Of a stretch of DNA of 64,000 nt, positions 1 through 64,000 are shown one piece after another. Every line of letters starts with the position of its first letter. Positions within the stretch are counted from its first letter, which is position 1. Source of the DNA: Anaeromyxobacter dehalogenans 2CP-1 (GTDB lineage Bacteria > Myxococcota > Myxococcia > Myxococcales > Anaeromyxobacteraceae). Under the pieces are notes generated by a model. The model saw only the letters and a list, made by a program, of their open reading frames with translations. It ran no database searches and was not told the origin of the DNA. A program made the translations under genes and the position numbers. The stretch spans positions 2,802,001-2,866,000 of the forward strand of contig NC_011891.1 in NCBI RefSeq assembly GCF_000022145.1. Direction: 5' to 3'.

Positions 1-119
1 CCATGAGCCTCGACCTCACGGTCGAGGCGCTGCGGCCCAAGGTCCCCTCCCGCGCCGCGCCCGCGCCGGCCCCTGGTCCCGCGCGCCCGGCGGTGCCGGC
101 GGAGGCGGACCCGGTCTGA
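1..119 (+). CDS. C-terminal tail of an upstream gene (partial, unidentified)
   Basis: An open frame enters from the left edge and stops at TGA 117-119. The last 38 codons after an ATG at position 3 are rich in Ala and Pro, which is typical of a disordered protein tail. No domain is visible, so the product cannot be named. The ATG at 3 could be an internal Met or a start, but a free 38-residue protein of this composition is unlikely. Confidence 0.4.
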   Translation, partial: MSLDLTVEALRPKVPSRAAPAPAPGPARPAVPAEADPV

Positions 120-189
120 CAGCGCCGCCCGTTCGCGTGGTGCCCTGCTGCGGCGCGCGCTGACGCCCGCCGCCGTCAGCACGCGGCCG

Positions 190-1938
190 TCAGCACGCCG
201 CCGCCGCCGCGCGGTCCGTCGCGTCGCCGCCGCGCCGGTGCGGTCCCGTCCAGACCTGGCCGCCCAGCAGCCACACCAGCCCCCCCGGCGCGCGCCCCTG
301 GACGGAGAGGTGGCCGCCGTGGATGCAGCGGAGGTGGTGGAACGCGCAGAGGCCCACCAGGTTCTCGGAAGCGTCGCTACCGCCGTGCGAGCGGAAGTCG
401 ATGTGGTGCGCGTGCGCCGCGTGCCGGCTGCAGCCCGGCACCTGGCACCAGCCCGAGTCGCGCTCGCGGATGCGCCGCGAGCGCGTTCGTGAGCCCCCCG
501 GCGCGTCCCCCCAGGTCGCGAGGAAGTGGAAGGCGATGACCGCCAGGCACGTTCCGGTGGAGAGCGCGGGCCCATGGCGCTCCCGGACCGAGGCGATCGC
601 CGCCGCGAGCAGCACCGCCACCCCGCGCGGCAGGGACGCGACCAGCTGCCCCCGCGCACGCAGCTGCCCCTCGCGCTCGCCCTCCACCTCGCGGCGGAGC
701 GCGACGCAGGTCGCCTCGAGCGCCCGCGGAATCCATCGAGCGATGTCGGACTCCTGCAGCCGCGCCAAGACCCGCAGCTTCTCGTAGGAGACGCCCCGCT
801 GCCGCGCCTCCTCCAACGCCGGCGCCGCCGCCAGCCGGGCCTCCAGCGCCACGCGCTGCTCCACCGCCCGCGCCGGCAGCCCCAGCCGCTCCTCCACGTA
901 CTCCCGAAAGCTCCCATATCCGGACAGCCGGTGCATCCCGCTCCGCTTCACCGCGTACCCACACAACCCGATGATCCGCTCCCATCCCGCGCGGCACTCC
1001 GCCAGCGCGCGCAGGCGCGCGTCGAGCTCCTGCGCGGAGAGCGACTCGTGGAACGAGAGCTCCGGTGCCGGCAGCGCCGGGACGTCCGGAAGCTCCGCCC
1101 ACCCGTCTGGCCCCAGGCTCGCCGTGGCGCCCCGCCGCGTCGACTCGGGGCCTCGCGCCCGGAACCCCGGACCCAGCGGACGGGAGTCGTCCCCGTCCGG
1201 ATCGCCCGGGTGCTCCGCCAGGTACTCCTGGGCCAGCACCTCGAGCTGCTCGATGCGGCTCGACCCCGGCTCCAGCTCCCGGGCGAGCGCGAGCGCCTCG
1301 TCCAGCACCCGCCGCTCGTCCGGCGGCAGCTGCGTGCGCAGCTCGACCCACGCCTCGTCCTCGTCGTCACCGACGGCACCGCCCGCCCCGTCGCCCAGCG
1401 CTCGGGCCGCGCGGACCGCCGCCTCCAGTGCCCGGACCGTCTCCCTGCCCGCGCGCTCGACCCACGCCGCCTCCGCCTCGCCCACCGCGACCGGCAGGAT
1501 CGTCTCCGCCGCCCGGAGCCGGACCCGCCCCGCGCGCAGCGCCTCGCGGAGCAGCGGCCGCTCGCGCAGCCCCGCGCCCAGCCGCGCCAGGTTCTCGGCC
1601 GCGCGCTTCCCCAGGTCGAGCGCCTCGCGGGCGTAGTCGTCGAGGTGACACCCCAGCGCCGCCAGCCGGTCGCCCCGCCTCAGCGCCGTGAGCCCTTCCG
1701 CCAACTCGACGTCGAGGCACCCCCGCATCCGCGCCGCCCAGACGAGGAGATGCTCGCCCACGTCGCCCTCGAGCTCGCCTCCGCGGAACCACGCCTCGAT
1801 CTCGGCAGGCGTGAACGGCGGCAGCTCGACCCGCGGCGGCGCGTGGCGCGCCAAGGCCGCGTCCAGCGCGGCGGCGTCCAATCCGGCGGTGGCGTGCGCG
1901 GCGTTCATTGCGCACATCATTGCGCAATGGTCTGACAC
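190..1938 (-). CDS. HNH endonuclease domain protein
   Basis: A 582-residue protein with a C-terminal HNH nuclease domain at about residues 488-540. The visible order is a Cys pair (CQVPGCSRH), then AHHIDFRSHGG, then the ENLVGLCAFHH element, followed by about 40 residues rich in Gly and Arg. The long N-terminal part is Ala/Arg/Glu-rich and helical, as in the DUF222/13E12-like HNH proteins that are often multicopy in actinobacteria and myxobacteria. It probably cuts DNA, but the target and role are unknown; mobile-element or defence links are possible. The GTG at 1938 gives the longest frame, and ATG codons a few residues later are alternatives. The start region holds two copies of CATTGCGCA (1909-1930). 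It stands alone, with no obvious operon partner. Confidence 0.8.
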   Translation of the reverse strand: MSDHCAMMCAMNAAHATAGLDAAALDAALARHAPPRVELPPFTPAEIEAWFRGGELEGDVGEHLLVWAARMRGCLDVELAEGLTALRRGDRLAALGCHLDDYAREALDLGKRAAENLARLGAGLRERPLLREALRAGRVRLRAAETILPVAVGEAEAAWVERAGRETVRALEAAVRAARALGDGAGGAVGDDEDEAWVELRTQLPPDERRVLDEALALARELEPGSSRIEQLEVLAQEYLAEHPGDPDGDDSRPLGPGFRARGPESTRRGATASLGPDGWAELPDVPALPAPELSFHESLSAQELDARLRALAECRAGWERIIGLCGYAVKRSGMHRLSGYGSFREYVEERLGLPARAVEQRVALEARLAAAPALEEARQRGVSYEKLRVLARLQESDIARWIPRALEATCVALRREVEGEREGQLRARGQLVASLPRGVAVLLAAAIASVRERHGPALSTGTCLAVIAFHFLATWGDAPGGSRTRSRRIRERDSGWCQVPGCSRHAAHAHHIDFRSHGGSDASENLVGLCAFHHLRCIHGGHLSVQGRAPGGLVWLLGGQVWTGPHRRGGDATDRAAAAAC

Positions 1939-2056
1939 TGTCGGTCATGGCTCTGCTCACGAGCGGCGGCTCGGATGGGGTGCGAGGCGCGGCGAGAGCG
2001 CGCGCGCCAGGATCACCGTCGACGCCGCTCTGACCAAGCACCCGGTACCTGCTCCC

Positions 2057-2350
2057 CTACTCCAGGACGCCGAACACCACCGCCTCGAACTTCCTGCCGC
2101 TCTGCTTAGACTCGAAGTTCCTCAGAACGGCGCCGTTCTTCACGGTGACCTTTGACCTCTTCGGCACCTCGGCCTTCGGCACGGCGACCCAGACCTGACC
2201 CTTCTCCGTCTCCAACCGCAGCAGGCTGTACGGCGCCGCATCGACCCGCTCTACGACGGTACCCGTGATGGTGGCGTTCGGACCCGTGGGCGGCGGGGCG
2301 GTGGGGGAGGTGCAGGACACGAGCACCACGAGCACGAATGCTTTGCGCAT
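2057..2350 (-). CDS. Small lipoprotein with NrfJ-like OB-fold domain
   Basis: A 97-residue protein. It starts with a short signal peptide and a lipobox (LVVLVSC), so it should be lipidated at Cys13 and anchored in the periplasm. The mature part has GTVVERVDAAPYSLLRLE, then VWVAVPKAEV, then a closing NFESKQSGRKFEAVVFG. That pattern matches the small NrfJ-type or tOB-fold proteins found near multihaem cytochrome genes. No reaction can be assigned. A second, frameshifted and truncated copy of the same gene lies at 6531-6718 in front of an orphan Rhs module, so the family is duplicated within this accessory region. Domain match is by eye only. Confidence 0.65.
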   Translation of the reverse strand: MRKAFVLVVLVSCTSPTAPPPTGPNATITGTVVERVDAAPYSLLRLETEKGQVWVAVPKAEVPKRSKVTVKNGAVLRNFESKQSGRKFEAVVFGVLE

Positions 2351-2735
2351 TACTCCTCCGACAACTTTCGGGAGCGCCGCCCGGGCGCTGATTCAGCGAT
2401 CCGATGCACCACAACAACAGAAGAACTACAGAAGGACGGTGCTCTTCCCGCACGGTCCGTGAATCTCACCGCGACTCGGTACGCGCCTGCGTCTAATTGT
2501 GTGTCGGCGGTCAAGATGGCTGGGACCTGGCCTACGCGACCCATCCCGAGATCTCCCTGCTCCGGCGAGGCCCCGAACGCCAGCAACGTCGTGGTCGAGC
2601 CCGGGTGCCCAGTAGCAAGCTACCGGACCACCCCTGCTGCCTCACGCCGTTGTTGGCGTTCTTGGCCTTGCTGGAGGGGGAGGATTTCGGGACCCCAGCC
2701 TGCACCAGCGGACCAGGGTGCTACGCTCGGACACC
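2351..2735. other. Gene-free stretch between lipoprotein and next gene
   Basis: About 385 bases between the start of the lipoprotein gene (minus) and the start of the plus-strand gene at 2736. The region is divergent, so it should contain promoters for both. I see no convincing -35/-10 or -24/-12 element, RNA gene or repeat. Short frames here have no domain and poor codon use. Confidence 0.4.
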
Positions 2736-3563
2736 ATGAACACGCCGGCCGAAGCCCTCGCGCTGTCGCACATCGGCTACGCCGAGGCCCAGGTCGTGGC
2801 CCGGTTCATCGACGAGAAGCTCCGGGCAGCCGTCGATGAGCGCACGCCGACGGGGCTCCACGGCATCGCCTTCCAGGGCCAGCTACTCCGGACCATCGCG
2901 TGGCTGAGGAGCCTCGCCAAGCTGGACGACCCCGGCAACGACTTCCAGGCCATCACCTCGGCCGCGCGCTCGGTCTTCGAGAGCGCGGTGGACGTGACGC
3001 TGATGCACTTCGACGGGTCTGCGAACGGGCCAGAGAAGATGGACGGCTGGGAGGACTCCGCCAAGTTGAAGCACTCCCAGAACGCGACCGAGTACCTCGC
3101 CGCCTCGGGGCGGGCACCCACCGACGCGGAGCGGACGGTGATGGCCTACGCCAGCCGCGAGAAGGACCGCGTCGAGAAGCTCCGGCTCCGCTGGTGGCCG
3201 AACGAGAACGGGCGGCACCCTCGGAACCGCTGGACAGGTCGCGACCTCGGGACCGACGCGCGGGAGGCCGACAAGCTCCTCCCGGAGGGCTTCGAGGAGT
3301 TCTACCGGCTGCGCTACCCGCAACTCTGCTGGAACGTCCACGGGTCGGGCTTGGCCGCGGTCGCGAACGTTGGCCCCGACGCCTTCGCCTACATCGGCGG
3401 GCAAGCCTACGAAGAGGCTGCCCAGTTCGCGACGGTCGTCGCGAAGGTCGTGGCGCTGCACCTCGGCTGCTGGAACGAGGAGGACTTCAAGCGCCTCGCC
3501 CAGCACGTCGAGGAGACGAGGGTCGCGGTCTACCTTGCGCACCAGGCGAAGCGCGGGGCGTGA
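2736..3563 (+). CDS. Hypothetical protein, DUF5677-like
   Basis: A 275-residue soluble protein with no signal peptide. The helical N-terminal half (RTIAWLRSLAKLDDPGNDFQ, then SVFESAVDVTLMHFDGS) and the later element RYPQLCWNVHGSG recall the DUF5677 family, proteins of unknown function often found in accessory regions and near defence genes. I chose the ATG at 2736; an upstream in-frame start at 2718 is possible but lacks a better ribosome site. It is alone on the plus strand between minus-strand genes, so it is probably a single transcription unit. The function is unknown and the family assignment is tentative. Confidence 0.6.
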   Translation: MNTPAEALALSHIGYAEAQVVARFIDEKLRAAVDERTPTGLHGIAFQGQLLRTIAWLRSLAKLDDPGNDFQAITSAARSVFESAVDVTLMHFDGSANGPEKMDGWEDSAKLKHSQNATEYLAASGRAPTDAERTVMAYASREKDRVEKLRLRWWPNENGRHPRNRWTGRDLGTDAREADKLLPEGFEEFYRLRYPQLCWNVHGSGLAAVANVGPDAFAYIGGQAYEEAAQFATVVAKVVALHLGCWNEEDFKRLAQHVEETRVAVYLAHQAKRGA

Positions 3564-3646
3564 GGCCGGACGAGCCGCTCGAACTCGGCGCCGCTCCGGT
3601 CCTCGAAGTGGATCGGGAGGACGGTGGCCTCGGGTGCGGCGGCTCG

Positions 3647-4339
3647 TCATCGCCGCTTCCGCGTCCTCCGCGTCGGCCTCCGAGCGCCCCCGGGGCCCGC
3701 GCTGCGCCGGGACGCGAGTTTCAGCGCCGCCGCGAAGAGGGCGGGCACCAAACCGGCACGGAATGAGAGCGCCTCGATTTCGAGCCCCTTCCCGTTCAGG
3801 AGGGCTGCGGCGACGCGAGGCCCGAGGAGGACTTCGGGGTCCGCCAGCGCCTGAACCACCTGGAGGTGCGCCTTGTCGAACGCCGACAGGTCGCGTGCCC
3901 GCAACCTCTCGGGCTCTACGTCGGGGTCGCCCATGGCGTCGAGGACTGCGTCCGAGACACCGTAGAACCGAGCGCGTTCTGGGCCAAGGTGGGCCCGCAA
4001 CGAGAGGAACGTGTGCAGGTCCATCGGGTCGGCGTCCCCGACGAACGTGACGGGCCCCGAGCCGCCAGCTGCGAGCGCCGCGATGGCCGTCGCGTGCGCG
4101 CGGGTCAGCATTCCACTTGCCACCACCACGACCAGGCCCGCCGGCCAGCTAGACCTGCTCCAGCGCGCGACGGGCGCCTCCTTCGTGACGACCAGCACAC
4201 GTCGCGGCGCGCCCGTCCCGACGAAGACCCGCAGAGGCGCGTCGCCTTCAAGGTCTTGCCCTTCCCATTCATCGGGATGCTGTTCAGCGAGCTTGCGGAC
4301 CTTTGCCCAAGACTCTTGTAGCGCGCGCGCCCCGGTCAC
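3647..4339 (-). CDS. Unknown 230-aa protein behind orphan Rhs tip; candidate immunity gene
   Basis: GTG start at 4339 with a strong ribosome site (GGAGGAG, 4 bases upstream), 25 bases after the stop of the orphan Rhs tip. The middle of the protein reads GLVVVVASGMLTRAHA, then GPVTFVGDADPMDLHTFLSL, a hydrophobic strand ending in a D-x-D. This weakly recalls a Toprim or Topo VI-A/Spo11-like nucleotide fold. The C-terminal end is a basic Arg-rich tail. Its place directly behind a variable Rhs tip is where a cognate immunity gene is expected, but the sequence itself does not show that role. The identity is unresolved; both Toprim and immunity are inferences. Confidence 0.55.
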   Translation of the reverse strand: MTGARALQESWAKVRKLAEQHPDEWEGQDLEGDAPLRVFVGTGAPRRVLVVTKEAPVARWSRSSWPAGLVVVVASGMLTRAHATAIAALAAGGSGPVTFVGDADPMDLHTFLSLRAHLGPERARFYGVSDAVLDAMGDPDVEPERLRARDLSAFDKAHLQVVQALADPEVLLGPRVAAALLNGKGLEIEALSFRAGLVPALFAAALKLASRRSAGPGGARRPTRRTRKRR

Positions 4340-4364
4340 GTCTCCTCCTCAGATGCACTGAGAG

Positions 4365-4659
4365 TTATTGAAGCCACGGAAGGTGCACCCCGCGGCAATC
4401 CGCCTTGTTGCCCTGCTGCCCCACGTCCCGGTCGCCATGCTTCGGGTCCGTTGGGTTCCAGGTCGGGTCCGCTATACCCAGGCAAGTGCACTTGCACGTC
4501 CCGGCCTTGGGCGAGCAGTCGTTCGGCGCGGGCTGGGGGTTCTTCCACGGCCACCATGGCGGCGGCCATGGAATTACTGGGGGGCGGCGCGGTTCGGGAG
4601 TGCCACAGCACTCGGGACACCCGGGGAACTTCTTCATGCAATTACTGGGAGTGTCGAGC
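4365..4659 (-). pseudogene. Orphan Rhs variable C-terminal tip (3' part, cut off by IS256)
   Basis: This is the 3' part of the orphan Rhs C-terminal module. The frame continues directly from the core at 6040 once the IS256 element and one copy of the 8-bp duplication are removed (GRQT then LDTPSNCMKK). It codes for about 98 residues rich in Pro, Trp and Cys (CPECC, PPPWWPW, CKCTC) and ends at TAA 4365. It does not resemble the tip of the main Rhs gene. No nuclease or other toxin motif is recognisable, so whether it is a toxin is open. It is now separated from its start by the insertion. Confidence 0.6.
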
Positions 4660-4667
4660 GTCTGACG

Positions 4668-6031
4668 GGTCAAGTCCCGATCAATGTGTAAAACGGACTC
4701 ACGGTGAAGCTCCTCGTTTGCTTCACGCGGCCTTGGCGACGACAGCCTCCTTCGACTTCAGCAGGGACATGTCCAGGTAGCGGCGGTCGGTCCAGATCGC
4801 CGTGACCTGGAGCGCGACCGCGGTGACGAGCCGGAGGGCGCTCGCGCGGTCCGGGAAGGCGCCCACCGCCCGCGTCCGGCGCTTGATCTCGCCGTGGAGC
4901 CGCTCGAGCCCGTTCGTCGAGCGGATGCGGTGCCAGTGCTCCTTCGGGAACGCGTAGAACTTGGTGGCCGCCTCGAAGCCGGCCTCGAGGCACGCCATCG
5001 ATTCCGGAAGCTGGCGCCCGAGGCCGGCGGCGAGCTGGGCCATCCGCTTGCGGGCCTCGGCCTTGGTCGGCGCCACGAACACCTGCCACACCTCGCGGGC
5101 AAGCCGCGGCCTGAGCTTCTGGGGGGCCTTGCCGACGACGTTGCGCTGCAGGTGGACGACGCACCGCTGCTGCGGCGCCTCGGGCAGGTGGAGCCGGACC
5201 GCCTTCGCGATGCCCGCGTGGGCGTCGGCGATGACGAGCTGGACGCCCGAGAGGCCGCGCTCGACGAGCTGCGCGAGGAGCTCGCTCCACGACTCCTCCG
5301 ACTCCTCGGCGCCGATCGTCACGGCGAGGAGCTGGCGGTGGCCATTGAGGCCGATGCCGTAGGCCACCAGCGCCGAGACGTTCTCAACCGTCCGCGCCCA
5401 GCGGGCGTCGAGGAACGTGGCATCGAGGAAGAGGTACGGGATCGGGCCGGCGATGGGTGCGTTCCGCAGCTCCTCGACCTTGGTGCCCAGGGGTCTTCGC
5501 CACCCGGCTCACCGTCGACTTGCTCACGTGCTCGCCCATGAGCGCCTCGGTGATCTGGCCGATGTCGCGGGTCGAGGCCCCGTGGACGTAGGCGCTGACC
5601 ATCGCGTCGTCGATCTCCGCCGACCGGCGTTTGTACCGTCCGATGACCGCGCCGCCGGCAGAGCCGCCCTCCCGAGCGCGCGGGACCTCGAGGTCGACGG
5701 CGCCCATCGTGGTGATGAGGCGGCGCAGGTACGTGCCGTTCCTGCTGTCGACGCGCTGGGCCTGCCGCTCCCACTTCTTGGCCCCGACCATCTCTCGGAT
5801 CTCGTCCTCCAGCACGACCTCCAAGGCGACGCGGATCGCGCCCTGGAAGAGCGCGCGAAGATCCGTCCGGAAGTTCTCTTGCGTGGGCAGCTCAAGCTCG
5901 GCAACCTCGTTCACGGGAAAGCTCCTCGACCTCGCTTGGCGGCGAGGCCTGTTGGACTTGGTTTCGAGGAGCTTCCCTTCTCTCTTCACCCTCCGCGAAC
6001 TTCCGAATCACACAATTCTAGGGACACGAAC
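4668..6031 (-). mobile_element. IS256-family insertion sequence in orphan Rhs tip
   Basis: A 1,364-bp element. The left end starts GGTCAAGTCCCGATCA. The right end read inward starts GTTCGTGTCCCTAGAA, and the two align without gaps with about two thirds identity over 30 bp. The 8-bp direct repeat GTCTGACG flanks it at 4660-4667 and 6032-6039, which is the target duplication expected for IS256. It carries one transposase gene, read on the minus strand and frameshifted. Removing the element plus one repeat rejoins the orphan Rhs frame exactly. Confidence 0.85.
4723..5989 (-). pseudogene. IS256-family transposase, frameshifted
   Basis: Mutator-type DDE transposase in two frames. The 5' part (5989 to about 5490) has the N-terminal region, including the MVGAKKWERQ and SRNGTYLRR elements. 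The 3' part has the catalytic core: FLDATFLDARW, then LVIADAHAG, then STNGLERLHGEIKRR, which supply the D, D and E. The break is at a run of four G on the plus strand (5490-5493). One fewer base would join VAKT to LGTKVEELR. Either the copy is dead, or the run is a sequencing error. Total length after repair is about 420 residues, normal for the family. IS256 elements are not known for programmed shifts, so I read this as inactivation. Confidence 0.85.
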
Positions 6032-6039
6032 GTCTGACG

Positions 6040-6530
6040 CCCGGTCGGGTCCACGTTGGTCAGCGGGTTTCCGTCCCCGTAGTTGTACCAGTCGGGCGCG
6101 TACCAGCCGACCCCATCGAACCCACCCTCCAGCGCCAACGGGTCCAACTCCATGTACCTGCCGACCGACGGCAGATACCACCTGTTCCACTTGTAGTACG
6201 GCCCCTGGAGCCCGAGGCTCCCGAGCAGCCGCTCGTCGTACTGCCCCGGGAGCCGCAGGTTCGTCACGACCGTTTGTCCGGTGGCGGGATCGGGCGTCAT
6301 CGTCTCGCTGACTTCCCCATAGGGCTTCGTGGCAGCGGACCAGACCGTGACTCCCTCTGGGCTCGATAGCGCCCGAGGCATGCCGATGTGGTCCAGGTGG
6401 AAGTAGTACGGTCTGGGAGCCGCCTGCGATGGCGTGTACTCGAGCTGCGCGAGGGGCCGTCCATCCAGCCAAACGTACTCCCGCAGCGGCGTCCACGGCC
6501 GCGACGGATCGTTCGTGAACCCCAGCTCAC
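6040..6530 (-). pseudogene. Orphan Rhs core fragment (5' part of orphan C-terminal module)
   Basis: Codes for the last part of an Rhs core: TNDPSRPW, then HLDHIGMPRALSSPEG, the GQYDERLLGSLGLQGPYY element, and GRYMELDPLALEGGFDGVG, ending NPLTNVDPTG before the IS256 site. It is almost identical in protein and DNA to the main Rhs gene over about 390 bp, then the two diverge. The copy has no Rhs start of its own. At 6530-6535 it is joined in frame to a broken lipoprotein gene. This is the arrangement of an orphan rhs-CT cassette, which can recombine through the shared core to swap the tip of the main gene. The function now is doubtful because of the insertion and the upstream frameshift. Confidence 0.75.
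6141..6529. repeat. Duplicated Rhs core segment (copy 1; copy 2 at about 7632-8021)
   Basis: About 390 bp near-identical between the orphan module and the main Rhs gene, in the same orientation and about 1.5 kb apart. Differences are scattered single bases. Homology ends sharply at CAGCTCA on the 5' side of both copies and fades beyond the GRYxELDP codons on the 3' side. Such a direct repeat allows deletion or tip exchange by homologous recombination. Confidence 0.8.
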
Positions 6531-6718
6531 AACGCGTCCCAAGCCGGACGAAGCAGTACGGAGCCCCATCGATCGGCTCGACGACGGTCCCGGCGATGGT
6601 GGCCGTTCGGACCCGCGGGCGGCGGGGCGGTGGGGGACGTGCAGGAGAGGAGGGCCAGCACGAGCACGGAGGCCGTGGTGATGCCCAAGCCGCGTTCGGT
6701 GAAGCGGACGTCAGCCAC
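6531..6718 (-). pseudogene. Broken NrfJ-like lipoprotein, fused to orphan Rhs core
   Basis: A second copy of the lipoprotein at 2057-2350. The GTG start at 6718 overlaps the end of the TPR gene by 8 bases. The signal peptide and lipobox (VLALLSC) are intact. After the shared SCTSPTAPPP stretch there is one extra base compared with the intact copy (GGTGGCCG against GGTGGCG, near 6600). This shifts the frame from ATIAGTVVEPIDGAPY to nonsense. Homology ends at about 6535, where the Rhs core begins. The downstream frame of the lipoprotein is the same as the Rhs frame. Without the extra base, a lipoprotein-Rhs fusion would be made. Confidence 0.7.
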
Positions 6719-7112
6719 TGCCGCCCTCCCACTTTGCGCGGGCAGCCGCGACTACGGTCTGAGCATCTTCATCGCCGCTTGACCGAGCCAAAGACGCTGC
6801 TCGCGCATGGCACGCCTGAGCCTCGCGGACTCGACCGAGTCGAAAGTAGACGTCAGCCAGCGCGACAAGCGTGAATGGCTGCGGACCTTCGGTGGCAATC
6901 GCCTCATCGTAATAGCTCGCCGCCCTCAAGAGGTCCCCGTCCTGGTCGCAAAGAAGCCCCGCCGTTTTGGCCAATAGAGCGGTGTTGGCTGGCCGAGAAG
7001 CGCTTGGCCGGCTACGAGCCAACGCTTCCTCCAGGCAAGCGATGGCTTCGCCAAGTTTGCCTGCCCGAGCGAGTTCGGAAGCAGCTCGAAGCGGGTTGTC
7101 CTCATCCTTCAT
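6711..7112 (-). CDS. TPR-repeat protein behind main Rhs gene; candidate immunity gene
   Basis: A 133-residue soluble protein built of TPR-type helical repeats. Visible units are ASELARAGKLGEAIACLEEAL, then a DLLRAASYYDEAI unit, then ALADVYFRLGRVREAQACHA. The ATG at 7112 has an ideal ribosome site (GGAGG, six bases upstream); a longer frame from 7139 lacks one. It starts 44 bases after the stop of the main Rhs gene on the same strand. A small cytosolic gene directly behind an Rhs variable tip is usually the cognate immunity gene, but TPR proteins have many partner-binding roles. The immunity role is inference from position only. Confidence 0.65.
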   Translation of the reverse strand: MKDEDNPLRAASELARAGKLGEAIACLEEALARSRPSASRPANTALLAKTAGLLCDQDGDLLRAASYYDEAIATEGPQPFTLVALADVYFRLGRVREAQACHARAASLARSSGDEDAQTVVAAARAKWEGGSG

Positions 7113-7156
7113 GGACCGCCTCCAGAGACTCATGAACACACCCCAAGGCCCTCGCG

Positions 7157-9079
7157 CTATGGGTTCTGCTTCCAGGGAAGGCCATTAATACACCGGATAT
7201 AGTTCTTCCATGCGCGCTCCATGCACGCGTCGTACTGGGCGTCGTCGCCAGACGTGTACCAATCAGCGCACCTAACCGTAGCCTCTTCGTACTGGACGCG
7301 GCATGGATCCTTGGGCGGACAACCACCGCCACCGCCCCCCGCCCCTCCCCCGGCTCCCGGTCCAGGGTCCGAACTATCTCCTTGACCCGGCCCAGGTTCC
7401 GCGCACCCTCGCGGGCTGTTTTCGCAAGGATCTCCTCCGGTCGGCGCTGGCCACAAGATCCCGATGCCTATGCCGATACCGGTGCCAATTGCAGCACCGA
7501 TCCCTGTCCACCACGGCGGCGGAGGTGCCCAGTATAAGCCTCTCCGGTCGGTGTAGCGCACCGCGTTCTGGCCCGCATACCCGTACCAGTCCACGCCGTA
7601 GCCCGAGTTGAAGAACCCGCGCGAGGCAATCGGGTCCAACTCCAGATACCTTCCCACCCCCGGCAGATACCACCTGTTCCAGTTGTAGTACGGCCCCTGG
7701 AGCCCCAGGCTGCCGAGCAGCCGCTCGTCGTACTGCCCCGGCAGCCGCAGGTTCGTCACGACCGTTCGCCCGGTGGCGGGATCGGGCGTCATCGTCTCGC
7801 TGACTTCCCCATAGGGCTTCGTGGCCGCGGACCAGACCGTGACTCCCTCTGGGCTCGATAGCGCCCGAGGCATGCCGATGTGGTCCAGGTGGAAGTAGTA
7901 CGGTCTGGGAGCCGCCTGCGATGGCGTGTACTCGAGCTGCGCGAGGGGCCGTCCATCCAGCCAAACGTACTCCCGCAGCGGCATCCACGGCCGCGACGGA
8001 TCGTTCGTGAACACCAGCTCAGACAGCAGCTCGCCTGCCGGGCCGAACACGAAGTGCGTCCACTGCCCCGTGACAGCGACCCAGCGCGCGATGCGCCGCC
8101 CTTGAGCGTCGTACTTGAATCGAGCCGTCGGCTCGGTCACGTCCGAGTCGCGCGCACACGAGATTCCATCGCCTCCCGAGTTGACGCCGGCGCCGACGAG
8201 CGTCAGGCGGCCCAGCGGGTCGTGCCGAAGGCACATGACCGCGTGCGCCTGACCGTCCGAGTACGCGGCGATCGAGCTGACGTTGGTTTGCCAATCGTAG
8301 TCATAGGCATGGGTGAGCGCGAAGCCAGACGCACCTGGAACGCCGGAGTCGCGGATGCGATCCGTGACAACCGGCGACGACGTGTACTGACTCGAGGAGG
8401 CGTACCGATGCGTCAGATCGGAACCCGGGCCGAATCCCGGGCTGAAGCCGATCAGCCGGTCGCGAAAGTCATAGGCAAATCGCGAGGAGCTGCCGCCGTC
8501 CTGGACCATGCTGACGTCGCCGCTCGCCGTCATCATGTAGTCGAGCGCAAGCGGGCCGCTACGGATCGACGCGGGCTCGTACCGGAGGTTGACGGTCTGG
8601 CTGAAGCTCTGGCCATTCCCGAACACGAAGGCCTTCAGCGGACCGCCGGGCCACCTCGAGATCGCATCCGCGAACACGATCGTGCCGTCGGAGGTGCTCA
8701 ACTTCCGAATCTCGCGCGACGCGGGATCGCGGTCTGCCTTCACGACGAGTCCTGACGGGTACGTCACTGTCTCGACGTACCCATCCACATCGTAGCCGTA
8801 CTCCGTCACGATTGGCGCGCCGCCGTCTACCTGCGTAGCGACCACGCGGCTCTGCCGCCCGGCGGCGTCGTAGTCGATCTCGACGACGCGATCCGGCTCA
8901 ACGGTGGTGGTGAGGAGGCCAGCGTGGCCGCGCTCGTCGTACCGGTGCTCGTACGAGACCTGCTTGTCATCCCAGGTGTCGCTCGCAGCCACGGTCCTCA
9001 CGCGGTCGAGACCATCGTACGAGTACGTCACGACCACGTGATCGGTCGTGCGCTGGAGCAGGTTGCCGCGGGCATCGTA
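7157..9079 (-). pseudogene. Main Rhs/YD-repeat gene, 3' part with core and variable tip
   Basis: The final 640 codons of the main Rhs gene, separated from the 5' part by the IS66 element. It has YD repeats from AYDARGNLLQRTTD onward (YSYDGLDRV, KYDAQGRRIA). Then comes the Rhs core (DHIGMPRALSSPEG, GQYDERLLGSLGLQGPYYNW, GRYLELDPIA), then a tip of about 130 residues. The tip has a glycine-zipper segment (GIGAAIGTGIGIGIGIL), a Gly/Pro linker and a Cys-containing end (CPPKDPCRV, DACMERAWKNYIRC). No known toxin motif is seen. The frame stays open upstream to a GTG at 9154 inside the IS, so a truncated product is conceivable, but it would lack signal peptide and N-terminal shell. Confidence 0.8.
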
Positions 9080-9168
9080 GGCGAAGCGTATCCGCCCGAC
9101 GACGGGCGTCTTGCGACGGTAGACTGCTGAACGCTGTATCCGCCGTACGGTCACCGCGAGAGAACGGC

Positions 9169-9633
9169 ATGCCCCAGGTCGATTCGCTGCTCAGGTCGGA
9201 CATCCTCGCTTCTGTTGGAGGGTTTCGAGCACCCGCATCGGAGCCGATCTGGGCGGACAGTGGTGAGCCCACGACAGGAGGTGCTCAGCTTTTCTTCTAC
9301 GTGACGCGAGCCAAGCACCACTTCGCCTCGCTGGGAGTCTTCTGGGTCCACGCGCTGTTCAACTTCCTTGAGGATCGGTTGGAAACCGAGGCCCTCGTCC
9401 AAGTGGCGACTCGCAGCTTATGTCACGAGGTGACGCCCGCCGAGGTTGTCGACGCGCTTCAAAGTCGGATGGGCCGTCCGCTGGAAAATACCGAACGCGC
9501 CACGATGCTCATGACGGGCGGAAGAGCTCTGCGCGTGTTTTCGATGCTCGTCTCCGAAGTGTGGTGGGCCGGCCTGGTCGAGGCCGAGGGTGCGTGCGTA
9601 GCCGTGTTCCTCGATTCGACGTCGAAGCAGTAG
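9169..9633 (+). CDS. Passenger protein of unknown function inside IS66 element
   Basis: A 154-residue protein lying inside the IS66 terminal repeats, convergent with tnpC (70 bases between stops). Features that can be seen are a hydrophobic stretch ASLGVFWVHALFNFLEDRLE, then SLCHEVTPAEVVDALQSRMG, and an aromatic end (MLVSEVWWAGLVEAEGAC). No signal peptide and no known motif. The ribosome site is weak (GAGAG). Normal IS66 elements carry only tnpA, tnpB and tnpC, so this looks like a passenger gene. I do not recognise it; it could also be a chance open frame, although its residue composition looks protein-like. Confidence 0.5.
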   Translation: MPQVDSLLRSDILASVGGFRAPASEPIWADSGEPTTGGAQLFFYVTRAKHHFASLGVFWVHALFNFLEDRLETEALVQVATRSLCHEVTPAEVVDALQSRMGRPLENTERATMLMTGGRALRVFSMLVSEVWWAGLVEAEGACVAVFLDSTSKQ

Positions 9634-9702
9634 CCGGCAACTCTGCGCGTCGCAGGCATCGCCGCCCTTCTCCCGCTGCGTTCGAGTTCGCCGCCGACCC
9701 GC

Positions 9703-11166
9703 TCAGGCCGACGGCTCGGGTCTGGGTGGCGTCCAGTTGTGCGGCAGGAGCTCGTCGATCCGCGACGCCGGATGCGTCTGCACGCGGAGGAGGACGTCGG
9801 CGAGGTAGTCGACCGGGTTGATGCCGTTCGCCTCGCACGTCGCGATGAGCGAGTACAGGCCGGCCAGGTTCTCGCCCGCCGCGTCCGTTCCAACAAACAG
9901 GAAGTTCTTCCGTCCGAGGGCGCAGACGCGCAGCGCGCCCTCGCTCGCGTTGTTGTCGATGGGTAGATGGGGATCGGTGAGGAAGAGCGTCAGCTCGTTC
10001 CACTGGCCAAGCGCGTAACCGATCGCGACGCCGATCGGCGAGCGTGGCGGATGCCGCCCCTGCACGGCATCGAGCCACGCCCTGATCTCGTCGATGACGA
10101 CGCGGCTGCGCGTCTGCCGCATCGCGAGGTGCTCCGGAGTGCCGAGCAGATCCGCGTCGAGCGCAGCGCGCTCGATCTTGTACAGCTCGAGGATGAGCTC
10201 CATCGCGTGCTTGGCGGCCGCTGTCGCGGTCGACTGGGCGTCGAAGAACTTCCTGCGAGCGTGGGCCCAGCAGCCGGCGCGTTCGCGTCCGCCCGGCAGC
10301 GTCACCTTGTTGTAGCCCTCGTACCCGTCGACGAGCAGCTTGCCGATCGTGCCTTCAAGCACGCGGACCGGAGTCTCGCCCGATCGGCTGCGGGAGAAGA
10401 CGTACGCGATCAGCTCACGCTCCGCTTCGTCGCGCGCGATGAAGCTCCAGATCCAGGCGGTGCGCGTCTTCCCCTTCGCCTGCACGCGATGCGTCGTCTC
10501 GTCCGCGAGCACGATCTCCTTCTCGGCGACGAGATGCAGGAGCCGCTCGTAGAGGGGGTCCACCAGCTCCGCGGTTCGGTGGAAGAGATCGCCGAGGGTC
10601 GAGTCGTTCACCTCGACTCCGGTGCGCCGGTACGCCTTCGCCTGGCGGTAGAGCGGGAGTGAGTCGGCGCACTTCGAGACTGCCACCTGCGCCATGAACG
10701 TCGGGCCGAAGCGCGTCTTGTCGAACACCTTCGCCGGCCCGTCGGCGGTGATGATGGTCTCGCCGCACCGGCAGCGGACCTTCTTCTGCACGTGGAGCTG
10801 CCGCTCGATGCGCGCGGGGACGAGCTCGTACAACTCCGTCACCTTGCCTTCGCCGAGCGGCGTGAACTCGTGGCCTCCGCACTTCGGGCACGACTTCTGG
10901 TCTTCGCGGACCTCGTGAACGATCTTGCGAGCGACGAGCTGCCGCTTCTTCTCGGCGTTCTCACGCCGCTTCTGCTGGGCGGCGATCCGCTCGGCCTCGG
11001 CGTGCGCCGGATCGCGGATCGCCTCGGAGATCGGCGGCATCTTCTCGGAGCGCGCGCCGAACTGGTGGCGCTGCAGCTTCTCGAGCGTCGCTTCGACCTG
11101 CGCGAGCCGGGCCTCGAGCGCTTCGGCTCGCTCGCGCCACTCGCAACGATGATCGTCGCCGCCCAT
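9703..11166 (-). CDS. tnpC: IS66-family transposase TnpC
   Basis: A 487-residue DDE transposase. The N-terminus has a leucine-rich coil (ALEARLAQVEATLEKLQRHQ) followed by FGARSEKMP, both typical of IS66. A zinc-binding region follows (CPKCGGHEF and CRCGETI). The catalytic residues are visible in VLADETTHRV, LVDGYEGYNKV and NNASEGALRV. The C-terminal part has the GRKNFLFVGTDAAGENLAGL element and the YLADVL tail seen in the family. Full length with no visible damage. It follows tnpB by 13 bases. Confidence 0.95.
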   Translation of the reverse strand: MGGDDHRCEWRERAEALEARLAQVEATLEKLQRHQFGARSEKMPPISEAIRDPAHAEAERIAAQQKRRENAEKKRQLVARKIVHEVREDQKSCPKCGGHEFTPLGEGKVTELYELVPARIERQLHVQKKVRCRCGETIITADGPAKVFDKTRFGPTFMAQVAVSKCADSLPLYRQAKAYRRTGVEVNDSTLGDLFHRTAELVDPLYERLLHLVAEKEIVLADETTHRVQAKGKTRTAWIWSFIARDEAERELIAYVFSRSRSGETPVRVLEGTIGKLLVDGYEGYNKVTLPGGRERAGCWAHARRKFFDAQSTATAAAKHAMELILELYKIERAALDADLLGTPEHLAMRQTRSRVVIDEIRAWLDAVQGRHPPRSPIGVAIGYALGQWNELTLFLTDPHLPIDNNASEGALRVCALGRKNFLFVGTDAAGENLAGLYSLIATCEANGINPVDYLADVLLRVQTHPASRIDELLPHNWTPPRPEPSA

Positions 11167-11179
11167 CGGCGACTGTAGA

Positions 11180-11578
11180 TCACGCCGGAGCGGGCTTGTC
11201 CATGGGACGAGCGGCCTGAGGATCCGACTGGGACGGCTGCCAGTGCTCAGGCCGGCGGACGCGTCCGAAGTCGATGCCGTCGAGGAGCATCGCGAGCTGT
11301 GTCGCGTCGATCTCGACGGCCATCGTCGATGGATCCATGTGGGGCAGCTTGAACTGCCCGCGCTCGAGCCGCTTGTACACCAAGACGAACCCGCCCTTGT
11401 CCCACGTCAGGATCTTCACGCGGTCCCACCGCCGCGAGACGAAGACGAACAGGTGGCCCGAGTACGCGTCCTTCGCGAGCTCGTTCTGCACGATCGCGTG
11501 AAGGCCATCGATCGACTTGCGCATGTCGATCGGCGTCGAGCCGATGTAGATGCGCACCGAGCGCGGGATGGTGATCAC
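11180..11578 (-). CDS. tnpB: IS66 accessory protein TnpB
   Basis: A 132-residue protein of the IS66 Orf2 family. The signature is clear: PIDMRKSIDGL near the start, then GHLFVFVSRRWDRVKILTWD and GFVLVYKRLERGQF. TnpB is required together with TnpA and TnpC for IS66 transposition; its biochemical role is poorly known. The start overlaps the tnpA stop by four bases (ATGA), which indicates translational coupling, as is usual in this family. Confidence 0.95.
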   Translation of the reverse strand: MITIPRSVRIYIGSTPIDMRKSIDGLHAIVQNELAKDAYSGHLFVFVSRRWDRVKILTWDKGGFVLVYKRLERGQFKLPHMDPSTMAVEIDATQLAMLLDGIDFGRVRRPEHWQPSQSDPQAARPMDKPAPA

Positions 11579-12009
11579 GACGCGAGCGCAGCGGCGAGGG
11601 CGCGGACGTACGCGAGGTCGGTGCCGGCGGTGAAGCGGAGGCGGGCACCGGACGGGAAGAGCAGCTCCAGGGCGGCGTCCGCGGCGACCGCTGCGGCCGT
11701 GTCTTGCCGCGCCTTAGGCGCGGACGCTACCACGCGCACCGGCACGAGACGCGAGCCCTCTGGAGCGGCGCGACGCTCAGGTACTTGATCTGAGCGCTCC
11801 GGCGCCTGCGAGACGAGCGGTCGCGACTCTTTGCGCAGGCGGTAGATCCAGTAACGCAAGTTGCTGAGCGGGATTCCTCGCTCCGTCGCGAACTCGCGCT
11901 GCGGGAGATCGCACGACTCGAAGTCGGCGACGAGCTTGGTCCAGCGGCTTCTGTCCTGGTCGGCCATGAGGTCCTCCGCGAGAGAAGCGCGGAGGATCTC
12001 GTCGCTCAT
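11575..12009 (-). CDS. tnpA: IS66 accessory protein TnpA
   Basis: A 144-residue protein with the helix-turn-helix of IS66 TnpA: WTKLVADFESCDLPQREFAT followed by RGIPLSNLRYWIYRLRKE. The C-terminal half is variable and ends in a short hydrophobic element (ALELLFPSGARLRF) seen in many TnpA proteins. The ATG at 12009 lies only 35 bases inside the right end of the element, so the promoter must overlap the terminal repeat or lie in the Rhs gene. Confidence 0.9.
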   Translation of the reverse strand: MSDEILRASLAEDLMADQDRSRWTKLVADFESCDLPQREFATERGIPLSNLRYWIYRLRKESRPLVSQAPERSDQVPERRAAPEGSRLVPVRVVASAPKARQDTAAAVAADAALELLFPSGARLRFTAGTDLAYVRALAAALAS

Positions 12010-12044
12010 GGGCGCGCGCTACACGTCCAGCGCCGGGCGGTTAC

Positions 12045-15000
12045 GGCGAAGCGGAGCACGCCTCCCCGGTGCGTCTCGGTCCACAACTCGATGAGGCGTC
12101 CGAAGTCGTCATAGCCGTACGTCGTCCGCTGCCCCTTCCCATCCGTCACAGTCGAAAGGGAGTCCTGGTAGTCCTGGAACTGGTACGCAGCCACGAGCGC
12201 TTGGACTGGCACTCCGGACGCATCCATCCCCGACTGCTCGATGGATGCGATACGGCGTAGCGGATCCGGGTGGAAGACCGTCTTCCGACCATCCTCGTCC
12301 GACGCGCTCTCGAGGAACCCCGACGCACCGTACGCCCATGTGCGCCTTGCCTCGGGGCGCGCGGGATTCGCTTGCATGACGACGCGATGGCGGACGTCGT
12401 ACTCACGGTCCTGCTGCCACGTGACGAGGCCGTTCGCGTCGCGACGCTCGACGTGGATCGGGTTGCCGGCCGGATCGTATCGGGTGCTCTCGCTCCACGC
12501 GACCACAGGCATTGCGCCGGGTTCATCCGGATCGCGGTCGAGATACTCCGTCAACTCCACGCGTCCGCGCAGATCGTAGCCCGTCCGAATCGTCGATCCG
12601 CTCGAGTCGATGACCAAACGGGGCAGCGAGCCGTCGTAGAACCGGGTCTCGACCTGCCGGCCTGCGTGCAACGCAAACCGCGTGCGTCCGCGGACGTCCT
12701 TGATCAGGACAGTGGTGGTCCCATTCGGCGCGACAACGGTGTAAGGACCGAACGCGTCGTAGTCGAATGCGGTGATCAACGGCGGCGAGCCAGGGCTCGC
12801 GTAGCGCTTCACCTCATGGAGGCGCCCGCGACGCACGAGCGTCGCGTCGTCCGGCCAGTACGTTCGTTCCTCCAAGGGCACCACGTCGGATATGCTCGGC
12901 CGGTCGAGGTTGACGGGACCGATGCTTCCGATGAGCCGACCACGCGGATCATACGAATTGAAGGTGGCGTGGCGCTCCAGTACTGGACTCCCGTCAGCCG
13001 CGCGCGTGTACCCTGTCGAGAGGCGCCGGCATGCGACGGACCCCGCGGGCAACGGCGTTCCCGTGCATTGGTAGCCCACGGGGTCGAGGGGCGACGTTGC
13101 CTGGGTGTAATCCACCGTCTCCGTCGCGTAGGCGTTTGCTTGCAGGCTGCTCCGCCGGCGCGTCGTGATGACCCGCTCGAGCGGGAGCGTCACACTCGTG
13201 GCGATCTCCTTGACGCTCCCGTAGTCGTACCACTCCTCCGTCGACGCCTTCGGGAGCGGACCATTTGGCGGGCATGCCGCCGCCCCGTCCGCGCTCGCGA
13301 ACCTTGCCGTGTATGCCAACCGACCATCCTCGTCGTATCGCCGGTACGTGACATGGCCTTCCGGATCCGTCTCGCACACGAGCCGACGATCCACCCACTG
13401 GCGCATGGTCGCCGGGCCGCAGGAACAGTTGTCCGACACCGATGTCACGAGACCATCCGGGTCCAGTGTTCGCTGGCCGGTGACGGACGTGGCCCCGAAT
13501 CGCTCAGTGACCTGTGTCATGCCTCCCGATGCGTAGCCGACGCTCACATCCGAGGTCGCGTCGATGACGCCAACCGCTTCACCGTTCGCGGCGTAGGCGA
13601 ACTCCGCAACGGCGACCCCAGCCTCGTTCACCACGGCATGCAACAGGCCGTCAGCTCCATAGACGTACGTCCGAATCGGATTGCCATCGGCGTCCTGCAC
13701 ATGGCCGAGGTCCGAATCTTGATAGCCGTAGGTCGCGTACGTTTGGCCATCGTATCGGAGCTCCCGAACGAGCCCTTCGCTACAGGCGTTCGCCGACCGA
13801 AGCTCCAGAGAGTGCCCAAGGTCGTCGGACAGCCCGATGAGGATGCCGCCCGGCCTGTCGTAGGACAAATAGGTCACGTTGCCATACGGGTCGACCTTCT
13901 CGACGAGCCGGGCTGCGCCTCCCTCCCGCGGGTCGACGCATGTCCTGTCCAGCGATCCACAGGAATCGCAGACGGTCGCGAACCTCAGCTCCGTTCCGTC
14001 GACCATGAAGACGGTCCAAGTCGAGTTTGGACGCCGCACCAGCACGTTCGGATTGTCGGAACGCGTCACCGCAGTGTCACCCCTGCGAAAGACCTCCCAT
14101 ACCTCCGTCCCGTCGACGGACGTCACGTTCCCGGATCGGCGGAAGACGAGTGCGGACTGAATCCCCCGGACAACGGTGCAATACTCACCCAAGCACGAGA
14201 GGGTCGCCTCCCAGTCATGGTGCCATCCCCTGCCAAACACTCCGACCGGACCGCCCCACAGGGACGCGTCCGCGCTCGAGTAGGTCCGCGTGATGCCGAG
14301 GTTGACCACTGCGCTCACGGAGAAGTCCGTGAACGGTTCCGTCACGGCGCTTCTGGTCGCCAGCAGGATCGGGTCAGCCCCGGCAACCCCTCCGAGGCAA
14401 TTGGGAGGCTTCGGGGACGGTCCTGCGCCTGGCGGCGGAGGAGGAAGCGGGGGCCCCGGCGGCGGTTCGGGCGCACAGCCCTCATCTGCCAGTCCATTGC
14501 AGTTCTCGTCCGTGCCGTTACCGCAGACCTCCAGCGCGTCCGCCTTGAAGGGATCGCACGTGGCGACCGTCGCAGGGTTGCACGATCGCGACGAGCAGGC
14601 CGCAGTGCACGTGCATGGTGGCTCCCCGATCGTGCATCCTTCGTCGATGCAACCATCGAAGTCGTCGTCTATGCCATTCCCTGAGTCATCGGCGGCGCAC
14701 AGGTCCTGCGGCGACCCGATCTCCGTGCAGGAGGCGGCGCTCGAGTCGCCGTCGCACACGCATGCGCTCGGGTCTGGATAGAAGGCACAGTACCCTGAGC
14801 AACTCGTCTCGACCCAGCAATCCGAACTCTCGCCATAATGGCGATCGCAAATGACCGGCCCGGCAGGCTGCTGAGTCCCACAATAGTACCGCTGACTCAG
14901 GATGCATGTATGGGTGTCCGTCATCAATGAATGCCGACACAGGGCCGCGTCCTGCCCGAACCACCACTTCTTGTAGGTCTTGCTGTTGCACGCGGGGGCC

Positions 15001-15062
15001 TGCGCTGACGCAGAACCTGCCACAACCAGCAGCGCACACGTGACGAGAAGGCGCTTACCCAT
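12045..15062 (-). pseudogene. Main Rhs/YD-repeat gene, 5' part with signal peptide
   Basis: The first 1,006 codons of the main Rhs gene. The ATG at 15062 has GGAG four bases upstream and starts a Sec signal peptide (MGKRLLVTCALLVVAGSASA). Next is a Cys-rich segment with two MopE-like metal-binding motifs (GNGIDDDFDGCIDEGC and GNGTDENCNGLADEGC), then a Pro-rich linker. A DUF6531-like entry to the Rhs shell follows (RTYSSADASLWG, GRGWHHDWE), then many YD repeats up to GYDDFGRLIE. The frame runs 39 more bases into the IS66 end and stops at 12006. There is no PAAR or VgrG part, so export by Sec rather than a type VI system is likely. The IS3 element 27 bp upstream has probably removed the native promoter. 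Confidence 0.8.
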
Positions 15063-15152
15063 GGAAGCTCCAGGACGGGCGAGCATGCCTGACCTGCCCC
15101 CCGAAAACTGGACGGTTCTTAGCGTGAGTCCTCTACTGGCAGTGGAGGACGG

Positions 15153-15419
15153 ATGCGGAAGAGTAAGTTCACCGAGGAGCAGATCATCAAGGTGCTGAAG
15201 GAGGTCGATGCCGGGGCCAAGGTCCAGGACGTCGTCCGCCGGCTCGGGATCACCGAGACCACCTTCTACCGGTGGAAGTCGAAGTACGGCGGGCTCGAGG
15301 TCAGCGACGCGAAGCGGCTTCGTGCGCTCGAGGACGAGAACCGGAAACTGAAGACGCTCGTGGCGGACCTCACGCTCGACAAGCAGGCGCTGCAGCACCT
15401 TCTCGGAAAAAAATGGTAG
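15153..15419 (+). CDS. IS3-family transposase OrfA
   Basis: An 88-residue protein with the HTH_Tnp_1 domain (FTEEQIIKVLKEVDAG, then VRRLGITETTFYRWKSKYGG) and a leucine-zipper coil (LRALEDENRKLKTLVADLTL). It binds the element ends and directs the fused OrfAB product. It ends at TAG just after an A7 run that serves as the frameshift site into OrfB. Confidence 0.95.
   Translation: MRKSKFTEEQIIKVLKEVDAGAKVQDVVRRLGITETTFYRWKSKYGGLEVSDAKRLRALEDENRKLKTLVADLTLDKQALQHLLGKKW
15407..15413 (+). other. Programmed -1 frameshift site (A AAA AAA)
   Basis: Seven A residues placed so that two AAA codons in the OrfA frame follow the A of GGA. This is the classic slippery heptamer of IS3 elements. A slip of one base back moves the ribosome into the OrfB frame, which opens at ATG 15413 and lets OrfA-OrfB be made as one transposase. 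Confidence 0.8.
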
Positions 15420-16255
15420 GGCCCGTCGCGCTCCGCCTCGGTGTCGAAGAGATCCGGGCGGAGTTCGCGATGAAGAAGCGGCGGGCCTGCCGCGTCGTCG
15501 GACTCGCGCCGGCGACCTACTATTACCGCGCGCGTCGCCCGGAGCGGGTCGACCTCCGGGAGAAGCTGAAGGCGTTCGCCGCCGAGCGGCCGCGCTGGGG
15601 CTACCGGCGCCTCCACGTCCTGCTGAAGCGCGAGGGTCACGCGGTGAACCACAAGCTCGTCTTCCGCCTCTACCGCGCGGAAGGCCTGGCAGTCAGGCGA
15701 AAGAAGCGCAAACGCATCGCTGCGTCGGTCCGGGTTCTCCCGCCACCGCCGACGCGGCCGCGCCAGCAGTGGACGATGGACTTCACCCAGGACTCGCTCG
15801 CGAGCGGGCGCCAGTTCAGGACGCTCAACGTGATCGACACCTTCACTCGCGAGTGCGTCGTCATCGAGGTCGACCACTCGCTGCCGGGCGCCCGGGTCGT
15901 CCGCGTCCTCGAGCGCCTCGTCGAGCTCTGCGGGAAGCCCGAGGTGATCCGGGTCGACAACGGCACCGAGTTCACGAGCCACGTCGTCGACGCGTGGGCG
16001 TACGAGAACGGCATCAAACTCGACTTCATCCGCCCGGGCAAGCCGACCGAGAACGGGCACATCGAGAGTTTCAACGGGAAGTTCAGGGACGAGTGCCTGA
16101 ACGAGAACTGGTTCATCAGCCTCGACGACGCGCGCAGGAAGATCGAGGCGTACCGAGTCGACTACAACCAGGTCCGGCCGCACAGCTCGCTGGACAATCA
16201 GACGCCAAACGAGTTTGCTCGCAGTCTCGCCGGGCTCACGAAGCTAGCCGTCTAA
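15413..16255 (+). CDS. IS3-family transposase OrfB (integrase core)
   Basis: A 280-residue rve-type integrase core. It has the HTH_21 region (ERPRWGYRRLHVLLKREG), then the DDE residues in QQWTMDFTQDSL, VIRVDNGTEFTS and NGHIESFNGKFRDECLNE, and the closing IEAYRVDYNQVRPHSSL. This region is full length and undamaged. It is normally made as the C-terminal part of OrfAB after the -1 shift at 15407-15413; the ATG at 15413 might also start OrfB alone. Confidence 0.95.
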   Translation: MVGPVALRLGVEEIRAEFAMKKRRACRVVGLAPATYYYRARRPERVDLREKLKAFAAERPRWGYRRLHVLLKREGHAVNHKLVFRLYRAEGLAVRRKKRKRIAASVRVLPPPPTRPRQQWTMDFTQDSLASGRQFRTLNVIDTFTRECVVIEVDHSLPGARVVRVLERLVELCGKPEVIRVDNGTEFTSHVVDAWAYENGIKLDFIRPGKPTENGHIESFNGKFRDECLNENWFISLDDARRKIEAYRVDYNQVRPHSSLDNQTPNEFARSLAGLTKLAV

Positions 16256-17461
16256 AGTCGGGGGGCAGGTCAACGATCCCAACGGAACGGTCGTCGGCGT
16301 CGCCGTGAGCGCGGTGACGACGAGGTCCGGCTTCGTGATGGTGATGACCGGGCCAGTGATCGCATTGTTCGTCTCGTCCGACTCGTCGATGTAGGTACTG
16401 TCGACGATCGCCCCCACGTAATAGGTTCCGGTGATGCTGGTGGACGGGGAGAGCGTCGTCGTCGCCGAGTTCGACTGCCCCGGTGTCATCGCGGCCCCAA
16501 TGCTGCGGCTGCCAATCGAGATGTCGGAGGCCGTGATGACAGGATCCGTCGACAGGTAGTACCTGACGTAGAAGCTCGAGAGTGTCTTGCCGCCCGTCAC
16601 GGTCACGGAGTCCGTCACCGTCAACGACGATCCCAATGGAACGGTCGTCGGCGTCGCCGTGAGCGCGGTGACGACGAGGTCCGGCTTCGTGATGGTGATG
16701 ACCGGCCCCGCGAGCGCGTTGTTCGTCTCGTCCGACTCGCTCACCTGCGACGTCGCATCCACGATCGCGCCGACGTAGTACGTCCCGCTGATGCTCGTGG
16801 GCGGAGAGAACGCCAGCGTCGCCGTGCTCGATTCACCATCCTTCAGACCTGCCGACAGGTAGCGGTTTCCGAGCGGCACGTCCGACGTCGTGATCGTCGG
16901 GTCGGACGACAGGTAGTACTTGACGTATATCGTGTTGCTCGCCTTGCCTCCGGCACAGGTCACCGTGTCAGTAACGGTGAGCGGCGAGCCCAGCGGCACC
17001 GTGGCCGGGGTTGCGCTCACCGCCGTGACGACGAGATCCGGCTTCGTGATGGTGATGACCGGCCCCGCGAGCGCGTTGTTCGTCTCGTCCGACTCGCTCA
17101 CCTGCGACGTCGTGTCGACGATCGCGCCGACGTAGTACGTCCCGCTGATGCTCGTCGGCGGCGAGAACGTCAGCGTCGCTGTACTCGATTCGCCGTCCTT
17201 CAGACCAGCCGACAGGTGGCGGTTACCGAGCACTACATCCGAGGTGGTGATCGTCGGATCCGTCGATAGGTAGTAATGCACGTAGAACCCATTGACCGCG
17301 CCGCCCCCCGAGGCCGCGACCGTTGACTCGACCGTCACCGTGGAACCGAGCGGCACCGTGGGCGGCGACGCCGAGATTGCCGCCACCGTGAGGTCGACCG
17401 CAGCGGCCGGATACGCCGACGCGAGCGTCAGCGCCAAGATCACGTTTCGAAGTCGATCCAT
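16244..17461 (-). pseudogene. CARDB-repeat exported protein, 3' end truncated by IS3
   Basis: The ATG at 17461 starts a Sec signal peptide (MDRLRNVILALTLASAYPAAA). It is followed by CARDB-type Ig-like repeats of about 118 residues. Each repeat begins DLVVTAxxATPxTVPLGS and ends VSESDETNNAxxGPVITITKP. Three complete repeats are present. The fourth stops after VPLGS, where the IS3 end begins at 16271, and the frame ends in IS sequence at 16244. CARDB repeats occur in surface or secreted adhesin-like proteins. An original anchor or further repeats have been lost, so the product is probably not functional in its original form. Confidence 0.8.
16317..17400. repeat. Tandem 354-357 bp repeats coding CARDB domains
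   Basis: Near-identical DNA units. The marker ACGACGAGRTCCGGCTTCG starts at 16317, 16671 and 17028, spacing 354 and 357 bp. This allows gain or loss of whole domains by recombination. Confidence 0.8.
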
Positions 17462-17701
17462 GCCCTCACCCGGCGCCCGGGCCGCCCGCGCGACACGCGG
17501 CCGGCCTCGCACTCTACGTGAGGACACGCTACTTGACTGATCGTTCAACGCCAAGCGGCATCGGTTCGCCGCCGGCAACCCCTTGCCGTCGCGGAGAGAT
17601 TTTCCCGTGGGTCAACAGGGACCGTAGCGTGCAGCGACGCGCGCGCGCCTGCGGCCCGCCCGCCCCGCGTGCCGCGCCCGCGCTCGGGCGCTGCCCCGCC
17701 C

Positions 17702-18676
17702 CTACCCCGCCCGCCTGTAAAGCCTCACCGAGAACCAGGCGCGGTCGTCGGCCCAGGCGCGCTCGAGCTGCCAGCCGGCGATGGCGGCGAGCGTGTCGAA
17801 CGCGCGCGGCTCCCACTTGTACGCGCTCTCGGTGTGGATGGTCTCGCCCTCGCGGAACGTGAAGGGCGCCCCGGCCACGTGGACCACCTGCGCCTGCAGG
17901 CTCTCGAGGTGCATCTCCACCCGCGACAGGCGCGCATCCCACAGCGAGCGGTGGCGGAACTGCGAGAGGCGGAAGTCGCCGTCCAGCTCGCGGTCGATCC
18001 GGGCGAGCAGGTTCAGGTCGAACGCGGCGGTGATCCCGCGGGCGTCGTCGTAGGCGCGCTCCAGCGTGCCGGCCTCCTTGGGCAGGTCGAGGCCGAGCAG
18101 CAGCCCGCCGCCGGGGCCGGCGTCGCGCGCCATGCGGCGCAGGATCCCGACCGCCTCGGGGGGATCGAAGTTGCCGATGGTGGAGCCGGGGAAGAACGCG
18201 AGACGGCGCGCGCACGGCAGGTCGAGGCCGGGCAGCGCCACGGGCTCGGTGAAGTCGGCCACCACCGGCCGCACCGGCAACCCGGGGAAGCGCGCCTCGA
18301 GCTGCCGCGCCGCCGCGGCCAGCGCCTCGCCGGCGATGTCCACCGGCACGAACGCGGCCGGCCGTTCGAGCGCGGCGAGCAGGAGCTGCGTCTTGCGGCC
18401 CGAGCCGACGCCGTACTCGAACACGAGCGCGTCGGGCCCGATCGCCTCGCCGATCTCGGGCGCGTGGCGCTCCAGGATCCGCAGCTCGGTGCGCGCCGGG
18501 TAGTACTCCGGCTGCTCGCAGATGAGCTCGTACAGCGCCGAGCCGCGCGCGTCGTACAGCCACTTCGGCGAGATGGCCTTCCGCGGCGCCGCCAGGCCCT
18601 TCAGCACCTCTTCCAGGAAGCGGTCCGCCTCCGCCCGCTGCGCGATCCCGCTCTCCGCCTCTCCCAGTCCGATCAC
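17702..18676 (-). CDS. egtD: L-histidine N-alpha-methyltransferase (ergothioneine)
   Basis: A 324-residue SAM-dependent methyltransferase that trimethylates histidine to hercynine, the first step of ergothioneine synthesis. The signature is visible: SPKWLYDARGSALYELICEQ, PEYYPARTELRIL, the SAM loop EYGVGSGRKTQLLL, then FFPGSTIGNFDPPEA and the closing ESAYKWEPRAFDTLAAIAGW. Normal family length. The GTG start at 18676 overlaps the egtB stop by four bases, so the two are translationally coupled. No egtA, egtC or egtE is seen nearby; EgtC-independent routes or distant genes may complete the pathway. Confidence 0.95.
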   Translation of the reverse strand: MIGLGEAESGIAQRAEADRFLEEVLKGLAAPRKAISPKWLYDARGSALYELICEQPEYYPARTELRILERHAPEIGEAIGPDALVFEYGVGSGRKTQLLLAALERPAAFVPVDIAGEALAAAARQLEARFPGLPVRPVVADFTEPVALPGLDLPCARRLAFFPGSTIGNFDPPEAVGILRRMARDAGPGGGLLLGLDLPKEAGTLERAYDDARGITAAFDLNLLARIDRELDGDFRLSQFRHRSLWDARLSRVEMHLESLQAQVVHVAGAPFTFREGETIHTESAYKWEPRAFDTLAAIAGWQLERAWADDRAWFSVRLYRRAG

Positions 18677-19974
18677 AGGTCCCTCGCGAGCCGGACCCCG
18701 GTGAACTGCCACCGGGCGTCCGGGTGGAAGAAGTTGCGGTAGCTCGCGCGCAGGTGGCGCCGCGGCGACGCGCAGGACCCTCCGCGCAGCACCTGCTGCC
18801 CCACCATGAACTTCCCGTTGTACTCGCCCAGCGCGCCCGCGGCCGGGCGGTACCCCGGATACGGCCCGTACGCGCTCGCGGTCCACTCCCAGACGTCGCC
18901 GAGCACCTGCCGCGCCCCGCGGCCGGGCGTGGCGGCCGCGGGGTGGAAGCGGCCGTCCTCGGCGAACGTGCCGTCGCCGCCCTCGCGCACCTCCGCGTGC
19001 GCCTCCCACTCCGCCTCGGTGGGGAGCCGCGCGCCGGCGAAGCGCGCGTACGCGTCGGCCTCGTACCAGGAGACGTGCGCCACCGGCTCGGCGGGGTCGA
19101 GCGGCCGCACCCCACCGAGCGTGAACTGGAGCCAGCCGTCGCGGTCGGGGATCCAGTGCAGCGGCGCGGTCCACCCGTGCCGGCGCACCGCGTCCCAGCC
19201 CTCCGACATCCACAGGTCGGGCCGGCGGTACCCGTCGGCCGCCACGAACTCCAGCCACTCGCCGCAGGTCACCGGCCGGCTGGCGAGCGCGTGCGGCGGG
19301 ACCAGCGCCGCGTGGCGGGGCCGCTCGTGGTCGAACGCGAAGCCCTCCGCGCCGGCGCCGAGCTCCACCCGTCCGCCGGCGTGCCCGAGCCAGGCGAGGC
19401 GCGGCGCGGGCCCGGACGCGGGCGGCGGCGGGGCCGCGGCGTAGGCGGGCCGGAGCGGGCTCGCCGAGAACGCGTGCTTGAGATCGGTGAGCAGGAGCTC
19501 CTGGTGCTGCTCCTCGTGCGCGATCCCCAGCTCGACCACGTCGAGCAGGTCCGCGTCGCGCGCGCGCGCCAGCGCCGCGTCGAGCCGCGCGTCCACCTCG
19601 GCGCGGTAGCGGAGCACCTCCTCGAGCGGCGGGCGCGAGAGCAGGCCGCGCTCCGGCCGCGGCTGCCGCGGCCCCAGCGCCTCGTAGTACGAGTTGAACA
19701 GGTAGCCGTAGGCCGGGTCGAACGGGCGGTGCGTCCGCTCGGCGCGCGCCAGCACGAACGTCTCGAAGAACCAGGTGGTGTGCCCGAGGTGCCACTTGGC
19801 CGGGCTCGCGTCCGGCATCGACTGCAGCATGGCGTCCTCGGGGGTGAGCCGCGCGGCGAGCCCCGCCGTGGCCCGGCGCACCTCGGCGGCGCGCGCACGC
19901 AGCGCGGCGGCGCGGGCGTCCCCCGCGCGCTCGCCCTCCCCAGGGGCGGTCCGGCGGGCTTGCGGTCCGGGCAC
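18673..19974 (-). CDS. egtB: Ergothioneine sulfoxide synthase EgtB
   Basis: A 433-residue non-haem iron oxygenase that joins hercynine with a thiol donor. The N-terminal DinB-like domain carries WHLGHTTWFFETF and the iron-site HEEQHQELL. The C-terminal formylglycine-enzyme fold has ARLPTEAEWEAHAE, VLGDVWEWTASAYGPYPGY and QVLRGGSCASPRRHLRASYR. The GTG at 19974 has GGAGAGG nine bases upstream; longer frames upstream show no conserved sequence. It is the first gene of an egtB-egtD pair and diverges from the MutS-like gene across about 200 bp. Confidence 0.93.
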   Translation of the reverse strand: MPGPQARRTAPGEGERAGDARAAALRARAAEVRRATAGLAARLTPEDAMLQSMPDASPAKWHLGHTTWFFETFVLARAERTHRPFDPAYGYLFNSYYEALGPRQPRPERGLLSRPPLEEVLRYRAEVDARLDAALARARDADLLDVVELGIAHEEQHQELLLTDLKHAFSASPLRPAYAAAPPPPASGPAPRLAWLGHAGGRVELGAGAEGFAFDHERPRHAALVPPHALASRPVTCGEWLEFVAADGYRRPDLWMSEGWDAVRRHGWTAPLHWIPDRDGWLQFTLGGVRPLDPAEPVAHVSWYEADAYARFAGARLPTEAEWEAHAEVREGGDGTFAEDGRFHPAAATPGRGARQVLGDVWEWTASAYGPYPGYRPAAGALGEYNGKFMVGQQVLRGGSCASPRRHLRASYRNFFHPDARWQFTGVRLARDL

Positions 19975-20173
19975 GCCAGGAAACCTCTCCACGCGGACGG
20001 GGCGCCGCAACGGAATCGACGCCCCGGGCGGCTCCCGTTCGAGGCGCGCGCGCCCGGGCGCGCCGGCTGCGCGGGGGTGCCGCCTCCGGCGGGGTGCCGC
20101 CCGCACGGCGCCGTCCGGACGAAGCGCGATCGCGCGACACGGACGGGGACGTCCGGGGTAGTTTCGCCTCGAC

Positions 20174-21967
20174 ATGGCCGACCCCTCCGCCCTCCTCCGC
20201 GCCCGCCTGGCCGAGCGCGCCGCCCGCGTCGCCCGGCTCGACGGCGCCGACGCCTGGGTCGCCCGCGCGCGCCTCGCGGTGGCCGTCGGCGCGGTCGCGA
20301 TGGCGGTGCTGGTGTTCGGGACCCACGCGCTCCACGCGCGCTGGCTCGCCCTCCCCGCGGCGGCGTTCCTCGCGCTCGTCGTCGTCCACGACCGCGTGTT
20401 CCACGCCCGCGACCGGGCGCGCCGCGCGGTCGCGTTCCACCAGGCCGGGCTCGACCGCATCGAGGGCCGCTTCGCGGGGCACGGCACCGCCGGCGAGCGC
20501 TTCACGGATCCGGCCCACCCGTACGCCGAGGACCTCGACCTGTTCGGCCCCGGCTCGCTGTTCGAGCTGCTCTGCGCCGCCCGGACGCGCGCCGGCGAGG
20601 ACCGGCTCGCCGCGTGGCTGCGCGCGCCCGCGGACGCCGCCGAGGTGCGGGCCCGCCAGGCCGCGGTGCGCGAGCTGGCGCCGCGGCTCGACCTGCGCGA
20701 GGACCTCGCCGTCCTCGGCGAGGACGTGCGCGCCGCGGTGGATCCCGCGCGGCTCGCGGCCTGGGGCGAGGCGCCGAGGCTGCTCCCGGCGTTCGTGGTG
20801 CCGGCCGCGCTCGCGCTCGCCGCCGCGGCGGTCGCGACCGCCTGGGCCTGGGGCGCGGGCTACGGCCCGGTGCCGTTCCTCGCGGCGCTGCTGGCGACCT
20901 GGGCGTTCGGCCGCGCGCTCCGCGATCCCATCGCGCGCGTGCTGGGCGGCGCCGGGCGCCCGGCGGCGGAGCTGCGGGTGCTGTCGCTCCTGCTGGCGCG
21001 GCTCGAGCGCGAGCCGTTCGGCGATCCGCGGCTGCTCCGGCTGCAGCAGATGCTGGGCGTCCAGCCGAAGGACGGCGGCCGGGCGTCGGCGCGCATCGCC
21101 CGCCTGGAGCGGCTGGCCGCGCGGGCGGAGTGGGCGCACAACCAGGTGTTCGCCCCGGTGGCGTTCGCGCTGCAGTGGACGCCGCTCCACGCGGCGCTGG
21201 TCGAGCGCTGGCGCGCGGCGCACGGCGGGGCGGTGCGCGGCTGGCTGGAGGCGGTGGCCGACCTCGAGGCGCTGTCGTCGCTGGCCGGCTACGCGTTCGA
21301 GCACCCCGCGGACGCGTTCCCGGAGGTGGTCGATCCCGGCGCGGAGCCGCGCGCGCTGCTCGACGGCGACGCGGTCCGCCACCCGCTCCTCGCGGCGGCG
21401 GTCGCGAACGACGTGCGCCTGGGCGGCGACGCGCCGGCGGTGCTGCTCGTCTCCGGCTCCAACATGTCGGGGAAGAGCACGTACCTCCGCACGGTGGGCG
21501 TGAACGTGGTGCTCGCGCTCGCCGGCGCGCCGGTGCGGGCGGCGCGGCTGCGGCTCACGCCGGTGCAGCTCGGCGCCACGCTGCGCATCCAGGACTCGCT
21601 CCAGGCCGGCAAGTCGCGCTTCTACGCGGAGATCACCCGGCTGAAGCAGCTCATGGACCTCGCCGGCGGTCGCTTCCCGCTGCTGTTCCTGCTCGACGAG
21701 ATCCTGCACGGCACGAACAGCCACGATCGCCGCATCGGCGCCGAGGCGGTGGTCCGCGGGCTGGTGGCGCGCGGCGCGCTCGGGCTCGTGACCACGCACG
21801 ACCTCGCCCTCACCGAGCTCGCCGGCCAGGACGGCGCGCTCGGCAACGCGCACTTCGAGGACCAGGTGCAGGGCGGCGAGATCGCGTTCGACTACCGGCT
21901 GCGGCCGGGCGTGGTCGGCCACTCCAACGCCCTCGCGCTCATGCGCGCGGTGGGGCTGCGGGTGTGA
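20174..21967 (+). CDS. Membrane-linked MutS-family ATPase
   Basis: A 597-residue protein. The C-terminal domain is a MutS-type ABC ATPase: Walker A SGSNMSGKSTYLRT, then QDSLQAGKSRFYAEI, then the Walker B LLFLLDEILHGTNSHDR and a closing TTHDLALTEL. The N-terminal part has a pair of hydrophobic helices (about residues 35-70) and another pair around 215-255. It lacks the mismatch-recognition domain I of MutS. Such MutS-like proteins are common in myxobacteria and Bacteroidetes, but their job is not established. They are unlikely to do standard mismatch repair. Confidence 0.85.
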   Translation: MADPSALLRARLAERAARVARLDGADAWVARARLAVAVGAVAMAVLVFGTHALHARWLALPAAAFLALVVVHDRVFHARDRARRAVAFHQAGLDRIEGRFAGHGTAGERFTDPAHPYAEDLDLFGPGSLFELLCAARTRAGEDRLAAWLRAPADAAEVRARQAAVRELAPRLDLREDLAVLGEDVRAAVDPARLAAWGEAPRLLPAFVVPAALALAAAAVATAWAWGAGYGPVPFLAALLATWAFGRALRDPIARVLGGAGRPAAELRVLSLLLARLEREPFGDPRLLRLQQMLGVQPKDGGRASARIARLERLAARAEWAHNQVFAPVAFALQWTPLHAALVERWRAAHGGAVRGWLEAVADLEALSSLAGYAFEHPADAFPEVVDPGAEPRALLDGDAVRHPLLAAAVANDVRLGGDAPAVLLVSGSNMSGKSTYLRTVGVNVVLALAGAPVRAARLRLTPVQLGATLRIQDSLQAGKSRFYAEITRLKQLMDLAGGRFPLLFLLDEILHGTNSHDRRIGAEAVVRGLVARGALGLVTTHDLALTELAGQDGALGNAHFEDQVQGGEIAFDYRLRPGVVGHSNALALMRAVGLRV

Positions 21968-21985
21968 GCGGTCCGCAGGGCCGGC

Positions 21986-22975
21986 TCACTCCTCGACGGT
22001 GAGCACCTCGACGCCGTCCTCGGTCACCGCCACGGTGTGCTCGAACTGCGCCGAGCGCTTCCCGTCGGCGGTCACGGCGGTCCAGCCGTCGTCCCAGAGG
22101 AGATCCTCCCAGGTGCCCTCGGTGATCATGGGCTCGATGGTGAAGGTGAGCCCGGGCTCCATGACGCGCTTCAGCGACGGATCGTAGTGGTGCGCGATCT
22201 GGAGCGAGGTGTGGAAGCTCTCGCCGATGCCGTGGCCGCAGTAGGAGCGGACCACGCCGTAGCCGTGGCGCGACGCGTGCGCCTCGATGGCCTTGCCGAT
22301 GTCGGAGATGGGCCGGCCCGGCCTCACCACGCCGATGCCCTTCGCCAGGCACTCCTGCGCCACCTGCACCAGGCGACGCCCCTCGGGATCCACGCTGCCC
22401 ACCAGGAAGGTGGCGGAGCAGTCGGCGTGCATGCCCTCGCGGAAGACCGTGATGTCGAGGTTGACGATGTCGCCGTCCTCGAGCGGCCGGCTGTCCGGGA
22501 TGCCGTGGCAGATGACCTCGTTCACCGAGGTGCAGATGGCCTTGGGGAAGCCGCGGTAGTTGAGCGGGCTCGGGTAGGCGCCGAGGCGGAGGGTCTCCGC
22601 GTGGGCGATCTCGTCGATCGCGTCGGTGGTGATGCCCGGCCGCACCGCCTCGCCGGCCACCCGCAGCACCCGCGCCGCCGCCCGGCAGGCGCGGCGCAGG
22701 CGCGCCAGCTCGTCCGGCGTCTTCACGTCCTTGCCCTGGGCGCGCGGGCGGCCGCTCACGGCGTAGTCCGGGCGGGCGATGGTCGCGGGGACGGCGCGGC
22801 GGGGCGAGACCACGCCCGGCGCGAGCGGACGCCGGCCGTTCCTTGCCGGCGCGCCCTGCAGCGCGCCGCGCGAGTCCGCGTCGAGGTGGCACTTCTTGTA
22901 CTTCTGCCCGCTGCCGCACCAGCAGGGGTCGTTCCGCCCCGGCCTCGCGTGCGCCGCCAGCTCCGATCCGCTCAC
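21986..22975 (-). CDS. map: Methionine aminopeptidase, type I, with SEC-C motif
   Basis: A 329-residue enzyme that removes the first Met of new proteins. The N-terminus has a SEC-C zinc motif (PGRNDPCWCGSGQKYKKCH) that may bind the ribosome, as in chlamydial and plant forms. The catalytic part shows NEVICHGIPDSRPL, GDIVNLDITVF (metal Asp), GHGIGESFH (metal His), FTIEPM (metal Glu) and QFEHTVAVTEDG. The GTG at 22975 has GGAGGT six bases upstream, which decides it over the longer frame from 23041. It is convergent with the MutS-like gene, 18 bases apart. Confidence 0.95.
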   Translation of the reverse strand: MSGSELAAHARPGRNDPCWCGSGQKYKKCHLDADSRGALQGAPARNGRRPLAPGVVSPRRAVPATIARPDYAVSGRPRAQGKDVKTPDELARLRRACRAAARVLRVAGEAVRPGITTDAIDEIAHAETLRLGAYPSPLNYRGFPKAICTSVNEVICHGIPDSRPLEDGDIVNLDITVFREGMHADCSATFLVGSVDPEGRRLVQVAQECLAKGIGVVRPGRPISDIGKAIEAHASRHGYGVVRSYCGHGIGESFHTSLQIAHHYDPSLKRVMEPGLTFTIEPMITEGTWEDLLWDDGWTAVTADGKRSAQFEHTVAVTEDGVEVLTVEE

Positions 22976-23144
22976 CGCACGACCTCCGTCCGGCCCAGGG
23001 CTCGAACGGCCCAGGTCGTCGGGTGTTTGTAAGGGAATCACCCGTCCCGGGCAACAGCGCGTCCTCGACGGGCGGGACGCGGGCGAGGCCCGTCGCGGCG
23101 CGGACGGCGCGCGCCGCGGCGGGCAGCCCGGCGACGACGGCGCG

Positions 23145-23642
23145 CTAGATGGGCGCCGGCTCGTCGGTCTGGTCCGGGATGGAGGCGGACGGCTGCCCCT
23201 CCTCCTCCAGCTCCTCGGCCAGCTTCTGCATGCGGCTGCCCATCTCGTCGAGCTGCTCCGCCGAGCAGGCCTTCCGCACCTTCGGGAACAGCTCCTTCTC
23301 CTCCTCCTCGACGTGGTGCTCGACCTGCTCCTTCAGCACCGACATCTTCGCCTCGAGCTGCGGGTCGTCCATGCTCGCGTCGAGGATCTCCGCCAGCAGG
23401 CGCTTCACCGACAGGTGCTCCTCGACCGACTCGCGCAGCAGGTCCTCCGCGTCCTCGACCGCCTCCTTGGCCTCCGGGTAGAAGATCCGCTCCTCGATGG
23501 TGGCGTGCACCGCGAGCGCGTCGGCGATCGCGCGGCAGGTCCGCTCCCGGGTCTTGCGGGCACCCTCCCCCGCGCCCTCGAACTCCTCGAACAGCTCGTC
23601 CACCTCACGGTGCTGCTGCTTCAGCATCTCGATGGCGTTCAC
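23145..23642 (-). CDS. Hemerythrin HHE-domain protein
   Basis: A 165-residue helical protein with HHE cation-binding motifs: MLKQQHREVDELFEEF, HATIEERIFYPEA, EEHLSVKRLL and HHVEEEEKELFP, giving the His/Glu set for a di-iron site. The Glu-rich C-terminal tail is probably flexible. GTG 23642 follows AGGAGG closely. It lies downstream of the nitric oxide reductase gene on the same strand (124-base gap). The context suggests oxygen or NO binding, iron-nitrosyl sensing or repair of nitrosative damage; the exact role is inferred. Confidence 0.88.
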   Translation of the reverse strand: MNAIEMLKQQHREVDELFEEFEGAGEGARKTRERTCRAIADALAVHATIEERIFYPEAKEAVEDAEDLLRESVEEHLSVKRLLAEILDASMDDPQLEAKMSVLKEQVEHHVEEEEKELFPKVRKACSAEQLDEMGSRMQKLAEELEEEGQPSASIPDQTDEPAPI

Positions 23643-23766
23643 GGCGCCTCCTTTCCCCGTGACTCTGGTCACCGCAGACGGGAACGGCCGGGGGCGGGCC
23701 GGAGGAACCCGGTCCCACCCCCGGCCGGCCGGGGAGGAGCACTCGGCGGCTCGCGCCGCGTGCGGT

Positions 23767-26055
23767 CTAGGCCGCCTTGCGCACGGTCGCCGCCTCGCCG
23801 TCCGCGGGATCGGCGCGGCGCAGCTTCACGTCGAGCACGATGGCCCGGAGCACGAAGCCGAGGAGCGCGAGCGCGCCGCCGACGAACACCAGGTCGGGCA
23901 GCACGCGGGCCCAGGTGACCGCGTGGATGAAGGCGCTGCCGGTGACCTCGGGGCTGCGCGCGTACCAGAGGCCCTCGCGCACCGCGATGACGAGCTGGTA
24001 GATGCCGGCGGGCAGGAGCGAGAGGACGATCATGCCCGCCAGGCCCGCGTTGAGGCCCCAGAACGCGATCTTGAGGAGCCGGTCGCTCCAGGCCGCGGTC
24101 CGCACGATGTTGCGCATCGAGAACAGCATCAGCGCGATGGCGAGGAAGCCGTACACGCCGAACAGCGCGCCGTGCGAGTGGATGGGCGTCGTGTTCAGGC
24201 CCTGCGCGTAGTACAGCACGATGGGCGGGTTGATGAGGAAGCCCAGCACGCCCGCGCCCACCGCGTTCCAGAACGCCACCGCCACGAAGAAGTAGAGCGG
24301 CCACTTCCACGGCGTGGCGTTCCCGCCGCTGCGGGCCAGCTTCAGGTTCTCGTACACCTCGAACCCGAGCAGCGTGAGCGGGACGATCTCCAGCGCGGAG
24401 AACGTGGCGCCGAGCGCGGTGATGAACAGCGGCGAGCCGGTGAAGTACAGGTGGTGGAACGTGCCGATGATGCCGGCGCCCAGGTACAGCAGGATGGAGA
24501 AGTGGGTGGCGCGCGTCGCGGACCGCTCGCCCACCGCGCCGATCTTCGAGAGGATGAAGGCGAGCGCGACGGTCGCGAACACCTCGAAGAAGTTCTCGAC
24601 CCACAGGTGCACCACCCACCAGCGCCAGTAGTCGGCGACGGCGATGTGCGTGCCCGGCGTGTAGAACAGGCCCACCGAGTAGAACAGCGGGATGGAGACC
24701 GAGGCGTAGAGCAGCAGGTGCGTGAGGCCGCCGCGGTCCTGCTCGGCCTTCAGCGCCGGCTTGATGGCGCGGTACACCAGGAACAGCCACAGCAGCATGC
24801 CGGCGATGAGCGCCACCTGCCACACGCGGCCCAGCTCGATGTACTCGTAGCCCTGGTTGCCGACGAGCCAGCCGTTCGGGCCGGAGAGCTTGCCGCGGAC
24901 GCCGAGGTAGGTGCCGGCGAGCGCGCCGACCACGACCACCACCAGCGCGCCGAGAAGCGTCCAGACCAGCGCCTTCTGGCCCTTCGGCTCGTGGCCGCCC
25001 GCGACCGCCGGGCCGATGAACAGGCCGGTGGCGAGCCAGCAGGTCGCGATCCAGAACACGGCGAGCTGCAGGTGCCAGCCGCGGGTGGCGGCGTACGGCA
25101 GCAGCATGCCGAGGTCGATGCCGAACAGCTTGTTGCCCTCGACGGCGAAGTGGCCGGTCAGCGAGCCGAGCGCGGCCTGCAGGATGAAGAGGACGATGGC
25201 GACCGCGAAGTACGGCAGCGCGGCGCGCTGGCTGGGCGTGGGCTTCGGCTCCTGCAGCGGCGCGATCTTGACGTGGTGCTCGGGGTCCTTCGCGCGCAGG
25301 CGCAGGTAGTAGAAGATCGCGAGCGCGGTGCCGAGGATGAGCAGCACCATCGAGACGATCGACCAGACCAGCGACGAGGGCAGCGGGCCGTTGCCGACCA
25401 GCGGGTCGAACGGGAAGTTCGCGGTGTACGTGAACGTCTCGCCGGGCCGGTTGGTGCCGGCGGCCCAGGCGGTCCAGAAGAAGAACGCGGTGATGGCCTT
25501 CGCGTCGGCCGCGTCCGGCACGAAGCCGGCCGGGATCGACATGGGGTCGTTGCCGTCGCGGAACAGCCGCGTGTAGTACGCCACCAGCGCCGGGTACGCC
25601 GCGACCTGGCCGGGCGACAGCGTCAGCGTGTCGCTGGCGGGGTCGTAGCGGTTCTGCCGCAGCTCCTCGGCCACCTCGGCCTGGACGCGGCCGCGCTCAC
25701 CGGCGGGCAGCGCGGCGAGGTCCGCCTGCGTGAAGCCGGCGGCCGCGCCCGGGGTGAGGCCGCGCTTCAGGCCGGCGGTGACGAGGCCGGTCCGGTGGAG
25801 CGCGTCGGCCGACCAGTCCGGCGCGAGGTACGCGCCGTGGCCCCACACCGAGCCGGTCTGCTGGCCGCCGCGGGACAGGTACTGGCGCTGGCCGAGGGCC
25901 ACGTCCTCGGCGGTGAAGATCACCTCGCCGGACGGCGCGACCGCGCGGGCGGGGATGGGCGGCTTGTGCTTCGAGATCTGGGCGCCGCCGAAGATGAGGA
26001 CGGTGAAGCAGGCGACGATGACGAACAGCGAGACTGCGCGGGCCTTCGGGCTCAT
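23767..26055 (-). CDS. norZ: Quinol-dependent nitric oxide reductase (qNOR)
   Basis: A 762-residue membrane haem-copper-family enzyme that reduces NO to N2O with electrons from quinol. The qNOR-specific N-terminal extension replaces NorC (GQRQYLSRGGQQTGSVWGHG, then APDWSADALHR). About 14 transmembrane helices follow. Metal ligands and family marks are seen in GWHLQLAVFW, HLWVENFFEVF, IGTFHHLYFTGSP and HSHGALFGVYGFL. It follows a hemerythrin gene by 31 bases in one operon and is divergent from a sigma-54 activator gene. The role is NO detoxification or a step of incomplete denitrification. Confidence 0.95.
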   Translation of the reverse strand: MSPKARAVSLFVIVACFTVLIFGGAQISKHKPPIPARAVAPSGEVIFTAEDVALGQRQYLSRGGQQTGSVWGHGAYLAPDWSADALHRTGLVTAGLKRGLTPGAAAGFTQADLAALPAGERGRVQAEVAEELRQNRYDPASDTLTLSPGQVAAYPALVAYYTRLFRDGNDPMSIPAGFVPDAADAKAITAFFFWTAWAAGTNRPGETFTYTANFPFDPLVGNGPLPSSLVWSIVSMVLLILGTALAIFYYLRLRAKDPEHHVKIAPLQEPKPTPSQRAALPYFAVAIVLFILQAALGSLTGHFAVEGNKLFGIDLGMLLPYAATRGWHLQLAVFWIATCWLATGLFIGPAVAGGHEPKGQKALVWTLLGALVVVVVGALAGTYLGVRGKLSGPNGWLVGNQGYEYIELGRVWQVALIAGMLLWLFLVYRAIKPALKAEQDRGGLTHLLLYASVSIPLFYSVGLFYTPGTHIAVADYWRWWVVHLWVENFFEVFATVALAFILSKIGAVGERSATRATHFSILLYLGAGIIGTFHHLYFTGSPLFITALGATFSALEIVPLTLLGFEVYENLKLARSGGNATPWKWPLYFFVAVAFWNAVGAGVLGFLINPPIVLYYAQGLNTTPIHSHGALFGVYGFLAIALMLFSMRNIVRTAAWSDRLLKIAFWGLNAGLAGMIVLSLLPAGIYQLVIAVREGLWYARSPEVTGSAFIHAVTWARVLPDLVFVGGALALLGFVLRAIVLDVKLRRADPADGEAATVRKAA

Positions 26056-26086
26056 GTCGGACGTCTCTCCTGGTGCGTGAAGTGGG

Positions 26087-26695
26087 TTAGCCGGCGCAGC
26101 CGAAGCGGTGCGCGGTGGACGGCTGGGCGCCGGGGTGGATGGAGCCGGCGTGACGGCGGATCAGCTCCTCGGCCAGCGCGTGGTACCGCTCGTGCGCGCC
26201 CGCGCCGGTGCGCTCCGCCTCGAAGCGGTCGCAGGCCTCGCCCACCTCCGCCATCACCTCGGGCGGCAGGTGCTGCTCGGCCATCGGGTAGAGGATCGCG
26301 TCCTCCTTGTGGATGTGCGCGTGGAGCAGGCCGGAGTAGCCGTGCGCGGCCGCCTCGACCTCCTGCAGGTCGGCGGCGCTCCAGGGCGCGTCCTGCGCGG
26401 CCTTCTCCGCCATGGCGCGGATCAGCGCGCGCCCCTGGTCGTGCTCGTGGAGCATCACCGCGATGGGCCCGCCGTTCGACGGGAACCCGTGCTGGGTCAT
26501 GGTCTGGAAGAGGATGTCCTCCTCCTTGCCGTGGTGGCAGCCGTCGGCGAACTCGCGCAGGAACGTGACGAAGCGCCCCAGCTCCTCCTTCTCGGTGGCC
26601 CCCTTGCGGCGGAGCTCCTCGGCGAAGCCCACCAGGGCGTCGCACACCTGCTCGATCACCCGGTGCTCGCCCATCAACGTCTCGATCGCATCCAT
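26087..26695 (-). CDS. Hemerythrin-domain protein, NO/iron stress
   Basis: A 202-residue protein with hemerythrin helices: LMGEHRVIEQVCDAL, CHHGKEEDILFQTM, MLHEHDQGRALI and HIHKEDAILYPMAEQHL. These supply the His and Glu ligands for a di-iron centre. It resembles the YtfE/DnrN-neighbour type found with NO reductases. ATG 26695 is preceded by AAGGAGG. It is the first gene of the hemerythrin-norZ unit and lies about 45 bases behind a -24/-12 promoter. It probably binds NO or O2, or repairs iron-sulfur centres; inferred from family and context. Confidence 0.88.
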   Translation of the reverse strand: MDAIETLMGEHRVIEQVCDALVGFAEELRRKGATEKEELGRFVTFLREFADGCHHGKEEDILFQTMTQHGFPSNGGPIAVMLHEHDQGRALIRAMAEKAAQDAPWSAADLQEVEAAAHGYSGLLHAHIHKEDAILYPMAEQHLPPEVMAEVGEACDRFEAERTGAGAHERYHALAEELIRRHAGSIHPGAQPSTAHRFGCAG

Positions 26696-26750
26696 CGTTC
26701 GGCCTCCTTCCGGCGGCACCGCCGGTGCTTTGCTCCCGCGCGTGACCATC

Positions 26751-26767
26751 AGCAAGATGCCTGCCGA
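26751..26767 (-). promoter_or_regulatory. Sigma-54 promoter of hemerythrin-norZ unit
   Basis: Read on the minus strand the site is TCGGCAGGCATCTTGCT, with GG and GC exactly ten bases apart and an ideal TTGCT -12 box. The expected start of transcription is near 26740, leaving a 45-base leader. A dedicated AAA+ activator is encoded divergently next to it. Confidence 0.65.
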
Positions 26768-26770
26768 ACT

Positions 26771-26856
26771 CGACATTTCGGTAACCACTCAGGTTTTTCG
26801 GCTAGCGCCCCCTGAGGCACCGATCGACCGTTGCCTCCGGCACCGATATTTCGGTA
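26771..26856. promoter_or_regulatory. Paired 13-bp operator/enhancer sites
   Basis: CGACATTTCGGTA (26771-26783) and CGATATTTCGGTA (26844-26856) differ at one base. They lie 73 bp apart, which is seven helical turns. The second lies within a palindrome, ACCGATATTTCGGT (26842-26855). They lie upstream of the -24/-12 promoter and just before the activator start, so they are likely binding sites for that activator, with possible autoregulation. Confidence 0.55.
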
Positions 26857-26867
26857 GACACCGTTCC

Positions 26868-28445
<1,578 letters not shown>

Positions 28446-28464
28446 CCCCGGGGCCGGCGGGCGG

Positions 28465-30699
28465 CTACCGCGCCCCGCGCCCGCTCGTGATCCGGAAGAT
28501 CTCGGCGATGACGCCGCCGGCGGTGTTCGCGCCGCCCACGCCCGCGCCCTGCACCACCAGCGGCCGCTCGGCGTGCCGCGCGGTGGTGAACGCGACGTGG
28601 GCCTCCACGCCCACGAGCCGCGCCAGCGGGTGCTCGAGCGGCACCGCCTCCGGCCCGACCCGCGCTGCGACGCGCCCGCCCTCCCCCACCGTCACGCGCG
28701 CCACGTAGCGCAGCACCTCGCCGGCGCGCCGCAGGCGCTCCACCCGCGCGGCCATCGCCTCGTCGTGCCCGCGCAGCGCCGCGATGAGCGCGTCCGGCGT
28801 GCCGGGCGCGAGCAGCGCCGGCGGCACGAGCGGCTCGACCTCGACGTCCTCCAGCGCCAGCGTCGCCCCCAGCTCGCGCGCCAGGATGAGCGCCTTCCGG
28901 GCGGAGTCCACGCCGGACAGGTCGTCGCGCGGGTCGGCCTCGCAGTAGCCGAGCCCCATCGCCCAGCGCGCCGCCAGGGACAGCGGCGTCCCGCGCGCGA
29001 GCTCGGTGCAGAGGTACCCGAGCGTCCCCGACAGCGAGCCCTCCACGCGCTGCACCCGGTCGCCGGTCCGGACCAGGCGGCGCAGCGTCCCGATCACCGG
29101 CAGGCTCGCGCCCACCGCCGTGTCGTAGTGCCAGTGCCGGTGGTGCTGGCGGCGCATCGCCCGGAGCGCCTCGAGCCGCCGCGGCGCGACCGCCAGGGGC
29201 CGCTTGTTCGAGGCGATGACGTCGATGCCGCGCCGGAACGCCTGCTCGTACACGTCCTCCATGCCGTCGGCGGCGGTGAGGTCCACCAGCACCGGCCGCG
29301 GAAGGGCCGCGAGCCGGTCGAGCAGCGCCGGCGCCGAGCGCGCGTCCACCGGGCCGGTGGCCGGGGCGGCGGCGAGCGCCTCCTCCCACCGCGCCAGGTC
29401 CACGCCGCGCGGCTCGAGCAGCGTGCCCCGCGTGTCCGCCACGCCGACCACCCGCAGCAGCACGTCGTAGTCGCGCTCCAGCTCGGTGCGCTGCACCCGG
29501 ACCTGCTCCAGCAGCTCGCGCCCGACCTTCCCCTTCCCGAGCACGAGCAGCGACAGGCCGCGCTCGGCGAACGCCTCCTCCCCCGGCATGGCCGGCGCTG
29601 CCGCCGCGGCGGCGGGTCGGCCGCGGAAGTCGGCCACCATGTCGCTCAGCCGGTCCACGTCGATGAGGAACGCGTCGTGCCCGTGCGGCGAGTCCATCAC
29701 CGCGAGCCGCGCGCCCGGGACCAGCATCGCCACCTCGCGCTGCTCCCAGGGCCAGTAGAGGACGTCCGAGTCGATCGACACCACCAGCGTCGGCTGCCGG
29801 AGGCCGCGCAGGACCTCCTCGAAGTCGCCGCGGCCGCGCGCCACGTCGTGCGTGTCCATGGCGCGGGTGAGCGTGACGTACGTGGCCGGGTCGAAGCGAT
29901 CCACCAGCTGCTTGCCCTGGTAGCGGAGGTAGCTCTCCACCGCGAACAGGTCCTCGGTCTGCGGCCGGCGCCCGAAGCGCTCCTCGAAGGACGGCTGGCT
30001 CCGGTAGGACAGCATCGCCATCATCCGGGCCGCGGCGAGGCCGGCCACCGGCGGCTCGTCGGCGGGGTAGCGCCCGTCCTTCCAGAGCGGGTCGGCGTAG
30101 ATGGCCTGGCGCTGCGCCTCGGAGAGGCCGATGCACCAGGCCGAGTGGCGCGCGGTCGAGGCCACGAACACCACCGACTCGACCAGGTCCGGGTAGAGCA
30201 GCGCCCACTCCAGCACCTGCATGCCGCCCAGCGAGCCGCCCACCGCCATGCGGACGCGGCGCACGCCGAGCCCGTCGACGAGGGCGCGCTGGACGCGGAC
30301 CATGTCGCGGATGGTGATGGCGGGGAAGGTGCCGTGCCAGGGCGCGCCGGTGGCCGGGTCGATCGAGGTCGGCCCGGTGGTGCCGTAGCAGCTCCCCAGG
30401 ATGTTGGAGCAGACGATGAAGTCGCGCTCCGGGTCCAGCGCGCGGCCCGGCCCGAACATCTGCGTCCACCACAGATCGGCGTCGGCCGAGCCGGTCAGCG
30501 CGTGGCACACCACCACCGCGTTGCCGCCGTCGGCGTCGAGCGTCCCCCAGGTGCGGTACCCGACCGTCACGCCCGGCAGCGCGCCCCCCAGCTCCAGCGG
30601 GAACGGACCGGGGATCTGGAACGAGCGCGTCTCCGGGGAGACGAAGGCGGCGCGCCCGGCGGCTGCGGTCGCGCCGGCGCTGCCGTTGCGGTGGGCCAT
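28465..30699 (-). CDS. metX-hom: Fused homoserine O-acetyltransferase / homoserine dehydrogenase
   Basis: A 744-residue two-enzyme protein. Residues about 20-375 are MetX, an alpha/beta hydrolase: [20 protein letters not shown], nucleophile loop [13 protein letters not shown], the Asp in [14 protein letters not shown] and the His in SPHGHDAF. Residues about 390-744 are homoserine dehydrogenase of the ThrA type: [13 protein letters not shown] nucleotide fold, [23 protein letters not shown] and [19 protein letters not shown]. Together they turn aspartate semialdehyde into O-acetylhomoserine, the entry to methionine. Both halves look complete. ATG 30699 is chosen because conservation begins there; the ribosome site is weak. 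It is convergent with the activator gene, 19 bases apart. Confidence 0.92.
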
Positions 30700-31102
30700 G
30701 GAGCGCGGAGGGTATCGGCGGCCGATCGGGGGTGTCAAGGCGGCGGCGCCGGCCCTCCGCCGCGCTCCGCGGCCGCCTGCTCCGCGCGCGCCGCCGGCGG
30801 CGCACGAACGGTTCGTCCGCGAGGCGCCGCGCCCTGCACCTCGCGTCGATGACACCCGCCCGGCGGACATGGCGCGGCCCCCCCGCCTCGACCCCCCGGG
30901 TGGCCTGCGCTGCGCCGTTTTCATGGTGGAGGGTGGCCACCGCACGCCGGGTGAAGCGTCACCCCCCGCCGCCGCACCGCGCCGCCGCCGGTTCGCGCCG
31001 GAATCGCGTGACGCCCGGGACGTGACGCGTTGGCCCCGACCTTGCTCTGGCGCCAGCCGAGCGACGCGCCCCCCAGCGTCGCGACGAGAAGGAGCCAACG
31101 CC
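30700..31102. promoter_or_regulatory. Divergent control region: metX-hom / flagellar operon
   Basis: About 400 bases without a gene. On the flagellar side it holds three copies of GTGACGC: inverted at 30956-30962 and direct at 31008-31014 and 31022-31028. These lie just upstream of the -24/-12 promoter at 31031, as enhancer sites would. On the metX side I looked for a SAM or SAH riboswitch and saw no convincing one. Confidence 0.45.
31031..31046 (+). promoter_or_regulatory. Sigma-54 promoter of flagellar operon
   Basis: TGGCCCCGACCTTGCT has GG and GC ten bases apart and a perfect TTGCT -12 box. It ends 56 bases before the start of the first gene, which itself encodes a sigma-54 activator, so autoactivation is likely. 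Confidence 0.7.
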
Positions 31103-32326
<1,224 letters not shown>

Positions 32327-32332
32327 GCACGC

Positions 32333-33652
32333 GTGACGCCCGCCGCCGTCCTCCTGGCGCTCGCCGCCTCGGCGCCGCCGCCGCTCGCCCTCACCGTCTC
32401 GGCCGAGCGCATCGCGCTCCCCGCCGCAGCGGCCCCGGCGCGCCTCGAGGCCCGCCCGCTGGAGCACAGGGTGGCGTTGCGGGTCCCCGCCGCGGCGACG
32501 GCGGCGCTCGCCCGCCGCCTGCGCGGCGCGTCCCGGCTCTGTCCCGCGGTGGACGCCGCGCCCGGAGAGGTGGTGCTGCGCTGCACCGCGCGATGGGTCC
32601 GCGCCGCCGTCGTGGAGGGCCTGCCCGGCCCGACGCTGGATCTGTTCGAGCTCTCGGTGCCGCCCTGGCGCCCGGAGGAGGAGGGCCCGCCGCTGGTCCC
32701 GTTCGACGGGGCGGCGCTGGGCCTGGGCCCCTGCCCGGGCGAGCGGCCCGCCACCCGCGGCGAGTGCGCGCTCGCCGCCGGCGACCTGGCCGCGGCGCGC
32801 GCCGCCTTCGAGGAGGCGCTCGCCGCCGGCCCGTCCGCCCACGCCCAGCTCCGGCTCGGGGACCTCGACCTCCGCGAGGACCGGCCCGATGCGGCGGTGG
32901 AGCGCTGGCGCCGCGCGCGCGCCGAGGCCCCCTGGGGCCGGCTCGCGGCGGAGCGGCTCTGCGAGCTCGAGCCGGGCTGCCTCGCGGCGGGCGGGCGGGC
33001 CGCGGTGTTCGACGCGCTCGCGGTGGAGCGACCGCTGCGGGCGGACCTCGTGCTGCGGCGCATCCGGCTGCGCGCCCTCGCCGGCGACCTCGCCGCCGCG
33101 GCCCGCGCGGTGGCCGAGGACTCGCGCCCGGCCGGTGCCTGCGCCGGCGCGGCGGCCTGGTGCCGGCACGTGCTCCTCGTCGCCCTCCGCCAGCCCGGCG
33201 CCGACGGCGCGGCCGCGCTCGCCGCCTACCTGGAGGTGCCCGGCCGCGGCGAGGGGCCGCTGGCGCTCGAGCTGGCGCGCGCCGCCGCCGACCGCGCCCT
33301 GCAGGCGGGCGCGCCGCGCTTCGCCGCCGCGGTGCTGGCCGGCCAGACCGGTCGCGTGCCGCGGGACGAGCTCTCGGATCACCTGCGCCGCGTGGTGGAG
33401 CTGTACGGCGCCGCCGGGGACGCGGTGCGAGGCCGCGAGGTGGCGCGGTTCGCGCGCACCCGCCTCCCCGAGGCCGAGCTGGCGCGCGCGCCCTGGCGGA
33501 CGGCGCTCGCGGCGCTGCGCCCGTCGGCGCCCCCGGCCCCGCGGCCGGCCCCGGCCCGCCCCCCCGCCCCGGCCGACGACGGGGACCTGCGCGCCGCGCG
33601 CGCCGCGGTGGAGGCGGCCCGGCTCGGCGCGGCCCCGGCGACGCGCCCCTGA
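32333..33652 (+). CDS. Exported TPR-like protein in flagellar operon, unknown
   Basis: A 439-residue Ala/Arg-rich protein, starting at GTG 32333 six bases after the activator stop. A short hydrophobic start (PAAVLLALAASAPPPLALTV) looks like a signal peptide. The middle has TPR-like helical units (GDLAAARAAFEEALAAGPSAHAQ, then LRLGDLDLREDRPDAAVERW) with Cys residues in pairs. The end is a Pro-rich linker and a short helix. No known flagellar family is recognised. Its position before flgB suggests a periplasmic assembly or scaffold factor, which is inference. Confidence 0.65.
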   Translation: MTPAAVLLALAASAPPPLALTVSAERIALPAAAAPARLEARPLEHRVALRVPAAATAALARRLRGASRLCPAVDAAPGEVVLRCTARWVRAAVVEGLPGPTLDLFELSVPPWRPEEEGPPLVPFDGAALGLGPCPGERPATRGECALAAGDLAAARAAFEEALAAGPSAHAQLRLGDLDLREDRPDAAVERWRRARAEAPWGRLAAERLCELEPGCLAAGGRAAVFDALAVERPLRADLVLRRIRLRALAGDLAAAARAVAEDSRPAGACAGAAAWCRHVLLVALRQPGADGAAALAAYLEVPGRGEGPLALELARAAADRALQAGAPRFAAAVLAGQTGRVPRDELSDHLRRVVELYGAAGDAVRGREVARFARTRLPEAELARAPWRTALAALRPSAPPAPRPAPARPPAPADDGDLRAARAAVEAARLGAAPATRP

Positions 33653-33689
33653 CGCCGCGCCGGGCACGGCGCTCGCAGAAGGAGCGGGC

Positions 33690-34148
33690 ATGAGGATCTT
33701 CGACGCCACGCTCTCGACGCTGGAACGCGCGCTCGACGTCCGCCTGGCCCGCCAGACCGTGCTCGGCGGCGATCTCGCGAACGCGAACACGCCCGGCTTC
33801 ACGCCGGTCGACCTCGACTTCCGGGCCGCCATGGCCGCCGCGCCCGCGCCCGGCCCCGACCTGCCCGCCGCGCCGCCGCCCAGGGTGGCGGCGCGCCGGG
33901 GCGACATCCCGTTGACGCTCGCCGCCGCGGTCGCGGGCGCCCCGCAGCCGATCGCCGGCCCGGCCGCGCCGGAGCGCTTCGTCGCGGAGGTGCCGGGCGC
34001 CGCGCCGGGGCTCGACGGCAACGCCGTGGACCTCGACCGCACCACCGCCGCCATCGCCGAGAACGCCATCCAGTACGGCGCGGCCGCCCGGGCCGCCGCC
34101 AAGAAGCTCGCCATCCTCCGCTACGTCGCCTCGGACGGCGCGGCCTAG
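33690..34148 (+). CDS. flgB: Flagellar proximal rod protein FlgB
   Basis: A 152-residue rod protein. The N-terminal flagellar bb_rod motif is clear (VLGGDLANANTPGFTPVDLDF), and the C-terminal helix (GNAVDLDRTTAAIAENAIQYGAAA) packs in the rod. A Pro/Ala-rich insert lies between. AGAAGGAG precedes ATG 33690. It is the first structural gene in the usual order flgB-flgC-fliE-fliF. Confidence 0.93.
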   Translation: MRIFDATLSTLERALDVRLARQTVLGGDLANANTPGFTPVDLDFRAAMAAAPAPGPDLPAAPPPRVAARRGDIPLTLAAAVAGAPQPIAGPAAPERFVAEVPGAAPGLDGNAVDLDRTTAAIAENAIQYGAAARAAAKKLAILRYVASDGAA

Positions 34149-34161
34149 CCCGGGAGCTGCC

Positions 34162-34584
34162 ATGGACTTCCTCTCCGCCCTGAACGTCAGCGCGTCCGGC
34201 CTCGCCGCCGAGCGCGTCCGCGTCAACCTCGCCGCCTCCAACCTGGCGAACGCCGAGACCACCCGCGGCCCGGACGGCCAGCCCTATCGCCGGCTCGACC
34301 CGGTGCTCGAGGCGGTGCCGTTCGACGCCGCGCTGGGCGCGGCCGGCCCGGCCCCCTCCGGCGTGCGCGTGGCCGCCATCGCCGAGGGCGACGGCCCCGG
34401 GCGCCGCGTGTTCAGCCCGGCCCACCCGGACGCCGACCCCGACGGCTTCGTGACGCTCCCCGACGTCAACCCGGTGCACGAGATCGTGAACCTCATGTCG
34501 GCCCAGAAGGCCTACGAGGCGAACGCCACCGCGGTGGACACGCTCAAGACGATGGCGCAGCGCGCCCTCGAGATCGCGAGGTAG
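34162..34584 (+). CDS. flgC: Flagellar proximal rod protein FlgC
   Basis: A 140-residue rod protein. It has the N-terminal motif SASGLAAERVRVNLAASNLA followed by NAETTRGPDGQPYRR, and the C-terminal NPVHEIVNLMSAQKAYEANA typical of FlgC. It follows flgB by 13 bases and precedes fliE by three. Confidence 0.95.
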   Translation: MDFLSALNVSASGLAAERVRVNLAASNLANAETTRGPDGQPYRRLDPVLEAVPFDAALGAAGPAPSGVRVAAIAEGDGPGRRVFSPAHPDADPDGFVTLPDVNPVHEIVNLMSAQKAYEANATAVDTLKTMAQRALEIAR

Positions 34585-34587
34585 GCC

Positions 34588-34875
34588 ATGGACGGCATCC
34601 GCGGCATCGGCCCGGCCCTCTACCAGCCCGCGGCGGCGCCGGCGGCGCGGCCGGAGGGCGGCACCTTCGGGCGCGCGCTCGGCGAGGCGCTGGCGCAGGC
34701 CGAGGCGCTGCAGGGCGCGGCCGACGCGCAGGCCGCGCGCTCCGCGCTCGGCGAGGGCAACCTGCACGAGACCGCGCTCGCGCTGGAGAAGGCCGACGTG
34801 GCGATGCGGGTGGCCACGCGCGTCCGCAACAAGCTCGTCGAGGCCTACCAGGAAGTCATGCGGATGAGCGTGTAG
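34588..34875 (+). CDS. fliE: Flagellar MS ring-rod junction protein FliE
   Basis: A 95-residue protein with the FliE C-terminal region: [20 protein letters not shown] followed by [18 protein letters not shown]. It links the MS ring (FliF) to the rod. Normal length, three bases after flgC. Confidence 0.95.
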
Positions 34876-34896
34876 CGCCGCGCTCCGGACACGTCC

Positions 34897-36498
34897 ATGG
34901 AGCCCCTCCTCAAGCAGCTCCGCGAGCTGCCGCGCCTCCTCGGCGCCCTCCCCGCCGGCCTGAAGCTGGTGCTGGTGGCGGGCGCGCTCGTCGCCATCGG
35001 CGTCGCCGCGCTCAGCGCGGTGCGCTCCTCCGAGGCGTACCAGTACGCCTTCACCAACCTCACGCCGGAGGACTCGGCCGAGGCGGCCGGCGCCCTCGGC
35101 GCGGCCGGCGTCCCGTATCGCCTGGAGGCGGGCGGCTCCGCGCTGGCGGTGCCCGCGTCGCGCGTGTACGACGCCCGCCTGCTGCTGGCCGGCGCCGGCC
35201 TCCCCCGCGGCGGGGGGGTGGGCTTCGAGATCTTCGACCGCGGCGACCTGGGCGTCTCCGAGTTCACGCAGAAGGTGAACCTGCGCCGCGCGACCGAGGG
35301 CGAGCTGGCCCGCACCATCTCGCGCCTCGCGCAGGTCCGCTCCGCGCGCGTGCACCTCACGCTCCCGGAGAAGGGGCTGTACCGCGACCAGGACCGCCCC
35401 GCCGCCGCGGCGGTGGTGGTGAACCTGCAGCCGGGGCGCACGCTCGACCAGCGCGAGATCTCCGGCATCCGGCACCTGGTGTCGTCCGCGGTCGCCGGGC
35501 TGGCGCCGGCGGGGGTCTCGGTGGTGGACGGCCGCGGCGAGGTGCTCTCCGACGAGGGCCCGCTGGGCGAGGCCATGGGCTACCAGCGCCGCATGGAGCG
35601 CGACCTGGAGCGGCGCATCGTGGACCTGCTCGGCCAGGCGGTGGGACCGGGCGCGGTGGTGGCGCGGGTGACCGCCTCGCTCGACCAGACCGAGGTCCAG
35701 AGCAGCGCCCAGGTCCTCGACCCCGACTCGGCCACGCTGCGCAGCGAGCGCAAGCTCACCCAGCAGTCGTCGAGCGACGGCGCGGGCCCGGCCGGCGTGG
35801 CGGGCGCCGCCGCCAACCAGCCGCTCGCGCCGCCGGCGCCGGCGGCCGGCGCGCGCGGGCGCAGCAGCGCCTCCACCGAGGACCAGACCCGCAACTACGA
35901 CGTCTCCACCACCACCACCACCTCGGTGGCGCGCGTCCCGCGCCTGGAGCGGATCTCGGTGGCCGTGCTGGTGGACGGCGCCGCGGGGGCGCCTCGCGCC
36001 GACGCGGAGATCGCGCGGCTGGGCGAGCTCGCCAAGCGCGCGGTGGGCTTCGACGCCGACCGCGGCGACACCTTCGAGATCTCCTCGTCGCCGTTCGTGC
36101 GCGCCGAGGAGCCCGCCCCGCCCCCGGCGCCCCCGCCGGCCCTGCTCGAGCGCCCCGCGGTGCGGTGGGGCGCGCTGGGCGCGGGCGCGCTCGTCGGCCT
36201 CGCGCTGCTCGCGGCCGCGCTGCGGCGCCGCCGGGCGCCGGCCGCGCCCGAGGTGCTGCCCATCCGGCCCGGCGCCCGCGTGGCCGAGATCGAGGCGGCG
36301 CTCGCCCGCGACGCCGCGCTCCCCGGCGCGCCGCCACCGCGCCCGGCGGCGCTGGCCGATCCGTCCGCCACCCTGCGCGACCGCGCCCGCGACCTCGCCT
36401 CGCAGGACCCCACCCGCACCGCCCACCTCCTGAAGGCCTGGATCGCCCAGGAGCCCGGCCAGCCGGTCCAGCCCGAGCGGAGCAACGCCGATGCCTGA
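34897..36498 (+). CDS. fliF: Flagellar MS-ring protein FliF
   Basis: A 533-residue inner-membrane ring protein. One transmembrane helix near the start (LKLVLVAGALVAIGVAALSAV) and one near residue 430 (GALGAGALVGLALLAAAL). Between them are YscJ-type domains: GVGFEIFDRGDLGVSEFTQK, LNLR-type GELARTISRLAQVRSARVHL and the ISGIRHLVSSAVAGL region. The C-terminal cytosolic tail binds FliG. The end overlaps fliG by eight bases. Confidence 0.95.
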   Translation: MEPLLKQLRELPRLLGALPAGLKLVLVAGALVAIGVAALSAVRSSEAYQYAFTNLTPEDSAEAAGALGAAGVPYRLEAGGSALAVPASRVYDARLLLAGAGLPRGGGVGFEIFDRGDLGVSEFTQKVNLRRATEGELARTISRLAQVRSARVHLTLPEKGLYRDQDRPAAAAVVVNLQPGRTLDQREISGIRHLVSSAVAGLAPAGVSVVDGRGEVLSDEGPLGEAMGYQRRMERDLERRIVDLLGQAVGPGAVVARVTASLDQTEVQSSAQVLDPDSATLRSERKLTQQSSSDGAGPAGVAGAAANQPLAPPAPAAGARGRSSASTEDQTRNYDVSTTTTTSVARVPRLERISVAVLVDGAAGAPRADAEIARLGELAKRAVGFDADRGDTFEISSSPFVRAEEPAPPPAPPPALLERPAVRWGALGAGALVGLALLAAALRRRRAPAAPEVLPIRPGARVAEIEAALARDAALPGAPPPRPAALADPSATLRDRARDLASQDPTRTAHLLKAWIAQEPGQPVQPERSNADA

Positions 36499-37540
36499 CC
36501 TCGCCCCCGCCCCGCCCAGCCCGTCCCCGGCGTCCGCCCCCGAGCGCCCCGGTCCCGGCGCGCAGCGCGCCGCCGCCGTGCTGCTCGGCGTCGGCCCGGA
36601 GGTCGCCGGCGCGGTGTTCAAGCTGCTCGGCGAGGCCGAGCTGCGCCGCATCGCGCTCGGCGCCAAGGCGCTCCGCGCCCGGGGCCCGAAGGCCATCACC
36701 GAGGCGCTGGAGCAGTTCGTCACCAGCATGGAGACGGTGGGCGGCGACGCGGCCGCCGGCGACGACCTGCTGCGCGAGGTGGCGGAGCGCGCGCTCGGCG
36801 CCGACGCGGCGCGGCGCGCCTTCGACGGCGTGGTCCCGCCGCCGCCGCCGGACGAGGTGCTCGGTCCGGTCTCGCAGGCGGATCCGGAGGCGCTCGCCAT
36901 GGTGCTGCAGCGCGAGCAGCCGCAGACCGTCGCGCTCGTGCTCTCCTCGCTCGACGGGCCGCGCGCGGTGGGCGTGATGGAGCGGTTGCCCGAGAAGCTC
37001 CGGCCGGACGTGCTGCGCCGGATGGCCACCATCGAGTCGGTGGCGCCGGAGGTGCTCCGGGAGGTGGGGCAGGCCCTCTCCTCCGAGCTGAAGGCGGTGG
37101 TGGCGGGCGGGATGCGCAAGGTGGACGGGAAGGCCACCGCGCTCGAGATCCTGCGCCGCTCGCCGCCGCAGGAGCAGGCGCAGGTGCTGGGCGAGATCGA
37201 GCGCGACGACGCGCAGCTCGCCGGCGAGCTGCGGGGCCGGCTGTTCACCTTCGGCGACCTGGTCGCCCTGGCCGATCGCGACCTGCAGCTCCTGCTGCGC
37301 GAGATCGACGGGCAGCGGCTCACGGTGGCGCTGAAGGGCGCCACCGCCGAGCTGCGCGACCGCTTCCTGCAGAACCTCTCCGCCCGCGCCGCGGAGATGC
37401 TCGCCGACGACCTCGCGGCCATGGGCCCGGTGAAGCTCGCGTCGGTGGAGGCCGCGCAGCAGGAGATCGCCAAGGCGGCCCAGGAGCTCGCGCAGGAAGG
37501 CCGCATCACCATCGTCAACCCCGCCGAGAAGATGCTCTAG
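36491..37540 (+). CDS. fliG: Flagellar motor switch protein FliG
   Basis: A 349-residue rotor protein. N-terminal part contacts FliF; the middle has LVLSSLDGPRAVGVMERLPE, and the C-terminal torque helix region contains LFTFGDLVALADRDLQLLLREID and LADDLAAMGPVKLASVEAAQ with the charged residues that meet MotA. A Pro-rich N-terminal extension of about 25 residues is unusual. No fliM or fliN follows in this window. Confidence 0.95.
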   Translation: MPDLAPAPPSPSPASAPERPGPGAQRAAAVLLGVGPEVAGAVFKLLGEAELRRIALGAKALRARGPKAITEALEQFVTSMETVGGDAAAGDDLLREVAERALGADAARRAFDGVVPPPPPDEVLGPVSQADPEALAMVLQREQPQTVALVLSSLDGPRAVGVMERLPEKLRPDVLRRMATIESVAPEVLREVGQALSSELKAVVAGGMRKVDGKATALEILRRSPPQEQAQVLGEIERDDAQLAGELRGRLFTFGDLVALADRDLQLLLREIDGQRLTVALKGATAELRDRFLQNLSARAAEMLADDLAAMGPVKLASVEAAQQEIAKAAQELAQEGRITIVNPAEKML

Positions 37541-37555
37541 CCGAGGCCCCTCGCC

Positions 37556-38182
37556 ATGACCGGCACGCCCAGACCTCCCGCCTTCCTCGCCGCGCACACC
37601 GCAGCGCCCTCCATGCGGGCAGCGCCGTTCGCGGTGGCGGTGAACGCGGCCGCGCCGGCCGCGCCGCGCCCGGCGGAGCCCCGGGCCGCCCCGCCGCCGG
37701 AGCCGCCACCCCCGTCCGCGCCCGAGGCCCCCGCCGTGGAGGCGCTGCGCGCCGAGGCGCTCGAGCGGGTGGCGCACGCGGTCGAGGTGCTCCGGCTCCA
37801 GGCCGGCCGCCTGGCCGAGCAGGCCCGGACCGATGCGCTGGAGGTCGGCTTCCAGGTGGCGCGCCGCATCCTGGAGGCGGAGGTGAGCACCTCGCCCGAG
37901 GCGCTGTTCGCGCTGGTGCGCGCCGCCCTGCGCAAGGCCGGCGGGTCGCGCCGCGTGACGGTGCGGCTGCACCCGGACGACGTGCCCCGCGTCGCCCCGG
38001 CGGCCGTCGCCGAGGCCGCCGGGCTCTCGGCCGGCGCGATCGAGGTCGCCGGGGACGCCTCGCTGGAGCGCGGCGACTGCGTGGTGGACACCGACTTCGG
38101 CCGGGTGGACGGCCGCCTGCGCACGCGGCTCGAGGAGCTGCACCGCGCCGCTCAGGCGGCCGCGGAGGAGGAGGTCGCGTGA
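37556..38182 (+). CDS. fliH: Flagellar export ATPase regulator FliH
   Basis: A 208-residue protein. A long Pro/Ala-rich start leads to the FliH/HrpE domain: EVGFQVARRILEAEVSTSPE, then VRAALRKAGGSRRVTVRLHP and the GDASLERGDCVVDTDFGRVDG element. It binds FliI and controls its ATPase. The last four bases overlap the fliI start (GTGA). Confidence 0.9.
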   Translation: MTGTPRPPAFLAAHTAAPSMRAAPFAVAVNAAAPAAPRPAEPRAAPPPEPPPPSAPEAPAVEALRAEALERVAHAVEVLRLQAGRLAEQARTDALEVGFQVARRILEAEVSTSPEALFALVRAALRKAGGSRRVTVRLHPDDVPRVAPAAVAEAAGLSAGAIEVAGDASLERGDCVVDTDFGRVDGRLRTRLEELHRAAQAAAEEEVA

Positions 38183-39537
38183 CCCTGCTGGATCGCGACG
38201 CCCTCGCCCGCGCGCTCGCCGAGGCCGATCCCACCCCGCTCACCGGGACGGTGGTGCGGGCGGCCGGCCTGCTCGTCGAGGCGCTCCTCCCCCAGGTGCC
38301 GGTGGGGACGGCCTGCGAGATCCACGCGCAGGACGGCGCGGTGGTGCTCGCGGAGGTGATCGGGTTCCAGGGCGGCACGGCGCGGCTCATGCCGCTGTCC
38401 GGGATCCAGGGCGTGGCGGAGGGCTGCGCGGTGGTGCCGCGCGCCAGCGCGGATCGCATCGCGGTGGGCGAGGCGCTGCTCGGCCGCGTGGTGGACGCGT
38501 CGCTCCGCCCGGTGGACGGCGGCGCGGTGCCCATGCTGCGCCAGCGCACCGCGCTGCACGCCTCCCCGCCGCCCGCGCTCTCGCGCCGCCGGGTGGAGCG
38601 GGCCGTGCCGCTCGGCATCCGCGCGATCGACGCGTGCCTGACGGTCGGCGAGGGCCAGCGCATCGCGGTGATGGCCGGTCCGGGCGTGGGCAAGAGCGTG
38701 CTGCTCGGGATGCTGGCGCGCTCCGCCACCGCGGACGTGGTGGTGGTCGGGCTCATCGGCGAGCGCGGCCGCGAGGTGCGCGAGTTCGTGGAGCGCGACC
38801 TCGGGCCGGGCCTGGCCCGCGCGGTCGTGGTGGTGGCCACCAGCGACGCCTCGCCGCTCGAGCGGCTGCGCGCCGCCATGGCGGCGACCGCGGCCGCGGA
38901 GTGGTTCCGAGGCCGCGGCCGGCGGGTGCTCCTGCTGGTGGACTCGCTCTCGCGCGTGGCCCAGGCGCAGCGCGAGATCGGCCTCGCCGCGGGCGAGCCT
39001 CCCACCACCCGCGGCTACCCGCCGTCGGCGTTCGCGATCCTGCCCCGCCTGGTCGAGCGCGCCGGCAACGACGCCGGCCCGGGCAGCATCACCGCGTTCT
39101 ACACGGTGCTGGCGGAGGGCGACGACCACGCCGGCGATCCCATCGCCGACGCCGCGCGCGCCACGCTGGACGGCCACCTGGTGCTGTCGCGCCGCCTGGC
39201 CGAGTCCGGCCACTTCCCGGCCATCGACGTGCTCGCGTCGGTGTCGCGCGTGATGAACGACATCGTTCCGGCGGAGCATCGCGCCCTGGCCCGCGAGGCG
39301 CGCGAGGTGCTCTCGGCGCACCGCGAGGCCGCCGACCTGGTCGAGGTGGGCGCGTACGCGGCGGGGTCGAACCCGCGCGTCGACCGCGCGCTCCGCTGCA
39401 TCGAGCCGCTGCGGGCGTTCCTCCGGCAGGACCCGGCGGAGCGGACCCCCATGCCCGAGGCGCTGGAGCGCCTGGCGCGGCTGCTGGCCCCGCCCGCGGC
39501 AGCCCCGCCCGCGAGGAAGGAGGCGGCGCATGGCTAG
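38179..39537 (+). CDS. fliI: Flagellum-specific ATPase FliI
   Basis: A 452-residue F1-type ATPase for flagellar export. It has Walker A AGPGVGKSVLLG, then GLIGERGREVREFVE, LLLVDSLSRVAQAQREI (Walker B), and GEPPTTRGYPPSAFAILPRL. The C-terminal part is VSRVMNDIVP and the LVEVGAYAAGSNPRVDRA element. GTG 38179 overlaps the fliH stop. The next gene overlaps by eight bases. Confidence 0.96.
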   Translation: MTLLDRDALARALAEADPTPLTGTVVRAAGLLVEALLPQVPVGTACEIHAQDGAVVLAEVIGFQGGTARLMPLSGIQGVAEGCAVVPRASADRIAVGEALLGRVVDASLRPVDGGAVPMLRQRTALHASPPPALSRRRVERAVPLGIRAIDACLTVGEGQRIAVMAGPGVGKSVLLGMLARSATADVVVVGLIGERGREVREFVERDLGPGLARAVVVVATSDASPLERLRAAMAATAAAEWFRGRGRRVLLLVDSLSRVAQAQREIGLAAGEPPTTRGYPPSAFAILPRLVERAGNDAGPGSITAFYTVLAEGDDHAGDPIADAARATLDGHLVLSRRLAESGHFPAIDVLASVSRVMNDIVPAEHRALAREAREVLSAHREAADLVEVGAYAAGSNPRVDRALRCIEPLRAFLRQDPAERTPMPEALERLARLLAPPAAAPPARKEAAHG

Positions 39538-40099
39538 CCCCGCCCTGCTGGCCGGCCTCGCGGCCGCGCTGCTCGCCGCGGACGCGCCCCCCGCGACCCC
39601 GGCCGCGCCCGCGCCGGTGCCGCCGGCCCTCTCCGGGCGCGCGCTCGGCGAGGAGCTGCAGCGCGCCGCCCGCGACCGCCGCGTGGAGCAGGCGGCGCTC
39701 GCGCAGGAGCGGCAGCGGCTCGAGGCGCTCGCCGCCGAGATCGAGCGCGCCCGCGCCGCGCTCCGCGAGGAGACCGCGCGCCTGCAGGCGCTCGCCGCCG
39801 CCGCCGCGAAGGCCCCGGCGGCGCCCCAGGCGGCCCAGCCGCACAGGCCCGCCGCGCGCACCGCGGGCCTGCGCCCCGGCGCGAGGCCGCCGCCCACGCC
39901 CGCGGGCGTGGCGGCGCGCACCGTGCGCAACCTGCGACCGGAGCAGGCCGCGGCCATGCTCGCCCACCTCGATCGCGCCGCCGCCGCCGCCATCCTCCGC
40001 GAGATGCGGCCGGCCGACGCGGCCGCGGTGGTGGACCGGATGGCGCCCGACGCCGGCGCCGAGCTGCTCACCCTCCTCGCCAGGAACCCCGCGCCATGA
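39530..40099 (+). CDS. MotE/MgtE_N-like flagellar protein at the fliJ position
   Basis: A 189-residue protein with a short hydrophobic start (LLAGLAAALLAADA), a long coiled coil (AALAQERQRLEALAAEIERA onward), and an MgtE_N-like C-terminus: RNLRPEQAAAMLAHLDRAAA, ILREMRPADAAAVVDRM. This pattern is that of MotE or FlaC/FlbE-type proteins, thought to chaperone motor or export parts. The usual fliJ is absent between fliI and fliK, and this gene takes that place. Its coiled coil may also do the FliJ job; that is a guess. Confidence 0.7.
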   Translation: MASPALLAGLAAALLAADAPPATPAAPAPVPPALSGRALGEELQRAARDRRVEQAALAQERQRLEALAAEIERARAALREETARLQALAAAAAKAPAAPQAAQPHRPAARTAGLRPGARPPPTPAGVAARTVRNLRPEQAAAMLAHLDRAAAAAILREMRPADAAAVVDRMAPDAGAELLTLLARNPAP

Positions 40100-41373
40100 C
40101 GCCAGGACCGATCCTTCCCGGCGCGCCGTCCGGCGGCGCCCCGGCGCCGCGGGCGATGCGCCCCGGCGACGCCGACCCGCGGTTCGAGGACGCGCTCCGC
40201 GCCGCCCATCCCGCCGCGGAGGTCGCCGAGCCTCGGGCGGTCCGCGGCCATGCCCGCGTCCCGGGTCGGGAGCCCGCCGGCGGCGGTCGGCCCAGGTCCG
40301 ACGACGCCGCGCCGCCCGCCGTGGCCGAGGCGCTCCCGTCCGCGACCCTGGCCGTGCAGGCGGCCCAGGCGGCCCAGGCGGCCCAGGCCGCCCAGGTCGC
40401 TGCGGCGCACCGGCGGACGCCCGGCCCTTCCGCGCCCCCGCGAGCACCGTCGCCCACCGCGGTTCGCTCCGGGCTCGGCCGCGCGATCGCCGGCCCGGGC
40501 GCCCCGCCCCTCGAGGCGAGCCCGGAGGCACCGGCGCCGCGCGGCGCCGCCCACAGGTCCCCCTCCGCCGCGGGGCCGCAGGCCGGCCCGGGACCGGCCC
40601 TCGCCGCCGGCTCGCGCCAGGCCGCCCCGCCGGTGCGTGGCGCGGTCCGTCGCACGCCCGGCGCGGCCCCGCATGCCTCCGCCGCGGGCGCCTCCGGCGC
40701 GCCCCCCGTGCACGCCGCCGTCGCGGCGCGCCTCCCCGACGCCGAGACCGGCCTCCCGTCGGCCCGCGCCGCCGCCGCGGGCGGCCGGCGCCGCGCCCCT
40801 GCTACGCCCGCCGAGCGCGACGCCGTCCACCGGCCCGCCGGCGCGCCGGACTCGCCCGGCCCGGGCCCGCTCGGCGGCGCAGCCTCCGCGAGCCGCGCCG
40901 CGGATCCCGGGCCGGCAGCCGGCGCCGAGGCCCCGCGCGCGCCGCTCCCGCCGCTGCCGCCCGAGCCCGCCGAGCCGGTGGTGGCCGGCGCGCTGCTCCC
41001 GGCGGCCGCCCACCTGCGGGTCCGCTCCGACGCGCTCGGCGACCTCGCGCTCCACCTGCGGATCGCCGACGGGGCCGCCCACGTGCGGGTGGAGACCGCG
41101 TCGGCGGCCGCGCTCGAGGCGCGCGCCCCGGAGCTCGCCCGCGCGCTCGCGGCCGAGGGGCTGGGCCTCGCCCGCCTCGAGGTGGAGCCGCGCGTCGCCG
41201 CGCCGGCGGCGCCGTCCGCCGGTCCGGGCGAGCAGCGCTCCGCCACCACCGGCGGCGGCGGCGACCGGTCCGGGGGCCGCGAGCGCGAGCCCGCCGCGCC
41301 GTTCCCCACCCCCTCCACCGCCCCCGCGCGCGCCGCCCGCGCGCGCCGGGGCGCCCACGACGTCACCGCCTAG
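40096..41373 (+). CDS. fliK: Flagellar hook-length control protein FliK
   Basis: A 425-residue protein. The first 300 residues are Pro/Ala-rich and of low complexity, with an AAQ repeat run (nine-base units at 40355-40403). The C-terminal Flg_hook domain is visible: LRVRSDALGDLALHLRIADG, then AHVRVETASAAALEARAPEL and GLGLARLEVEP. FliK measures hook length and switches export specificity. The start overlaps the previous stop (ATGA). Identity rests on the C-terminal domain and on the position before flgD and flgE. Confidence 0.8.
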   Translation: MTPGPILPGAPSGGAPAPRAMRPGDADPRFEDALRAAHPAAEVAEPRAVRGHARVPGREPAGGGRPRSDDAAPPAVAEALPSATLAVQAAQAAQAAQAAQVAAAHRRTPGPSAPPRAPSPTAVRSGLGRAIAGPGAPPLEASPEAPAPRGAAHRSPSAAGPQAGPGPALAAGSRQAAPPVRGAVRRTPGAAPHASAAGASGAPPVHAAVAARLPDAETGLPSARAAAAGGRRRAPATPAERDAVHRPAGAPDSPGPGPLGGAASASRAADPGPAAGAEAPRAPLPPLPPEPAEPVVAGALLPAAAHLRVRSDALGDLALHLRIADGAAHVRVETASAAALEARAPELARALAAEGLGLARLEVEPRVAAPAAPSAGPGEQRSATTGGGGDRSGGREREPAAPFPTPSTAPARAARARRGAHDVTA

Positions 41374-41381
41374 GAGCCCGC

Positions 41382-42059
41382 GTGTCCACCTCCCCCGTCA
41401 CCAGCGCGCTGGGCGCGCTCCCGCAGGCCGGGCAGGCGCCCGCGCCCGCCTCGAGCGCGCTCGGCAAGGACGCGTTCCTGAAGCTCCTCACCACCCAGCT
41501 CCAGCACCAGGATCCGCTCTCCCCCATGGACAGCCAGGCGTTCGTGGCGCAGCTCGCGCAGTTCTCGTCGGTCGAGCAGCTCGGCGCGCTCGGCGACAAG
41601 CTCGACACGCTCGCCATGGCGCAGGCCTCGTCGAACCAGCTCGGCACCGCCGCGCTGGTGGGCAAGGAGGTCCTCTTCCGCGCCGACCGCGTCCGCCTCG
41701 ACCCGGGCGGCCCCGCACGCTTCGAGGTGACGCTCCCGGCCGACGCCGGCGAGGCGGTGGCGATCCTGGCGGACGCGAGCGGACGGGTGGTGCGGACGCT
41801 GCAGCTCGGTGCGCGCGACGCCGGCACGTTCCCGGTGAGCTGGGACGGGCGCGACGCGTCGGGCGAGCCGCTCCCCGCCGGCGACTACCTGCTCACCGTC
41901 TCCGCCACGCGGACCGACGGCACCGCGCTCGACGCGGCGACCAGCCTGCGCGGCACGGTCACCGGCGTGACCTTCGAGAACCAGGCGCCCGAGCTGCTGG
42001 TGGGCGGGCGCCACGTGAAGCTCTCCGACGTCCTCCAGCTCGCCGCCCCCGCGGCCTGA
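41382..42059 (+). CDS. flgD: Flagellar hook cap protein FlgD
   Basis: A 225-residue hook scaffolding protein. GKDAFLKLLTTQLQHQDPLS and the SQAFVAQLAQFSSVEQL motif mark FlgD. The C-terminal FlgD Ig-like domain has GTFPVSWDGRDASGEPLPAG. GTG 41382 follows GGAG. It caps the growing hook so that FlgE, coded next, can polymerise. Confidence 0.95.
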   Translation: MSTSPVTSALGALPQAGQAPAPASSALGKDAFLKLLTTQLQHQDPLSPMDSQAFVAQLAQFSSVEQLGALGDKLDTLAMAQASSNQLGTAALVGKEVLFRADRVRLDPGGPARFEVTLPADAGEAVAILADASGRVVRTLQLGARDAGTFPVSWDGRDASGEPLPAGDYLLTVSATRTDGTALDAATSLRGTVTGVTFENQAPELLVGGRHVKLSDVLQLAAPAA

Positions 42060-42091
42060 TCCCCAGACCCCGCCGCACGAAAGGAAGCCCC

Positions 42092-43378
42092 ATGTCCCTC
42101 CTCACCGCGCTCTCCTCCGGCACCACCGGCCTCCAGGCCTCCTCGCTCGAGCTCTCGGTGGTCGGCGACAACATCGCCAACGCCAACACCGTCGGCTTCA
42201 AGTCCGGCCGCGCCGCCTTCGAGGACGCGCTCTCGCAGAGCGTCATCGGCGGCACCGGGCAGATCGGCCTCGGCTCGCGCCTCGCCGGCGTGCAGAAGAT
42301 CCTGACCCAGGGCGCGCTCGCCTCCACCGGCCTCGCCACCGACCTGGCGCTCCAGGGCAACGGCTTCTTCGTGGTGCGCGGCGCGCACGCCGGCCAGACC
42401 GGCACGTTCTACACGCGCGACGGTCAGTTCACGGTGGACGACGACGGCTACCTGGTGAACCTGGAGGGCCTGCGGGTGCAGGGCTTCCCCGCCGATCCCT
42501 CCGGCGCGCTGGCCGGCCTGCCCGACGACCTGCTCGTCGGCACCGCCTCCGCGCAGCCGCGCGCCACCACCCGGCTCACGCTCAAGGCGAACCTCCAGGC
42601 CGACGCGGCGGTCCCGACCGCCGCATGGGACCCCGCCAACCCCGGCGCCACGTCCAACTTCTCCACCACCATGACGGTGTACGACGCGCTCGGCGCCGGC
42701 CACGCCGTCCAGGTCTACTTCCGCAAGACCGGCGACGGCGCCTGGGACTGGCACGCGCTCACCGACGGCGCCGGGGTGGCCGGCGGCACCGCGGGGCAGC
42801 TCACCCAGATCGCCGGCGGCACGCTCGCGTTCGGCGACGGCGGCGAGCTCACCTCCATGACCCAGACCTCGAGCTTCACCCCGGCCGGCCAGGCCGCGCC
42901 CCAGCCCCTCGACTTCTCCTTCGGCGATGCCACCTCCGCCGGCGGGACCGGCCTCGCCGGGGTGACCCAGTTCTCGGCCACGTCCGCGAGCACCTTCATC
43001 GGCCAGGACGGCTACGGCTCCGGGCAGCTCGCCTCCGTCCGCGTCGGGCCGGAGGGCGTCATCTCCGGCGTGTTCACCAACGGGCAGACCCGCGTGCTCG
43101 GCCAGGTGGCGGTGGCGGGCTTCGCCGCGCCCGACCAGCTCGACCGCGCCGGCGGCAACCTGCTCCAGCAGACGCCCGGCTCCGGGCAGCCGGTGGTGGG
43201 CGCGGCCGGCTCCGGCGGGCGCGCGTCGGTCGTGGCGGGCTCGCTGGAGCAGTCCAACGTGGACCTGGCCGAGCAGTTCGTGCGGCTCATCGCGGCCCAG
43301 CGGGCCTTCCAGGCCAACTCCAAGACCATCACCACCGCCGATCAGCTCCTCTCCGAGCTCATCGCGATGAAGCGCTAA
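42092..43378 (+). CDS. flgE: Flagellar hook protein FlgE
   Basis: A 428-residue hook subunit. N-terminal rod/hook motif SVVGDNIANANTVGFKSGRA and the GNGFFVVRG element; C-terminal QSNVDLAEQFVRLIAAQRAF with [20 protein letters not shown] precedes ATG 42092. Normal length for the family. Confidence 0.96.
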   Translation: MSLLTALSSGTTGLQASSLELSVVGDNIANANTVGFKSGRAAFEDALSQSVIGGTGQIGLGSRLAGVQKILTQGALASTGLATDLALQGNGFFVVRGAHAGQTGTFYTRDGQFTVDDDGYLVNLEGLRVQGFPADPSGALAGLPDDLLVGTASAQPRATTRLTLKANLQADAAVPTAAWDPANPGATSNFSTTMTVYDALGAGHAVQVYFRKTGDGAWDWHALTDGAGVAGGTAGQLTQIAGGTLAFGDGGELTSMTQTSSFTPAGQAAPQPLDFSFGDATSAGGTGLAGVTQFSATSASTFIGQDGYGSGQLASVRVGPEGVISGVFTNGQTRVLGQVAVAGFAAPDQLDRAGGNLLQQTPGSGQPVVGAAGSGGRASVVAGSLEQSNVDLAEQFVRLIAAQRAFQANSKTITTADQLLSELIAMKR

Positions 43379-43419
43379 AGGGGACCGGCCGGCGTGCCGA
43401 TGACCGTGCGGGAGCGCCC

Positions 43420-43656
43420 ATGATCGTCCTCACGCGCCTCGACGGGAAACCGCTCGTCGTCAACGCCGACCGGATCCTCACCGTCGAGGCCACGCCCGAC
43501 ACCGTGCTGCTGCTCGACGGCGGCCTGCACCTGATGGTGCGCGAGCCGCCCGACGAGGTGGTCGAGCGCGTCGTCGCGTTCCGCCGCCGGATCGCCGCGG
43601 GCCCGGCGCGGCCCGGCGGGCTGGTCGCGCTCCCCCGCCCCGCGCCCGAGGAGTAG
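43420..43656 (+). CDS. flbD: FlbD-family small flagellar protein
   Basis: A 78-residue protein beginning MIVLTRLDGKPLVVNADRI, with the family's TVEATPDTVLLLDGG and a conserved EVVERVVAFRR. FlbD (swarming motility protein) sits between hook and motor genes in many bacteria. Its function is not firmly known; this is not the Caulobacter sigma-54 regulator of the same name. GGAG precedes the ATG. Confidence 0.9.
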   Translation: MIVLTRLDGKPLVVNADRILTVEATPDTVLLLDGGLHLMVREPPDEVVERVVAFRRRIAAGPARPGGLVALPRPAPEE

Positions 43657-43658
43657 CC

Positions 43659-44444
43659 ATGGACGTCACCACCATCGCCGGCATCTTCGCCGCCGTGGGC
43701 CTGATCCTGCTGGGCCAGGCGCTGGAGGGCGGGCACGTCGGCTCGCTCCTGCAGGCCACCGCGGCGCTGATCGTGTTCGGCGGGACCTTCGGCGCGGTGC
43801 TGGTGGCGTTCCCGCGGCGCGACGTGGGCAGGGCGCTCTCGCAGCTCAAGCTGGTGTTCGCCGAGCGCAAGGTGGACCTGGGCGCGCTCTCGCGCGAGCT
43901 GGTGGAGTACGCCGGCGTGGCGCGCCGCGACGGCGTGCTGGCGCTGGAGGCGAAGCTCCCCGGCATCCCGGACCCGTTCCTGCGCCGGGCGCTGCAGCTC
44001 GTGGTGGACGGCGTGGACGCGTCGGTGACCCGCTCCACCCTCGAGGCCGCGGTCGACGCCGAGTACGAGGAGCACGCGGTCGGCGCGAAGGTGTGGGAGG
44101 CGGCGGGCGGGTTCGCCCCCACCATCGGGATCCTCGGCGCCGTGCTCGGGCTCATCCACGTGATGGAGAACCTGTCCGATCCCTCCAAGCTCGGCGGCGG
44201 CATCGCGGTGGCGTTCGTGGCCACGGTCTACGGCGTGGGGAGCGCGAACGTCCTGTTCCTCCCGTTCGCGACCAAGATGAAGCGCAAGCTGGGGGCGGAG
44301 CGCGACCGCAAGACGCTGATCACCGAGGGCGTGCTCGCCATCCAGGAGGGCATCAACCCGCGCGTGCTGGAGGAGAAGCTGCGCGCCTACTCCGGGGAGC
44401 CGCCGGCCGAGCGCGACGCCGAGCCCCGGCGCAAGGCCGCGTAG
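43659..44444 (+). CDS. motA: Flagellar stator protein MotA
   Basis: A 261-residue inner-membrane stator subunit. Two N-terminal helices (TTIAGIFAAVGLILLGQAL and LLQATAALIVFGGTFGAVL) and a second pair (GGFAPTIGILGAVLGLIHVM and IAVAFVATVYGVGSANVLFL) flank the cytosolic loop that meets FliG. The C-terminal tail has KTLITEGVLAIQEGINPRVL. It starts two bases after flbD and pairs with motB. Confidence 0.95.
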   Translation: MDVTTIAGIFAAVGLILLGQALEGGHVGSLLQATAALIVFGGTFGAVLVAFPRRDVGRALSQLKLVFAERKVDLGALSRELVEYAGVARRDGVLALEAKLPGIPDPFLRRALQLVVDGVDASVTRSTLEAAVDAEYEEHAVGAKVWEAAGGFAPTIGILGAVLGLIHVMENLSDPSKLGGGIAVAFVATVYGVGSANVLFLPFATKMKRKLGAERDRKTLITEGVLAIQEGINPRVLEEKLRAYSGEPPAERDAEPRRKAA

Positions 44445-44461
44445 CGGCCGCTGGAGGAGCC

Positions 44462-45241
44462 ATGGCCCGCCGCCGCCGCGAGGAGGAGCACGAGAACCAC
44501 GAGCGCTGGCTGGTGTCCTACGCCGACTTCATGACCCTGCTGTTCGCGTTCTTCGTCGTCATGTACGCGGTGTCGCGCGTGGACAACAAGCGCATCGTCC
44601 AGGCCACCGAGTCGATCCGCTGGGCCATGCACTTCTCCGGCACCGGCGGGACCGGGGCGCTGCCGCTGTTCGACGGGCCGCCCAGCGAGGGCGGCGGGCC
44701 CGCGCTCGAGGCCGGCACCAGCATGCGCCAGGAGCACCGCGGCATCGAGCTGCTCCGCAAGCGGATCGAGCGGCGCGTGCGGCCGTTCGTGATGGAGCGG
44801 CGCCCGGTGCCGGTGGTGTCGGTGCTGGTGGAGGGGCGCCGGCTCACCGTCCGGCTCGCCGCGACCGAGTTCTTCGACCCGGGCCAGGCGGCGCTCCGGC
44901 CCCAGGCGCTGGCCCTGCTCGACGCGATCGCGGTCGAGATCGTGCCGCTCGAGCGCCCGCTCCGCGTGGAGGGGCACACCGACGAGACGCCGGTGGGCAG
45001 CGGGGGGCGGTGGATGAGCAACTGGGAGCTGTCGGCGACGCGCGCCGCGACGGTGGTCGGCTACCTGGAGCAGGCGCACGCGGCCCGGCCCGCCCTGCTC
45101 GCCGCGGTCGGCCTCGGCTCCGCGCACCCGCTCTCGACCGACGCGACGCCGGAGGCGCACGAGCGCAACCGCCGCGTCGAGCTGGTGCTCGAGCTCGACC
45201 CGCACGACGAGCTGCTCGGGGCCTCGGCCGCGGAGCGCTAG
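44462..45241 (+). CDS. motB: Flagellar stator protein MotB
   Basis: A 259-residue stator subunit. Single helix SYADFMTLLFAFFVVMYAVS carries the proton-binding Asp. The periplasmic OmpA-like domain holds FDPGQAALRPQAL, VEGHTDETPV and NWELSATRA, which bind peptidoglycan. GGAGG precedes ATG 44462. It ends the flagellar run, convergent with cheB nine bases away. Confidence 0.95.
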   Translation: MARRRREEEHENHERWLVSYADFMTLLFAFFVVMYAVSRVDNKRIVQATESIRWAMHFSGTGGTGALPLFDGPPSEGGGPALEAGTSMRQEHRGIELLRKRIERRVRPFVMERRPVPVVSVLVEGRRLTVRLAATEFFDPGQAALRPQALALLDAIAVEIVPLERPLRVEGHTDETPVGSGGRWMSNWELSATRAATVVGYLEQAHAARPALLAAVGLGSAHPLSTDATPEAHERNRRVELVLELDPHDELLGASAAER

Positions 45242-45250
45242 CCGCGCGGC

Positions 45251-46342
<1,092 letters not shown>

Positions 46343-47254
46343 CTAGCCGCCCTCCCGCCGGCGGTAGACGGTGGGCGCCACCGGGTCGAACGGCACCTCC
46401 AGCCCGGCGATGCTCTCCGCGTGTCCCAGGAAGAGGAAGCCGCCCGGGGCGAGGACGCGCGCGAACTGGAGGAGGACCCGCTCCTGCACCGACCGCTCGA
46501 AGTAGATGAACACGTTGCGGCAGAAGATCACGTCCATCCGGTCGCGGAGCCGGTAGTCGGCGTCCAGCAGGTTGAGCTGCTCGAGCGCGACGAGCTCACG
46601 CACCCGCTGGCACACCCGGACCACCTGCGGATCGCGGACGCTGCGCAGCAGGTAGCGCCGCCGCAGCGGGAGCGGCACGGGCCTGACCTGCGCCTCGGTG
46701 TACTCGGCGCCGCGCGCGCGCTCGAGCACGCGGGTGGAGAGATCGGTGGCGAGGATCCCGAAGCGCAGCCCGGCCGCCTGCCGCCCGGCCTCGAGCAGCA
46801 CCATCGCCAGCGTGTACGGCTCCTCGCCGGTGGAGCAGCCGGCGCTCCACAGCCGGAGCGGCCGCCGCGTCCCCGCGCCGCGCTCGGCGGCGAGCGCCGG
46901 CAGCACGTCCCGGACCAGGAGCTCGAAGTGGTGCGGCTCGCGGAAGAAGTCCGTCTTGTTGGTGGTCACGTGATCCACCATCCGGACCATCTCGTCGCCC
47001 GCCGCGCCGCCCAGCACGTGCTCGCAGTACTCGCCGAAGCCGGCGAGCCCCAGCTCGCGGACGCGGCGCCCCAGCCGCGACTCCAGCAGCGTCCGCTTCG
47101 AGGGGGGCATGCGGATGCCGCAGCGCCCCTCGATGAACGCGCTCAGGCGCGCGAAGTCCCGCGGCGAGAGCGCGGGCGGCCCGGCGAGCCGGCTCGCCGC
47201 CGGGCCCGTCGGGCCGCGGTCCGCCCCGCGCCGATCAGCCCGCGAGCCCAGCAT
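46343..47254 (-). CDS. cheR: Chemotaxis methyltransferase CheR (cluster 1)
   Basis: A 303-residue SAM-dependent receptor methyltransferase. N-terminal helical part RMPPSKRTLLESRLGRRVRE, then VTTNKTDFFREPHHFELL, SAM loop LWSAGCSTGEEPYTLAM and DVIFCRNVFIYF. Its start overlaps the cheW end by 20 bases, so the exact start is not certain; the first 25 residues are not conserved. Confidence 0.94.
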   Translation of the reverse strand: MLGSRADRRGADRGPTGPAASRLAGPPALSPRDFARLSAFIEGRCGIRMPPSKRTLLESRLGRRVRELGLAGFGEYCEHVLGGAAGDEMVRMVDHVTTNKTDFFREPHHFELLVRDVLPALAAERGAGTRRPLRLWSAGCSTGEEPYTLAMVLLEAGRQAAGLRFGILATDLSTRVLERARGAEYTEAQVRPVPLPLRRRYLLRSVRDPQVVRVCQRVRELVALEQLNLLDADYRLRDRMDVIFCRNVFIYFERSVQERVLLQFARVLAPGGFLFLGHAESIAGLEVPFDPVAPTVYRRREGG

Positions 47255-47792
47255 CGCCCACCCGCTCCACCCCGGCGCCGTCCGGCGCCGCGCCCGGAGG
47301 GACGCCCGCGCCCAGCGGCTCCGTCAGCGCGCGCAGCCCGTCCTCCGCGAGCACCCGCTCGATGTCGAGGATGACGAGGAACTGGTCCTCGCGCCGGCCC
47401 ATCCCGCGGATGAAGGCGGTGTCGACCCGCGCGCCCATGCGCGGCGGCGGCGCGATGGCGGCAGGATCGAGCTCGATCACCTCCTGGACCGAGTCGGCCA
47501 GGGCGCCGAGCACGAGGGGCTCGCCGTCGGCCGTGACCTCGGTGATGACGACGCAGGTGTCGATCGTCCGCTCCGTGGGGGAGAGGCCGAGCTTCAGGCG
47601 CAGGTCCACCACCGGGACGATGTCTCCCCGAAGGTTGATCATGCCGCGCAGGAAGTCGGGGGTGCGCGGCACCTTGTTCACCCCGGTGAACTCGAGCACC
47701 TCACGCACCCGCTCGATCTCGACGGCGTAGTGCTCGCCGTCGAGCGTGAAGGTCAGGTACTGCTGGCTTCGGGTCGAGGCCGACTCGTCCAT
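47235..47792 (-). CDS. cheW: Chemotaxis coupling protein CheW (cluster 1)
   Basis: A 185-residue adaptor linking receptors to CheA. YLTFTLDGEHYAVEIERVRE, then FLRGMINLRGDIVPVVDLRL are typical, ending with FLVILDIERVL. ATG 47792 is chosen since CheW homology starts directly after. The tail beyond residue 155 is Gly/Ala-rich and overlaps cheR. Confidence 0.93.
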   Translation of the reverse strand: MDESASTRSQQYLTFTLDGEHYAVEIERVREVLEFTGVNKVPRTPDFLRGMINLRGDIVPVVDLRLKLGLSPTERTIDTCVVITEVTADGEPLVLGALADSVQEVIELDPAAIAPPPRMGARVDTAFIRGMGRREDQFLVILDIERVLAEDGLRALTEPLGAGVPPGAAPDGAGVERVGDAGLAG

Positions 47793-47817
47793 GGCGTTCT
47801 CCGGTCGGGCGGGGCGC

Positions 47818-49683
47818 TCAGTAGGCCTGGTAGCCCGGCTCCGGCTCCGGGGCCTCGGCGAGCTCGATGCGGACGCCGGCCTCGGACGGCGCGGCGGCGG
47901 GCCGGGCCGGCTTCGGCGCCGGCTTCGGCGCCGGCGGCGTCGCCCTGGGCGCGGGCCGCGCCGGGGCGTTCGGAGCCTTCGAGGCCTTCGGGGCGTGCAG
48001 GGCCGGCGGGGCGGCCGGTCGCGCCGGCGGCGCCGCGCGCGCCGCGGCACGCCCGGCGCCGTCCGCTAGACGGAAGAACGCGATCAGCTCCTGCAGCTTC
48101 ACCGCCTGGGCGGTCAGCTCCTCCGCGGTGGAGCTCATCTCCTCGGCGCCGGCCGCGTTCTGCTGGATCACCTGGTCGAGCTGCTGGATGGCCTTGGAGA
48201 TCTGGGCGGCGCCGGTGTCCTGCTCGCGGCTCGCGGCGCTGATCTCCTGCACCAGCTCGGAGGTCTTCTGCGCCTCGGGCCGGATGCGCCCGAGCAGGTC
48301 CCCCGCCTTCTCCGCCACCGACACGCTGCTCGCCGAGAGCTCGCTGATCTCCCCGGCCGCCTTCTGGCTGCGCTCGGCGAGCTTGCGCACCTCGGAGGCG
48401 ACCACCGCGAAGCCCTTGCCGTGCTCGCCCGCGCGCGCCGCCTCGATGGCGGCGTTCAGCGCGAGCAGGTTCGTCTGCCGGGCGATCTCGCCGATGATCG
48501 AGACCTTGCCCGCGATCTGCTTCATGGCCTCCACCGTGCGGGCCACCGCCTCGCCGCCCTCGGCCGCGACGCCGGCCGCCTTCGTCGCGAGCTGCTCGGT
48601 CTGCGAGGCGTTGTCCGCGTTCTGCCGGATGTTCGAGCCCATCTCCTCCATCGACGCGGAGATCTCCTCGATCGACGAGGCCTGCTCGGTGGCGCCCTGG
48701 CTGGTCTGCTCGGACGCGGCGCTGAGCTGCTCCGAGCCCGCCGCCACGCCGTCCGCGGCCACCTTCACGCCCTGCACGACCTCGGTGAGCCGGTGCACCA
48801 TCTCGGAGAGCGCGCGGAGCAGCTCGTCCTTGTCCGAGCGCGCCTCGAGCCGGACCTGCAGGTTGCCGCCCGCGACCTCCTGCGCCGCCCGCGTGATGCC
48901 GCCGAGCGCGTGGTTCATCGCCGCGAACGCGCGGGCGAGGACGCCCACCTCGTCCTTGCGGTCCTCGCGGAGCTGGACGTCCAGATCGCCGATCGCCATC
49001 CGCTCCGCCGCGGTGACCATCGCCCCGATGGGCCGGCTGATGGTGCGCGCGACGAGGATCCCGAGGCCCACCGCGAGCAGCATGGCGGCCAGGGCGATCA
49101 CCAGCATCAGCCGGTTGGCCCGCTCGGCCAGCGCGTCGTTCGCCTCGCTGGTCTGGCGCGCGACCTCGTCGTTCGAGTCCAGCATCGCCTGGAGCGCCGC
49201 GCGCTCGGCCTCGAACGCGGTCGCCAGCTCCCCGCGCAGCACCTCCTGCGCGCGCTGGTCCTCGCCCGCCCGGATGTGCGCCGCCACCCGGTCGCGGGCG
49301 GCCGAGTACGCGCGGTGCAGCCCCTCCAGCTCCGCGAACGCCTTGCGGTCCGCGTCGGTGGAGAACGTCTCCGGGTAGCGCTTCATGCGGTCCTGGAAGC
49401 GCGCCTCGTACGCCTCGAGCTTCGCGAGCGGCGCCTCGCGCGCCGAGCGGTTGGTCTCGCCCAGCGCGTCCTGGAGCTCGGACTTCTGGCCGCGGTAGCT
49501 CGCGACCATCTCCGCGAGGTACTTCAGCGACAGGGTGCACTTGTGGTAAAGGAAGGTGTCGGCCGCGTTCAGGGCGTTGAGCTGCCTGTACCCCACCCCG
49601 CCCACCACCCCCGCCATCAGCGCGACCAGGGTGAACCCGACGAGCAGCTTCGCGGTGATCCCGAGGTTCTCGTACCAGCGCAT
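47818..49683 (-). CDS. Methyl-accepting chemotaxis protein, 4-helix-bundle sensor
   Basis: A 621-residue receptor. First helix [20 protein letters not shown], then a periplasmic four-helix bundle of about 155 residues, second helix at about 190-212 ([20 protein letters not shown]), HAMP ([20 protein letters not shown]), and a signalling tip [21 protein letters not shown] Pro/Ala/Lys-rich tail of about 90 residues ends in PGYQAY; no NWETF-type pentapeptide is seen. The ligand is unknown. It lies between cheA and cheW in cluster 1. Confidence 0.93.
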
Positions 49684-49726
49684 ACGGTCTCCGTTGCGTC
49701 GCGCGCGAGGGCGAGCGGCGCGTTTG

Positions 49727-49751
49727 CGCCGGCCCCTCCGAGGGGCCGGCG
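49727..49751 (-). terminator. Strong hairpin between cheA and mcp
   Basis: GCCGGCCCCT and AGGGGCCGGC form a perfect 10-bp stem (11 with a further C-G pair) around a three-base loop. There is no T-run, so it may be a weak terminator, an attenuator or an mRNA-stabilising stem that sets the ratio of cheA to downstream genes. Confidence 0.5.
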
Positions 49752-49770
49752 TCCTGCGGTCGACTTCGCC

Positions 49771-51756
49771 TCACGCGGCGCGGGCCGCGTGCTCCTTCAA
49801 CAGCGCCGCGACGTCCAGGATGGGCGCGACGCTCCCGTCGCCGAGGATGGTGGCGCCGGACAGCCCCTTCACGCTGCGGAACATCTGCCCCATCGACTTG
49901 ATGACGGCCTGGAGCTGGCCGGCGACCTGGTCCACCGCCAGGCCGCAGCGCCCGGCCTCGGTCCGCACGATCGCGATCTGCTCGTGGTCCGGCCGCGCGC
50001 CGCGCACCTCGAACACCTCCCGGAGCCGCAGGTACGGGACGAGCTCGCCCCGCACCGGCGCGAGGTGCGCCCCGCGCGCCGCCTCCACCTCCGCGGCGGT
50101 GAGCCCGACGCACTCCTCCACCGCCGCGAGCGGCAGCACGTAGCTGCCCCCGCCCACCTCCACCAGCAGCCCCTCGATGATCGCGAGCGTGAGCGGCAGC
50201 TCGATGCGCAGCGCCGTGCCGGCCCCGGGCGCGCTCTCCAGGGCCACGGTCCCGCGCAGCGCCTCGACCGACCGCTTCACCACGTCCATGCCGACGCCGC
50301 GCCCGGAGACGCTGGTGACCGTCCGCGCGGTGGAGAATCCGGGCTGGAACACGAGGTTGAGCAGGTCCGCCTCGGCGAGGCGCGCGCCGGGCTGCAGCAG
50401 ACCGCGGGCCTCGGCCCGCGCGCGCACCGCCGCCGGGTCGATGCCGGCGCCGTCGTCGCGGACCTCGACGACCACGCTGCCGCCCGCCTGGCGGGCCGAG
50501 AGCGAGATGGTCCCGCGCGGCGGCTTGCCGGCGGCGCGCCGGGCCTCGGGCGTCTCGATGCCGTGATCGCAGGCGTTCCGGATCACGTGCACGAGCGGGT
50601 CCGCGAGCCGCTCGATGACGGTCTTGTCGAGCTCCGTCTCGGCGCCCTCCGTCACCAGGTCGATCTCCTTCCCGAGGTCGGCCGCGAGGTCGCGCGCCAC
50701 CCGCCGCAGGCGCCCGAACGCCGTTCCGATGGGCACCATGCGGAGGTCGAGCGCGGTGTCGCGCAGGTCGGCGGTGAGCCGCTCCAGGCCCTCGGACACC
50801 GCGCCCAGCTCCGCGTCCTCCGCCTGCGCGGCGAGCCGCGCAAGCCGGGACTGCGCGGTCACCAGCTCGCCCACCAGGTCCACCAGGTGGTCGAGCTTGG
50901 CCGCCGCGACCCGCACGCTGGAGGCCGCCTCGGGCGGCCGGGCCGGGCCGCCGGTGGAGCGCGCGATCTCCCCGGCCCCGGCCGCCAGGGCCGGGCTGGG
51001 CGCGGCAGGCGCGGCCTCCGCGCTGGGGAGCGCCTGGACGCGCAGCGTGCAGCGGTCCTCGACGAACGCGAAGACGTCGCGGATGGCGTCCTCGCCGCGG
51101 TCGGTGGTGAGGGTCACCTCCCAGGCCAGGTGGCACCGCTCCGGCGCGAGATCCTCCAGGCGCGGGATCCCGTCGGTCCGGGCCACCACCACGCATGGGC
51201 CGAGCGTCGACAGCTCGTCGAGCAGCCCCAGCGGATTGGTGCCGTTCTCGAACAGGTCCGGGTTGGGCTCGAAGGCGATGCGCCAGGTGCGCGGCCCGAG
51301 GGCCGCAGCCGCATCCCCGGCCGCGCCGCACCCGGCGTCGGCCTGCTCGCCGCCGGCGGGCGTCGGCGCCCCGGCCTCGGCGTCCGGCGCGAGGGCCCGG
51401 TAGGCCGCCACGAGCCGATCGCGCTCGCGCCCGTCCGCGCCGCCCTCGCCGTCCAGCATGCCGCGGACCAGATCCTTGCCCGCGAGCGCGAGCCCGATCA
51501 GCTCGCGGGTGACGGCGAGCCGCCCGCCGCGGACGTGCTCGAACACGGTCTCCAGCTCGTGGGTGAACGCCGCCACCTCGTCGAAGCCGAACATCGCGCC
51601 CGAGCCCTTGATCGTGTGCAGCGCGCGGAAGGCGCGCGACACGAGCTCGGCATCGTCCGGCGCCTGCTCCAGCTCGAGCAGGGTGGCCTCCAGCTCCGCC
51701 ACCCGCTCGCCCGCCTCCTCGCGGTAGCTCGCTGCCAGCTGCTCCAGGGAGCGCAT
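49771..51756 (-). CDS. cheA: Chemotaxis histidine kinase CheA (cluster 1)
   Basis: A 661-residue kinase. HPt domain with FRALHTIKGSGAMFGFDEVA (phospho-His). A middle domain (TWRIAFEPNPDLFENGTNPL, then ELTTD-like VTLTTDRGEDAIRDVFAFVE) as in many deltaproteobacterial CheA. Dimer helices AAAKLDHLVDLVGELVTAQS. ATPase N-box PLVHVIRNACDHGIE, G1 VVEVRDDGAGID, G2 SGRGVGMDVVK. CheW-like C-terminus AATILGDGSVAPILDVAALL. It passes phosphate to CheY and CheB. Confidence 0.96.
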   Translation of the reverse strand: MRSLEQLAASYREEAGERVAELEATLLELEQAPDDAELVSRAFRALHTIKGSGAMFGFDEVAAFTHELETVFEHVRGGRLAVTRELIGLALAGKDLVRGMLDGEGGADGRERDRLVAAYRALAPDAEAGAPTPAGGEQADAGCGAAGDAAAALGPRTWRIAFEPNPDLFENGTNPLGLLDELSTLGPCVVVARTDGIPRLEDLAPERCHLAWEVTLTTDRGEDAIRDVFAFVEDRCTLRVQALPSAEAAPAAPSPALAAGAGEIARSTGGPARPPEAASSVRVAAAKLDHLVDLVGELVTAQSRLARLAAQAEDAELGAVSEGLERLTADLRDTALDLRMVPIGTAFGRLRRVARDLAADLGKEIDLVTEGAETELDKTVIERLADPLVHVIRNACDHGIETPEARRAAGKPPRGTISLSARQAGGSVVVEVRDDGAGIDPAAVRARAEARGLLQPGARLAEADLLNLVFQPGFSTARTVTSVSGRGVGMDVVKRSVEALRGTVALESAPGAGTALRIELPLTLAIIEGLLVEVGGGSYVLPLAAVEECVGLTAAEVEAARGAHLAPVRGELVPYLRLREVFEVRGARPDHEQIAIVRTEAGRCGLAVDQVAGQLQAVIKSMGQMFRSVKGLSGATILGDGSVAPILDVAALLKEHAARAA

Positions 51757-51766
51757 CGTGTCCTCC

Positions 51767-52135
51767 TCAGGCGCCCAGCAGGCGCGCGGCCACTGCGAGG
51801 AGCTGCTCGGGGGTGAACGGCTTCACGATCCACCCGGTGGCGCCGGCGGCCTTCCCCTCCAGCTTGCGCGCCTGCTCCGACTCGGTGGTCACCATCACCA
51901 CCGGCGTGAGCCGGTGCGCGGGGTCGGTGCGCACCGCGCGGATGAGCCCGACGCCGTCGAGGTTGGGCATGTTGAGGTCGGTGAGCACGAGCTGCACCGG
52001 GCGCGCCGCCAGCTTCGCGAGCGCGTCCTGCCCGTCGACCGCCTCCAGCACCTCGTACCCCGCCCCCGTGAGCACGACCCGCTCGGCGAGCCGGACGCTC
52101 GCGGAGTCGTCCACGACGAGCACGCACCTAGCCAT
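51767..52135 (-). CDS. cheY: Response regulator CheY (cluster 1)
   Basis: A 122-residue single receiver domain. [19 protein letters not shown] gives the acidic pair, phospho-Asp is in LVLTDLNMPNLDGVG, then Thr in VVMVTTESEQ and Lys in GWIVKPFTPEQL. ATG 52135 is six bases after GGAGG and overlaps the STAS gene end by eight bases. Confidence 0.93.
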   Translation of the reverse strand: MARCVLVVDDSASVRLAERVVLTGAGYEVLEAVDGQDALAKLAARPVQLVLTDLNMPNLDGVGLIRAVRTDPAHRLTPVVMVTTESEQARKLEGKAAGATGWIVKPFTPEQLLAVAARLLGA

Positions 52136-52421
52136 CTCGATCCTCCACGTCCAGCCAGCTTCCCTCGGGCGCGCGATCGAGCCCGGACCGCGCCACCGCG
52201 GCCGCGAGCGCCCCGCTGCGCGCCTCGAGCCCGAGCCGCACGCCGCGCGCGGCGGCGGTGCGCGCGGCGGCGCACAGCACCTGCAGCCCCGCCGCATCGG
52301 CCGACGCGACCGCCCCGGCGCCCAGCGCGAGATCCTCCCCGCGATCGAGCGCCTCGAGCAGCAGCGCCCGGAGCGCCTCCGCCCGCGCGATCGTCAGGTC
52401 CTCCGGCAGCTCGATCCGCAT
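52128..52421 (-). CDS. STAS-domain protein
   Basis: A 97-residue protein with the STAS fold seen in anti-sigma antagonists and chemotaxis scaffolds: MRIELPEDLTIARAEALRAL, GAGAVASADAAGLQVLCAAA. The Ser in the VASADAAG loop matches the usual phosphorylation site. Strong GGAGG upstream. STAS genes in che operons occur with CheA but their job is unclear. Confidence 0.85.
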   Translation of the reverse strand: MRIELPEDLTIARAEALRALLLEALDRGEDLALGAGAVASADAAGLQVLCAAARTAAARGVRLGLEARSGALAAAVARSGLDRAPEGSWLDVEDRDG

Positions 52422-52438
52422 CCCGCTCCTCCCGCTCC

Positions 52439-54241
52439 TCAGAACAGCTCGACGTTCGCGCCCAGGTCGTGGGCCGCCGCCGGCGCCGCGACGCCCGCGA
52501 CCGGCGTCGCCGCCTCGCCGGTCACCCGCGCGTGGACGTCGCGCTCCGACGACATGGTGTAGCGCTCCAGCGCGGCCCGCCCGCCTGCCCGCGCCGCGGG
52601 CGCGGCCGCGCCGGCCCCCTCCGCCGCGCGCGCGCCGGCGCTCGCGAGCTCGCGCTCGAGCGCGTCCAGCCCGCGCGAGATCTCGAGCTGCCGCTCCAGC
52701 CGCGCCGCGACCTCGTCCACCTCTCGCCGCAGCGCCGCGCTGTCCTCGCGCAGGCGCCGGGTGCCCTCGGCGAGCGCGAGGTGCTGCGCGCCCAGCCGCG
52801 CGACGAGCGCGCCCATCGCCTCCGTGAGCGCCTCGCCCTCGGACGCGGCCGCGGCCGCGCGGTCCACCTCGAGCGCCGCGGCGGCCGCGGTGATCGCGTC
52901 GAGCGACGCGGACACCTCGTCGGTGCGCCGCACCACCTCCGCCGCGACCACCTGGATCTCGCGCGCGAGCACGGCCAGCACGCGCCCGCCGACGCCCGCC
53001 CGCTCCGTCTCCACCAGCGCGTTCAGCGCGATGATCTTCACCGCGTGCCCGATGGCCCGGGTCGCGCGGACCTGCTCGGCGATCCCGCCCACCGCCTCGG
53101 CGACCCGCCGCGCCGCGTCGGCCCCGGCGCGCGTCTGCGCCAGGTGCTCGCCGAGCGTGCCGGTCGCCGCGCCCACCCCGCGCTCCACCCGCGCGATGGG
53201 CGCGCCCTCGGCCCCGTCGCCCGCCACCTGCCCGAGCTCGCGCCCGAGCACGTCGGCGCGCGACGCCATGGCGCGCAGGCTCTCGCGGATGCCCTCCAGC
53301 GCCTCCAGCAGCCGCGCCCGCGCCCCGCCCACCTGCGCACCGGTCAGCCGGCACACCCCCGCCGCCTCGGCGAGCCACGCCGCCGGCTCGGGGGACCTGC
53401 CCGCCGTCTCGCCGGCGTCCGCGTCGAAGGCGCGCAGGACCTCGGCCACGTGCTCGAGGATCTGGCGGGTGGCGTCGTGGCCCTGGAGGCCGACCACCAC
53501 GCTGGCCGCGCTCCCGGCGATCCCGACCGACGCGTCCGCCGCCCCGGCCACCACGCGGGCCTGCGCGGCGGCGAGCGCCCGCAGCGCCGTGAGCGCCTGG
53601 CGCGTGTCGCCCAGCATCCGGTCGGACCAGGCCCGCTCGCGCCCTGCGAACGCCTCGGCGGCGCCGCGGGCCGCCCCGACCGCCTGGGCGAGCTCGCCTG
53701 CGCGGGCGACCATGGCCGCGAAGCGCGCCTCGACCTCGTCGGCCAGGCGGCGCACGTCGGAAGCGACCGTCTCCACGCCCGCGTTCGGGACCGCCGCCCG
53801 GCAGTTCTCGATCCGCGTGTTCACCCCGAGCGCCCGCAGCGTGCGCGGCACGTCCGCGAGGGCGCCGCCGGCCGCGGCGAGCACGTCCGCGCGCGCGCCC
53901 ACCCCCTGCAGCGCCTCCCGCTGGCGCGTGGCGCCGGCCCGGCTCTCGCCCAGGTACGAGGCGAGCCGCTCGAGCACCGGGGCCAGCTCCGCCGCGGGGT
54001 CGGCGTCGCTCCCGGCCCCGCCCGGCCCCGCGGCCCGGCGCGCCGCGTCCACCATCCCGCGGGCCCGCCCCTCCAGCGCGCCGAGGCGGTGGCCCGCCTC
54101 GAGGAACACGTCCTCCGAACCGTCGAGGAGCGCAGCGAGGCGCTCGGCCACGCCGCGCAGCTGCGCGCGGGTCGCCTCGAGCAGTGCCGCCGGGGCCTCC
54201 GGCGCCGGTCCGGACGGAACGGCTTCCATGCGCTCGCTCAT
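52439..54241 (-). CDS. Soluble MCP-like protein with degenerate signalling domain
   Basis: About 600 residues, helical, Ala-rich, no transmembrane helix. The C-terminal third has an altered receptor hairpin: AIGHAVKIIALNALVETERA, then GRVLAVLAREIQVVAAEVVR, matching the MCP tip but with changed residues. The middle has VVVGLQGHDATRQILEHVAEVL, which recalls the FQDLTGQ helix of CheZ. It begins cluster 1. Starts at 54241 and 54229 are both possible; GGAGAGG lies just before 54241, better spaced for 54229. It may be a cytosolic receptor or a scaffold; a CheZ-like role is speculation. Confidence 0.75.
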   Translation of the reverse strand: MSERMEAVPSGPAPEAPAALLEATRAQLRGVAERLAALLDGSEDVFLEAGHRLGALEGRARGMVDAARRAAGPGGAGSDADPAAELAPVLERLASYLGESRAGATRQREALQGVGARADVLAAAGGALADVPRTLRALGVNTRIENCRAAVPNAGVETVASDVRRLADEVEARFAAMVARAGELAQAVGAARGAAEAFAGRERAWSDRMLGDTRQALTALRALAAAQARVVAGAADASVGIAGSAASVVVGLQGHDATRQILEHVAEVLRAFDADAGETAGRSPEPAAWLAEAAGVCRLTGAQVGGARARLLEALEGIRESLRAMASRADVLGRELGQVAGDGAEGAPIARVERGVGAATGTLGEHLAQTRAGADAARRVAEAVGGIAEQVRATRAIGHAVKIIALNALVETERAGVGGRVLAVLAREIQVVAAEVVRRTDEVSASLDAITAAAAALEVDRAAAAASEGEALTEAMGALVARLGAQHLALAEGTRRLREDSAALRREVDEVAARLERQLEISRGLDALERELASAGARAAEGAGAAAPAARAGGRAALERYTMSSERDVHARVTGEAATPVAGVAAPAAAHDLGANVELF

Positions 54242-54311
54242 CCTCTCCACGCGCCGAGACCGCCGCGTCGCGCCGCCCCGGCACCGGCCGGGGGGGCCGA
54301 GCGCCCGGCTC

Positions 54312-54327
54312 AGCACCGCCCGTGCCA
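54312..54327 (-). promoter_or_regulatory. Sigma-54 promoter, che cluster 1
   Basis: On the minus strand TGGCACGGGCGGTGCT: perfect -24 TGGCACG, GG-N10-GC spacing, -12 GTGCT (one mismatch to TTGCT). It lies about 70 bases before the MCP-like gene. Confidence 0.55.
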
Positions 54328-54725
54328 CGGCCGGCGCGCGCGCCGGAATCGCGCGGCGTCGCACGCGCCAGCGTCGCCGGCGCATGGCGGCGCCGCTTTC
54401 ACCCGGGGTTCATGGGCGCGGTGCGCGGCGACCCGCCCGCCTCGGCCGCGGCGCCGGCGCGAGAGCCGCCCCCAGCGCGAGGATCCGGCGGGCACCCCGC
54501 GCGCGCAGTGAAACGCACCCCGGAGTGGAGGCGGCCCCAGCCGCGGGCGCGCGCCGCCCGGGGCGAGCCGCGCGACTCGGGTGCGTCGCCACCCGCGGCG
54601 CACGCGCCCGCAGGCGCCGCGCGCGTCGCGTTCCTGACGCCGCCGCGGCCCCGGCGCGCGCGTCCCGGCGGGGCGCCGGGCGGGCGCGCCGGTCCCGTGG
54701 CGCGCGCCGGCGGCTCGCGCCCCGC

Positions 54726-54741
54726 TGGCACGCCGGGTGCT
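54726..54741 (+). promoter_or_regulatory. Sigma-54 promoter, cheW-mcp-cheB (cluster 2)
   Basis: TGGCACGCCGGGTGCT: perfect -24 box, GG-N10-GC spacing, -12 GTGCT. It lies 77 bases before the cheW start and mirrors the minus-strand site. Confidence 0.55.
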
Positions 54742-54818
54742 CCATCGCGGCGCGGAGCTCGCGGCGCCAGGACCGCGACGCGGCCGCGACGCCGCGAGAC
54801 GAGACGGGAGGATCGCAC

Positions 54819-59187
<4,369 letters not shown>

Positions 59188-59201
59188 GCGGGGTCACGGG
59201 A

Positions 59202-59681
59202 TCAGAGCGGCGCGATCTCCTCGCCCGACTGCACCGTCACCCGGCCCGAGTCCAGGAACAGGCGCACCGTCCGCGAGCGCGCGCCGCCCACGTCCTCCGC
59301 CGCCACGGCCACCCGCGCGCGGCGCAGGATGCGCCGCATGGCGGCGTGGTTGCGCCGGCCGATGTCGAAGACGCCGTACAGGTCGTTGAAGCTCCCGCCT
59401 CCCGCCGCCTTGACCACCAGGTCCTCCTTGCGACAGCCGCGGGCGTACAGCCGCTCGAAGAGCAGCGGGATGCCGGTGTCGGCGAACGTGCCCGGCGCGC
59501 CGCGCGCCCGCTCCGGCGAGAGCGCGGAGGTGGGGAGCTGGAAGTGCAGCATGCCGCCGACGTGGCGGCCGGGATCCCAGACGACGAGCGCGATGCACGA
59601 GCCCAGCCCGTGCGTCACGATCACGCCGCCCGGCTCACCGGTCACCACCAGGCCGCCGATGCCGACGGTGACGAGGCTCAC
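59202..59681 (-). CDS. cheD: Chemoreceptor deamidase CheD
   Basis: A 159-residue enzyme that deamidates receptor Gln and can assist CheC-type phosphatases. Catalytic Cys lies in THGLGSCIALVVWD and His in GGMLHFQLP; KAAGGGSFND and NHAAMRRIL follow. GTG 59681 overlaps the cheR stop by four bases. The CheX-like gene downstream in this cluster could be its partner, as CheC is elsewhere. Confidence 0.93.
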   Translation of the reverse strand: MSLVTVGIGGLVVTGEPGGVIVTHGLGSCIALVVWDPGRHVGGMLHFQLPTSALSPERARGAPGTFADTGIPLLFERLYARGCRKEDLVVKAAGGGSFNDLYGVFDIGRRNHAAMRRILRRARVAVAAEDVGGARSRTVRLFLDSGRVTVQSGEEIAPL

Positions 59682-60484
59682 GTGGCCTCCGGCATCCGGT
59701 ACACCGAGGGGCGCTCGCTGCGCAGCCGCGTGGGGATCCCCGCCAGCGTCTCCGAGTGGCCCACGAACAGCGGGGCGCCCGGGCGCAGCAGGCGCTCGAG
59801 CTCCTCGACCAGCCCCGCGCGCATGGGCCGGTCGAAGTAGATCATCACGTTCCGGCAGAAGATCGCGTCGAGCGGCCCGCGCATCGGGTACGGGTGCTCG
59901 GCCAGGTTGAGGCGGCGGAGCACCACCCGCTCCCGCAACCGTGGGACCACCTCGTGCAGCGTCGACCCGCCGGGCCCCGGTCGCGCCGCGAGGAACCGCG
60001 CCCGCAGCGCCGCCGGGATGGCGGCCACCTCCTCGTCCGCGTAGGTGGCCTCCGCCGCGCGCGCCAGCACGCGGGTGGAGAGATCGGTCGCGAGGATCCG
60101 CCAGTCGCAGCCGTCGAGCTCGGGCTCGAGCACCATCGCGGCGGTGTAGGGCTCCTCGCCGGACGAGCAGCCGGCGCACCACACCCGGAAGCGCCGCTGG
60201 CCCGCCCGGCGTGCGACGCGCACCGACTGCACCAGCGCCTCGAAGTGATCGGCCTCGCGGAAGAAGTGGGTGAAGTTGGTGGAGATGGCGTCCAGGAACC
60301 GCACCAGCTCGTCGCCGCCCGCCGCCTGCAGGTGCGCCAGGTACTCGCGCTCGGTGGAGAGGGCCAGCTCCCGAAGGCGCCGCGCGAGCCGCGCCTCCAC
60401 CAGGGCCGCCTTGCCCGGGCGCAGGAAGATCCCGGCCCGCTCGTGGGCGATGCGCTGGAAGCCCTGGTACGTCTCCGCGTCCAC
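59678..60484 (-). CDS. cheR: Chemotaxis methyltransferase CheR (cluster 2)
   Basis: A 268-residue CheR. KAALVEARLARRLRELAL, ISTNFTHFFREADHFEAL, SAM loop VWCAGCSSGEEPYTAAM and DAIFCRNVMIYFDR. GTG 60484 lies just before the cheA stop (60486-60488), leaving one base between them. It acts on receptors together with CheB. Confidence 0.95.
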   Translation of the reverse strand: MDAETYQGFQRIAHERAGIFLRPGKAALVEARLARRLRELALSTEREYLAHLQAAGGDELVRFLDAISTNFTHFFREADHFEALVQSVRVARRAGQRRFRVWCAGCSSGEEPYTAAMVLEPELDGCDWRILATDLSTRVLARAAEATYADEEVAAIPAALRARFLAARPGPGGSTLHEVVPRLRERVVLRRLNLAEHPYPMRGPLDAIFCRNVMIYFDRPMRAGLVEELERLLRPGAPLFVGHSETLAGIPTRLRSERPSVYRMPEAT

Positions 60485-60485
60485 C

Positions 60486-62621
60486 CTAGGCCCCCGCCGC
60501 CAGCCGGGCGCCGCGGTCCGCCGCCGCGTCGCGCGACGCGAGCCCTGCCAGCCGGTCCACGTTCAGGATCAACCCCACCCGGCCGTCGGAGAGGATCGCC
60601 GCGCCGGAGAGGAAGTCCGTGTCGCCGAGGCCGCTCCCCAGGGGCTTGATCACCACCTGCTGCTGGGTGACCACGTCGTCCACCACCAGCCCCACCTTGC
60701 GACCCAGCCCCTCGACCACGACCACCCGCAGGTCGTCTGCGCCCGCGGCGCGCTCGCGCGCGCCGAGCAGCCGGTGCAGGCGCAGGAGCGGCAGGATCTC
60801 GCCGCGGACGTCGATCACCTCGCCGCGTCCCGCGGCGCGCCGGATCGTGTCATCGGCCGGCCGCAGCGACTCGACGATCGAGAGGCTGGGCAGGATGTAG
60901 GTCTCGCCTCCGCAGGAGACGAGCATGCCGTCGATGATGGCGAGGGTGAGCGGGAGCACCAGCCGGAACGTGGTCCCCCCGCCCGCGCGCGAGGCCACGG
61001 TGACGCGGCCGCGCATCCCCTCGACGTTGCGCTTCACCACGTCCATGCCCACGCCGCGCCCGGAGATCTCGGTGACCTTGGCCGCGGTGGAGAAGCCGGG
61101 CAGGAACACCAGCCCGTGGACCTCGGCGTCGGACAGCTCCTGCCCGTCGCCCACCAGCCCACGCTCGCGCGCCTTGCGCAGGATCCGGTCGCGCTGCAGC
61201 CCCCGCCCGTCGTCGGCCAGCTCCACCACGATCGACCCGCCCTCGTGGTAGGCGGCCAGCCGCAGGACGGACCGCGCGGCCTTCCCCGCGGCGAGGCGCT
61301 CCGCCTCCGGCTCGATGCCGTGGTCGAGCGCGTTCCGCACCAGGTGCACGAGCGGGTCCTCGATGCGCTCGACCATGCTGCGGTCCATCTCGGTGTCCTC
61401 GCCGGAGGTCTCGAGGACCACGTCCTTGCCGGTCCTGCGCGAGAGATCCCGGACCAGGCGCGCCATCTTCTGGAACGCGCCGCGCACCGGGACCATGCGC
61501 ATCCGCATGGCCACGTTCTGCAGGTCGCGGCTGATCTTGGTCATCTGGTTGAGCGAGTTGCGCAGGCGCAGGGAGGCCACCGCCGCCAGCTCCGGCGCGT
61601 GCACCACCATCGACTCGACGATGATGAGCTCGCCGATCATCTCCACCATCGAGTCCACCCGCTCGAGATCCACCTTCACCGTCTCGCGGAGCTGACCGCC
61701 GCCGTGGGGCGGCGGCGCGGGCGCGGCCGACGCGGGCTCGGCCGCCGCCTCCGGCTCCACGGCGGGCGCTGGCCTCGGCGGCGCGGGCGCGGGCCGAGGC
61801 GGGGGGATCGCTGCGGTCGGAGCCGCGGTGGCGACGGGGGTCGCGGCCAGGTCCGTGGCAAGCGGCATGGCCGGCGCCGTCCCCTCGCCCGCCGCCTCGG
61901 GCGCCGCCTCGGCGGCCGCGCTCACCGCCGCGATCCGCGCCACCAGCCCCGGCACGCGCGCGTCCGGCAGGAGGTCCGCGCGCGCGTCCACCGCCTCACG
62001 CAGCCGCTCCAGCAGGCTCCGGAGCGCTGCGGTCGCCTCGAACGTCACGTCGAAGGCCTCGCCGGCCAGCGCCGCGCGGCCGCTGCGCACGTGGTCGAGC
62101 AGCGTCTCGGCCGTGTGCGCGAGCGAGACGATCTCGCCGAGCTCCAGGAACCCGGCCACGCCCTTGATGGTGTGGAAGACGCGGAACAGCGCGTTGGTGC
62201 GGTCCGGGTGCGGCCCGTCTCGCTCCACCGCGAGGAGCGTCTCGTCCGCGCGGGCCAGGCCGTCGAGCCCCTCCTCCAGGAAGTCGCCGATGAGCTCGAG
62301 CGTGTCCGCGTCGCGGCTGGCCCGCGCCGCCGGCGGCAGCGCCTCCGCCGCGGCGGGCCGCTCCAGCTCGCCGCCGCCGAGCAGCGCCGAGAGGCGGGCC
62401 AGCGCCGCCGCGGCCCCGCCGGCGTCGTCGCCGTCGCTCCCGTCCAGCGCGCGGCCCAGCGCGCCGGCCTCCGCGGCGAGCGCGCCGTCGAGCGCACCCG
62501 CGGCGGTGGCCGCGGCCAGCGCCCGCGAGACCTCGCAGAGCGACGCCGGGTCGGCCGCATCCGCCGCCACCACCGCGGCCGCCAGCGCCTCGCGCGCGTC
62601 GTCCCCTGGTCCTCCGGACAT
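60486..62621 (-). CDS. cheA: Chemotaxis histidine kinase CheA (cluster 2)
   Basis: A 711-residue kinase. An Ala-rich start of about 100 residues precedes the HPt domain (FRVFHTIKGVAGFLELGEIV). A Pro/Ala linker takes the place of a P2 domain. Dimer part VDLERVDSMVEMIGELIIVE; ATPase PLVHLVRNALDHGIE, VVELADDGRGLQ, SGRGVGMDVVKRN; CheW-like end GAAILSDGRVGLILNVDRLA. ATG 62621 has GGAGG. It differs in layout from the cluster 1 CheA, so the two probably serve separate arrays. Confidence 0.96.
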   Translation of the reverse strand: MSGGPGDDAREALAAAVVAADAADPASLCEVSRALAAATAAGALDGALAAEAGALGRALDGSDGDDAGGAAAALARLSALLGGGELERPAAAEALPPAARASRDADTLELIGDFLEEGLDGLARADETLLAVERDGPHPDRTNALFRVFHTIKGVAGFLELGEIVSLAHTAETLLDHVRSGRAALAGEAFDVTFEATAALRSLLERLREAVDARADLLPDARVPGLVARIAAVSAAAEAAPEAAGEGTAPAMPLATDLAATPVATAAPTAAIPPPRPAPAPPRPAPAVEPEAAAEPASAAPAPPPHGGGQLRETVKVDLERVDSMVEMIGELIIVESMVVHAPELAAVASLRLRNSLNQMTKISRDLQNVAMRMRMVPVRGAFQKMARLVRDLSRRTGKDVVLETSGEDTEMDRSMVERIEDPLVHLVRNALDHGIEPEAERLAAGKAARSVLRLAAYHEGGSIVVELADDGRGLQRDRILRKARERGLVGDGQELSDAEVHGLVFLPGFSTAAKVTEISGRGVGMDVVKRNVEGMRGRVTVASRAGGGTTFRLVLPLTLAIIDGMLVSCGGETYILPSLSIVESLRPADDTIRRAAGRGEVIDVRGEILPLLRLHRLLGARERAAGADDLRVVVVEGLGRKVGLVVDDVVTQQQVVIKPLGSGLGDTDFLSGAAILSDGRVGLILNVDRLAGLASRDAAADRGARLAAGA

Positions 62622-62681
62622 CCCGTCCTCCGATCGCTCCCGGCGCCGCGTCCTGGCCGTGCCGGTCGACCCGCACGCCGT

Positions 62682-62697
62682 TGCAGCGCGCGTGCCC
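62682..62697 (-). promoter_or_regulatory. Sigma-54 promoter candidate, cheA-cheR-cheD
   Basis: On the minus strand GGGCACGCGCGCTGCA: GGCACG -24 box, GG-N10-GC spacing, CTGCA -12 box. It lies about 60 bases before the cheA start. Weaker than the others because such strings can arise by chance in G+C-rich DNA. Confidence 0.45.
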
Positions 62698-62984
62698 GGA
62701 TCCCGGGACGCCGCGCCCGGGCGGCCGTGGCGCGTCGGGCGTGCGCAGTCCGGCGTCTCCCGCCACGGGTCGCCGCCGCGGCGTCCCCGGGGCCGGGGCG
62801 GACCCGAGTCCGCCGCGACACGCCGCCGGCGCGCGTCATGCGGCTGGCGTCAGGATCGGCCGCCCGCCGCGTCGATCCGCGAAGCCGCTGGGGCGCAGCG
62901 CGAACGTGCGCGAGGCCCGGCGCCGGGCCCCCGGCGCGCTGCGCGCGAGGCGAGCCCTGCGTCCCGGCGGCGGCCGCCGCGTCG

Positions 62985-63000
62985 AGGCAAGGCGCTTGCA
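62985..63000 (+). promoter_or_regulatory. Sigma-54 promoter candidate, cheX-like gene
   Basis: AGGCAAGGCGCTTGCA: GG-N10-GC spacing with an ideal TTGCA -12 box and a -24 box with two mismatches. It lies 70 bases before the start at 63071. Confidence 0.45.
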
Positions 63001-63070
63001 GAGTGCCGCCGCGGGGTCCGCGCCCGAGCGCGGCGCCGGGACGCTCCCGGCACAGCCCCGGTGCCCGCTC

Positions 63071-63523
63071 ATGACGACCTTGCCGCCCCCAGAACAGATG
63101 GCCTCCGTGGTGTCGGGGGTGACCCAGACGATGCTGGGACTCACCTTCGTCCCCGACGCCGCCCGGACGCCGTGGCGCGATCTGGTGTGGCGCGGCGCCG
63201 TGCTCGCCATCGATGGCGCTCGCCCGCTCACGGTGGGCCTGTCCTCGGATCGCGAGGGCTGCACGGCGCTGACCGCGGCGCTGTTCCAGATCGGCGCCGA
63301 CGAGGTCTCGGACGAGATGCTGTCCGACTCGCTCTGCGAGCTGGTCAACATGACCGCCGGGCTGCTCAAGGCGCACCTGCGCCTGGAGCAGGCGCTGGGG
63401 CTGCCGAGGGTGGTCCCCGCCGGACAGCCGCCGGTGCCCCCGCCGCCGGACAGCGCGAACAGCGTGGTCCTCCGCGCGGAGCACCTCGGCCTGGTGCTGT
63501 GGGTGTTCGAGGGGCTGGCCTGA
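63071..63523 (+). CDS. CheX-like CheY phosphatase
   Basis: A 150-residue protein. The helix MLSDSLCELVNMTAGLLKAH has the E-x-x-N pair that CheC/CheX phosphatases use to dephosphorylate CheY. ALTAALFQIGADEVSDEM precedes it. Only one such pair is seen, as in CheX. ATG 63071. It lies just upstream of a cheY gene, its likely substrate. Confidence 0.75.
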   Translation: MTTLPPPEQMASVVSGVTQTMLGLTFVPDAARTPWRDLVWRGAVLAIDGARPLTVGLSSDREGCTALTAALFQIGADEVSDEMLSDSLCELVNMTAGLLKAHLRLEQALGLPRVVPAGQPPVPPPPDSANSVVLRAEHLGLVLWVFEGLA

Positions 63524-63589
63524 CCCATTGACGATTTCGCGCCGGCGCGCAGCCCGTGACGGGCCGGGCGCCGGGGCCGGAGGCAAGAG

Positions 63590-64000
63590 ATGCCCGCCAT
63601 CCTGACCGTGGACGACAGCCGCGCGGTGCGCACCATCGTCGGCAAGCAGGTGAAGGAGCTGGGGTTCGACGTGCTGGAGGCCGAGGACGGCATCCAGGGG
63701 CTCGAGCAGCTCGCGCAGACCCAGGTGGACCTGGTGCTGCTCGACGTGACGATGCCGAACATGGACGGCCCCGCCATGCTGCAGAGCATGCGCGACGGCG
63801 GCAACCAGACGCCGGTCATCATGCTCACCTCGGAGTCCAAGCGGAGCATCGTGGCCGGCGCCATGAAGCTCGGCATCTCCGACTACATCCTGAAGCCCTT
63901 CAAGCCCGAGGAGCTGCGCTCCAAGGTGCTCTCGGTCCTCCAGGGCGAGGGCGGCGTGGGCGGCCTCGGCGCCGAGCCGGCGGTGGAGGCCGCGCCGGCC
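63590..64000 (+). CDS. cheY: Response regulator CheY (cluster 2), cut by window end
   Basis: A receiver domain of about 120 residues followed by a Gly/Ala tail that runs off the edge without a stop. Acidic pair in ILTVDDSRAVRTIVGKQ, phospho-Asp in LVLLDVTMPNMDGPA, Thr in IMLTSESK, Lys in DYILKPFKPEEL. GGAGG precedes the ATG. It is 66 bases after the CheX-like gene. Full length and any further domain cannot be seen. Confidence 0.9.
   Translation, partial: MPAILTVDDSRAVRTIVGKQVKELGFDVLEAEDGIQGLEQLAQTQVDLVLLDVTMPNMDGPAMLQSMRDGGNQTPVIMLTSESKRSIVAGAMKLGISDYILKPFKPEELRSKVLSVLQGEGGVGGLGAEPAVEAAPA

What the first reader, a model, noticed from the sequence alone, without database searches (positions are those of the whole stretch)
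4365..6530. Orphan Rhs C-terminal module with an exchanged tip
About 390 bp of Rhs core is nearly identical to the main gene, but the downstream tip is different and is followed by its own small gene. This is the layout of orphan rhs-CT cassettes, known in enterobacteria as a store of alternative tips. The main gene here has a Sec signal and no type VI parts, so a tip-swapping system of another export type may exist.
Basis: partly seen in the sequence, partly recalled or inferred. Interest (0 to 1): 0.6.

Follow-up and report, generated by a model that had tools for sequence, protein, structure and literature searches.

The report
Orphan Rhs toxin-tip cassette, transposon-broken
A spare toxin tip of an Rhs (YD-repeat) bacterial competition protein sits downstream of the main gene, as in enterobacteria but in a genome without type VI secretion; relatives swap such tips together with the gene behind them, although both the spare tip and the main gene are broken by transposons in this strain.

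Summary
The duplicated Rhs core is real: window 6529-6136 (minus strand) matches the main gene at 8021-7627 with 96% identity over 394 bp, and it occurs only twice in the genome. The genes inside 4365-6530 are a frame-shifted IS256-family transposase inserted in the tip (8-9 bp target duplication, imperfect inverted ends). The tip's own following gene lies just outside, at 4339-3647. The main rhs is also split, by an IS66 element plus a 154-aa gene. So nothing here looks usable in this strain.

Relatives support the "store of tips" idea. At the orthologous locus of a second genome the upstream junction and core are kept, but tip and following gene differ. Another genus has main and orphan cores 95.6% identical over 771 bp with unrelated tips. 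Three tip families each recur in two genomes, always with the homologous following gene. One cassette is about 95% identical across species while the cores before it are 50-73%. Most carrier genomes lack VipB and VgrG-type spikes, and the main protein has a Sec-type leader. A lipoprotein gene ends many modules. Best reading: a Sec-exported variant of known orphan rhs-CT arrays. Toxicity is untested.

The parts
12006..15062 (-). main rhs, N-terminal part: Sec-type leader, MopE-like motifs, DUF6531, YD repeats
   Evidence: ORF; PF20148, PF05593; aligns to intact relatives; leader judged by eye
9703..12009 (-). IS66-type transposon genes splitting the main rhs
   Evidence: three ORFs in IS66 order; identification by recollection of the family; no target duplication found
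9169..9633 (+). 154-aa gene between IS66 and main rhs C part; candidate stranded immunity gene
   Evidence: ORF; similar DNA in L062 (67%); no family
7157..9154 (-). main rhs, C-terminal part with core end (8021-7627) and main tip (7540-7157)
   Evidence: PF03527, PF05593, TIGR03696
6711..7139 (-). TPR gene following the main tip (candidate immunity gene)
   Evidence: TPR_12 1e-12; 3' end conserved in L062
6535..6668 (-). decayed start of a small lipoprotein gene, fused to the orphan core
   Evidence: aligns to 2336-2207 with indels
6136..6529 (-). orphan Rhs core copy
   Evidence: 96% to 8021-7627
6032..6135 (-). end of core (DPTG motif) and first codons of the orphan tip
   Evidence: translation; diverges from the main gene and from L062
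4668..6031 (-). IS256-family element, transposase frame-shifted, inserted in the orphan tip
   Evidence: PF00872; repeat CGTCAGAC(G) and imperfect inverted ends; single copy in genome
4365..4659 (-). remainder of the orphan tip, Cys- and Pro-rich, no family
   Evidence: ORF; no Pfam
3647..4339 (-). 230-aa gene following the orphan tip (candidate immunity gene)
   Evidence: ORF; no relatives found
2057..2350 (-). intact small lipoprotein gene of the rhs-linked clade
   Evidence: strong copies only in rhs arrays

Best explanation
This is a displaced (orphan) rhs-CT module of a polymorphic-toxin locus that appears to be exported by Sec rather than by type VI. Full-length Rhs proteins of this family carry a Sec-type leader, YD repeats, a conserved core end and a swappable, usually Cys-rich tip, followed by a small gene (in relatives often a membrane protein) and often by a module-linked lipoprotein gene. 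When a new core-tip-gene set arrives by recombination in the shared core, the old set is pushed downstream and kept as an orphan. Its near-identical core would let later recombination put that tip back on the main gene (inferred from the Salmonella precedent). In this strain the orphan tip was later hit by IS256 and the main gene by IS66, so the locus now looks like a decaying record. Shown here: core duplication, tip divergence, co-movement of tip and following gene, recurrence in other genomes, the transposon insertions. Inferred: toxicity, immunity function, export route, return of tips to the main gene.
For: Core copy 96% over 394 bp with abrupt tip boundary. Orthologous locus L062 keeps junction and core but has another tip and another following gene. 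G120: main and orphan cores 95.6% over 771 bp, unrelated tips, module bounded by 299-bp repeats of the lipoprotein gene end. G103 main and G081 L061 share tip plus following membrane gene at 92-98% with cores at 50-73%. Three tip families recur, each with its homologous following gene. One tip in a relative reaches Ntox16. VipB and spike domain absent from G000, G081, G103, G067, G120. Precedent: 522 bp at 95% and experimental recombination in Salmonella (PMC3967940).
Against: The window's own tips and following genes match no toxin or immunity family, and the 230-aa gene has no relatives, so its pairing with this tip rests on position alone. Both genes are broken here. No toxicity data. The L055 main/orphan cores are only 78% identical, so homogenisation is not universal. 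The outer-membrane step is unknown.
Confidence: 0.8

Rival explanations
1. A plain tandem duplication of the rhs 3' end followed by neutral decay and transposon insertion. The tips differ through drift and chance rearrangement; nothing is stored or swapped.
For: Both copies are broken here; direct repeats bound modules in G120 and G081; the region is rich in insertion sequences.
Against: Core 95-96% identical next to tips with no similarity cannot come from drift; tip plus following gene move as a unit between genomes; intact orphan ORF in G120.
Confidence: 0.1
2. The tips are not antibacterial toxins but variable surface, adhesive or structural domains, or have another role, with chaperone-like partner genes.
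For: Window tips match no toxin family and are short, Pro- and Cys-rich; the TPR gene shows a very weak match to chaperone-type TPR models.
Against: A relative's tip reaches the Ntox16 cut-off; the L057/L060 tips carry a phospholipase A2-like motif and their only, insignificant, PDB matches are phospholipases A2; several following genes are membrane proteins, as expected for immunity to envelope-acting toxins.
Confidence: 0.12

Closest known systems
Orphan rhs-CT/rhsI modules of enterobacteria (Salmonella LT2, Dickeya, Yersinia; PMC3967940, PMC3150448)
   Same: Core fragment nearly identical to the main gene (522 bp at 95% in LT2, 394 bp at 96% here), unrelated tip, own following gene, position downstream of the main pair; orphan tips found on full-length genes elsewhere; transposon-disrupted orphans are reported for cdiA-CT
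   Different: Enterobacterial Rhs are tied to type VI; here the genome lacks VipB and the spike domain and the protein has a Sec-type leader; a lipoprotein gene is linked to modules
WapA of Gram-positive bacteria (PMC3967940)
   Same: YD-repeat protein thought to use the general secretory pathway, variable tip, linked immunity gene
   Different: Gram-positive cell wall carrier; here a Gram-negative host that needs an outer-membrane step
Sec/T2SS-class RHS polymorphic toxins, including Tox-PLA2 and Ntox16 (PMC3482391)
   Same: Signal peptide plus RHS repeats plus exchangeable toxin cassette; both tip types listed for delta-proteobacteria
   Different: No Anaeromyxobacter example is mentioned in the part of the text held; orphan arrays with the lipoprotein gene are not described in the passages read
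SitA toxins of myxobacteria (PMC5562445)
   Same: Same phylum, variable C-terminal toxin with cognate immunity, cassette-like
   Different: Lipoprotein toxins delivered by outer membrane exchange; here the lipoprotein is a separate gene and the carrier is a YD-repeat protein

Membership tests
Orphan rhs-CT/rhsI module | Core fragment highly similar to the main rhs, located downstream | tested here: met
   96% over 394 bp
Orphan rhs-CT/rhsI module | Tip unrelated to the main tip, starting at the DPxG-type boundary | tested here: met
Orphan rhs-CT/rhsI module | Own following gene that co-varies with the tip | tested here: met
   three of three recurrent tip families in relatives, and both change at the orthologous locus; for the window's own pair only position is available
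Orphan rhs-CT/rhsI module | Tip toxic, following gene protective | not testable with these tools
   needs expression
Type VI-delivered Rhs | Type VI sheath and spike genes in the genome | tested here: not met
   VipB and Phage_base_V absent in G000
Sec/T2SS-class RHS polymorphic toxin | N-terminal signal peptide with RHS repeats and C-terminal variable tip | tested here: met
   leader by inspection only; repeats by PF05593; tip variability
IS256-family insertion | Mutator-type transposase, terminal inverted repeats, 8-9 bp target duplication | tested here: met
   PF00872; CGTCAGAC(G) repeat and imperfect inverted ends

The most novel reading that the evidence does not exclude
Anaeromyxobacteraceae use a dedicated, type VI-independent, Sec-exported Rhs system for envelope-acting, disulphide-rich tips, in which a module-linked small lipoprotein is a working component (surface anchor, export helper or general protector) and its duplicated gene also serves as a recombination arm for gaining and losing tip modules.
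Probability: 0.2. Interest if true: 0.6.

Novelty: new variant of a known kind. Interest (0 to 1): 0.42.

Why it matters
It extends tip storage and exchange, known from type VI-linked enterobacterial rhs loci, to Gram-negative bacteria without type VI, with the same genetic signature: near-identical core, abrupt tip boundary, tip and following gene moving as one. It gives a set of natural tip/partner pairs (including PLA2-like and Ntox16 tips) that can be tested, and raises the concrete question of how a Sec-exported YD-repeat protein crosses the outer membrane and what the module-linked lipoprotein does.

Tried and rejected
Relatives of the window's own candidate immunity gene: none in 146 phylum genomes nor in genome contigs, so its pairing with the tip could not be tested directly. 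Structure predictions of that protein (pLDDT 55) and of a relative's PLA2-like tip (pLDDT 43) were too poor to use; a fold search gave nothing significant. HNH gene as a system part: not adopted, because it is a dispersed repeated family, although it sits at the end of three arrays. Lipoprotein gene as a widespread module marker: three hits outside the family (L069-L071) had no rhs match near them. A site-specific junction after the lipoprotein gene (about 62-64 bp past its stop in L057 and L062): no shared motif seen by eye. Target duplication for the IS66 insertion: not found. PADLOC: no hits. Hits of the tip tail and main tip in other genomes were about E 1e-4 or weaker over Cys/Pro-rich sequence and were not followed.

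Full report
WHAT IS THERE. The window lies in a single-contig genome of 5,029,329 bases, at 2,802,001-2,866,000. From the length (my recollection) it is Anaeromyxobacter dehalogenans 2CP-1, and G081 (5,013,479 bases) strain 2CP-C. Relatives named by the tools are Anaeromyxobacter oryzisoli (L065, matching G104) and a Myxococcales MAG (L067, L068, matching G120). All features run on the minus strand unless noted. In order: main rhs N part (15062-12006), IS66-type trio (12009-9703), a 154-aa (+) gene (9169-9633), main rhs C part (9154-7157), a TPR gene (7139-6711), a decayed lipoprotein gene start (6668-6535), an Rhs core copy (6529-6136), the start of a new tip, an IS256-family element (about 6031-4668), the rest of that tip (4659-4365), a 230-aa gene (4339-3647), a 281-aa (+) gene (2718-3563), an intact lipoprotein gene (2350-2057) and an HNH-domain gene (1938-190).

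CHECK OF THE OBSERVATION. The core copy is real, far beyond chance: 96% over 394 bp, present only twice in the genome. But the genes inside 4365-6530 are a Mutator-family transposase (PF00872) whose element sits in the tip between two copies of CGTCAGAC(G), with imperfect inverted ends. It is a single copy in the genome and frame-shifted. The tip's own following gene is outside the interval. The main gene is also split: its N part ends and its C part resumes at neighbouring positions of intact relatives.

COMPARATIVE TEST. The core was found in 7 of 24 genomes of the family and, in an order-wide draw of 117 genomes, in the same seven plus one weak hit outside the family, so this core subtype is essentially family-restricted. 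(1) Orthologous locus: L062 of G081 shares the flanking genes (97.5% and 90%), the TPR-lipoprotein-core junction and most of the core (92-100% in sliding windows apart from one short insertion). It loses similarity at the tip, and the following gene is a different one. Similarity already falls to about 70% before the IS256 site, so the tip change does not depend on the transposon. (2) Recurrence: L057 of G120, another genus, has an open 1647-codon main rhs and an open 587-codon orphan frame, with 771 bp of core at 95.6% and unrelated tips. That module is bounded by 299-bp direct repeats (99%) made of the lipoprotein gene end. L055 of G103 also has main plus orphan. Between genomes cores are mostly 73-89% identical; within a genome they are 95-96% in G000 and G120, but only 78% for L055 main and orphan. 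(3) Co-movement: L055 main and L061 share tip plus following membrane gene at 92-98%, with cores at 50-73% before and no similarity after. Tip families seen twice are L055 main/L061 (97% aa), L055 orphan/L057 main (36%) and L057 orphan/L060 (60%). In each case the directly following gene is homologous (93%, 36%, about 29% aa). With 11 modules and three such pairs on each side, concordance by random re-pairing has a probability of about 1.4e-4 (own arithmetic, 3! x 2^3 x 5!/11!, treating modules as independent, which relatedness weakens). Two of the three pairs link an orphan in one genome with a main gene in another. Following genes of the second family also occur without their tip in L056 and L064, like orphan immunity genes. 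(4) In L062 a further module fragment of about 1.04 kb (8664-9705) sits between the lipoprotein gene and the HNH gene, flanked by a 78-80 bp repeat; the window has a single copy of that repeat there.

WHAT THE PIECES LOOK LIKE. Nine of twelve tips are 5-10% Cys, which fits proteins that fold outside the cytoplasm. One tip (L059) just reaches the Ntox16 cut-off, 25.2 against 25 bits. The L057 orphan and L060 tips share a phospholipase A2-like motif (DSGDxAYMxHDxCYxEC); no Pfam model matches them, and the only PDB matches, all insignificant (E 0.7-4.3), are phospholipases A2 or related chains. Several following genes in relatives look like membrane proteins by a simple hydropathy scan. The window's own two following genes do not, and have no known family apart from TPR repeats.

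EXPORT. The main protein starts with a Sec-type leader (by inspection; no predictor available). VipB is absent from G000, G081, G103, G067, G120 and G149, and present among carriers only in G104. The VgrG-type spike domain shows the same pattern. G149 is 74% complete, so its absence counts little. Type VI is therefore not required, but the route across the outer membrane is unknown.

LIPOPROTEIN. Strong copies of the small lipoprotein (E below 1e-36) occur only in G000, G081, G104 and G120 (three); all lie in rhs arrays, as does one truncated copy. 23 of 24 family genomes have a match, in most only one distant copy. No match was found after the rhs genes read in L055, L056, L059 and L060, so it is common but not universal in modules.

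HOW IT WORKS, BEST READING. A polymorphic toxin with a constant Sec-exported carrier and an exchangeable tip; new tip sets enter by recombination in the core and displace old ones downstream. Salmonella LT2 shows the same signature (522 bp at 95%) and experimental fusion of an orphan tip to the main gene (PMC3967940). Enterobacterial orphan tips are also found on full-length genes elsewhere, and transposon-disrupted orphan cdiA-CT genes are reported (PMC3150448). In this strain both parts are broken, so the locus is best seen as a decaying record.

COMPARISON AND NOVELTY. The layout is known, and so are Sec-class export of RHS toxins and cassette exchange (WapA, PMC3967940; PMC3482391). New here are orphan arrays in Anaeromyxobacteraceae without type VI and the module-linked lipoprotein gene. 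A paper search for Anaeromyxobacter with Rhs found nothing relevant, within an open-access library only. I call it a new variant of a known kind, interest 0.42.

Noticed in passing
190-1938 (-); L062 9836-11560; L061 (turned) 11633-13378: A gene of a dispersed, repeated HNH-domain family (7 hits in this genome) sits at the end of three rhs arrays; its upstream region carries the 78-80 bp repeat that flanks a module fragment in L062.
   Followed up: partly
L062 5863-6357; window 6710-6297: In L062 the displaced lipoprotein leader with its lipobox is in frame with the Rhs core start, as if an orphan had captured an export signal; the core frame breaks soon after. In the window the same fusion is out of frame.
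   Followed up: partly
2718-3563 (+); L061 7340-8385; L060 about 7774-7935: A 281-aa gene of unknown family recurs next to rhs modules in other genomes (94.7% over 1047 bp in L061).
   Followed up: no
9169-9633 (+); L062 4046-4660: A 154-aa gene between IS66 and the main rhs C part has a relative at the orthologous locus; possibly an immunity gene stranded from a lost tip.
   Followed up: no
L056 8223-8714; L064 about 4510-5043: Membrane-anchored following genes of one tip family occur without that tip, like orphan immunity genes.
   Followed up: partly
L062 about 6920-7951: The gene after the orphan tip in the orthologous locus has a weak DUF1835 match (E 0.001, below cut-off) and a marginal similarity to the window's 230-aa gene (25% over 97 aa, E 0.003 in a twelve-sequence comparison).
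   Followed up: no
16244-17578 (-): A gene with near-identical 354-357 bp internal repeats (82-95%), read as a CARDB-like repeat protein by eye, lies upstream of the main rhs.
   Followed up: no
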